Of a stretch of DNA of 35,414 nt, positions 1 to 35,414 are shown piece by piece; position 1 is the stretch's first letter, and each line of letters opens with the position of its first letter. Under the pieces are notes generated by a model. The model ran no database searches and had not been told where the DNA came from. It saw only the letters and a program-made list of their open reading frames with translations. The position numbers and the translations under genes were made by a program. Origin of the DNA: a virus; the IMG/VR virus record IMGVR_UViG_3300017730_000036, positions 1 to 35,414 of that record; one strand, given 5' to 3'.

Positions 1-120
1 AATATACCTCCAAATAAATTTTATAACTCATTATCAAACGTTTATAAAGAAGATTTAATTACAGAATTAGATAAAAAAACAGGTATACTTTCTAAAAAGA
101 ATATTAATAAACTTTTTTAA
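1..120 (+). CDS. C-terminal fragment of an unknown gene
   Basis: The frame starting at base 1 is open for 39 codons and stops with TAA at 118-120, directly before the ATG of the gp47-like gene. The visible tail is lysine- and asparagine-rich and ends in KLF. It has no ATG in frame, so the gene starts outside the window. The zero-base junction with the next gene suggests the same operon. The fragment is too short to assign a function. Confidence 0.6.
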   Translation, partial: NIPPNKFYNSLSNVYKEDLITELDKKTGILSKKNINKLF

Positions 121-1242
121 ATGATTAAGACAGGTGTTTTAAGTAAACCCGTAAAAAGGGTGTGGGTATTAGGCGATCTTCATTTTGGAGTTAGGTCTAA
201 TTCAATGGAATGGTTACAGATTCAGAAAGATTTTTTTGAAGAAGTATTCATTCCTAATTTAAAGAAACACGTGAAGCCAGGAGATGTTTTGGTACAGGTA
301 GGCGATACGTTTGATAACCGCCAGAGTATAAACATCAAAGTTTTAAATTATGCCATGGATTTATTCGAGAGGCTAGGTGAAATATTACCAGTCCATGTAA
401 TTTGTGGAAATCATGATATTTGGGCTAAGAAAACAAATGAAATTACTTCAATTGATACTCTTAAATGGATCCCAAATGTACAAGTTTATACAGATCCTAT
501 TGAATATGTTTGGAATGATAGAAAGATATTGTTAATGCCATGGAGAAGAGATTCAGCACATGAAGCTGAAACATTAGCAGACTATCCACAGAGTGAAATT
601 GTATTTTGCCATTCAGAAGTTAGAGGTATTTACTTAAATTCAAAAGTAAAAAATCAACATGGTAATGAGACAAATATCTACTCAAAATATACAAGAGTTT
701 ATAGTGGCCACATTCACTTTAGACAAGAGAAAGATAAATTGTTAATGGTAGGAGTTCCTTATGAATTAACAAGATCAGATATGAATAATCAAAAAGGATA
801 CGATCTTGTAGACTTAAAAGATATGAAAGAAACATTCTTTCCAAATAATCATTCTCCAAGATTCTTAAGGTATAATATAAAAATGTTATATGATATGCCA
901 TTAGAAAACTTTAAGGCACAGATTAAAAATAATTTTGTAGATTTATATGTACCTTCTGAAATTGCAACATCGTCTGCGCTTTCTAATTTAATTAATAAGG
1001 TACAAAAGATTGGAAGAAGGATTGAGCCAAACATTTATCAAGAAGATAACTTTATAGACAAAGACTTATATGACTTAGATGAGATAGAAGAAATGCAAAA
1101 GAGCTATAGTGTTATGGGACTTTGTGAAAAGTATGTAGAATCTTCAACATTTGATAAAAAGCTTAAGAAACAAATTAAAGATAAATTAAATCAACTTTAT
1201 AATAGTTGTGTAAATAATTACGATTTAAACGATGAAAATTAA
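121..1242 (+). CDS. 47: gp47-like SbcD/Mre11 nuclease subunit of the recombination complex
   Basis: Predicted calcineurin-like metallophosphoesterase that pairs with gp46 to resect DNA ends during recombination-dependent replication. Metal-binding motifs lie in the expected order: GDLHFG (18-23), GDTFDNR (61-67), GNHDIW (96-101), CHSE (163-166) and GHIH (196-199). Its 373 residues are slightly longer than T4 gp47 (about 340). The ATG follows the upstream stop with no gap, and the 3' end overlaps the gp46-like gene by 11 bases, so the two are probably translationally coupled. The family call is from motifs and from the paired ATPase; it is secure. Confidence 0.93.
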   Translation: MIKTGVLSKPVKRVWVLGDLHFGVRSNSMEWLQIQKDFFEEVFIPNLKKHVKPGDVLVQVGDTFDNRQSINIKVLNYAMDLFERLGEILPVHVICGNHDIWAKKTNEITSIDTLKWIPNVQVYTDPIEYVWNDRKILLMPWRRDSAHEAETLADYPQSEIVFCHSEVRGIYLNSKVKNQHGNETNIYSKYTRVYSGHIHFRQEKDKLLMVGVPYELTRSDMNNQKGYDLVDLKDMKETFFPNNHSPRFLRYNIKMLYDMPLENFKAQIKNNFVDLYVPSEIATSSALSNLINKVQKIGRRIEPNIYQEDNFIDKDLYDLDEIEEMQKSYSVMGLCEKYVESSTFDKKLKKQIKDKLNQLYNSCVNNYDLNDEN

Positions 1243-2902
1243 TAGCATAGAATTTAAGAATTTTGCAAGTTATGGTAATCAAGCTCAAAAAATAGAGTTT
1301 GAAGATCAAGCACAATTGTATTTAACATTAGGTAAAAACGGACATGGAAAAACTACAATTGCAAATAGTATTATATATGCACTATATGGTAAGGTTGAAG
1401 GTGTAAAACTTGCTGACTTGCCAAATAGAATTAATAAAGAATTGTGGGTTAAAATAAACTTACAATGCAAGCATATGAATGTTGAAATCGAAAGAGGGTT
1501 AATGCCAAATCGATTTAAGGTTTTAATTAATGGCGTAGAGTTTGATAAAGCAGGTAAAAAATCTGTACAAGAATATTTAGAAGATGAGATATTTGGAATA
1601 CCATATCATGTATTTAAAAACATTATTATTTTAAGTATCAATGACTTTAAGTCTTTTTTAACAATGAACAATCATGATAAAAAACAAATTATTGATAGAA
1701 TGTTTGGTTTTTCAGTTTTAAATGATATGTTTAAGAATGTTAAAGAAGAGCGTAAGCAAATTAAAATGGAAATAGACTCTTATGATTCTGAACTTAATCA
1801 GATTATGGAATCAATTTCTTCAGTTAGACTTAAACTAAATAATCTTGTTGAAGAGTCTCATAAAAAAGATAAAGAAAAGGTTGAAGCATTAAAGGATGAG
1901 CTATTAGATCATGGAGATAATGTTAAAAAATTAAACGAAGCAAGAAGTACAATAGATGGTAAAATACAAACTATAAATGATAAAGCAGGTAGCATGGGTA
2001 TTCAGCAGCGAGATCTTGAACGAGAGAATCAATACCTACAGAAAAAAATTGAATTGTACGAATCCGGCTTTTGTGGCTCATGTGAAACAAAGCTAGATAC
2101 AGATTGGCACCATAAAAAAGGAGATGAGTTTAAGACGCAGATTGAAAGCAATAATGAAAACTCTGGCAAATTAAAAGAAGATATTACAAAAGCTGAAGAA
2201 AAAGTAGGAGACTTAAGAAGTAAAAGAAAACAAGTTGAAACAAGAATTAACAACTTAAGATATTCTATTAAAGACATTAAAGATGAATTAATTAAAATTA
2301 AAGAGTCTACTCAAGACGAAAATCAATTTCAACACTTAAAACAAATTATTGCAGAGTTTGAAAAGTCAGAAGGACAAAAGTCAGGGAAGAGAGAAGAGAT
2401 AGCACAACAAGATGCATTTATGACGATCTTAGAAGAAGTCTTAGGAGATGATGGTGTAAAGAATCTTGCAGTACAAACAATATTACCAGGCTTAAATGCT
2501 AATATTGCAATGATGGCTCAAACAATGCACCTTCCATTTCATATTAGATTTGATGATAAGTTTGATTGTATTATTAATCACTTAGGAGAAGATATAAATC
2601 CTCTAACACTTTCAACAGGTGAAAGAAAGAAGGCAGATTTTATAGTTATTATTGCTATTATTAAAATATTAAAACTAAGGTTTCCACAGCTTAACCTTAT
2701 GTTTTTAGATGAGTTGTTAAGTTCAGTCGATCAAGATGGAGTCTATAATGTACTTAAAATTCTTAATGAAGTAATTAAAGAAAATGGACTAAATACGTTT
2801 GTTATTAATCACACTGAATTGCCGCATGAGATCTTTGATCAGAAAATACAAATTCACAGAGAGAATGGATTCTCAAAATTTACTATTGAAAAAATTGAGT
2901 GA
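1232..2902 (+). CDS. 46: gp46-like SbcC/Rad50 ATPase subunit of the recombination complex
   Basis: Predicted SMC-like ATPase that works with gp47 on double-strand ends. The Walker A motif GKNGHGKT is at residues 34-41. Long charged coiled-coil arms flank a CxxC zinc hook (CGSC, near residue 282). An ABC signature LSTGERKKAD lies near 460, a Walker B LMFLDE with its D-loop near 490-500, and an H-loop-like NHTELP near the end. Length of 556 residues equals T4 gp46 (560). It overlaps gene 47 by 11 bases. The order 47-46 is as in T4, but the next gene is a tail gene rather than a replication gene. Confidence 0.93.
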   Translation: MKINSIEFKNFASYGNQAQKIEFEDQAQLYLTLGKNGHGKTTIANSIIYALYGKVEGVKLADLPNRINKELWVKINLQCKHMNVEIERGLMPNRFKVLINGVEFDKAGKKSVQEYLEDEIFGIPYHVFKNIIILSINDFKSFLTMNNHDKKQIIDRMFGFSVLNDMFKNVKEERKQIKMEIDSYDSELNQIMESISSVRLKLNNLVEESHKKDKEKVEALKDELLDHGDNVKKLNEARSTIDGKIQTINDKAGSMGIQQRDLERENQYLQKKIELYESGFCGSCETKLDTDWHHKKGDEFKTQIESNNENSGKLKEDITKAEEKVGDLRSKRKQVETRINNLRYSIKDIKDELIKIKESTQDENQFQHLKQIIAEFEKSEGQKSGKREEIAQQDAFMTILEEVLGDDGVKNLAVQTILPGLNANIAMMAQTMHLPFHIRFDDKFDCIINHLGEDINPLTLSTGERKKADFIVIIAIIKILKLRFPQLNLMFLDELLSSVDQDGVYNVLKILNEVIKENGLNTFVINHTELPHEIFDQKIQIHRENGFSKFTIEKIE

Positions 2903-2910
2903 TATATAAT
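2901..2910 (+). promoter_or_regulatory. Candidate late promoter element, GATATATAAT
   Basis: One of ten matches to GATATATA or GAATATATA seen before virion genes. It overlaps the stop codon of gene 46 and ends only two bases before the ATG of the gp15-like gene, so any transcript starting here would be nearly leaderless. It is among the weaker members on spacing. Confidence 0.3.
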
Positions 2911-2912
2911 AA

Positions 2913-3686
2913 ATGGCAACATATAACTTAAAATACAATAGAGACGACAGTGTTATTAGACACCTTATAGTAGGCCTCTTAGCTGACTTAAATAAAAAGG
3001 TTAGTTTTTATAGACAGCTTGATACCAATACTCGTACAGAAATAGATGTTCCTTTTTATTATTCAATTACAGGAGATGAAAATTTTTTAAAAGATAACTT
3101 TCTTTTTTCAACAGCAAATGGCTTTGAATGTAGTCCAAATCCAGTTGGAGCAGATGGTAATTATGATGTAGTACCAAGAGGAGTTGTTAATCTTACATCA
3201 ATGACAGTTGATCCAGCTCGTTTAGTAAATAAAAGAAATATCGGAGAATACAGTAAAATGAATGACCAAGGTCTTTTAGAGGGTTACAGGGCCGAGTTTG
3301 AAATGATTCCGATGACATTTTCAGTAGATATAGAAATATTAGTGAGTAGTCTCTTAGACATATTTAAGTGTACTGAACAGCTAATAAAAAAATTATATAA
3401 GTCTAATCAATACAATGTTGAGGTTGGACATTTAGATGAAGGACTATACAGATTAGCTGCTTATTATGCGATGCCAGACGATTATGGTAAAGAAAACCCT
3501 ATTGAATATACCTTTGACGATAAGGGTAATTATAAAATAACATTTAGTATTGATATAAATTCATCTATGCCAGCTATAGATTTTGATACAGAGAGACATG
3601 TTGGAAACAGAATGTTTAAATTGACTCATAATATAGAAGATGGTAAAACGACTAACGAAACTATTGACCAAGGCTTAGATATATAA
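2913..3686 (+). CDS. 15: gp15-like tail sheath stabiliser / tail terminator
   Basis: Predicted tail-completion protein that caps the sheath and tube and joins the tail to the neck. No short catalytic motif exists for this family. The assignment rests on overall pattern: an N-terminal helix plus RQL strand, a (V/I)PxxY strand (VPFYYS), and a central block NKRNIGEYSKM then YRAEFEMIPMTFSVDIEI with a following amphipathic helix. This parallels the remembered central part of T4 gp15 and its cyanophage relatives. Length of 257 residues compares with 272 in T4. It follows gene 46 after 10 bases, an unusual place for a tail gene. Another tail or neck structural role remains possible. Confidence 0.6.
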   Translation: MATYNLKYNRDDSVIRHLIVGLLADLNKKVSFYRQLDTNTRTEIDVPFYYSITGDENFLKDNFLFSTANGFECSPNPVGADGNYDVVPRGVVNLTSMTVDPARLVNKRNIGEYSKMNDQGLLEGYRAEFEMIPMTFSVDIEILVSSLLDIFKCTEQLIKKLYKSNQYNVEVGHLDEGLYRLAAYYAMPDDYGKENPIEYTFDDKGNYKITFSIDINSSMPAIDFDTERHVGNRMFKLTHNIEDGKTTNETIDQGLDI

Positions 3687-3687
3687 T
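3678..3687 (+). promoter_or_regulatory. Candidate late promoter element, GATATATAAT
   Basis: The element overlaps the stop of the gp15-like gene and lies 41 bases before the ATG at 3719. A second TATATAAAAA follows at about 3691. Spacing fits a late promoter for the acidic coiled-coil protein. Confidence 0.4.
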
Positions 3688-3718
3688 TAATATATAAAAA
3701 TAAACAAATACATTAAAA

Positions 3719-5146
3719 ATGGCACAAGTTACAAAACAAATTATATCACCTGTATTCGTTACTGAATCAGGAGATAGTTATATTGCATTAGATGGCAAAG
3801 CATTTTTAGTTGGTGAAAATACAATTACTGAAGCAGAAATTACTACAGCTCCTGGTGAGTTTAGAAGTCTTGTTTTAGCATTAAACAATTTTACATTAAC
3901 TAATGAAGGTTTAATATGGTTTAATGGAATTAATAGAATTAGATTCGTAAAAGAATCAAACAACTTTTTCGTTAACAATAGCGAGGTTTTAGCTGAAAGT
4001 TTAACAAATCACTTATTAGCATCAGGTATTGTAAATTACACAAACAAAACAAAAATTCAACTTTTTGAATATGCTGCACAAAATATTAACAATTTCGTAT
4101 CTCTTGATTTTGCTCAAAAAATAGAAGAAGGTAACGTTAAGTGTTATGTTATGAAATTAAACGAAGACTTCTTTGTTTATAGAATGAATGAAGCAAATAA
4201 GATTTATAAGTTTGGTAAATTAGATGCAAATGCTGCATTTGATTATGTTAAAGAGCAAACAGGTTATGAAATAACTGATATGACTCAAGAACTTTTAGAA
4301 GGTGCAAGAAAAGAAGCTGCTGAAAAATTAGAGAAAATTAATTTATTAGAGCAAATGATAGCATTCTTAAAAGATCAAAGAGGAGTTATTGCTGAAGCTG
4401 ACAAATCAATTCAAGAAATTAAAGAAGCTGATACACTAATCAATAGTGAAATTAAAAGATTAGAAGAAGAGGTTGAAGCTATTAAAAACGGTACTGAAAA
4501 AGTAGACGAAGGTTGTGGAAAATGTGGAACAGACGGATGTGTTTGTGAAACTGAAGCTACAACTGAAGAAACTGAAACTGAAGCTACAGCTGAAGAAACT
4601 GAAGCTACAACTGAAGAAACTGAAGCTACAACTGAAGAAACTGAAACAGAAGCTACTAACGAAGAAGCTGGAGATGAGGCAGGTGTTGAAGCTGAAGATA
4701 TTAAAGCTGATCATACTGAAGTTGATAGCGATGAGAAAAGAGAAGCTAAATCTGAAGAAGCAGATGATTCTGCACCAAGCGACGAAGGAGAAGACGGAGC
4801 TAAAGAAGTTGCTGAAGCTGAAGTAACTGAAGATGATGCTGAAGATATTGAAGATGCTGAAGCTGAAATGGGAGAACCTGAAAAATCTGAAGAAGATCAA
4901 GAAAAACTAGAAGCTCCTATGGATGAGGCCGATGTTGAAGAAGAATTAGTAACTAGACAAGATGGTTATGTACCAGGAACTCTTAAATACGAAACTGATG
5001 ATTTTGCAGAAGGTACAGAAATTCAAATAGATGCTGAAGCATATACAACTTCTGGACAAGATGAATCAATTACAGTATTCGTAAATGAAAAGCCATTAAA
5101 GGTAAATAAAAGAGACGTTGAATTAGCTGACGGCGAAACAGTATAA
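3719..5146 (+). CDS. Acidic coiled-coil protein, probable prohead core or virion component
   Basis: No family recognised. Residues 1-190 form a mixed alpha/beta region; 190-265 are a charged coiled coil. A cysteine cluster CGKCGTDGCVC follows, then a Glu/Thr-rich tract built from EATTEETE-type units, a very acidic Asp/Glu region, and a short folded-looking C-terminus. About 33 residues beginning AGVEAEDIKADHTEVD are nearly the same as a block in the protease-scaffold fusion (27 of 33 identical by eye). The acidic composition, the shared block and the position next to a protein with a capsid-targeting-like sequence suggest a role in head assembly. That role is inference. The gene is clearly real: it has a clean ATG and an A-rich leader. 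Confidence 0.75.
   Translation: MAQVTKQIISPVFVTESGDSYIALDGKAFLVGENTITEAEITTAPGEFRSLVLALNNFTLTNEGLIWFNGINRIRFVKESNNFFVNNSEVLAESLTNHLLASGIVNYTNKTKIQLFEYAAQNINNFVSLDFAQKIEEGNVKCYVMKLNEDFFVYRMNEANKIYKFGKLDANAAFDYVKEQTGYEITDMTQELLEGARKEAAEKLEKINLLEQMIAFLKDQRGVIAEADKSIQEIKEADTLINSEIKRLEEEVEAIKNGTEKVDEGCGKCGTDGCVCETEATTEETETEATAEETEATTEETEATTEETETEATNEEAGDEAGVEAEDIKADHTEVDSDEKREAKSEEADDSAPSDEGEDGAKEVAEAEVTEDDAEDIEDAEAEMGEPEKSEEDQEKLEAPMDEADVEEELVTRQDGYVPGTLKYETDDFAEGTEIQIDAEAYTTSGQDESITVFVNEKPLKVNKRDVELADGETV
4553..4657 (+). repeat. In-frame acidic repeat tract (EATTEETE type)
   Basis: About 105 bases of imperfect direct repeats of GAAGCTACAACTGAAGAAAC type, coding for alternating Glu, Thr and Ala. 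Length variation by slippage is likely between related phages. The long apparent frames in other registers and on the opposite strand here are by-products of this composition. Confidence 0.8.
4679..4776 (+). repeat. Copy 1 of a 98-base block shared with 10661-10758
   Basis: Ungapped match to 10661-10758 with roughly 16 mismatches by eye. It encodes the same acidic block, with core EDIKADHTEVD, in two otherwise unrelated proteins. Similarity at both DNA and protein level points to duplication or gene conversion between the two genes. Confidence 0.85.
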
Positions 5147-5164
5147 AAAATTAAATATTTAAAC

Positions 5165-5488
5165 ATGAAACGCATTAAACTATTTGAAGACTTTATACAG
5201 CTTAATGAGGCATTTAAGGTAGGTGATTATATAAAACACACAGAAAAATCACCAAGTAGAACCGTATTTGGTAAAATTGTAAAAGCAAATAAAAAATCTG
5301 CTTCAATTGTAATTTTAGGATCAGGTGGTGCAAATGATAAACAACCAACTACTAGAATGGAAACATGGGAAGGCGGAAAGTACGTAGACTTTGGAAAACA
5401 TTCTAAAAAAGAACTAGATGATATAGCTAAAAAACTTTCACCAGGTGATGGTTATAAGTACGTTGACATGGAAACATGGAACGTTTAG
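5165..5488 (+). CDS. Small predicted internal head protein with capsid-targeting-like N-terminus
   Basis: A 107-residue protein of unknown function. The N-terminus MKRIKLFEDFIQLNE followed by A matches the pattern of T4 internal proteins (MKTYQEFIAE then cleavage): a short basic amphipathic peptide ending in L-x-E, the consensus for the prohead protease, with predicted cut after E15. The remainder is small and basic with beta character (KVGDYIKH, KIVKANKKSASIVILGSG), possibly an SH3-like barrel. It lies 18 bases after the acidic coiled-coil gene and before a terminator, so it ends that transcript. Packaging into the head and delivery with DNA is inference from the N-terminal peptide. Confidence 0.7.
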   Translation: MKRIKLFEDFIQLNEAFKVGDYIKHTEKSPSRTVFGKIVKANKKSASIVILGSGGANDKQPTTRMETWEGGKYVDFGKHSKKELDDIAKKLSPGDGYKYVDMETWNV

Positions 5489-5609
5489 TAAAAAATTAAA
5501 TAAAATTTGACGTTAAACTACAAATCTCTCATTTAACTCAAATACAGTAGAAAAAGATCAATTGGAAACAATTGATCTTTTTTTTATATAATATCTATAA
5601 ATTTAAAAG
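5489..5609 (+). other. Intergenic region holding a terminator and the gene 55 leader
   Basis: The 121 bases contain no gene. A strong terminator sits at 5551-5585. Immediately after it, AT-rich sequence including TATATAATATCTATAAATT precedes the gp55-like start and could hold its promoter. A TTGACG at about 5507 has no convincing -10 partner. Confidence 0.6.
5551..5585 (+). terminator. Rho-independent terminator after the first gene block
   Basis: A 14-base stem AAAAAGATCAATTG (5551-5564) pairs with CAATTGATCTTTTT (5569-5582) around a GAAA tetraloop and runs into T residues to 5585. It is a textbook hairpin with U-tract, separating the 47-46-15 block from the head block. Confidence 0.9.
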
Positions 5610-5993
5610 ATGCCAAGAAAAAAGAATTATTTAAACAATAAAGACTTATATGCACAAATTGTACAATCATTGGATGATGATAGACTAACAAGAGATGCAG
5701 AGAAAATGTTACAGTTACTTGCTGAGAAAGCAATTAATAGATTAACTTATGTAAATGAAGATGATAGAAAAGATTGTTTGCAATTCGCTCTATTAGATTT
5801 ATTAAAATATTGGAGAAACTTTAACCCTAAATATACAAACGCATTTGCATACTTTACGGAGATAGCAAAAAGAGGTTACGCAAAGGGTTGGAATAAACTT
5901 CACCCAAATAAAACAAAGGGAACTATCTCAATGGATAGAATAAATTCTGCAAACTCAAGAGAAGACGGTGGCGGCGGAATGTTTAATATCTAA
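5610..5993 (+). CDS. 55: gp55-like late-transcription sigma factor
   Basis: Predicted phage sigma factor that redirects host RNA polymerase to late promoters. The N-terminal NYLNNKDLYAQIV resembles the YVNNKELLQAII start of T4 gp55. A sigma region-2-like block follows: DCLQFALLDLLKYWRNFNPK, then NAFAYFTEIAKRGYAKGWNK at about residues 70-98. At 127 residues it is clearly shorter than T4 gp55 (185); the C-terminal tail, which in T4 carries the sliding-clamp-binding end, is reduced to a glycine-rich DGGGGMFNI. It opens the head block just after a terminator. No separate gp33 co-activator was recognised in the window. Confidence 0.8.
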   Translation: MPRKKNYLNNKDLYAQIVQSLDDDRLTRDAEKMLQLLAEKAINRLTYVNEDDRKDCLQFALLDLLKYWRNFNPKYTNAFAYFTEIAKRGYAKGWNKLHPNKTKGTISMDRINSANSREDGGGGMFNI

Positions 5994-5995
5994 TA

Positions 5996-6469
5996 ATGTC
6001 AATAAAAAACGTAAGACCGACAAAAAACTCAGGCTTTAATCAAGGCTACTATAATCCAGTATATCCAGAAAAATATGCTGGCAATCCACCTATAATATAC
6101 AGGAGTTCATGGGAACTTAAGTTTATGAAGATGTGCGATAATAGAGAGGATATTGTGTTGTGGTCAAGCGAGCCAGTTGAAATAAAATACTGGAGTTCAA
6201 TGGATAAAAAGGAACATTCATATTTTCCAGATTTTTATATAAAGGTAAAGAAAGAAACAGGCTTTGAAGAAAGTCTCATTGAGATTAAGCCTGAAAGTCA
6301 TATAGTAAAGCCACAACCACCTACTAAAAATTCAAAACAGGCATTAAAGAATTATAAATTCCTTGCAGAACAGTATGTTAAAAATAGAGATAAATATAAA
6401 TATGCACAGGAATGGTCTAAGTCAAGAGGATTTAGATTTGTTGTAATGACAGAAAAGAGTCTTAAATAA
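5996..6469 (+). CDS. 4: gp4-like head completion protein
   Basis: Predicted head-completion protein needed after DNA packaging and before tail joining. The diagnostic block YRSSWELKFMKMCD (about residues 35-48) matches YRSNWE in T4 gp4, and is followed by WSSEPVEIKYW, a YFPDFYIK strand and an IEIKPE strand. The spaced D and E-x-K residues resemble the PD-(D/E)xK nuclease fold seen in this family. Length of 157 residues is close to T4 gp4 (150). Only two bases separate it from gene 55, and its stop shares one base with the next ATG (TAATG). Confidence 0.9.
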   Translation: MSIKNVRPTKNSGFNQGYYNPVYPEKYAGNPPIIYRSSWELKFMKMCDNREDIVLWSSEPVEIKYWSSMDKKEHSYFPDFYIKVKKETGFEESLIEIKPESHIVKPQPPTKNSKQALKNYKFLAEQYVKNRDKYKYAQEWSKSRGFRFVVMTEKSLK

Positions 6470-7053
6470 TGGCAAGAGTTAGACAAGACATAAAGGAATT
6501 AATTAAAGAATCAGGCGGTAGGACTAGAGCTAAAAGAGCTGCAGAAAGTTGGTATGAGAATGGAAAGAAAACAGCAGCTGAAAAAAGTGTACAAACCACT
6601 GGAGGTAGGTTTCAGCCAGGTAAAGTGTATGTGTTTAGATATAATCCTAAATATGCAACTGAATTACCATGGTATGATGCAAATCCAGTTGTATTGGCCC
6701 TTGATCCTGATGGAAATAACGATATTGGCATTAACTTAAATCTTCTTCCAAGTGATGTCAAAGAAAGATTATTAGATAGAATCTATAATGCATATGAAAG
6801 TGAAATTAAAAGAGAATCTGTAGGCGGCAAGAAAAATGATGCACGTAGACAAAGTCAACTTTCAATTAGATGGGAAGAAGCAAAGAATTTTTTAGCAAGT
6901 TATAAATTTGCTATTAGACAATACATACCTGGTAGAAAACTTGGACAGTCGGTGGTCAGTTATGAAAATTGGTCAAAGATCGTTCTCTGTGATTTTGCAG
7001 ACTTGAATGGTACCACATATGCCCAATTAGTGAACGAGTTTAGAAACAGGTAA
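6469..7053 (+). CDS. Probable gp2-like DNA end protector / head structural protein
   Basis: A 194-residue protein with a basic N-terminus (residues 1-45), then a conserved-looking core. YVFRYNPKYATELPWYD with PVVLALD lies near residues 54-78, then GINLNLLP and later FAIRQYIPGRK and WSKIVLCDF. The F-x-Y-x-P-K...LPxYDxxP pattern belongs to a family found in T4-like phages that I associate with the DNA end protector gp2; this is from memory and should be treated as tentative. Position next to gene 4 supports it, since genes 2 and 4 are neighbours in T4. The gp2 family would bind the packaged DNA end and protect it from host RecBCD-type nucleases. Confidence 0.5.
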   Translation: MARVRQDIKELIKESGGRTRAKRAAESWYENGKKTAAEKSVQTTGGRFQPGKVYVFRYNPKYATELPWYDANPVVLALDPDGNNDIGINLNLLPSDVKERLLDRIYNAYESEIKRESVGGKKNDARRQSQLSIRWEEAKNFLASYKFAIRQYIPGRKLGQSVVSYENWSKIVLCDFADLNGTTYAQLVNEFRNR

Positions 7054-7061
7054 AAAAAATT

Positions 7062-7071
7062 GAATATATAA
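7062..7071 (+). promoter_or_regulatory. Candidate late promoter element, GAATATATAA
   Basis: It sits 33 bases before the portal ATG in a 41-base intergenic gap. Core TATATAAAT resembles the T4 late promoter TATAAATA. Confidence 0.45.
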
Positions 7072-7094
7072 ATTGAAAAACTATTAATTAAATT

Positions 7095-8699
7095 ATGGCA
7101 GGTTTTGCAGATAAGGATCCAAGAAATGGTCCATTAAGTAATAAAAGACCATTTAGGTTAAATAATACATTAAAGTTACTTTCATCATTCGGTATGAGAT
7201 ATGATGATATGATACTTAGACAGTCTCAGGCAGTAGGTCCATTAGAAGATAAGTTTGGTTATGGCCAAATGAATCCAATGGGATTAGATAATGATGATAT
7301 GTATGCAGCATTTGCTGCCTTGTCAATGGCCGATACTACAATGCGAAAAAATATTCCTTTTTTCGATCAACAATATGAAGTAAAAAGAGAAGAACTTAGA
7401 AGATTTTCAATTAATGATGAAATAGAAGATATTTTAGATATATTATGTGATGAAACAATAGTATATGATAATAAAAATTTCTTTGCTTCTCCTGAAATAC
7501 TTGGAGTTGAGGTTGCAGATGGAATTCAAAAAGATTTAAACAGATATTTTAGACAAATATATCATGCATTTGGCTTTAACTCAGATCAATCGGCTTGGTA
7601 TTATTTTAGAAAATGGTTAACAGACGGTTATCTTGCATTTGAAATTATTTATTCTCCTGATCAAAAGGAAATTATAGGTTTTAAAGAACTTGATCCAATC
7701 ACATTAGTTCCAGGTTATAATAAAGAAGATGGTAAAAAAGTATGGGTACAATTTAAAGACGATCCAGTAAAAGAAAGAAAATTATATGATTCTCAAATTA
7801 TTTACCTTTCTTATTCTTCTATAACTACAGCAGGTAGAGTTAGTTATGTTGAAAGACTTATTAGATCTTTTAACTTATTAAGAATTATGGAACATACGAG
7901 AATTATTTGGGCAGTTACAAATAGTTCTTATAGAATGAAATTTGTTATACCAGTTGGTGGTAAATCTAAAACAAGAGCAAAACAATCACTTGCACAGTTA
8001 ATGAATTCATATAAAGAAGTAGTTGATTTTGATTGGGAGTCTGGTTCTATGACAACAGATGGTAAACCCATGTTACAATTTAATAAAGAATATTGGTTAC
8101 CAAGTAAAGACGGTGACAGCCCTGAGATTGAAACATTAGATGCATCAGGACCAGAATTATCAGATACAGAAGCACTTAAATATTTCTCAGATAAACTTAA
8201 GCATGTTTCTAAAATACCTTATTCTAGATTCTTATATGAAGACGGCGGTGGAGATTTTAATCTTGCTGCTGATGGAATGATTAGAGATGAAATTAAATTT
8301 AGCAAATTTATAAAGAGACTAAGAGCAGCTTTCCAAGAAATATTAGTAAAGCCACTTTATTTACAAATGTGTATTGCATATAAAGACCTTGCTGAAGATC
8401 CACAATTTAAAACTCAAGTTGCATTAAGATATAATAGAGATAATGACTTTGCTGCATTAAAAGAAATGGAAATCATGGAAAGAAGATTAGAATTCGTTTC
8501 CACAATGAGAGATAGTTTAATGACAACGAATCAAGAAACTATGGAAGAGGAATACTACTTTGATATGGAATTCTTAGTTGATAGATACTTACAATTAAGT
8601 CCAGATGATATTGCTGCCAATGCAGCTGCTAAGTCTAAAACTGATAGACAAGAAGAAGAGGAGCCAGAACCTGAAGACCCAATGGGAATGGGAATGTAA
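7095..8699 (+). CDS. 20: gp20 portal vertex protein
   Basis: Forms the dodecameric portal through which DNA enters and leaves the head and on which the prohead is initiated. Recognised from gp20-family blocks: DEIEDILDILCDE in the N-terminal third, SITTAGRVSYVERLIRSFNLLRIMEHTRIIW in the middle (about residues 243-273), SRFLYEDGGGDFNLAADGMIRDEIKFSKFIKRLR near 377-410, and the DMEFLVDRYL helix. Length of 534 residues matches T4 gp20 (524). The tail is acidic and ends GMGMGM-like. It is followed after 15 bases by the first of two small core-protein genes, in the T4 order 20-67-68-21. Confidence 0.95.
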   Translation: MAGFADKDPRNGPLSNKRPFRLNNTLKLLSSFGMRYDDMILRQSQAVGPLEDKFGYGQMNPMGLDNDDMYAAFAALSMADTTMRKNIPFFDQQYEVKREELRRFSINDEIEDILDILCDETIVYDNKNFFASPEILGVEVADGIQKDLNRYFRQIYHAFGFNSDQSAWYYFRKWLTDGYLAFEIIYSPDQKEIIGFKELDPITLVPGYNKEDGKKVWVQFKDDPVKERKLYDSQIIYLSYSSITTAGRVSYVERLIRSFNLLRIMEHTRIIWAVTNSSYRMKFVIPVGGKSKTRAKQSLAQLMNSYKEVVDFDWESGSMTTDGKPMLQFNKEYWLPSKDGDSPEIETLDASGPELSDTEALKYFSDKLKHVSKIPYSRFLYEDGGGDFNLAADGMIRDEIKFSKFIKRLRAAFQEILVKPLYLQMCIAYKDLAEDPQFKTQVALRYNRDNDFAALKEMEIMERRLEFVSTMRDSLMTTNQETMEEEYYFDMEFLVDRYLQLSPDDIAANAAAKSKTDRQEEEEPEPEDPMGMGM

Positions 8700-8714
8700 A
8701 AATAGTTAAATAAT

Positions 8715-9002
8715 GTGTTAAAAAAATACAATGAATTTTTAAATGAAAGAGCAGCTCCTAATAAAGCTACAGTAAAGTATATGATAGCTAAAAAATTTGC
8801 AGGAGTGCCTGTCAAAATAGCAAAACAGCTTATTAGACATAATAAAAGAAAGGAAGATATTGCAGCAATGATTAAAACAGCTGAGACTAGGGAAGAAAAG
8901 GCTAGATTAAAAAGGCAATTGTTATTAATGAGTAAAAAGGAATTTGAATTAAAGAAAAAGGCTCAACTAGCAAAGAAAAAGGCTAAAGCTGACAAAAAAT
9001 AA
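8715..9002 (+). CDS. Small basic prohead core protein with capsid-targeting-like N-terminus
   Basis: A 95-residue lysine-rich helical protein. The GTG start at 8715 is chosen because the overlapping ATG at 8713 stops at once (ATGTGTTAA), and because GTG gives the N-terminus MLKKYNEFLNE, which has the T4 capsid-targeting pattern with an L-N-E protease site (cut after E11). The rest is alternating Lys/Glu/Ala helix ending in KKAKADKK. It lies between portal and protease, where T4 has core genes 67 and 68, so it is a probable positional analogue. The sequence itself is not recognisably gp67 or gp68. Confidence 0.8.
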   Translation: MLKKYNEFLNERAAPNKATVKYMIAKKFAGVPVKIAKQLIRHNKRKEDIAAMIKTAETREEKARLKRQLLLMSKKEFELKKKAQLAKKKAKADKK

Positions 9003-9004
9003 AA

Positions 9005-9014
9005 GAATATATAA
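9005..9014 (+). promoter_or_regulatory. Candidate late promoter element, GAATATATAA
   Basis: It lies in the 18-base gap between the two small core-protein genes, 16 bases before the ATG at 9021. The leader would be very short, so function as a promoter is uncertain. Confidence 0.3.
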
Positions 9015-9020
9015 TTTATT

Positions 9021-9374
9021 ATGATACTTAAAACATATAACGAATTTTTAAACGAAGCCCAATTGTCTTCTATTAAAGCAGGTGACGATAGTAAAGTTGA
9101 AGTTAGTGATCAAAAAACAGTTGACGGAGATGTTATCTCTGCTCAAGAAATTTTAGGACAAATATTAAACGCTGAAACAGAAGATGAGTTTAAAGCTTAT
9201 TTTTATGAAAAATATGGTTCTACTAAATTTGACACAGCAACAATGGGACAAATGTTAACAGACTATCAAGACTATTATGCTGAACAAGCTGAAAAGGAAA
9301 AGGAAGCTGAAAAGGAAGAAGAACCTACAGACGATGGCGAAGGAGCCGGCGATGATTTAGATATTGATATTTAA
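9021..9374 (+). CDS. Small acidic prohead core protein with capsid-targeting-like N-terminus
   Basis: A 117-residue protein starting MILKTYNEFLNE then A, nearly the same leader peptide as the preceding gene, with predicted protease cut after E12. The middle holds QEILGQILNAETEDEFKAYF and the last 35 residues are strongly acidic (EKEEEPTDDGEGAGDDLDIDI type). T4 gp67, in the same map position, is also a small core protein with an acidic tail, so this is a likely functional analogue. The pairing of one basic and one acidic core protein side by side is notable. Confidence 0.8.
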   Translation: MILKTYNEFLNEAQLSSIKAGDDSKVEVSDQKTVDGDVISAQEILGQILNAETEDEFKAYFYEKYGSTKFDTATMGQMLTDYQDYYAEQAEKEKEAEKEEEPTDDGEGAGDDLDIDI

Positions 9375-9394
9375 GAAAAAGACTTTTAGTTAAA

Positions 9395-9404
9395 GATATA
9401 TACA
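9395..9404 (+). promoter_or_regulatory. Candidate late promoter element, GATATATACA
   Basis: It lies 27 bases before the ATG of the protease-scaffold gene, in a 47-base gap with an A-rich leader. Confidence 0.4.
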
Positions 9405-9421
9405 AAAAAGAAAAAAACAAA

Positions 9422-11317
9422 ATGGATAGACTTATAAATAAGCCTAGCGATTATAATTTATTAATAGTTGAAAAATCTTCTGGTGTTTTAGAGCAAACAG
9501 GAGAAACAAAGGACTATGTTTTAGAAGGTGTTTTTGGTGAGATTGATGTTAAGAATAAGAATAACAGGATCTATACTGAAGATGAATATCTTCCACAAAT
9601 TAAATCGTTACAAGATAAAATCGGAGGTTCTAAATTACTTGGTGAATTAGATCATCCTCAACAATTTGACATTTCTCTTAAAAACGTATCACACGTTGTC
9701 GAAGAGTTAAGGTATGATCAGGAAAACAAGAAAGTAATGGGTAAAATCAGATTATTAGATACTGATGCTGGTAAACAAGCTAAGGCACTAGTTGATGCTG
9801 GTGTACCATTACATATTAGTTCTAGAGCTGCTGGAGAAGTTTCAGAAGGCGGTAAAGTTAAAATCAAACAATTATTTACTTATGATTTAGTTGCAGACCC
9901 AGGATTTGAGAATGCACAATTAAATAGAGTTAATGAATCTTATGGTTTTGACAACGATGAAAGCTTATTTATATATGAAGTATTTAAAAAAGAGATAAAT
10001 AATAAAACAACAAACGAAAATAAAAAAGAGCAAACAATGGAAGAATTTGTAAAAACAGATGACTTCAACAATTACACTAAGTATTTGGCTGAGCAAATAA
10101 AAGGTTTAAAGTCTACTCTTACAGAATTATCAGAAACTTCAACTGAAGGATCTGCTACTACAAATGAAGACATTAAAACTGTAACTGCTCACAACGATCA
10201 TATTGTTGAATCAATAAACAATTTAACAGAATATGTTAAGTATGTTGCAGAGAAAACTGATCAAAACATTCAGTATTCAGAGTATTTAGCAGAGAAAACT
10301 GATCAAAACATTCAATATGCAGAATATGTTGCTGAGAAAACTGATCAAGGAATTTCTTATACAGAACATATTGCTGAATCAGTAACTAAATTAAAAGACT
10401 ATAGTAATTATATTGCTGAATCTTATAATGATGGTACAGAAACAAACGAAAAACTTATTGAGTATGTTAACTATTTAAAAGATAACGTACAAAACGTTAG
10501 CGAATATGCTAACTACATTGCAGAGTCAATCAACGAAAATTTAGTAGTTGAAGCTGACGATGTTACAGCTAAAGAAGCTGGCGAAGCTGCTGCTGATAAC
10601 GAACTTGAAAAAGTTGGTGATAATTCAGGAGAAGGTAGCGTTGCAGATAAAGACGGAGATGCAGGTGTTGATGGTGAAGATATTAAAGCTGATCACACTG
10701 AAGTTGACAATGATGAAAAAAGAGAAGCTGAAGGCGAAGAAGCAGATGATAAAGCTCCTACTAATTCAGGTACTGATGGTGCTGATGATCCATTAGAATC
10801 TTATAAATCAGAAATATCTAATAAATTAACATCTTTATTAGAATCTGCAAAAGCAAAAGAAAACAACGATCCACATTTCTTTAAATTAGTTGGTTCATCT
10901 ACTGCTGAAAAGTATAATGCATTAAATGAAGATGCAAGAACAGCTGTAAGAACTCAAGTTGAAGGTTCAGGATTTTTAACAGAATCTCAGATTGTTAGAA
11001 TCATTGAAAACCAAACTAAAGAAGTTGAAGCTGCTAACGAGCCGTTAGTACTTTCGGCAATGCCAACTGAATATAAAGCAAAATGGGAAAATCTTTCTGA
11101 AGCTAAGAAAAATCAATTACTTGCACAGTCAAGAACTCACAAAGTAGAGACTGAATATCAAGTAAGAAATTTTTGGCAAACAAGAGATCTTAGAGAAACT
11201 GCTCCAGTAATGGAAAAAGTTGCTATGATAACTGAAAAGAAAGAAGTTGAGACTAAGACACTTCCTTATAACTTAGAAGGTGTTAAAGAAGCAATGGCAA
11301 AAAGATTTAAAAAATAA
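9422..11317 (+). CDS. 21: Prohead protease (gp21-like) fused to scaffold (gp22-like)
   Basis: Residues 1-205 match the gp21 serine protease (S80/U9 type). The segment VLEGVFGEIDVKNKNNRIY leads to the His motif GELDHP (H78), then ISSRAAGEV (catalytic Ser at 133/134) and YDLVADPGFENA. This is almost exactly the length of T4 gp21 (212). In the same frame the protein continues for 426 residues of helical, repeat-rich, acidic sequence typical of a scaffold core (gp22). It carries 14-residue repeats with xAE motifs (274-329), an acidic block shared with the protein at 3719-5146, and a folded-looking C-terminus. An ATG at 10037 (M206) lies at the domain border behind an A-rich stretch and may start the scaffold alone. 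The major capsid gene follows. Confidence 0.88.
   Translation: MDRLINKPSDYNLLIVEKSSGVLEQTGETKDYVLEGVFGEIDVKNKNNRIYTEDEYLPQIKSLQDKIGGSKLLGELDHPQQFDISLKNVSHVVEELRYDQENKKVMGKIRLLDTDAGKQAKALVDAGVPLHISSRAAGEVSEGGKVKIKQLFTYDLVADPGFENAQLNRVNESYGFDNDESLFIYEVFKKEINNKTTNENKKEQTMEEFVKTDDFNNYTKYLAEQIKGLKSTLTELSETSTEGSATTNEDIKTVTAHNDHIVESINNLTEYVKYVAEKTDQNIQYSEYLAEKTDQNIQYAEYVAEKTDQGISYTEHIAESVTKLKDYSNYIAESYNDGTETNEKLIEYVNYLKDNVQNVSEYANYIAESINENLVVEADDVTAKEAGEAAADNELEKVGDNSGEGSVADKDGDAGVDGEDIKADHTEVDNDEKREAEGEEADDKAPTNSGTDGADDPLESYKSEISNKLTSLLESAKAKENNDPHFFKLVGSSTAEKYNALNEDARTAVRTQVEGSGFLTESQIVRIIENQTKEVEAANEPLVLSAMPTEYKAKWENLSEAKKNQLLAQSRTHKVETEYQVRNFWQTRDLRETAPVMEKVAMITEKKEVETKTLPYNLEGVKEAMAKRFKK
10037..11317 (+). 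CDS. 22: Possible separately initiated scaffold protein (nested, in frame)
   Basis: ATG at 10037-10039 is codon 206 of the fusion, exactly where the protease domain ends. The 45 bases before it are A-rich and G-poor with the same texture as the true intergenic leaders of this genome (for example before 9422 and 11404). The product would be 426 residues, beginning MEEFVKTDDFNNYTKYLAE, with scaffold composition. A nested scaffold within a protease gene is known from lambda (C/Nu3) and similar phages. Independent translation is inference; cleavage of the fusion by its own protease is the alternative. Confidence 0.45.
   Translation: MEEFVKTDDFNNYTKYLAEQIKGLKSTLTELSETSTEGSATTNEDIKTVTAHNDHIVESINNLTEYVKYVAEKTDQNIQYSEYLAEKTDQNIQYAEYVAEKTDQGISYTEHIAESVTKLKDYSNYIAESYNDGTETNEKLIEYVNYLKDNVQNVSEYANYIAESINENLVVEADDVTAKEAGEAAADNELEKVGDNSGEGSVADKDGDAGVDGEDIKADHTEVDNDEKREAEGEEADDKAPTNSGTDGADDPLESYKSEISNKLTSLLESAKAKENNDPHFFKLVGSSTAEKYNALNEDARTAVRTQVEGSGFLTESQIVRIIENQTKEVEAANEPLVLSAMPTEYKAKWENLSEAKKNQLLAQSRTHKVETEYQVRNFWQTRDLRETAPVMEKVAMITEKKEVETKTLPYNLEGVKEAMAKRFKK
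10241..10408 (+). repeat. Four 42-base in-frame repeats in the scaffold region
   Basis: Units start at 10241, 10283, 10325 and 10367. The first three share GAGAAAACTGATCAA; the fourth is diverged. Each encodes 14 residues beginning Y/H-(V/L/I)-A-E, as in YVAEKTDQNIQYSE. Further xAE motifs without the rest of the unit occur on both sides. Confidence 0.9.
10661..10758 (+). repeat. Copy 2 of a 98-base block shared with 4679-4776
   Basis: Same reading frame and no gaps relative to copy 1. It encodes the acidic block with core EDIKADHTEVD inside the scaffold region. Confidence 0.85.
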
Positions 11318-11403
11318 TAAAACAATCGACGATTTGGTGACAGAAGCAGAAAACCAAAAGTAATAAGTCGAAATTAAACAAACAAAAAATAGAAATTTAT
11401 AAA

Positions 11404-12813
11404 ATGGCAAATTTAATAAATGAAGCTGAAATCAGAGAAACGTGGTCTCCAATTATCGAGAGCGCTACTGGTATCAATGATGCTTCAAAATTAGCATGGA
11501 TGTCTGAGTACTGTCATAATCACAAACTTTATGAAGACGCAAACATCATGTCACTTTCCAACAATCCAGGTCCTATGAATATCGGTGGTATAGGTGCAGT
11601 TGCACTTCCATCTGATTTTGGTGGTATCGGTACTGCAGGTACTGCAAATGGTTCAGGTGACAAAGCTCCAACTTTACTTCCTTTAGCGATGCAAGTTGCA
11701 GCACAAACAATCGGTTTAGATTTAGTTCCAGTTGTACCAATGGCTGGTCCTATGGGTCTTTTATCTTACTTAGACTTCGTATACGAAGGTGGTAGATTAG
11801 ACAACGCTGAAGCTCCATTATACATCAAAACAGCTAATGCAGCTGCAGGTAACGATGTATTAGCAGGTACTTCAAGAATCGATGGTAAAAACATCTTAAG
11901 AATTGAAGACGAGATAGATACACAAGGTGGTGAAACTTCTATCGCATCTAGATATGCGGATGCAGAATTAGTTGCTGCATTAGAAGATCATATCCCAGGA
12001 TTCGTAGGTCAATCAAGTGGTCAACCATTTGACAGAGCTACAGGTGAATCTACGGCTGACAATTTAATGGGTCTTTCTTTATTCTCTAAAGCAATTGAAG
12101 CAAAAACTTACCAAGTTGCTGCTGCAGTTACTAGAGAACAAGTTCAAGATTTAAAACAATTCGGCGTTGATGCTGTTGCTCAAGTTGAGGCAGTTTTAAC
12201 TAACGAATTAACACAAACTATTAATGATTTAATCATTGACGAGATCTCAACTTTAGCAAGCGCAAACATGACTGCTTCTGGTGTTTCTTTAGACGTTGAT
12301 TTAACTACTCCAGCTGCGGGTGGTCAAACTGAAGGTTCTGAACACAGAAAAGTATTAACAGGTATTTTAGCTGCTGCTAACTTAATTGCAAACAGAGGTA
12401 GAAGAGGTGCAGGTAACTACGCGGTTGTAGGACCACAAGTTGCTACATTAATTCAATCTGTTGCTGGTTTCGTACCTAACCCATTCGCTAACACTGCTAC
12501 TCAAGCTGCTGGTGCTATTTACCCAGTTGGTTCTGTTGCAGGTGTACAAGTATATACAAACCCAAAATGGGCTTGGTCATACAACACTATATTAGTTGGT
12601 AGAAAAGGTGACGGTAACGGTCCAGGTCTTGTATTTATGCCTTACTTAATGGCTGAATCAGTACAAACAATTGCTGAAGGAACTATGGCTCCTAAAGTAG
12701 CTGTTAAATCTAGATTTGCATTAGTTGCTGCAGGTTTCCACCCTGAAACGCAATATGCATCTTTAGACGTTAAAGTTAACGGTTCTACTGGTGATATGAT
12801 TAACATAGCTTAA
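11404..12813 (+). CDS. 23: gp23 major capsid protein
   Basis: Main shell protein of the T4-type head. The N-terminal NEAEIRETWSPIIE resembles the W-x-P-L-L-E start of T4 gp23. Family blocks follow: LVPVVPMAGPMGLLSYLDFVY near 110-130, EAKTYQVAAAVTREQVQDLKQ near 237, the RRGAGNYAVVGPQVATLIQ block near 338, and KSRFALVAAGFHPETQYASL near the C-terminus. Length is 469 residues against 521 in T4. An (L/I)-x-E site at KLYE-D (cut after E44) is a plausible maturation site. Codons ending in C (AAC, TTC, ATC, TAC) are commoner here than in neighbours, as expected for a highly expressed gene. It ends just before a strong terminator. Confidence 0.95.
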   Translation: MANLINEAEIRETWSPIIESATGINDASKLAWMSEYCHNHKLYEDANIMSLSNNPGPMNIGGIGAVALPSDFGGIGTAGTANGSGDKAPTLLPLAMQVAAQTIGLDLVPVVPMAGPMGLLSYLDFVYEGGRLDNAEAPLYIKTANAAAGNDVLAGTSRIDGKNILRIEDEIDTQGGETSIASRYADAELVAALEDHIPGFVGQSSGQPFDRATGESTADNLMGLSLFSKAIEAKTYQVAAAVTREQVQDLKQFGVDAVAQVEAVLTNELTQTINDLIIDEISTLASANMTASGVSLDVDLTTPAAGGQTEGSEHRKVLTGILAAANLIANRGRRGAGNYAVVGPQVATLIQSVAGFVPNPFANTATQAAGAIYPVGSVAGVQVYTNPKWAWSYNTILVGRKGDGNGPGLVFMPYLMAESVQTIAEGTMAPKVAVKSRFALVAAGFHPETQYASLDVKVNGSTGDMINIA

Positions 12814-12840
12814 TAATTACTAATTAGTAAACAACAAATT

Positions 12841-12872
12841 AAGGGATTCTTAGAAATAGGAATCCCTTTTTT
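12841..12872 (+). terminator. Rho-independent terminator after the major capsid gene
   Basis: Stem AAGGGATTC (12841-12849) pairs with GAATCCCTT (12860-12868) around a 10-base loop and is followed by T residues. It ends the head block 27 bases after the gp23 stop. Confidence 0.88.
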
Positions 12873-12880
12873 ATTTTCAG

Positions 12881-12890
12881 GATATATAGA
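12881..12890 (+). promoter_or_regulatory. Candidate late promoter element, GATATATAGA
   Basis: It lies directly after the gp23 terminator and 31 bases before the ATG at 12912. The extended form GATATATAGAATATAAAA recurs almost unchanged before the sheath gene (24346), and a close variant precedes the small terminase gene (21841). That makes these three the best members of the set. Confidence 0.55.
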
Positions 12891-12911
12891 ATATAAAACA
12901 TTTTAAAGTAG

Positions 12912-14654
12912 ATGAAAATCAAAACCAAAATAAAGGCAATTAATGAATTTATTATTGAAAACGTGGAGACACCAGACAGTGGTAAAGTAAATAAAAATAT
13001 TGAGGCTAACATTTCTTCAAGTGAAGATTTAAGACAAGAGATAGATACCATTTTAAATAAATTACAAAAACTAGAAGTCGGTTTAAATGGCAGCATGTTT
13101 CAAAATGGAAACAATCCTATAAAGGAATCTATTGAAAATGATTTATCCATCGACAATGATTTAATATTAGAATTTACAGCATCTTATAATAAAGGACTTG
13201 AAAAAGGTCAAAAGGTAGGAGCAGTTATAGGTCTAATTGCAGTCATTACATTTTTAAAAGTTAGAGCTAATCGTAGAATTAAAAAGAAACAAGCTGCTTA
13301 TACAAAATATGCTCCTGAAAAGGCAAAACTTGAAATTGATGAAAAATATTCAGATCAGCAATTCGCAGCATCGTTTGATAGAGAAGAATTTATTGAAAAA
13401 GAATCAGAAGGTTTAAAGAAAAAGTACGATAAAAAAATATCTAAATTAGATCCAACAAATCCAAAGTCTAAAAAGGTTGCACAAAAATTAAGAGCTGATA
13501 GAGATGAAAAGCTTTTAAAACTTAGAGATGTCCTTATTTCTAAAATAATAGCCAAGGAAACTAGCTTAAAGGAGGAAATAAAAAGAAAGATTGAGGATTT
13601 AGATATACAATGGAAAAGAGACGACGCAGATACTAACATAATGAGTGTTTTTGCAAAATTTGCAAATAACCCAGCAGGTAGTGAAATGCAAAGAAAATGG
13701 GAAGATTGGAAACTTGAATTTGATAGAAAGGTAGAAGATAAAGCGTTTGAGTATGAAAGAAAATTACTAGATAAATCTGTAGGAGTAGATAACGAAAAAC
13801 TTAAAGAAGAATTAGAAGAATTAGACTCTAGAATTAAAAAATTTAAAACTCAACATGCTCAAAAGGTTAAAATTGCTAAAGCAGCTAAGGCACAGGTAGA
13901 TCAAGATGTTAAGGATTTTGAGGCGAAAGAAGGCGCAAAGGAAGAGGCAAAAGAAAAAAAGTTAGGTCCAAGTTATATAAAGGCTAAACAAAAATACAAT
14001 GAATATATGGAGTCTGTTAATAAATTCGGACAAGCCCTTTCGTTTGCTGAAAAAAATACAAGTGGATCAGAAGCAGGAAATGCAAAAACAAATTTACAAA
14101 AGGCTTACAAAACAATGAGAATGCGAAGTAATTTTAGTAAGGCTAATGCACAGGAATTAATGCCAAATGGTACCACTAAAGATTATAGCGCCCTTCTAAA
14201 AGAAAGACAAGATCAGCTTGATGATTTTAAAAAGGCATATAATACAACAATGGCTAAGTTTAAGCCAGTTACTGCTTCAAATTCTAATTTAGAAATAAAA
14301 GATGGAATGTATCTCACTGAAAAATTAGAAATATATGAACAGTTTATGGAAAGATCTAAGATGTCAAAATACATTAGAGACTTAGGTCAGAAAATGAAAG
14401 ATTTTTTTAAGGCGGTAGGTTCTGAAAGTAAAGAAACTAAAGCAGCCGTTAGTTTAGTTTATCAAGCAAGTAAAGATGGTAGAAAACTAACAGACGATGA
14501 AAAGAAAATGGTAAAGGAACAATTAAAGGATGTTTTAAAAACAATAGGACTTAGTTCAATAGCTATAATGCCTGGCGGTTTTATAGTTGCTGTCTTAATA
14601 AATGCTTTAAAGTTAAATGACAAAATAGTTCCTTCTAGTTTTAAGAAAAAGTAG
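12912..14654 (+). CDS. Large predicted internal head protein with membrane segment and LETM1-like tail
   Basis: A 580-residue basic protein. It begins MKIKTKIKAINEFIIE then N, a capsid-targeting-like peptide with an I-I-E protease site (cut after E16). A hydrophobic stretch VGAVIGLIAVITFLKV (102-117) is the only clear membrane segment in the first half. Residues 120-450 are long Lys/Glu coiled coil. The end has LTDDEKKMVKEQLKDVLK, then GLSSIAIMPGGFIVAVLI and VPSSFKKK. The PGG...(L/V)PSSF arrangement resembles the hydrophobic segment of LETM1-type membrane proteins; this is remembered similarity, not a search. The gene follows gp23 with its own candidate late promoter. A protein packed in the head and delivered with DNA into the host membrane is the favoured inference; a purely structural core protein is the alternative. 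Confidence 0.65.
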   Translation: MKIKTKIKAINEFIIENVETPDSGKVNKNIEANISSSEDLRQEIDTILNKLQKLEVGLNGSMFQNGNNPIKESIENDLSIDNDLILEFTASYNKGLEKGQKVGAVIGLIAVITFLKVRANRRIKKKQAAYTKYAPEKAKLEIDEKYSDQQFAASFDREEFIEKESEGLKKKYDKKISKLDPTNPKSKKVAQKLRADRDEKLLKLRDVLISKIIAKETSLKEEIKRKIEDLDIQWKRDDADTNIMSVFAKFANNPAGSEMQRKWEDWKLEFDRKVEDKAFEYERKLLDKSVGVDNEKLKEELEELDSRIKKFKTQHAQKVKIAKAAKAQVDQDVKDFEAKEGAKEEAKEKKLGPSYIKAKQKYNEYMESVNKFGQALSFAEKNTSGSEAGNAKTNLQKAYKTMRMRSNFSKANAQELMPNGTTKDYSALLKERQDQLDDFKKAYNTTMAKFKPVTASNSNLEIKDGMYLTEKLEIYEQFMERSKMSKYIRDLGQKMKDFFKAVGSESKETKAAVSLVYQASKDGRKLTDDEKKMVKEQLKDVLKTIGLSSIAIMPGGFIVAVLINALKLNDKIVPSSFKKK

Positions 14655-14715
14655 ATTTTTCTGAAACAATTAATCTAATTATCATATAATATAGTGTTAA
14701 ATAAAACACACAAAT

Positions 14716-15330
14716 ATGAAAAAGACAATAATTACAGGAATACTGTTTTTAGCAATTGTTTCAATTTCTGCACAAGAAAAAGGAACTAAAAACACTAAAC
14801 CTATTAAATATACAAAAGGAACTAATAGTTCTGTTATAGTTGAAAAAGAAGTTAAGACTGAAAAAACTACACCAGTATCTATTAGACCTACAAGCAGTAA
14901 CTCAACGAATAGAGCTGCTGTGAATTCTACTAACTCTAAAGAAGTTAACACAATGAGACCAGAAAAGGTTAAAGTTAACACTAACAGAGCAGCACAGAAT
15001 TCTAAAGAAACAATGAGACCAGAGAAAGTTAAAGTTAACACTAATAGAGCTGCTCAAACATCTGTTGAAACAAACAGACCAGAGAAAGTTAAAGTTAATA
15101 ATGAAAGAAATTCTATTAACAAGGAAGAAAAACCTTTAAAAGAAGAATTTAATAAATTATCAGTTGACTATTGCAAAGGCTGGAAAGAAGGTTATATTAA
15201 AGCTTGGTCAAAGGCTCACAAAGGTGAAAAACTAGAGTTTGTTCCAAACTGCGAAACTACAGGTAACTGTGAAGGTTACAAATGTGGTTTTAAAGCAGGT
15301 ATGAAGCAAGCTGAATTAAATATAAGATAA
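14716..15330 (+). CDS. Secreted repeat protein with signal peptide
   Basis: A 204-residue protein of unknown function. It begins with a clear Sec signal peptide: MKKT, a hydrophobic core IITGILFLAIVS, and a likely signal peptidase I cut after SISA before Q20. Residues 79 onward contain two full and one partial 20-residue repeat around RPEKVKVNTNRAAQ, a low-complexity basic linker. The C-terminal 55 residues look folded: CKGWKEGYIKAWSKAHKGEK, then three more cysteines around NCETTGNCEGYKCGFKAGM, suggesting disulphides. It should act in the periplasm or at the cell surface of the infected host. Superinfection exclusion, lysis or a virion role cannot be told apart from sequence. Confidence 0.8.
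   Translation: MKKTIITGILFLAIVSISAQEKGTKNTKPIKYTKGTNSSVIVEKEVKTEKTTPVSIRPTSSNSTNRAAVNSTNSKEVNTMRPEKVKVNTNRAAQNSKETMRPEKVKVNTNRAAQTSVETNRPEKVKVNNERNSINKEEKPLKEEFNKLSVDYCKGWKEGYIKAWSKAHKGEKLEFVPNCETTGNCEGYKCGFKAGMKQAELNIR
14950..15108 (+). repeat. 60-base tandem repeats in the secreted protein gene
   Basis: Units start at 14950, 15010 and 15070; the third is partial. Each begins ACAATGAGACCAGA or a close variant and encodes T-(M/N)-RPEKVKVN. Copy number is likely to vary between relatives. Confidence 0.9.
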
Positions 15331-15338
15331 TATCTTTT

Positions 15339-15830
15339 TTGAAAATTCAAAAATCAAACAATCCTAAACAGGCCCATCGATATGGTATAAAACTTGATGG
15401 GCTTCCTAGGAGTATCAGACAATTTCTAATAGAAAATAGAAGCCTAAATGAATGGGCAAACGACGTTCAATTCCTCGAACAAATAATTAGAATAGAGTCA
15501 AACAATCTCAAACTTAAAAATAGTACAAAAAGAAATAAACTTTATTTCGACTGCACAACAGAGACACCTGTACCAATGGATGACTTAGTGGAATCTTATG
15601 ATACTGTAGAATGGACTTGTGCAATCAGTGGTAAACCCATTCAATCTAAGTTTAATAATTTCAGTCTAGAAAATTTTATACACTCTGAGTACCTTGATGT
15701 GCTTGAAGCACCAATGGTGGATAGTCGTATACTTAAAAGCAGTGTAGAATTTCGTAAACACTGTAAAAAACTCTTATTAGAAGAACAAAAGGAGTTTATG
15801 AGAGTTATTAAAAAGGGAAAAAACCCATAA
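15339..15830 (+). CDS. Unknown protein, 163 residues
   Basis: Not recognised. TTG at 15339 is taken as the start because no in-frame ATG occurs until codon 80 and the open frame is otherwise well used. The true start could be another non-ATG codon. The sequence has a basic N-terminus (KSNNPKQAHRYGIK), a CAISGKPI motif near residue 91 that recalls zinc-finger turns but lacks a second cysteine pair, and a basic C-terminal helix ending KKGKNP. It starts 8 bases after the secreted-protein gene and ends immediately before the first copy of the conserved leader. Confidence 0.65.
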   Translation: MKIQKSNNPKQAHRYGIKLDGLPRSIRQFLIENRSLNEWANDVQFLEQIIRIESNNLKLKNSTKRNKLYFDCTTETPVPMDDLVESYDTVEWTCAISGKPIQSKFNNFSLENFIHSEYLDVLEAPMVDSRILKSSVEFRKHCKKLLLEEQKEFMRVIKKGKNP

Positions 15831-15916
15831 TTGTTCATAACTTTCTGAAAAAAGTTGCCTAAAAATTTTCACGGGTCAAAGATTATAGTTATATTAGTAT
15901 TATAATTAAAACTTAA
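15831..15916 (+). promoter_or_regulatory. Conserved 85-base leader/promoter module, copy 1
   Basis: It starts TTGTTCATAACTTTCTGAAA, continues through ACGGGTCAAAGATTATAG and ends TATTATAATTAAAACTTAA, six bases before the ATG at 15922. Near-identical copies lie at 34068 and 35056, each just before a small gene. The module contains an inverted repeat (AACTTT...AAAGTT) and a TATAAT box about 15 bases before its end. It is probably a strong early promoter with its transcription start in the last bases; an operator or RNA leader is also possible. Confidence 0.8.
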
Positions 15917-15921
15917 TAATA

Positions 15922-16131
15922 ATGCATAATAAAAATACAACAATCGATAAAGTAGCTTTAGAATTATTTAATAAACATTTTGGTGAATTAAATAAAACTC
16001 AACAGCAAGCTTGTAATCAAGAAATGGTAAATAATCCAAAATGGTTAGCTCCTTTCTGGAAAAAACTCGGTTATAAAAGTGAAACGGATAAACTCTGTGA
16101 AGAATTAGGAATTTTTAATTATAAAAATTAA
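15922..16131 (+). CDS. Small unknown early-type protein, 69 residues
   Basis: Not recognised. A soluble, helical protein with VALELFNKHFGELNKTQQ, a tryptophan pair in NNPKWLAPFWKKLGYK, and a KLCEELGIF tail. It starts six bases after conserved leader copy 1, so it is the first gene of that transcript. By analogy with other phages, first genes behind strong repeated promoters are often host-takeover proteins; this is inference only. Confidence 0.75.
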   Translation: MHNKNTTIDKVALELFNKHFGELNKTQQQACNQEMVNNPKWLAPFWKKLGYKSETDKLCEELGIFNYKN

Positions 16132-16136
16132 ATAAA

Positions 16137-16286
16137 ATGGAAAATTACTTAGACAATTACTTTGGTGGAAATCCAGTAAAAAAAATAAACAAAATATGCG
16201 ATGAAATGATTAACCATGCAAATAAAGCGGGCACAGTAGTAAATTGCGGAGCATGTGAGAATAAAGGATGTAATGTTTGTAAATAA
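16137..16286 (+). CDS. Cysteine-motif micro-protein, 49 residues
   Basis: ATG at 16137 is five bases after the previous stop in an AATAAAATGG context typical of this genome. The product begins MENYLDNYFGGNPVKK and ends with a tight cysteine cluster CGACENKGCNVCK, plus an earlier single cysteine at residue 21. The cluster C-G-x-C-x3-G-C-x(1,2)-C is also present in the acidic protein at 3719-5146 (CGKCGTDGCVC). A small zinc-binding knuckle is likely. Function is unknown. Confidence 0.7.
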   Translation: MENYLDNYFGGNPVKKINKICDEMINHANKAGTVVNCGACENKGCNVCK

Positions 16287-16328
16287 ACAAATCAACAATA
16301 AATCATATAATAATTAAACAAAAAATAA

Positions 16329-17288
16329 ATGCAAGCAGTTCAACAACTATTCACAGAAAAATACAGACCTAGTAACCTATCAGAACTTATTTTACCAGAA
16401 AGAGTTATGACCAAATTCAAAGATGGCTTAGTTCAAAACGTTTTATTAGCTGGTTCTCCAGGTACTGGTAAAACTTCTACTGCAAAGGCTATTGTTAATC
16501 AATTCAATATGCCATATCTTTATATTAACGCATCAACCGATACATCAGTAGATGTTATTAGAACAAGAATTACAGATTTTTGTTCAACTGTTTCAATCAT
16601 GGATGGACCAAGTTCTATGAAGGTTGTAATACTTGATGAGGTAGATGGTGTTAGTGATCAGTTTTTTAAAGCATTGCGTGCGACTATGGAAACATTCGCA
16701 TCAAATAGTAGATTTATAGCCACTTGTAATTACATTAATAAATTACCAGATCCTATACTTTCAAGATTTGAAGTAATTAACTTTGACTTTGACAAAGAAG
16801 AAGAGGCTGAATTAACTAAAAAATACATGAGAAGAGTTTATGAGATTTGCACAAAAGAAGAAATGTCAATCGATAAAGCTGCTCTACTTGAATTTGTAAG
16901 AAGAAATTTTCCAGATTTAAGAAGTACATTAAATAAGTTACAAGGATTTAAGGCACAAGGAACTACAGAAATTAAAGTAGACGATGTTAAGAGATTTAAT
17001 TCAGTCTATAAAGATGTATTTGAATTAATATTTAATGAAACAAATCCTGTTAGTAACTATAAAATACTAGTAAGCAATTATTCTAATAGAGTAGATGATG
17101 TGTTACAAAGCTTAGGTGAAGACTTCATCGAATACATTCAACAGGAAAAGGCACAAAGTGCAAATCACATTCCTGAAATTGTAGTAGAAGTAGCAAAGCA
17201 CCAGGCACAAAGGTTACATGTTATTGATCCTGTTATTACAATGCTTTCACTTGTGTATAAGATACAAGAAATAATTAGAAAAAATTAA
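16329..17288 (+). CDS. 44: gp44-like sliding-clamp loader, large AAA+ subunit
   Basis: Loads the replication clamp at primer ends, as a complex with gp62. Motifs are intact: EKYRPSNLSELILPE at the N-terminus, Walker A GSPGTGKTS (42-50), Walker B VVILDEVDG (99-107), sensor-1 region FIATCNY near 134, and the SRFE arginine-finger box near 144. Length of 319 residues equals T4 gp44. RNase H follows after three bases. TCATATAATAATT about 25 bases before the start may be its promoter. Confidence 0.94.
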   Translation: MQAVQQLFTEKYRPSNLSELILPERVMTKFKDGLVQNVLLAGSPGTGKTSTAKAIVNQFNMPYLYINASTDTSVDVIRTRITDFCSTVSIMDGPSSMKVVILDEVDGVSDQFFKALRATMETFASNSRFIATCNYINKLPDPILSRFEVINFDFDKEEEAELTKKYMRRVYEICTKEEMSIDKAALLEFVRRNFPDLRSTLNKLQGFKAQGTTEIKVDDVKRFNSVYKDVFELIFNETNPVSNYKILVSNYSNRVDDVLQSLGEDFIEYIQQEKAQSANHIPEIVVEVAKHQAQRLHVIDPVITMLSLVYKIQEIIRKN

Positions 17289-17291
17289 ATT

Positions 17292-18527
17292 ATGATGAGA
17301 AAAGGCGGACATACATTACTTATTGACGGTAACTATTTTTTACATAGTCGCCTCTTTGTTTTGCCAAGACCAAAGAATGGTGTAATGTTAGAAGATGAAG
17401 CATCACGTGCTTCACTAATGAGAAAACTTGCAATTGATCTTGCATCAGAAGTAAGAAAAATGCGTGGCTTCATAGATAAAGTTGTTGTTGCAGTAGATGC
17501 AAGAAGCTGGCGTAAAGACTTGTTTCCAACTGCAGAATATAAAGGCACAAGAAAAGCAGATAGTTCTATAGACTGGAATGCAGTATATAATGTCTATGAA
17601 GAGTTCCAAAACATCTTACAAAAACATGGCGTAGTTGTACATAAAATAGAAGGTGCAGAAGCAGACGATGTATTATTTGGCTGGTCAACCCTACTTATTA
17701 ATAAAGGTCGTAATTCTATCATATGGACTGGCGATAAAGATCTTATTCAGCTTGTTAACTATTCAAAGGCTAATGATTCTTATTCCCTGTGGTATTCCCC
17801 AGTACAGAAAAGTCTATATTGTTTCAAGGATTTTATTAATGTCTTAGACACATCTGAAACAACTAACACAGATGACTTATTATTTAATCTATCTACATAC
17901 TCAGGTGTTAGAGAAGAATATAAAATTGCAATTAAAGATTGGATTCAATCTAATAAAGTTAAATTAACAGAAGTTAATTGCGACGAATTTATGTTTAATA
18001 AGCTATTGATTGGCGATAAGTCAGATAATATCCCATCAGTTGTGTTATGGCAGAAAGAAATGAAAGGCGGCAAACTTAGAACATATTCAATTACAGACAA
18101 ACTTGCAGATAAAATATTTCAACAATACAATAAAGAAAATAGTCAATTCGTTATCGATCAATTGTTTAATAAAGATGAAATAGAAAAACTTGCAGATGTA
18201 GTTTATAGAGTTATAGGTAAATCATCAATTGCACAAATTAAAAATAACATCTCACAGAATATGAGTCTAATGATGTTGCATACTAAAGTTATTCCAGATG
18301 CAATTCAAAATGAAATATATTCAAGTGTAGAATCAGAATTAAAAGTATTAGAAGGTACAGATCTTTCTCAATTGACTAATAAAGAAAAAATCTTAGAAGG
18401 TACAGGTTGGCTAAAGGTTAGTCAAACGCCAAAGCAATATGATGCATTTTCTAATATTCCTACTGAAACAAAACAACCAAAGAAGTTAAAACTAGTAGGA
18501 AAAAAGACAAACAAAAAATTATTTTAA
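17292..18527 (+). CDS. rnh: RNase H / FEN1-family 5'-3' exonuclease
   Basis: Removes RNA primers from lagging-strand fragments. Acidic active-site motifs appear in order: LLIDGNYF (D12), VAVDARSWRKDLFP near 67-79, the EGAEADDVL box near 119-127, WTGDKDLIQLV near 145-155, and the second-metal/H2TH region IGDKSDNIPS near 240. At 411 residues it is about 100 longer than T4 RNase H (305), with an extra segment between the GDKD and GDKSDN motifs and a longer C-terminus ending KKTNKKLF. That basic C-terminus could carry a partner-binding peptide. The start is ATGATG, so M1 or M2 may be used. Confidence 0.9.
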   Translation: MMRKGGHTLLIDGNYFLHSRLFVLPRPKNGVMLEDEASRASLMRKLAIDLASEVRKMRGFIDKVVVAVDARSWRKDLFPTAEYKGTRKADSSIDWNAVYNVYEEFQNILQKHGVVVHKIEGAEADDVLFGWSTLLINKGRNSIIWTGDKDLIQLVNYSKANDSYSLWYSPVQKSLYCFKDFINVLDTSETTNTDDLLFNLSTYSGVREEYKIAIKDWIQSNKVKLTEVNCDEFMFNKLLIGDKSDNIPSVVLWQKEMKGGKLRTYSITDKLADKIFQQYNKENSQFVIDQLFNKDEIEKLADVVYRVIGKSSIAQIKNNISQNMSLMMLHTKVIPDAIQNEIYSSVESELKVLEGTDLSQLTNKEKILEGTGWLKVSQTPKQYDAFSNIPTETKQPKKLKLVGKKTNKKLF

Positions 18528-18528
18528 T

Positions 18529-18954
18529 ATGTTAGATGAAACGAAACTTTTTGACTTTGTAAAAATCATGTTTACAAAGAGAGATAGCTATGCAAATGTA
18601 AAAGAATCCTCTAAAAAAAGACATCACTTTATGATTAATCGTTTTATGTCAATTAAGTTTCCAGCAAATGCACAATTATTTAATTTTAATGGTATTAATG
18701 GAAGTAAGGTAATTGATTCTTGGCAAATGGTTGCAAGTCGTTTTAATAAAGTACCAGGTTGGATATATACTAGAACAAAGAGTTCTAATAAAAACGTTAA
18801 AGAAAAATATCAGCCATCTGATGAAGCTTTAAGATTTTATATGGAAAAAAACGAAATTGGTAAGAGAGAAATAGAAGAACTAAAAGAGTTTAATAAAGAA
18901 CAATTTTACTCAGATCTTAAGCAATTAGAAAATCAAATAAAAGTTTATGCCTAA
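18529..18954 (+). CDS. Possible gp62-like clamp loader small subunit
   Basis: A 141-residue protein. HHFMINRFMSIKFPANAQL with a following KVIDSWQMVASRFNKVPGW block (residues about 31-75) resembles the YxxFMVNxxLSxFP...YLxxxxxxxKR core of gp62 in T4-like phages, and DEALRFYMEKNEI looks like its C-terminal helix. T4 gp62 is 187 residues, so this would be short. Position, one base after RNase H and one gene after gp44, supports a clamp-loader role. The call relies on weak similarity and context. Confidence 0.5.
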   Translation: MLDETKLFDFVKIMFTKRDSYANVKESSKKRHHFMINRFMSIKFPANAQLFNFNGINGSKVIDSWQMVASRFNKVPGWIYTRTKSSNKNVKEKYQPSDEALRFYMEKNEIGKREIEELKEFNKEQFYSDLKQLENQIKVYA

Positions 18955-19588
18955 AGTCTATTTATTTCCAGAAGTAATTTCGGTCACTTTATATAAATAT
19001 AATTCAATAGATGGAAGATTATATACTATAATATGTAATGAATGCCAAGTTAAGCAACATAAAAATACTATTCTAGTAAAAAAAACAGACATTAATATAC
19101 TATTAAATAAGTATTTTAAAAAAGAAATAGATAAAATTCATTTAATTCCTGAATCAACATTACATAAAGAAGCAAATACTGTTTATTTTCTTAAAAAAAT
19201 AATGGATGAAATGCCTAACTTGAGATGGTTTCAAATTTCATATTCTAAAAATAGCAAATTCTCTAGATTAAATGTTAATACAGAAACTAATGAAAAAACT
19301 CTAAGTTTTGTTTTTAAAACTATTAGAGGTAGTTATAGAACTTTTGATTTTTTTAAGGAAAAAGATATGGACTCTGTTAATTATGTTTTAAAAGAGGTTG
19401 GGTGTATAAAAAGCCTCAATTATTCTTTAGTTAAATTAAAGGCATTAACGGATAGACTTGAAAAACTCAGTATAACTGATGATCAGAATGTTAAAAACGT
19501 TTGCGACAGGATGTTAAAGGAATTTGATTATTGGTATGAAGATAATCCCGAGGCGTTAATAATTACTGACTATTTGGAAGATATATAG
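18947..19588 (+). CDS. Unknown protein, 213 residues
   Basis: Not recognised. It overlaps the preceding gene by eight bases and so is probably co-translated with the clamp-loader genes. It is rich in Lys, Asn and Tyr, with a beta-strand-like first half (VISVTLYKYNSIDGRLYTII), a single CNEC motif near residues 30-33, and a helical, acidic C-terminus (EFDYWYEDNPEALIITDYLE). No catalytic signature is visible. A replication-linked accessory role is suggested only by position. Confidence 0.75.
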   Translation: MPKVYLFPEVISVTLYKYNSIDGRLYTIICNECQVKQHKNTILVKKTDINILLNKYFKKEIDKIHLIPESTLHKEANTVYFLKKIMDEMPNLRWFQISYSKNSKFSRLNVNTETNEKTLSFVFKTIRGSYRTFDFFKEKDMDSVNYVLKEVGCIKSLNYSLVKLKALTDRLEKLSITDDQNVKNVCDRMLKEFDYWYEDNPEALIITDYLEDI

Positions 19589-19607
19589 CAAAAAGAAGCC
19601 TTGCTAT

Positions 19608-19861
19608 ATGGAAAATAAAAAATCTTATTTAGAAAAGATATTAATGGATGTCGATGGTCAACCATCTTCAAAAAGACTTATTACACTAATATCTTTCGTT
19701 TTAATTTCAGCTGCATTTATTGTAACATTTTCGTTGAAATTCCATTAAAGGAATATATGTTTGAGGGTATGTTATGGTTAGCAGGTGCTGGTTTAGGTTT
19801 TACTACTGTTGAAAAGTTTAGTAGAAAGACTGGAGTTTCTGGCGATGAGGAGCAATTTTAA
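19608..19861 (+). pseudogene. Frameshifted two-helix membrane protein (holin-like)
   Basis: ATG at 19608 opens a 46-residue frame with QPSSKRLITLIS and one membrane helix (VLISAAFIVTF), stopping at 19748. The -1 frame continues without a break into EIPLKEYMFEGMLWLAGAGL and VEKFSRKTG, a second membrane helix and basic tail, stopping at 19861. Adding one T to the TTTT run at 19728-19731 would join them into one 84-residue protein with two membrane helices. That architecture is common among small phage and Bacteroidota membrane proteins, some of them holins. No canonical slippery heptamer is seen, so a real lesion or a homopolymer sequencing error is likelier than programmed frameshifting. A short second gene from ATG 19757 (34 residues) is another option. 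Confidence 0.65.
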
Positions 19862-19879
19862 AAATCAGATAAATAATAT

Positions 19880-21838
19880 ATGGTTACAGACTACATAGCA
19901 ACTGAGGTTGGAGATAAAATAATAGCTAAACTAGTAGATCCTTATTTAAAAGTTGAAAAAGTTTTAGGTTGGAATATAAAAGCCGGCTTTTCTAATGAAT
20001 TTACAGTAGGAAAATTAACGTTTACTAATGGGAGTGATACAGTTACAGGTATTGGCACTAATTTAGACCTAAATAATGGAGATATTGTTCTTGCTGGAGG
20101 ATATGAATTTGTAGTCGATAATACACCTGATGCTGAAACTTTAGTTTTGCAAACACCTTCAAATGTAGATTTAAACAATGTTACATTTTATGTAAAGACA
20201 AATCAATGGAACTACTTTAGTTACGAATATAGATGGAGTCAAAATAATAAACCAGATGCAGGCGAACTTACACAATGGCATCCATTAACTAGTGGAACTT
20301 TAGTAGGTGAACTATTATCAATAAACTTTGATCCAAATCTTCCACTATGGTTAGAAATTAGAGCAACTGTTGAAGACATACAACCATTACATGAATTATC
20401 TTTATTAAGTATTACATACACTATTCAATACGAAGACGGAACTATTGAAGAATGTCCACAAACTTGTATAGACTGTGAGCCTTTTGAATTAGATGGTTGT
20501 GCAAATATTATAGTAGAGTGTGATGCTGCTAATTTATATCAACCATATGCTTTACAAAAGCCAACACATCTTTACAAAAGCCTTTCTAATTTAGCAAACA
20601 CAATAGTAGGCCACAACATTACTTATTATAGAGTAGAACCAAATGTAAGAAGTAAAGATGTTATTTTAAAAGAGTATTCGCTATACGATGTTATTGAAAA
20701 GGAAAGCATTAAAGTAATGGTACCTGATAATGAATTCCCAACAGAACAAAATACATTTGATATTTTTGGAATGGGATTTGAAGACTTTGAAATTCATATA
20801 GTTGGTGAAGAGTTTAGAAAACATTTTGGAGAAAATAAAAGTCCACGTAGTAGAGATTATTTATATTTTCCTTTCAACAATAGAATGTATGAGGTTAATT
20901 CAGTTGCATTAGCAGATGAATTTAATAGAGAGCTTACATATTTTAAAGTAATGTTGAAAAAATATGAAAACAGAACTTCAACAAATAAAGAAGGATTTGA
21001 AGAAGATCTTACTGATTTAGTAAAAGGAGTTGAAGAAGTATTTGGAGAAGAAATTAAAGAAGAATTTGACAAAGTTACAAAACCTCTCCAATATCAAACT
21101 ACTCATCATAGAGCACAAGATGGTGTTAGAAAATTTGTACATAAAGATCTCACATTAAACGATATTAATTTAAAAAACAGATGGACTGTTATTACAAGAA
21201 ACTATTATGACTTATCAACTGTATTAAGTGATGAGTTTCAGGCACCGGCTGTTGTGTATGAAGCAATGTCAACTTTAAAAGCAAATGAAAATAGAGCATT
21301 TACATTTTGGTTTAATCCTACAAAAACATTTGATTTAGCAAAAGATACTTATTATGATATAATAGACGGTACTAATATTTTAGATAAGGGTTTAATAATT
21401 CAGATCAGTAGTATGAATATTAAGGTAATTATTAATCAACAAGAATATATTTTTGATCATAGTACAATATTTAGTCACACTACTTGGTACGGAATGGTAG
21501 TTAATGTTAGCAATACGTATGGAGAAGTAAGTACGTTTATGTATAAGTTAGATGATCAGGCAAATTATACAGATCCTACTGGTCAAAATGAATTAGAACT
21601 TGCACATTCAGGTCATTTAGAATCTTTATCTCCTCATACATGGGAAACTGATGTTAATTGGAGTCTTAGAGGAAGTGAGTTTAATTTAACTAATATTAGA
21701 ATGTTTGATAAAACTATCGAAGATGAACAACACGAGAATGTGTTACATCAATATGTTGTAAGAGATAGTCAACATGCTATTATTATAGATAATGCAATAC
21801 CTTCTTTACAAATTCAAAAAGTAGGCACTAATAAATAA
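19880..21838 (+). CDS. 14: Neck protein with gp14-like core and added lectin-like C-terminal domain
   Basis: A 652-residue virion protein with three parts. Residues about 1-215 are beta-rich: a GKLTFTNGSDTVTGIGT repeat-type strand pair, then a cluster of five cysteines (CPQTCIDCEPFELDGC). Residues about 220-365 match the gp14 neck family of marine T4-like phages: QPYALQKPTHLYKSL, ITYYRVEPN, FGMGFEDFEIHIVGEEF, DYLYFPFNNRMYEVNSV and YFKVMLKKYENRT. Residues about 430-652 resemble a laminin-G/concanavalin-type beta sandwich (AFTFWFNPTKTFD, TTWYGMVVNVSN, LTNIRMFDKTIEDEQ). T4 gp14 is only 256 residues, so both ends are additions. Terminase genes follow, as 14 precedes 16-17 in T4 apart from 15. Confidence 0.7.
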   Translation: MVTDYIATEVGDKIIAKLVDPYLKVEKVLGWNIKAGFSNEFTVGKLTFTNGSDTVTGIGTNLDLNNGDIVLAGGYEFVVDNTPDAETLVLQTPSNVDLNNVTFYVKTNQWNYFSYEYRWSQNNKPDAGELTQWHPLTSGTLVGELLSINFDPNLPLWLEIRATVEDIQPLHELSLLSITYTIQYEDGTIEECPQTCIDCEPFELDGCANIIVECDAANLYQPYALQKPTHLYKSLSNLANTIVGHNITYYRVEPNVRSKDVILKEYSLYDVIEKESIKVMVPDNEFPTEQNTFDIFGMGFEDFEIHIVGEEFRKHFGENKSPRSRDYLYFPFNNRMYEVNSVALADEFNRELTYFKVMLKKYENRTSTNKEGFEEDLTDLVKGVEEVFGEEIKEEFDKVTKPLQYQTTHHRAQDGVRKFVHKDLTLNDINLKNRWTVITRNYYDLSTVLSDEFQAPAVVYEAMSTLKANENRAFTFWFNPTKTFDLAKDTYYDIIDGTNILDKGLIIQISSMNIKVIINQQEYIFDHSTIFSHTTWYGMVVNVSNTYGEVSTFMYKLDDQANYTDPTGQNELELAHSGHLESLSPHTWETDVNWSLRGSEFNLTNIRMFDKTIEDEQHENVLHQYVVRDSQHAIIIDNAIPSLQIQKVGTNK

Positions 21839-21840
21839 TC

Positions 21841-21850
21841 GAATATATAG
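21841..21850 (+). promoter_or_regulatory. Candidate late promoter element, GAATATATAG
   Basis: It lies 28 bases before the small terminase ATG. The extended GAATATATAGATTATAAAAC closely resembles those at 12881 and 24346. Confidence 0.55.
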
Positions 21851-21868
21851 ATTATAAAACTATAGATA

Positions 21869-22519
21869 ATGTCAGAGAAAAAGAAAACAATTTCAGAACA
21901 GGCCGACGAGATTAAAAAAGAGTTAGAAGATCTTTTAGGCCCAGATGAAAAAATAGACGTAGAGCAAGATCCAGGCGATTTACCAGTTCCTAAATTTCAT
22001 AATGCAACTCCAGCAATTAATTATGGAGATATGAAAGCAGGCGCTGAAAAGCAAGCCAAAAAGACTATCACAAGTCTTATGCAATTTTATCTAGAAGCTG
22101 ACATTATTGAAAAGGATGAATATTTAATGGCTAAAAAGAGAATGGACGAAATGACAATGAGTTCATTGGTCTATCAACTTAAAGCAGGTGAGAGAGCCCT
22201 AACGACATTATTAGAAACTATAGAGGGTGGAGAACTTGCACCAAGAATGTTCGAGGTACTTGCAACATTGCAAAAATCAATGTTAGATATTATTAAAAGT
22301 CAGACAATGTATTTAATGGCAACTGAAGAAAGTACAAAGAGAATTGCAAGAGACATTGAACTTTATAAGAAGAGAGAAAATGACGATGAACTTAATAGAG
22401 TCGGAGGTAATAACTCAAGTGCAAATATACAAAGAGGCACAAAAGATTTAATGAACCAAATCCAGGCTGGAATTCAACAAGCCGATATAGAAGACGCAGA
22501 GACAGAAGACAATGAGTGA
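21869..22519 (+). CDS. 16: gp16-like terminase small subunit
   Basis: Regulates the packaging motor and helps recognise phage DNA. A 216-residue, mostly helical protein with an acidic N-terminus, a central helical pair (MQFYLEADIIEKDEYLMAKKRMDEM type), and the block PRMFEVLATLQKSMLDIIKSQ near residues 125-145, typical of gp16 oligomerisation helices. The C-terminus is acidic. T4 gp16 is 164 residues. It overlaps the large subunit gene by eight bases (ATGAGTGA), so the two subunits are translationally coupled. The family assignment is by helical pattern and the secure neighbour. Confidence 0.85.
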   Translation: MSEKKKTISEQADEIKKELEDLLGPDEKIDVEQDPGDLPVPKFHNATPAINYGDMKAGAEKQAKKTITSLMQFYLEADIIEKDEYLMAKKRMDEMTMSSLVYQLKAGERALTTLLETIEGGELAPRMFEVLATLQKSMLDIIKSQTMYLMATEESTKRIARDIELYKKRENDDELNRVGGNNSSANIQRGTKDLMNQIQAGIQQADIEDAETEDNE

Positions 22520-24326
22520 TAATTTTTGGATACCGAAAGAAACGGAACAGGCAAGTAGTGACCGATTAGTGTGGTCAACTAAAAAGATTCAAGATCTTGA
22601 GGTTGCTATGGATCAAGGTTATAAGCCTCAGGTTAAAATGCCGTTTTATGAAGGTAGACAATTTTTAAGAAGAGGAAATATTGTTTTTGAATATACTGAT
22701 GAGGAAATTCAAGAACTTGCAAGGTGTGCTGCAGATATTGTTTATTTTGCAGAGAAATATGCAGTTGTTCTTACTGATGAGGGAATTCAACAGGTAAAAT
22801 TGAGAGACTATCAAAAGGATATGTTGAGAGCCTTTCAAGAAAATAGATTTAATATATGTCTTGCAAGTAGACAAATGGGTAAGACTGTTATGGCATCTAT
22901 ATTTAATGCTTGGTTTTTAACTTTTTCTACAGATAAAAATACATTATTACTTGCAAATAAATCAGATACTACAAAAGAAATTATAGATAAAGCAAAGGTT
23001 GTTATAGAAAACTTACCTTTCTTTATGAAGCCAGGAATTACAAAGTATGATGTAATGAATGTAAAGTGTGATAATGGAAGTAGACTTGTAGGACAGAGTA
23101 CGACTGCAAAGGCAGGTATTGGTTTTACAATTCACCTCTTGTTCTTGGATGAGTTTGCCCACATTCACCCTTCAATAGTTGATACTTTTTACGAAAACGT
23201 TTATCCAACACTTTCAGCGTCTAAGGTTTCAAGGATTATTATTACAAGTACACCAAATGGCTTTAACAAATTTTATAAGATTTATAGTGCAGCTGAACGA
23301 GGAGATAATGAGTATGCTCCTATGAGAATAGATTGGTGGCAACATCCAGACAGAGATGATGATTGGTATAAGAGAGAACTTGGAAACTTAGGAAGTATAG
23401 AAGCATTTAATAGACAATATGGAAATGAGTTTGTTAGTTCGTCTAATTTGTTATTAGACCCAGGTTCTATGAAAAAACTAAGAAGTAAAATGAAAGACTA
23501 TGAATTCCATGAAATAGATGAGTTTGTAGATGCACAAATAGACACTAAAGGTTTTTTAAGCTGGCATCCTGGGTTTGACATTGAAACACTAGGAGATAGA
23601 GACAAATATTGGTTATTATCAGTTGACATTGCTGAAGGTAATGGAGGTGACTACTCGATCATTAATATATTTAGGGTCGATCCAATGACAAATAAGGAGA
23701 TAGACAATCTGGCAACACCTGGTGCAATGTATGACTTCTTTAAACTTAATCAGGTAGGCACGTTTAGATCTAATGAACATGTAATAGAAGATTTTGCAAA
23801 ATGTCTCTATATTATTAGTGTAGATCTTTTATATAGTGAAAACGTTAAGATGGTAATTGAATTTAATACTTATGGTTCTGTACTGCTTAAATATCTACAA
23901 ACAGTATTTCCAAGAAGAAATGATTTTGATGAGGAGATGGTGCTTAGATTTAAACATAGACATGATGCAAAAGGAGTTAAACATGGTATTAAAATAAAGA
24001 ATGATAATAAGCCAATCTTTTGCCAAAACTTTAAATCATTATATGAGATTAACAGAATGAATATAACTGAATTTGAAACTGCAAATGAAATAAGTCTTTT
24101 CGGTACATTGCCAAGTGGTAAATATGGTGCACAAATGGGACATGATGATCTTGCAATGTCAAGTATAATTGCAACAGAATATTTTAACACTACTGCATAT
24201 GCTGATTCGGTAGAAGAGCTGCTAGATATTATTGCCCCGGAAGTTCATGACTATATGGAAATGACTCTCTACAAGGATAGTCAAGAACAAGGAGACCTTA
24301 ACTTTGACATTTACGACTTATTATAG
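22512..24326 (+). CDS. 17: gp17 terminase large subunit (packaging ATPase and nuclease)
   Basis: Motor that cuts and pumps DNA into the prohead through the portal. The ATPase domain has Walker A SRQMGKT (119-125), Walker B LLFLDEFAHI near 209-218 and coupling motif TSTPNG near 247. The nuclease domain has its first Asp in LLSVDIAEGNGGDYS near 371, an acidic strand MVIEFNTYGS near 445, and the final GHDDLAMS motif near 540. Length of 604 residues equals T4 gp17 (610). All catalytic motifs appear intact. Confidence 0.96.
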   Translation: MSDNFWIPKETEQASSDRLVWSTKKIQDLEVAMDQGYKPQVKMPFYEGRQFLRRGNIVFEYTDEEIQELARCAADIVYFAEKYAVVLTDEGIQQVKLRDYQKDMLRAFQENRFNICLASRQMGKTVMASIFNAWFLTFSTDKNTLLLANKSDTTKEIIDKAKVVIENLPFFMKPGITKYDVMNVKCDNGSRLVGQSTTAKAGIGFTIHLLFLDEFAHIHPSIVDTFYENVYPTLSASKVSRIIITSTPNGFNKFYKIYSAAERGDNEYAPMRIDWWQHPDRDDDWYKRELGNLGSIEAFNRQYGNEFVSSSNLLLDPGSMKKLRSKMKDYEFHEIDEFVDAQIDTKGFLSWHPGFDIETLGDRDKYWLLSVDIAEGNGGDYSIINIFRVDPMTNKEIDNLATPGAMYDFFKLNQVGTFRSNEHVIEDFAKCLYIISVDLLYSENVKMVIEFNTYGSVLLKYLQTVFPRRNDFDEEMVLRFKHRHDAKGVKHGIKIKNDNKPIFCQNFKSLYEINRMNITEFETANEISLFGTLPSGKYGAQMGHDDLAMSSIIATEYFNTTAYADSVEELLDIIAPEVHDYMEMTLYKDSQEQGDLNFDIYDLL

Positions 24327-24345
24327 AATACTCTAGATTTAGGTA

Positions 24346-24355
24346 GATATATAGA
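24346..24355 (+). promoter_or_regulatory. Candidate late promoter element, GATATATAGA
   Basis: It lies 41 bases before the sheath ATG. The extended GATATATAGAATATAAAAAC is nearly the same as the element at 12881. Confidence 0.55.
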
Positions 24356-24386
24356 ATATAAAAACTAAAAAAAATAGATAAAAATT

Positions 24387-26651
24387 ATGGCACTTAGTCC
24401 TCAATTATTACGATTCAAATCTTCGGGAGTTTACCGTTTAGAATTTGATAAGTCCCAGGTATCAAGTATATCTGCTGAGACAATAAGATTAGTTGTAGGT
24501 CACTCAAGAAAGGGACCTTACAACACGCCGGTTTTCGTTGAAGATACAGAAACTTTTGTTTTAATCTTTGGTGGAATCGACAAAAAATTAGAGAAAAAAG
24601 GAATGTTCTTCCACAGATCATGTTTAGAAGCATTAAAAAGAGGTCCAATCTTAGCTATGAACTTAGCTGATTTTGATTCTTCTGATTTAGCTTCTTATGC
24701 TAGATTAGCTACGGATGGTTCTGATGATTCAGCTGCAAATGTTACTGGAACTGATGAACTTGAAAAATTCCATAACACTGATAAATTCATGTATCCTTCT
24801 GATCAAGATGTATTAGAGACATTAGGTTACACTGGAGTTGCTCAAGCAACTGCATTAAATTTAGTAAACATTGGTCAAAGCAACCTTTCAGTTGTTGTAA
24901 GACAATCACAAGATTTAGATAAGTCTTTTAATGTTACTGCAAGAGAATGGTATGGTGAAGGAAATATTCCTGATGGCATTGGAGAGTTTGATTATATTTC
25001 AGACTACATGGTAGATGTTTTAGTATTTCAAGGAAAATTTGATTCTGCACAAATGGATTTAGATCCAGTTTATGGAGACTACTTTACTTCAACAGGTTTA
25101 TTAAAAGATAAATTAGTAGAGTTTGCTAATGAAAGACAAGTTAGTTTATTAGCACAATACACTGGTTCAATTATCCCAGCATTTACAGATTTAGAAGGAA
25201 ATGGTTTATACCTTGAACAACAAATTAATGCTGAAACAAGAAGAACAGGTTTATTCTGCGCAGTTAATGAAGATGCTGTTGAAGATGGAGCAGTTGATTT
25301 AGTAGGTGAGGCTTATAGCCCAGCATCTGACTATAACATGCTTTCTTATGTTGCAACTGCAGGTGAAAGAGATATTGATTTTTCTGCTACTGACTTTGTA
25401 TATACTGCAGCAGGTTCATCATTTGAATTTTCTTCTGCAGCTGACGATGAATTAACATTAACTGTTGGAGATTATTTCCCAGCAGCTGCTTCTAATAAGC
25501 TTGCAAAAGTAACTAGAATTTCTCAAACAGGTACTGCACCAACTGTTTATACTGTGACTTGTTCACAACCAGTTGACGCTGCATTTGATCCAGCAAGTGA
25601 TGTTGCTGTTAAATCTTTTGAAAAAACTGCAACTGAATATAGAGTATTTAACTTTGATAAGGTATCAATTTCTGAGCAAAGTATTCAAGATTGTTTAACT
25701 GCATTCTCAAGTGGAGGTGTTAAAGCTGCATTAGTAGATAGAGACGTTATTGATTTAAGATATATCGTAGATACTTTTGGTTCTTATGAAGCCGGTATTT
25801 TAAATAAAGTTGAACTTACACAGATTGCAAAAGAGAGACAAAACGTTTCTTGTATATTAAATGCACCAACTGTTGAAGATTTTAAAAAGTCTACGGATCC
25901 ATCTTTTAAAGATGCATTTACTGGAAGTTTTGAAACAAGATTTGTTGCTGACGGAGGTGATTTATCACAAAATCCAACTGCTACATATTCATTACCTTCA
26001 ATAGCTGATGGTGCAAACTACGGATTCTATTATGGTCCTGGTTTAAATGTTAGAGAAAATGGAAAAGTAACAGTTGTTCCACCAGCTGCTTATGTATCAA
26101 ACAACTATATTGATAAATTTACAGATTCATTACCATGGTCAATCGTTGCAGGTCCAAGAAGAGGAGTTGTTGCAGGCACTAATGTAATCGGAGCTGAATA
26201 TCCATTTGATAAATCAGATAGAGATAATTTAGAACCATTTGGTTATAACCCAATCGTATTCGAAAGAGGAGTTGGTCTTGTAATTAAAGGTAATAAAACT
26301 GCACAGCAGTCTATTAAATCAGCTTTAAGTTCTGCTCACGTAAGAGAAGTATTAATTTACATTGAAAATGGTATTGCAGATATTCTTAAAGATTATGTTT
26401 TTGAATTTAACAACGCACAAACAAGATTAGAGATTAAAACTCTTGCAGATTCATTTATGGAATCAGTTCTTGCAGATCAAGGTGTTTACGCTTACAAAAA
26501 CGTAATGGATCAGACAAATAATACTAATGAGGTTATCGATAATAACATGGGTATCGTAGATACATTTGTTGAACCAGTTAAAGGATTAGAAATTATTGTT
26601 CACAGAACAACAATCTTAAATACTGGAGAAATTGCATCAGGTAACTTCTAA
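24387..26651 (+). CDS. 18: gp18 contractile tail sheath protein
   Basis: Forms the contractile outer tail layer. The N-terminus has the sheath-family LRFKSSGVYRLEFDKSQ and ETIRLVVGHSRKGPYNTPVFV blocks. The C-terminal third has the conserved core GFYYGPGLNVRENGKVTVVP, DSLPWSIVAGPRRGVV, a QSIKSALSSAHVREVLIYIENGI-type helix and the ending LEIIVHRTTILNTGEI. At 754 residues it is longer than T4 gp18 (659). The extra length is mainly in a serine-, alanine- and valine-rich beta region around residues 300-430, probably surface-exposed on the sheath. A terminator follows. Confidence 0.95.
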   Translation: MALSPQLLRFKSSGVYRLEFDKSQVSSISAETIRLVVGHSRKGPYNTPVFVEDTETFVLIFGGIDKKLEKKGMFFHRSCLEALKRGPILAMNLADFDSSDLASYARLATDGSDDSAANVTGTDELEKFHNTDKFMYPSDQDVLETLGYTGVAQATALNLVNIGQSNLSVVVRQSQDLDKSFNVTAREWYGEGNIPDGIGEFDYISDYMVDVLVFQGKFDSAQMDLDPVYGDYFTSTGLLKDKLVEFANERQVSLLAQYTGSIIPAFTDLEGNGLYLEQQINAETRRTGLFCAVNEDAVEDGAVDLVGEAYSPASDYNMLSYVATAGERDIDFSATDFVYTAAGSSFEFSSAADDELTLTVGDYFPAAASNKLAKVTRISQTGTAPTVYTVTCSQPVDAAFDPASDVAVKSFEKTATEYRVFNFDKVSISEQSIQDCLTAFSSGGVKAALVDRDVIDLRYIVDTFGSYEAGILNKVELTQIAKERQNVSCILNAPTVEDFKKSTDPSFKDAFTGSFETRFVADGGDLSQNPTATYSLPSIADGANYGFYYGPGLNVRENGKVTVVPPAAYVSNNYIDKFTDSLPWSIVAGPRRGVVAGTNVIGAEYPFDKSDRDNLEPFGYNPIVFERGVGLVIKGNKTAQQSIKSALSSAHVREVLIYIENGIADILKDYVFEFNNAQTRLEIKTLADSFMESVLADQGVYAYKNVMDQTNNTNEVIDNNMGIVDTFVEPVKGLEIIVHRTTILNTGEIASGNF

Positions 26652-26661
26652 AAAGAATATT

Positions 26662-26696
26662 AATTAAGAGGGTTGAAACATACCCTCTTAATTTTT
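26662..26696 (+). terminator. Rho-independent terminator after the sheath gene
   Basis: A 12-base stem AATTAAGAGGGT (26662-26673) pairs with ACCCTCTTAATT (26682-26693) around an 8-base loop and runs into TTT. Partial read-through to the tube gene is possible, but that gene has its own candidate promoter. Confidence 0.88.
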
Positions 26697-26710
26697 AAAG
26701 AAATTTTAAA

Positions 26711-26720
26711 GATATATAAT
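26711..26720 (+). promoter_or_regulatory. Candidate late promoter element, GATATATAAT
   Basis: It lies between the sheath terminator and the tube gene, 31 bases before its ATG. Placement right after a terminator makes a promoter here likely. Confidence 0.55.
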
Positions 26721-26741
26721 TAAAAATAAAAGAAAAACAAA

Positions 26742-27296
26742 ATGGCATTACCACATTATTCAAACGATCAAACTAGTAAGAAGGGTAAGAATTTCGAACC
26801 AGTATTAGCTAACATGTTTGAGGTAACTATTCTTCCTCCAGCAGGCGTTGGTGGCCAAGAATTATTAATTCAACATGTAAATTCAATTAGTGGTTTAGAA
26901 CTTCATAAAGAACTAGGAGTTGTAGATCAAAAATTTAAATGGTCAACTAGATCTTATACAGGTTTACCAGCTGATTCATTCCTAGATGTTACTGTTAACT
27001 TCTCATTAAACTTAAACGAGGCAAATCAAATGTACTTATATAAAACAATGAGAGACTGGTACAGATTAGCATACAATCCAGAAACTGGTGAAACTGGTCT
27101 TAAGAAAGACTATGTAGGAACATTAGTGATTGTACAATTTAACAGAGCTGGTGATATTTATAGAAAAATCACATGTGAAGATTGTTTTATTACTTCAGCG
27201 TTAAACCCAACTGCTGAATTAAGTTATGAAACTGCAGAAGCTCAGGCATTAGATGTTACATGGAGAGTTAACACATGGGCTGAGGAATTAGTTTAA
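26742..27296 (+). CDS. 19: gp19 tail tube protein
   Basis: Forms the inner tail tube that sits within the sheath. Recognised from tube-family blocks: NMFEVTILPPAG (about residues 26-37), VNSISGLELHKELGVVDQKFKWSTRSY (46-72), NEANQMYLYKTMRDWYRLAYNPETG (93-117) and CEDCFITSALNPTAELSYETAE near 140-161. Length of 184 residues is close to T4 gp19 (163). It is flanked by two terminators and one candidate promoter, so it is probably expressed as its own abundant transcript, in keeping with its high copy number. Confidence 0.94.
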   Translation: MALPHYSNDQTSKKGKNFEPVLANMFEVTILPPAGVGGQELLIQHVNSISGLELHKELGVVDQKFKWSTRSYTGLPADSFLDVTVNFSLNLNEANQMYLYKTMRDWYRLAYNPETGETGLKKDYVGTLVIVQFNRAGDIYRKITCEDCFITSALNPTAELSYETAEAQALDVTWRVNTWAEELV

Positions 27297-27317
27297 AAAA
27301 ATTAGAGTTTAAAATTT

Positions 27318-27347
27318 TAGAGAAGATGTAAGTCTTCTCTATTTTTT
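27318..27347 (+). terminator. Rho-independent terminator after the tube gene
   Basis: Stem TAGAGAAGA (27318-27326) pairs with TCTTCTCTA (27333-27341) around TGTAAG and is followed by six T residues. Confidence 0.88.
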
Positions 27348-27381
27348 GCTCGGTAAAAATATTATAATACTATAATAATAT

Positions 27382-27576
27382 ATGTCAAAGGAAGACTACA
27401 TAGTAAACAAATTAATAAAGAAAATACAAGTTCTGTTAACAGAACCAGAATTTGAAGAACTTAATCATATTATATTAAGTCGTGCTATTAATGAAAAACA
27501 AAGGCCTAAGTCTGTTAGCGCGTTTGTAAGAGAATTAATACAAAATGAAATTAAAAAAAATTCTGAAACAAAATAA
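27382..27576 (+). CDS. Small ribbon-helix-helix-like protein, possible regulator
   Basis: A 64-residue protein with a short basic N-terminus, a strand-like KIQVLLTEPEFEEL (residues 14-27), a helix, and a second helix SVSAFVRELIQNEIKKN (44-60). This is the size and layout of a ribbon-helix-helix (Arc/MetJ-type) DNA-binding protein, where the strand reads DNA and S-x-F-V-R-E-L-I is typical of the second helix. It lies between the tube gene and the gp26/gp51-like genes, behind a terminator and AT-rich sequence with TATAAT-like boxes at about 27361-27375. A role controlling tail genes is possible but unproven. Confidence 0.6.
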   Translation: MSKEDYIVNKLIKKIQVLLTEPEFEELNHIILSRAINEKQRPKSVSAFVRELIQNEIKKNSETK

Positions 27577-27609
27577 AAAACAATTATATAATCTAACAAA
27601 CACATCAAT

Positions 27610-28611
27610 ATGAGTGAAGACAATAAAGATTTAAACGAGTTCTTAAATAAAAAAGAACAAGAAGGAGGAGCATTTAACGATGATTCTCAAGAATCTACAA
27701 AAGAAAACGTAGAAACGGTTGATCCTATTGAAGATACTATTAATAAGGAAGGATTAGGCAAAGTCAACATGACTAAATTCAACCCTGAAAAAGCAGACAA
27801 TGCTGATTTTCATTTAGGCTATCACGACATGGACATGAATACTCTTTTTTCAAAAGGACGTTTTTATCCAGCAGATACTAAAATAACTATTAGATCAGCA
27901 AGAGTTGCTGAAATTAGACATTTTTCAACAATGGATGAAGGTAATATTTTTGACATTGAAGATAAATTAAATGGAATAGTAAAAGCATGTGCTAGAATTG
28001 AATCACCCGGTAAAAAACTATCTTACAAAGATCTTTTAGAAGAAGATAGAATCGCGGTTATTTTAGCAATTAGAGATCTTACTTTTCCAGAAGCTGAAAA
28101 TAAATTAATGTTAAAGGCTGAAAATAGTTATGGTGTAACTGAAGATGTTGAATTAGCTACAAGGAATCTTACTGGAACTGAAGTACCTGAAGAAATTGAA
28201 AAATATTATGATGCCGTTGCGAGGTGTTTTAGAATTCAAACTAAGAGTTCTGGTGAAATATTAATGAGACCTCCATCTGTTGGTGTTATGGAAACTGTTA
28301 CTAAATATATTAAGGAACAGCAAGAACAAAAGAAAAGATGGGATCAATCATTTATCCAAATCTTACCATATATTCAATTAGACTGGAGAGGATTTAATAC
28401 AAAAGAAGTATTTAACCAAGAAGTTGCATTTCAAGGATGGAATGAAAAGAAATACATGGTTATGTACAGGCTAGCTGAAAAAATGAAAATTGGTGCACAA
28501 CCTGAAATGGAAGTAGACGTCGACGGAGAGATGGTAACGCTCCCTCTCGACTTCCCAGGTGGAATCAAAAGTCTTTTCATTATTTCGGATCTCGCTGGAG
28601 AACTTCTTTAA
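27610..28611 (+). CDS. 26: gp26-like baseplate-hub / tail assembly protein (T4_baseplate family)
   Basis: A 333-residue protein. After an acidic, disordered N-terminus (1-70) it has the family block LFSKGRFYPADTKITIRSA near 76-94, then a helical core with IVKACARI, LLEEDRIAVILAIRDLTF near 143-160 and CFRIQ near 205. This is the pattern of the T4 base-plate family that includes gp26 (208 residues) and is related to tail assembly chaperones. The last 53 bases overlap the next gene in another frame. Position two genes before the tape measure fits a chaperone or hub role. A gp26 identity is better supported than a specific function. Confidence 0.7.
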   Translation: MSEDNKDLNEFLNKKEQEGGAFNDDSQESTKENVETVDPIEDTINKEGLGKVNMTKFNPEKADNADFHLGYHDMDMNTLFSKGRFYPADTKITIRSARVAEIRHFSTMDEGNIFDIEDKLNGIVKACARIESPGKKLSYKDLLEEDRIAVILAIRDLTFPEAENKLMLKAENSYGVTEDVELATRNLTGTEVPEEIEKYYDAVARCFRIQTKSSGEILMRPPSVGVMETVTKYIKEQQEQKKRWDQSFIQILPYIQLDWRGFNTKEVFNQEVAFQGWNEKKYMVMYRLAEKMKIGAQPEMEVDVDGEMVTLPLDFPGGIKSLFIISDLAGELL

Positions 28612-28861
28612 GACTAAATTTTATCTGGGCATTCACTTACGACTCCAGCCCTCTGAAATAGATAATCTCGATTATTATGAGTATTATTATTATGTTCAAA
28701 ATTTAAAGGAACATTTAGATAAGAAAAATAAATCTGAGAAAGAACAACAAGAAGGGGCAGAAGAAAAGATGAGTAAATATAAGAAGGGAATGAACCCTAG
28801 CTCAATGGCCAACAATTTTAAAGGCCCAAGCATGCCTAATATATCTATGCCTAAAATATAG
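28559..28861 (+). CDS. gp51-like hub/tape-measure chaperone, overlapping gene in +1 frame
   Basis: A 100-residue product if started at GTG 28559, inside the end of the previous gene. The frame is closed by TAA at 28535, so either GTG 28559 is the start or a +1 frameshift between 28538 and 28611 extends the gp26-like protein. The block LRLQPSEIDNLDYYEYYYYV then LKEHLDKKNKSEKEQ resembles the second half of phage tail assembly chaperone pairs (G/GT type) and gp51-like proteins, where an SxxEIDxxxYYE helix is common. The tail is MSKYKKGMNPSSMANNF and a Pro/Met-rich end. The tape measure follows after 26 bases. Confidence 0.65.
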   Translation: MESKVFSLFRISLENFFKTKFYLGIHLRLQPSEIDNLDYYEYYYYVQNLKEHLDKKNKSEKEQQEGAEEKMSKYKKGMNPSSMANNFKGPSMPNISMPKI

Positions 28862-28870
28862 ATATATAAA
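28861..28870 (+). promoter_or_regulatory. Candidate late promoter element, GATATATAAA
   Basis: It overlaps the stop codon of the gp51-like gene and lies 27 bases before the TTG start of the tape measure gene. Confidence 0.4.
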
Positions 28871-28887
28871 AAAAACAATTTAATGTA

Positions 28888-31800
28888 TTGGCAGCGTTTA
28901 AGTCACCTTTTGAAAAATTAAGTTATGAAGCACAGGATTCAATGGCTAAATCAGTCAATCCAGGAGGTGCCCTATATAATTTAATTGATAAATTAGTAGC
29001 AGCTACTGAGGCTACCGTAACAGGTGGTGCAGTAGCGGGAGGTAAGATGAGTAAAGAGGCTCTGGCTGCAATTGAAGGCCTTGCTCTTGCAAGTAAAAGA
29101 ATGGCAGGAGCCATTGCAATAATAGCAGCTGCTAAACCAAAAGATGTCGAAAAGTTTTTTGGAGTTTTTATACAATTAAAGAAAACATTCATAGAAGAGC
29201 TTACTGAAGAAGATTCACAAGAGATGTTAACAAGATCCTTAGTTCTAGGAAAGCTTGCTGATGTTATTGTTGGGTTTGGACATAGTCTGTCTGTATTTGC
29301 GGCAATGTCTCCAATTATATTATTTGGTGCATTAGCGTTCTTTGTTACTATGCGAATAATTAAACTAGCAATGGCAGGTGATTTTTTATCAAATGTATTT
29401 GGAGTATTTATCGAAGATCAAATCCATGTTATAGCAGAGGGAATTATGAAATTGGGATTAGCATTGGTCGCATTTGCTGCACTGTCACCAGTAATTCTTA
29501 TAGGTGCTATGGCATTTTGGTTATCAATGGTAATAATTAAACAAGGTCTTAATGTTTTAGGAGCAAGCAGCGGTGCTGCTCCACTAAGTTGGTTCTCTAG
29601 GGAAGTACTTGGTAAAAAATCAAATTTAGTTCTTGCAATAGATAATGTTAGAAGAGTATCATATTCTATATTATTATTCGGTATTTTAATGACAATTGCA
29701 ACTCCATTTTTAGCAGTTGCTTTTGTAGGTGCATTGATATTTTACCCAACTATTATAATATTAACAAGGGCCTTTAAAATATTAGGAGACAAGAGAAGAA
29801 GAAGAACATGGGTAGGTGCGATAATAACAGCAGGTTTAATATTAGCAACTATGATAATATTATTACCAGCGATGATAATACTAGGTGTAATAGGAGCAAT
29901 ATCTCCATTAATAATACTTGGATCACTTGCATTAGGACTTGCAGTGGTTGTGTTATCATTTGCATTTGATTTTGCTGGAAAAAGAGCAAAGAATGTTGCA
30001 CTAGGAGCATTATCATTCCTTGTAGTAGGATTTGCATTAATTGCAATTTCAATTGGTGTTTATACATTTTCTCAAGCAATAAAGGGACTTGATAGTCCAT
30101 GGGAATTCTTAGCACAGCTTGGAGTCACAATAGTTGGTTTAGGCTTAGCAATGGCAGCTGCAGGCGCAGGTCCAGTCCCTCTTATGATAGCAGCTGGTGC
30201 AGCGGCGATGTTATTAGCAGGTGCTGCAATAGTTGTAATAGGAAAAGGCTTACTTACAATGTCAGAGGTATTTGAAGGTAGTGCATGGAAAAAAATGATA
30301 GCACCTAGTGGTGAAACAGGTTTCTTTGGAGGAGAAATTTCCAATTTAGAAAAATTAATGACAGCGGTTGGTTACTCATTTATGTGGGACCCAATTAGAG
30401 CTGCTTCAATAGGCGTAGGAGCAGCTGCAATGTTAGTTGCAGGTAATGCACTTGTTACGATAGGAAAGGGAATTCAAAAATTCCAAGGGTTAGATATTAA
30501 TTATGATGTTTTTCCAGTACAAATGGATAAATTACTTAATACACTTGCTGATTCATTTGCTAAAATTGGAAAAGAACATGGAGGTGCTGGTTTATTTGGA
30601 CTTGGAGGAGGAGCTGTTTATCAAGGAATTCAAAGTGTAATGGGAATGGGTAATGCATTAAGTAGCATCGCGTATGGAATGTCAAAAATGGCAAAACTAC
30701 AATTTCCAACATATAATCCTGATGGTAGTATTAAAGAAATTATAACATTAGACGGCGCAGCCATGACTGCAATTACTACAAATGTTGCAATGATGGTAGA
30801 AACATTGAGTGGAGCATTTGCAAATATAGGTAAAAAATATGGTAAAGGTGAACAATCTCTATGGGAAGCTATTAAAAGCATGGGTACTAAAGATCCAGTA
30901 GCTGCAGGTATCTCAATGGTACAAGGATTAGGAGGAGCTCTTGGAGGAATTGCAAGTGCTATGAAAGATATGTCAACTTTAAAATTCAACGTGTATGGAG
31001 ATCCTAACAATCCAACTAAAGTAACTAAAGTAATAGACTTAACTAAAGGAAATGCCCTTAAAAAGGTTGGAGAAAACATAATGAACTTAGTTAAAGTTTT
31101 AGTAGATGGGTTTGCAAATGTAGGTAAATCATATAAAGATTGGAGATCTCAAGGAGATGCAGCTAGAGGATTAGATATTGCACAAGATATGGGTCCAGTC
31201 CTTGGAACTATAGTTGAAGGTATGAAAACCTTTAATGAAAATGCAAAAGACGCACCTAAACAAATTAACAATTTCTTAAGAGAGTTTGCAGTTAGTTTAA
31301 GTGATTTAGCAAAGGTAGACGGTAATAGAGTAGAAAATGTTGCAGATGGAATTGAAGAATTATTTGAAGCATTTGAAGATGAGGAAGATGGAATAGATGT
31401 AATGATAAGATTTGGAAAAGAACAAGCTGCAATTTCTAATTTAACAAGCTTTTTTAAATGTATAGGAGCTATTCCTACACATATTAATAAAACTGCAAAG
31501 GCAATAAAACTTATTGCTGATTCTACTAAAATAATGGATAAGTATGATGACTTAGGTGACATTGAAGATCTTATAGAAGAAGCAAGTGATTTTGAAGCAA
31601 ATGGAGTAGGAGACGCTATGAAAAAAATAGCAGCTGCCGTTGAACAAATGGGACAAGCAAATTATACAGGTTTCCCATATATGGGAACTTTCCTTGAAAA
31701 AATATCTGAATTAGATTTAAGTAATGCTAAAACAGATTTAGAAAGTATAGCAGAGTCTTATGTAAAAATAGCAGAAGCAAGTCAAAACTTTAATATTGAA

Positions 31801-32172
31801 GCAATTGAAGCATCTACTGATATGTTTAAGGCACTTGCATATCTTTCTGAACAAGGAGGAGAAGAAGCAATTGAAGCACTTGGTGGAGATTTAATAGAAG
31901 CAGTTGAAAAATTAGCATTAATGATAGCAGACTTTGGAGGTACAGTAGATACTGCAAGGGCTAATCAACAAGGCTTTATATCTAGAGCAGCAGATGCGGT
32001 TGGAAATGCAGTAGATTCAGTATTAGGAACTGGTTCTCCATCACCTACTGCTTCTTCTGGTGGTTCTGTAGCTACAGTAGATAATAAAGCTCTTATTGCT
32101 GAAATTAAAAGACTACAGGCTATTCTTGTATCTGGGGATGCTGTTGTACAGGTAGAATCTAATATACTTTAA
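28888..32172 (+). CDS. Tail tape measure protein
   Basis: A 1094-residue protein, the longest in the window, that should set tail length. About six hydrophobic stretches lie between residues 128 and 455 (128-160, 186-220, 259-296, 308-362, 371-395, 406-455), then long glycine/alanine/methionine-rich amphipathic helices and a Gly/Ser-rich linker near the C-terminus. This hydrophobic-core-plus-helix layout is typical of tape measures. TTG at 28888 is taken as the start because the in-frame region upstream (open from 28870) has no ATG, and the ATG at 28883 is out of frame and stops after 12 codons. At about 1.5 angstrom per residue the tail would be roughly 160 nm. T4 gp29 is much shorter (590). 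Confidence 0.85.
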   Translation: MAAFKSPFEKLSYEAQDSMAKSVNPGGALYNLIDKLVAATEATVTGGAVAGGKMSKEALAAIEGLALASKRMAGAIAIIAAAKPKDVEKFFGVFIQLKKTFIEELTEEDSQEMLTRSLVLGKLADVIVGFGHSLSVFAAMSPIILFGALAFFVTMRIIKLAMAGDFLSNVFGVFIEDQIHVIAEGIMKLGLALVAFAALSPVILIGAMAFWLSMVIIKQGLNVLGASSGAAPLSWFSREVLGKKSNLVLAIDNVRRVSYSILLFGILMTIATPFLAVAFVGALIFYPTIIILTRAFKILGDKRRRRTWVGAIITAGLILATMIILLPAMIILGVIGAISPLIILGSLALGLAVVVLSFAFDFAGKRAKNVALGALSFLVVGFALIAISIGVYTFSQAIKGLDSPWEFLAQLGVTIVGLGLAMAAAGAGPVPLMIAAGAAAMLLAGAAIVVIGKGLLTMSEVFEGSAWKKMIAPSGETGFFGGEISNLEKLMTAVGYSFMWDPIRAASIGVGAAAMLVAGNALVTIGKGIQKFQGLDINYDVFPVQMDKLLNTLADSFAKIGKEHGGAGLFGLGGGAVYQGIQSVMGMGNALSSIAYGMSKMAKLQFPTYNPDGSIKEIITLDGAAMTAITTNVAMMVETLSGAFANIGKKYGKGEQSLWEAIKSMGTKDPVAAGISMVQGLGGALGGIASAMKDMSTLKFNVYGDPNNPTKVTKVIDLTKGNALKKVGENIMNLVKVLVDGFANVGKSYKDWRSQGDAARGLDIAQDMGPVLGTIVEGMKTFNENAKDAPKQINNFLREFAVSLSDLAKVDGNRVENVADGIEELFEAFEDEEDGIDVMIRFGKEQAAISNLTSFFKCIGAIPTHINKTAKAIKLIADSTKIMDKYDDLGDIEDLIEEASDFEANGVGDAMKKIAAAVEQMGQANYTGFPYMGTFLEKISELDLSNAKTDLESIAESYVKIAEASQNFNIEAIEASTDMFKALAYLSEQGGEEAIEALGGDLIEAVEKLALMIADFGGTVDTARANQQGFISRAADAVGNAVDSVLGTGSPSPTASSGGSVATVDNKALIAEIKRLQAILVSGDAVVQVESNIL

Positions 32173-32201
32173 ACAATCCCACGTTTTACTATATAAAATG
32201 T

Positions 32202-32426
32202 ATGAAAACAACAGAAACTACATTTTACGAATCGAGTACAATTAAATGTTCACAATATAATTTTAAAGATAAAATACTGTTAGTAACATTTAATTCAGGA
32301 ACAACGTATCAATATAATAATGTCGATGTTAAAATTTACGAAAAGTTCTCTATGGCTGAGTCACAGGGCAAGGCCTTAAATGAACATATTAAAAATACAG
32401 AAATTAAAGCAACTAAAATAAGTTAA
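32202..32426 (+). CDS. KTSC-domain protein
   Basis: A 74-residue single-domain protein. The fold pattern SSTIKCSQYNFKDKILLVTF, NSGTTYQYNNVDVKIYEKF, AESQGKALNEHIK covers nearly the whole length and matches the KTSC domain, a small beta-rich domain common in phage and bacterial genomes and sometimes fused to nucleic-acid enzymes. Its activity is unknown. It follows the tape measure gene after 29 bases and begins the accessory region. Confidence 0.8.
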   Translation: MKTTETTFYESSTIKCSQYNFKDKILLVTFNSGTTYQYNNVDVKIYEKFSMAESQGKALNEHIKNTEIKATKIS

Positions 32427-32437
32427 ATATATAAATT

Positions 32438-32575
32438 ATGTCAAGACAAAAAGCACAAGGTAATGGTAATTTAGATGGTGTAAAAAGAAGAAGAAAAGGT
32501 CAACACTCTAAAAAAGCTTCTAATAATAAAAGTTCTAGAAATTATAAAAAGCCATACAATAGACAAGGTAGATAA
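32438..32575 (+). CDS. Highly basic micro-protein, 45 residues
   Basis: ATG at 32438 follows an AAATATATAA stretch; the TAA at 32573-32575 directly abuts the next ATG. The product is MSRQKAQGNGNLDGVKRRRK then a Lys/Ser/Asn/Arg-rich tail ending YNRQGR. Over a third of residues are Lys or Arg, with almost no hydrophobics, so it should bind nucleic acid or ribosomes. The start fits well with neighbours, and tight abutment supports it being translated. No family assigned. Confidence 0.7.
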   Translation: MSRQKAQGNGNLDGVKRRRKGQHSKKASNNKSSRNYKKPYNRQGR

Positions 32576-33427
32576 ATGAACGTCTTACAAAAGTATATCA
32601 CATATTGTGAAAAGAAAGGAATTGCTTTCCAAATGGATAATCACGTAAGACCCTATGATGATACTACACTTTTCTGTCCTGCTGGCATGCAGCAGTTTAA
32701 AGATCTTTTTAAAAATCCAAACGGTACAACAGTTGCAAATGTTCAATCTTGTTTAAGACTACAAGACATTGATGAGATAGGAGATGGAAGTCATCTTTTA
32801 TATTTTAACATGTTAGGTCTTTTTAGTTTTGGAGAAATGACAGTTAACCAAGCCGTTGAATTTTGGATGGAATTTGTACAAGAAGAACTTAAAATCCAAG
32901 TAGATTGTGCAACTATTCATTCTGATAAGTTTGACAATTGGAAATGGATGTATGATATTTATAAAACTCCATTAAAATTAGACGACGAATGTATTTGGAC
33001 CGATGGAGAAATGGGAGGTTATTGTACAGAATTCTATCACGATGGTATAGAAATAGGTAACATTGTAAACACCTCAGGGGACTTTATAGATGTCGGGTTT
33101 GGCCTTGAGCGACTTGATGCTATAGTTAATGGTACAAAGATAAAGAGTGCAAACGAGACACTCGAAGACACTATATTAAAAATTATAGATTCAGGTTATA
33201 AGCCAGGTCCACAGAAACAAGGTTATGTATTGCGTAAACTTCTTAGAATTTTATATAGCAATAATGGTTATATGGATCATGATTTTTTTAGAAAAGAAGT
33301 TGAAAGACAAGAAAAAACGAAACTTAGGTATCTTAGACTTAAGGAAAAACATCAAGATAGAACTAAAAATTGGTGGTTTGATACACATGGTATCGATATA
33401 GATGAAATGAACGAATTAGGCTTATGA
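32576..33427 (+). CDS. Minimal alanyl-tRNA-synthetase-like protein lacking editing domains
   Basis: A class II synthetase of the AlaRS type, compressed to 283 residues. AlaRS blocks appear in order: CPAGMQQFKDLF (34-45), a motif-2 equivalent QSCLR...YFNMLGLFSFG (57-86), W141 with GGYCTEF (147-153), EIGNIV (159-164), motif 3 VGFGLERL (173-180), GYVLRKLLR (216-224) and WFDTHGIDID (267-276), which corresponds to the end of the tRNA-recognition region. The editing and C-Ala domains (about 400 residues in bacterial AlaRS) are absent. Motif-3 Arg is kept, but several pocket residues differ: the first Arg of QRCVR is Ser, FFEMLGNFSFG is YFNMLGLFSFG, and EIWN is EIGN. The substrate may not be alanine. 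It is coupled to the RmlC-like gene by an ATGA overlap. Confidence 0.85.
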   Translation: MNVLQKYITYCEKKGIAFQMDNHVRPYDDTTLFCPAGMQQFKDLFKNPNGTTVANVQSCLRLQDIDEIGDGSHLLYFNMLGLFSFGEMTVNQAVEFWMEFVQEELKIQVDCATIHSDKFDNWKWMYDIYKTPLKLDDECIWTDGEMGGYCTEFYHDGIEIGNIVNTSGDFIDVGFGLERLDAIVNGTKIKSANETLEDTILKIIDSGYKPGPQKQGYVLRKLLRILYSNNGYMDHDFFRKEVERQEKTKLRYLRLKEKHQDRTKNWWFDTHGIDIDEMNELGL

Positions 33428-33972
33428 CAATAAAAGAATCTTACATACAAGGACTATTTGAAATAGTTCCTCAAACGTTTAAAGATGATAGAGGAGAATT
33501 TGTAGAAACTTACAATGAGGAAAAATTAAAAGACATTATTCCACACAAATTTGTACAAGACAATCAAAGTATTTCTAAAAAAGGAGTTTTTAGAGGTATT
33601 CATATGCAAATGGGAGATTGGGCTCAAGGTAAACTTGTAAGAGTTTCAAGCGGTGCAGCCATTGATTATGCCGTAGATCTTAGACCAGATTCTGTGACTT
33701 TTGGTCAATGGGATAGTGTAATGTTAACGCCTGAAGCAAATAATCAATATTGGGTTCCACCTGGATTTGGACATGCATTTTTAGCATTAGAAGATAATAC
33801 AACCTTTTGTTATAAATGTACTAATTTATATAATAAGGAAAGTGAAGAATGTATAAAGTGGAACGATAGTGATATTTATTTAGAATTTTTACATTATAAT
33901 GGAGACATATTAGTTTCTGAAAAAGACGAACAAGGAATTACACTAAAAGAATTTAAAAACAAACATTGTTAA
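33424..33972 (+). CDS. RmlC-like dTDP-sugar 3,5-epimerase family protein
   Basis: A 182-residue cupin of the RmlC/RfbC family, which epimerises dTDP-4-keto-6-deoxyglucose on the way to dTDP-rhamnose. Conserved blocks: FKDDRGEFVETY (19-30), QDNQSIS (45-51), GVFRGIHMQ with the catalytic His at 60, GKLVRVSSG with Lys70, AVDLRPDSVTFGQW (88-101), QYWVPPGFGHAF (108-119), and FCYKCTNLYNKESEECIKWND with active-site Tyr130. The active site therefore looks intact. Its ATG overlaps the stop of the AlaRS-like gene (ATGA), so the two are co-translated. The other rhamnose genes are not in the window; the enzyme may tap host sugar nucleotides or modify a related sugar. Confidence 0.9.
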   Translation: MTIKESYIQGLFEIVPQTFKDDRGEFVETYNEEKLKDIIPHKFVQDNQSISKKGVFRGIHMQMGDWAQGKLVRVSSGAAIDYAVDLRPDSVTFGQWDSVMLTPEANNQYWVPPGFGHAFLALEDNTTFCYKCTNLYNKESEECIKWNDSDIYLEFLHYNGDILVSEKDEQGITLKEFKNKHC

Positions 33973-33973
33973 A

Positions 33974-34066
33974 ATGAAAAAATATATTAATAAATACACA
34001 TTAACATGGGCTGCATATCTAATAGCAGCATCTATTGCACTCTATCTACTATATTGGTATGGGTAA
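33974..34066 (+). CDS. Single-helix membrane micro-protein, 30 residues
   Basis: ATG at 33974, one base after the RmlC-like stop, to TAA at 34064-34066. A basic start MKKYINKYTL is followed by one membrane helix (WAAYLIAASIALYLLYWYG). Charge distribution predicts the N-terminus inside. It could be a holin accessory or membrane modulator, but size alone cannot decide. It ends immediately before the second conserved leader copy. Confidence 0.55.
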   Translation: MKKYINKYTLTWAAYLIAASIALYLLYWYG

Positions 34067-34067
34067 A

Positions 34068-34152
34068 TTGTTCATAACTTTTTGAAAAAAAGTGCTCTAA
34101 AATTTTCACGGGTCAAAGATTATAGTTATATTAGTATTATAATTAAAACTTA
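34068..34152 (+). promoter_or_regulatory. Conserved 85-base leader/promoter module, copy 2
   Basis: It is identical to copy 1 (15831) over the last half, from TTTTCACGGGTCAAAG through TATTATAATTAAAACTTAA, and begins TTGTTCATAACTTTTTGAAA. It ends six bases before the ATG at 34159. Confidence 0.8.
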
Positions 34153-34158
34153 AAACAA

Positions 34159-34617
34159 ATGGAAATAGTAGAAAAATCAAAACAACAATTAGAAGGAAGC
34201 AACGCTGTTTTTTTTGGTAGTGTTACTCAAAAAGACAATAAAGGTAAATATCTAAAATTCACAGTTTCAAATCATTTAGAAGAAGGAGTTGAATACAAAT
34301 TCAGATATACTTGTAAATGTAGAGCTGGATTTTTAAATATCAGTGACCAAACGGCTACGCCTGAACAATTTATCTCATCAACTTATGCTTTTTTAGATAA
34401 TGTACAAGTTTTAAAAAAATTCGATGACGGTACTGAACATTGGTTTAATGTATTAACTACTAAAGGTGGTAAATTTCACTCAATTGATAAAGCATTCTTA
34501 AACCACTTAAAAGTAACTCACATGCACAACGCTTGGAAAAAGATGGTTGATTATGATCTTTGGAAAAACATGAACACAAGTAGTCATGACAGTTACGTAT
34601 ATAAAATAAACAAATAA
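34159..34617 (+). CDS. Unknown early-type protein, 152 residues
   Basis: Not recognised. It starts six bases after conserved leader copy 2. The sequence suggests a small alpha/beta protein: NAVFFGSVTQKDNKGKYLKF, a YTCKCRAGFLNI segment with a C-x-C pair near residues 52-54, DGTEHWFNVLTTKGGKFHSI, and a C-terminal helical region HMHNAWKKMVDYDLWKNM. It has no membrane segment or signal peptide. Its place directly behind the repeated promoter suggests early, strong expression. Confidence 0.8.
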   Translation: MEIVEKSKQQLEGSNAVFFGSVTQKDNKGKYLKFTVSNHLEEGVEYKFRYTCKCRAGFLNISDQTATPEQFISSTYAFLDNVQVLKKFDDGTEHWFNVLTTKGGKFHSIDKAFLNHLKVTHMHNAWKKMVDYDLWKNMNTSSHDSYVYKINK

Positions 34618-34618
34618 T

Positions 34619-34774
34619 ATGTCGGATTTAATTGCAATAATCGGAGTCATCGCAGCAGCCTATCTAATGGGCTGGTTGCGAGGTTCTGAAACTGAAAGAA
34701 CGAGAATCAGAAGAATGTTAAACTACACGATGGATGAGTGGGAAGAATTATTTAAAAAACACGAAGATGAGTAA
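34619..34774 (+). CDS. Small membrane-anchored protein, 51 residues
   Basis: ATG at 34619, one base after the previous stop. MSDLIAIIGVIAAAYLMGWL forms one N-terminal membrane helix; the remaining 31 residues are charged (RGSETERTRIRRML, then an acidic end WEELFKKHEDE) and should face the cytoplasm. Its stop overlaps the next gene by eight bases (ATGAGTAA). Function unknown. Confidence 0.7.
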   Translation: MSDLIAIIGVIAAAYLMGWLRGSETERTRIRRMLNYTMDEWEELFKKHEDE

Positions 34775-34937
34775 AAGAAAAAATCAAATACAGCAAGAAT
34801 TAGCAATCTTAAAAATAGATTTAAACTCAAATTATGGTGTTGGTAGATATGAAGAGGAAAGATGTCAAAAGATATTTGATAGAATGTTTAAACTAAAAGA
34901 AGAAATTAAATTCATAAACCAAAACAAAGATGAGTAA
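34767..34937 (+). CDS. Small helical protein, 56 residues
   Basis: ATG at 34767 is preferred over the in-frame ATG at 34734, because the latter lies deep inside the preceding gene while 34767 gives the eight-base ATGAGTAA overlap also seen elsewhere in this genome. The product MSKRKNQIQQELAILKIDL continues with EEERCQKIFDRMFKLKEEI and is almost wholly charged helix, likely a coiled coil. Function unknown. Confidence 0.65.
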   Translation: MSKRKNQIQQELAILKIDLNSNYGVGRYEEERCQKIFDRMFKLKEEIKFINQNKDE

Positions 34938-35055
34938 TGTAATAAATAATAATCTTTTGGAAAAGTTTTTTCAAAAGTATCTAGACTTAGGTTATACTGA
35001 TAAAGAAGCAGAAGTAAAAGCAAATAACGACTTTTGGGAAACTTTAAACGTTTAA
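34930..35055 (+). CDS. Small unknown protein, 41 residues
   Basis: ATG at 34930 overlaps the previous gene by eight bases (ATGAGTAA again) and the frame ends with TAA at 35053-35055. The product is MSNVINNNLLEKFFQKYLDL followed by GYTDKEAEVKANNDFWETLN-V. The LGYTDKEAE segment resembles a short helix-turn found in many small phage proteins and is not diagnostic. The repeated overlap pattern supports translation. Confidence 0.6.
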   Translation: MSNVINNNLLEKFFQKYLDLGYTDKEAEVKANNDFWETLNV

Positions 35056-35141
35056 TTGTTCATAACTTTTTGAAAAAAGTTGCCTCTAGATTTTTTTATG
35101 TCAAAGATTATAGTTATATTAGTATTATAATTAAAACTTAA
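35056..35141 (+). promoter_or_regulatory. Conserved 85-base leader/promoter module, copy 3
   Basis: It shares TTGTTCATAACTTTTTGAAA at the start and TCAAAGATTATAGTTATATT through TATAATTAAAACTTAA at the end with copies 1 and 2. The middle has diverged (TTTTTTTATG in place of TTTTCACGGG), which shows which parts are conserved. It ends five bases before the ATG at 35147. Confidence 0.8.
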
Positions 35142-35146
35142 ACAAA

Positions 35147-35332
35147 ATGAATAATATAGAAAAATTAGAGAAAAGCCTAAGTTTCCATACAGAAATGGGA
35201 AACATTGGTATGGTTAATACTCTTAAGCCACTGCTTATAAAAAAAATAAAAGATCTTCTTTTATTTAACATGGACATGGGAAATAAAGGCATGACTAGTA
35301 TTCTTACTAACAAACTTAATAAACTTAAATAA
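35147..35332 (+). CDS. Small protein with an internal duplication, 61 residues
   Basis: It starts five bases after conserved leader copy 3. The protein is two versions of one unit of about 26 residues: LSFHTEMGNIGMVNTLKPLL (residues 11-30) and LLFNMDMGNKGMTSILTNKL (38-57), sharing L-x-F-x(2-3)-MGN-x-GM-x(3)-L-x(3)-L. Both are amphipathic helices joined by a Lys-rich linker. No family recognised. An apparent frame on the opposite strand here is a shadow. Confidence 0.75.
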   Translation: MNNIEKLEKSLSFHTEMGNIGMVNTLKPLLIKKIKDLLLFNMDMGNKGMTSILTNKLNKLK

Positions 35333-35333
35333 T

Positions 35334-35414
35334 ATGAATTGGAATAAAATAATAGATCAATTAGATGACAAGATGGATTATATGGGAGAATCCAAAATGA
35401 TGCACAATAGATAT
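35334..35414 (+). CDS. N-terminal fragment of a small unknown protein
   Basis: ATG at 35334, one base after the previous stop, opens a frame that is still open at the window end (27 residues, MNWNKIIDQLDDKMDYMGES and onward). It is probably another small gene of the operon driven by leader copy 3. Nothing can be said about function. Confidence 0.5.
   Translation, partial: MNWNKIIDQLDDKMDYMGESKMMHNRY

Follow-up and report, generated by a model that had tools for sequence, protein, structure and literature searches.

A 580-residue protein, encoded directly behind the gp23-like major capsid gene of a marine T4-like phage, is proposed here, at roughly even confidence, to be packed into the phage head and probably ejected, with a LETM1-like C-terminal piece that would anchor it in the inner membrane of the host. 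At the level of sequence, its gene is a fusion of a post-capsid protein with a formerly separate LETM1-like protein, each bringing its own capsid-targeting signal (CTS).

The post-capsid gene and its capsid-targeting start

The sequence studied, hereafter the window, is a stretch of 35,414 nt (IMG/VR record IMGVR_UViG_3300017730_000036, positions 1 to 35,414) that profile searches identify as a fragment of a T4-like phage. Its + strand encodes, in order, SbcCD-like gp47/gp46, a gp55-like sigma factor, gp4, gp2, the gp20 portal, the gp21 protease, the gp23 capsid protein, and gp44. The 580-aa gene (12912..14654, on the + strand like all of its features below) is the next gene after that of the gp23-like major capsid protein (11404..12813, + strand; PF07068 E 7.8e-45), an orthologous position in about 70 contigs. 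A terminator-like hairpin (12841..12868, + strand; one found versus 0.0 expected) lies between the two, and a scan for T4 late promoters (TATAAATA) returned matches at chance level. The first-pass annotation had described the open reading frame, its length of 580 residues and its C-terminal motif exactly. In direct searches, the protein as a whole had no Pfam match and no PHROG family at E 0.1, and PDB sequence and fold searches returned unspecific coiled coils only. Phage holin LLH (PF09682) was rejected as an identity for the protein, scoring 18.9 bits against a Pfam cut-off of 24.9.

The protein begins with a CTS-like start (residues 1-16; 12912..12959), I10-x-x-F13-I14-x-E16, in the register of T4 IPIII. 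In T4, IPIII owes its packing to its first 10 residues, of which residues 4 and 7 are important for targeting; a 10-residue CTS suffices for protein packing and delivery, and gp21 cleaves after L/I-x-E (PMC9026906). The 580-aa protein carries a candidate site of this type (IIE at 14-16), and cleavage after E16 is a reasonable inference. It shares with T4 IPI, IPII, IPIII and Alt the N-terminal register (aromatic or hydrophobic-x-x-F-I/L/V-x-E), and with the T4 internal proteins the head-gene setting and a gp21-type protease on the same contig (9422..11317, + strand; PF03420 E 5.3e-11, phrog_207 E 2.7e-44). It differs from those internal proteins in its predicted membrane segments, its LETM1-like module, a second, buried CTS and a far larger size, and its packing is predicted. 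The CTS, the gene's position and the protease support packing into the head, much as the first-pass annotation had supposed in reading the gene as an internal-head-protein type with a capsid-targeting-like start.

Such starts are enriched across this virus group. A loose CTS pattern occurs in 113 of 978 genes, where shuffled sequences would give 33 and residues 31-56 give 24, and a strict motif, scored over 996 genes, occurs 3.7 times per 1000 positions at N-termini versus 0.86 elsewhere. Three further small proteins of the window (5165-5488, 8715-9002 and 9021-9374) also have CTS-like starts, reading MKRIKLFEDFIQLNE, LKKYNEFLNE and MILKTYNEFLNEAQ, respectively; the latter two, in exact T4 register, lie between the portal and protease genes, in the places of gp67/gp68.

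The post-capsid position was compared across 80 contigs that carry related capsid genes. Where the contig continues, almost all encode one protein 75-160 bp behind the capsid gene, and in about 70 contigs this same downstream partner is present without the LETM1 piece. These proteins are very variable in length (about 270-870 aa) and share a common plan: a CTS-like start, a variable linker, a conserved D-I/V-D-T-I-L/M..L..L helix, and a charged helical region. The 580-aa protein belongs to this family, as it lies 75-160 bp behind the gp23-like gene, carries the CTS, which is conserved through the family, and aligns at the conserved helix (residues 38-60; 13023..13091); an N-terminal family profile built without the window matches it at E 1.8e-6. 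Beyond the helix, an early hydrophobic segment with a basic run behind it (residues 102-120; 13215..13271) corresponds to the membrane segment first placed at 102-117. The segment is real and of weak, marginal membrane strength (Kyte-Doolittle 1.72), and the stronger stretch at 545-563, which is itself the LETM1 motif, had not been listed as a membrane segment. A strong early segment, often glycine-rich and near residue 40-120, is found in 18 of the 46 nonredundant proteins of the family. The 330 residues of coiled coil noted from the sequence are borne out by a long helical, coiled-coil-like region (residues 115-450; 13254..14261; AlphaFold2 pLDDT about 80-90), and the model breaks down at 452-506, which fits a module border there.

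Other genes around the head cluster are of separate interest. The gp21-like protease is 631 aa long with a C-terminal extension of about 400 residues and is probably a scaffold fusion; a comparable gene in Tenacibaculum phage PTm1 carries the annotation scaffolding protein and protease. Immediately beyond the head genes of the window, 14716-15330 encodes a protein with a flavobacterial-looking secretion signal (MKKTIITGILFLAIVSISAQ), a hint that this phage protein is exported and that the host belongs to the Bacteroidota. The host of this T4-like phage is probably a member of the Bacteroidota. In six of the related contigs (L007, L008, L010, L014, L064 and L068), a glycosyltransferase-like gene (MIPKIIHQIWIG..) adjoins the post-capsid gene.

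The LETM1-like C-terminal module

The last part of the protein (residues 489-580; 14376..14651) is a LETM1-like module, and its resemblance to LETM1 is, as judged from sequence statistics, supported homology rather than chance. NCBIfam NF040639 matches residues 470-578 in a whole-protein search (E 3.3e-8, 33.3 bits), the C-terminal 87 aa alone match it at E 1.2e-10, and hhalign pairs the module with the bacterial LETM1-related family at 98%; the LETM1-like C-terminus proposed from the sequence is thus upheld by the profile comparison suggested with it. Directly against Pfam LETM1 (PF07766), the 580-aa protein falls below the cut-off (E 0.065 in one search, 12.4 bits in another). For four NF040639-type bacterial proteins, the Pfam LETM1_RBD score is about 32-36 bits and exceeds the cut-off, at positions 1-53 of 229. 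A bacteria-only profile was also run, drawing on 80 flavobacterial LETM1-related proteins that were retrieved with an approximate 56-residue query and confirmed by their NF040639 and PF07766 scores. Over 2483 phage ORFs, this profile matches LETM1-like ORFs only, namely the window gene, its two orthologues and a 122-aa gene of phage LR756501.

Within the module, a predicted membrane segment with a central PGG (residues 545-566; 14544..14609) rests on hydrophobicity and a low-confidence model. Its hydrophobic core at 545-563 is the strongest in the protein (Kyte-Doolittle 2.23), a value reached by shuffled copies of the protein in 6 of 2000 cases. PSSF follows (residues 574-577; 14631..14642), its P, S and F invariant in module alignment A7. 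With NF040639, the LETM1-related biofilm-associated protein of Flavobacteriia, the module shares the C-terminal 75-110 residues or so, the PGG segment and the PS[SA]F end; the roughly 290-residue N-terminal part of that family is absent here, and the 33.3 bits compare with an equivalog cut-off of 250. With LETM1 / Mdm38 (PF07766), the likeness covers the first 53 or so profile positions, that is, an amphipathic helix, the membrane segment and PSxF. Because the match is confined to LETM1_RBD positions 1-53, the shared piece is the membrane anchor and not the ribosome-binding domain, which is absent; the protein ends three residues past PSSF.

These differences bear on the suggestion, made with the first description of the gene, that the protein alters host ion balance on entry. 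A LETM1-like cation/proton exchanger would be in keeping with the homology to the LETM1 membrane segment and with the exchange activity observed for purified LETM1, which has one membrane helix (PMC5037442). However, Glu221 of mouse LETM1 is needed for calcium flux (PMC5037442), and the phage segment has no D or E in residues 545-566; only about 53 of the 229 LETM1 positions are represented, without the ribosome-binding domain, and whether LETM1 acts as a transporter is itself a matter of dispute (PMC9724676). We therefore consider an exchanger very improbable. It is also rather unlikely that the hydrophobic stretches are buried in a protein assembly in the head without contacting any membrane, in which case the LETM1-like piece would be no more than a folded helical module. 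Such a reading agrees with the biological hydrophobicity sums, which do not strongly favour insertion, and with the low confidence (pLDDT 55) of the structure model of the module (helix-break-helix); against it, the bacterial and mitochondrial relatives of the module serve LETM1-type proteins as their membrane anchor, and its PGG-PSxF core is conserved.

Fusion history and spread among phages

The module occurs in only three of the post-capsid proteins retrieved: that of the window and those of contigs L001 and L005. In each, it is preceded by a buried second CTS (LTEKLEIYEQFMERSK in the window, residues 468-483; 14313..14360) that is homologous to the N-terminus of free LETM1-like proteins. 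The signal reads LEIYEQFMERSK in the window, YNSFMNES in L001 and YGEFMNES in L005, and its register (YxxFMNE) is exact in the latter two. Free LETM1-like genes with their own CTS exist in other T4-like contigs: L256, L255 and L201 (115 aa each), L105, L102 and L262 (125 aa), L232 (125 aa) and L239 (112 aa). In the first three, the free gene lies between two genes that we take, by position and size, to be gp16-like and gp17-like, and L256 has a separate, ordinary post-capsid gene of 285 aa without the module. Residues 471-577 of the window protein and 3-106 of the L256 protein align from the CTS onward, with 43% identity, and the free L232 protein is likewise 43% identical. Since these alignments are collinear from the CTS, the three buried motifs represent the former start signal of a free protein.

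In a tree of the module, the three fused copies form one group (100/99) whose closest neighbours, at weak support (81/56), are the free L256 and L240 proteins, while the bacterial LETM1-related proteins form their own clade (99/98) with the phage modules outside. Together with the presence of free and fused genes in relatives, this tree indicates that a free CTS-LETM1 gene was joined to a post-capsid gene, a history that, like the wide occurrence of the module in phages, the first-pass annotation had not recognised. A sequencing artefact was rejected as the source, as three different contigs carry the fusion, and an internal translation start at Met466 was set aside, the codon being ATG in the window and L001 and GTA in L005.

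Two other contigs show further arrangements of CTS genes. In L020 (6615-8622), the post-capsid protein ends ..KTIKLSKKLNEYSKFKIKQ, resembling a truncated second CTS. A module remnant was looked for after this gene and was not found; a few bases downstream begins the gene of a CTS protein of 198 aa, which has a hydrophobic segment of its own and is not detectably LETM1-like. In L232, the free LETM1-like gene closes a run of CTS genes. The six ahead of it (441-5621; 116-336 aa) almost all start MK[RKH][IVL]KLFEEF(L/V).E, and the run is an apparent operon of capsid-targeted proteins.

Beyond the post-capsid family, IMG/VR was scanned for the module core with a degenerate DNA motif that leaves out the N-terminus. 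The scan yielded at least 80 loci and at least about 70 LETM1-like phage ORFs that match the module profile. Three architectures appear among the matches listed: free proteins of about 100-180 aa, cytidyltransferase-like proteins of 330-1220 aa (phrog_395), and Polbeta-type nucleotidyltransferase proteins of about 450 aa (phrog_36119). Among the same listed matches, CTS-like starts are ten times as frequent on LETM1-like ORFs as on the remaining genes of their contigs. A strict T4-register CTS, taken from published T4 positions, is found on 6 of 35 LETM1-like ORFs versus 10 of 639 other genes of the same contigs (p 7e-5); a relaxed pattern, drawn up after examples had been seen, gives 12 of 35 versus 31 of 639 (p 3e-7). 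Four free modules (L189, L192, L200 and L204) have no recognisable CTS. Across 50,697 named phage records, tblastn of the module found only a 735-kb uncultured phage (LR756501/LR756503); matches in Lactococcus and Vibrio phages were dismissed as chance. Polbeta-type proteins with the module include those of L190, L191 and relatives (about 450-630 aa), and cyanophages such as S-CRM01 and Lak phages match the nucleotidyltransferase part only.

This distribution bears on the main rival to a delivered protein, a role in head assembly, so ranked because prohead formation in T4 begins at the inner membrane, to which the portal is bound (PMC9958956). The 580-aa protein could belong to the prohead core, use its membrane parts to hold the growing prohead at the inner membrane during assembly, and be degraded or lost before infection. 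Its gene does lie in the head cluster, its long helical core is like that of scaffold proteins, and T4 core proteins processed by gp21 can end degraded and lost rather than ejected (PMC9026906). Most post-capsid relatives, however, have no LETM1 module, and a strong early hydrophobic segment is missing from 28 of 46, so membrane tethering would be no general need of assembly. The module is also found in large nucleotidyltransferase-type fusions, which are cargo-like rather than scaffold-like. We regard the assembly role as unlikely, though a serious competitor, and favour cargo, as the relatives manage without the module and it sits on large nucleotidyltransferase-like proteins.

Proposed role and significance

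For a delivered cargo protein, we envisage the following sequence of events. The N-terminal CTS would bring the 580-aa protein into the prohead core, where the gp21-like protease would trim it after the CTS and perhaps also at the buried second CTS. Cleavage after FMNE is a reasonable inference for L001 and L005; in the window it may fail, since the site reads FMER. The protein or its pieces would then leave with the DNA, and the LETM1-like module would insert as a single bent membrane segment, tethering the protein to the host inner membrane. There, it may either assist DNA entry or hold an effector at the membrane. Ejection and insertion are suggested by analogy with the behaviour of T4 CTS proteins and with the relatives of the module. 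More broadly, and tentatively, the module may serve many phage lineages as a general cassette for anchoring delivered proteins in membranes. It would fix ejected proteins in the inner membrane of the host right after entry, and it would be traded among small stand-alone CTS proteins, proteins of the nucleotidyltransferase type and core proteins.

No paper on LETM1-like phage proteins was found in the literature searched, in line with the earlier remark that no T4 internal protein of this type is described. In UniProt, the remark needs amending, as one uncultured-phage protein, A0A6J5N8A7, is automatically named 'LETM1-like', and a LETM1 domain in phages is therefore already on record as a label. 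That protein has the same module (35% identity over 112 columns) and differs in being 449 aa long, the size of the Polbeta-type nucleotidyltransferase fusions (phrog_36119), and in not being post-capsid. The spread of the module, its link to capsid-targeting signals and the post-capsid fusion appear to be new.

To our knowledge, the passage of DNA and proteins across the inner membrane in T4-like phages, and the roles of many internal proteins in it, are still poorly known. A membrane module that recurs on CTS-bearing phage proteins is a concrete, testable candidate for such an inner-membrane role, and it offers a sequence handle for finding these proteins in metagenomes. With a free gene and a fused gene in related phages, its fusion history is clear, and it brings the LETM1 membrane anchor, familiar mainly from mitochondria, into the viruses of bacteria.
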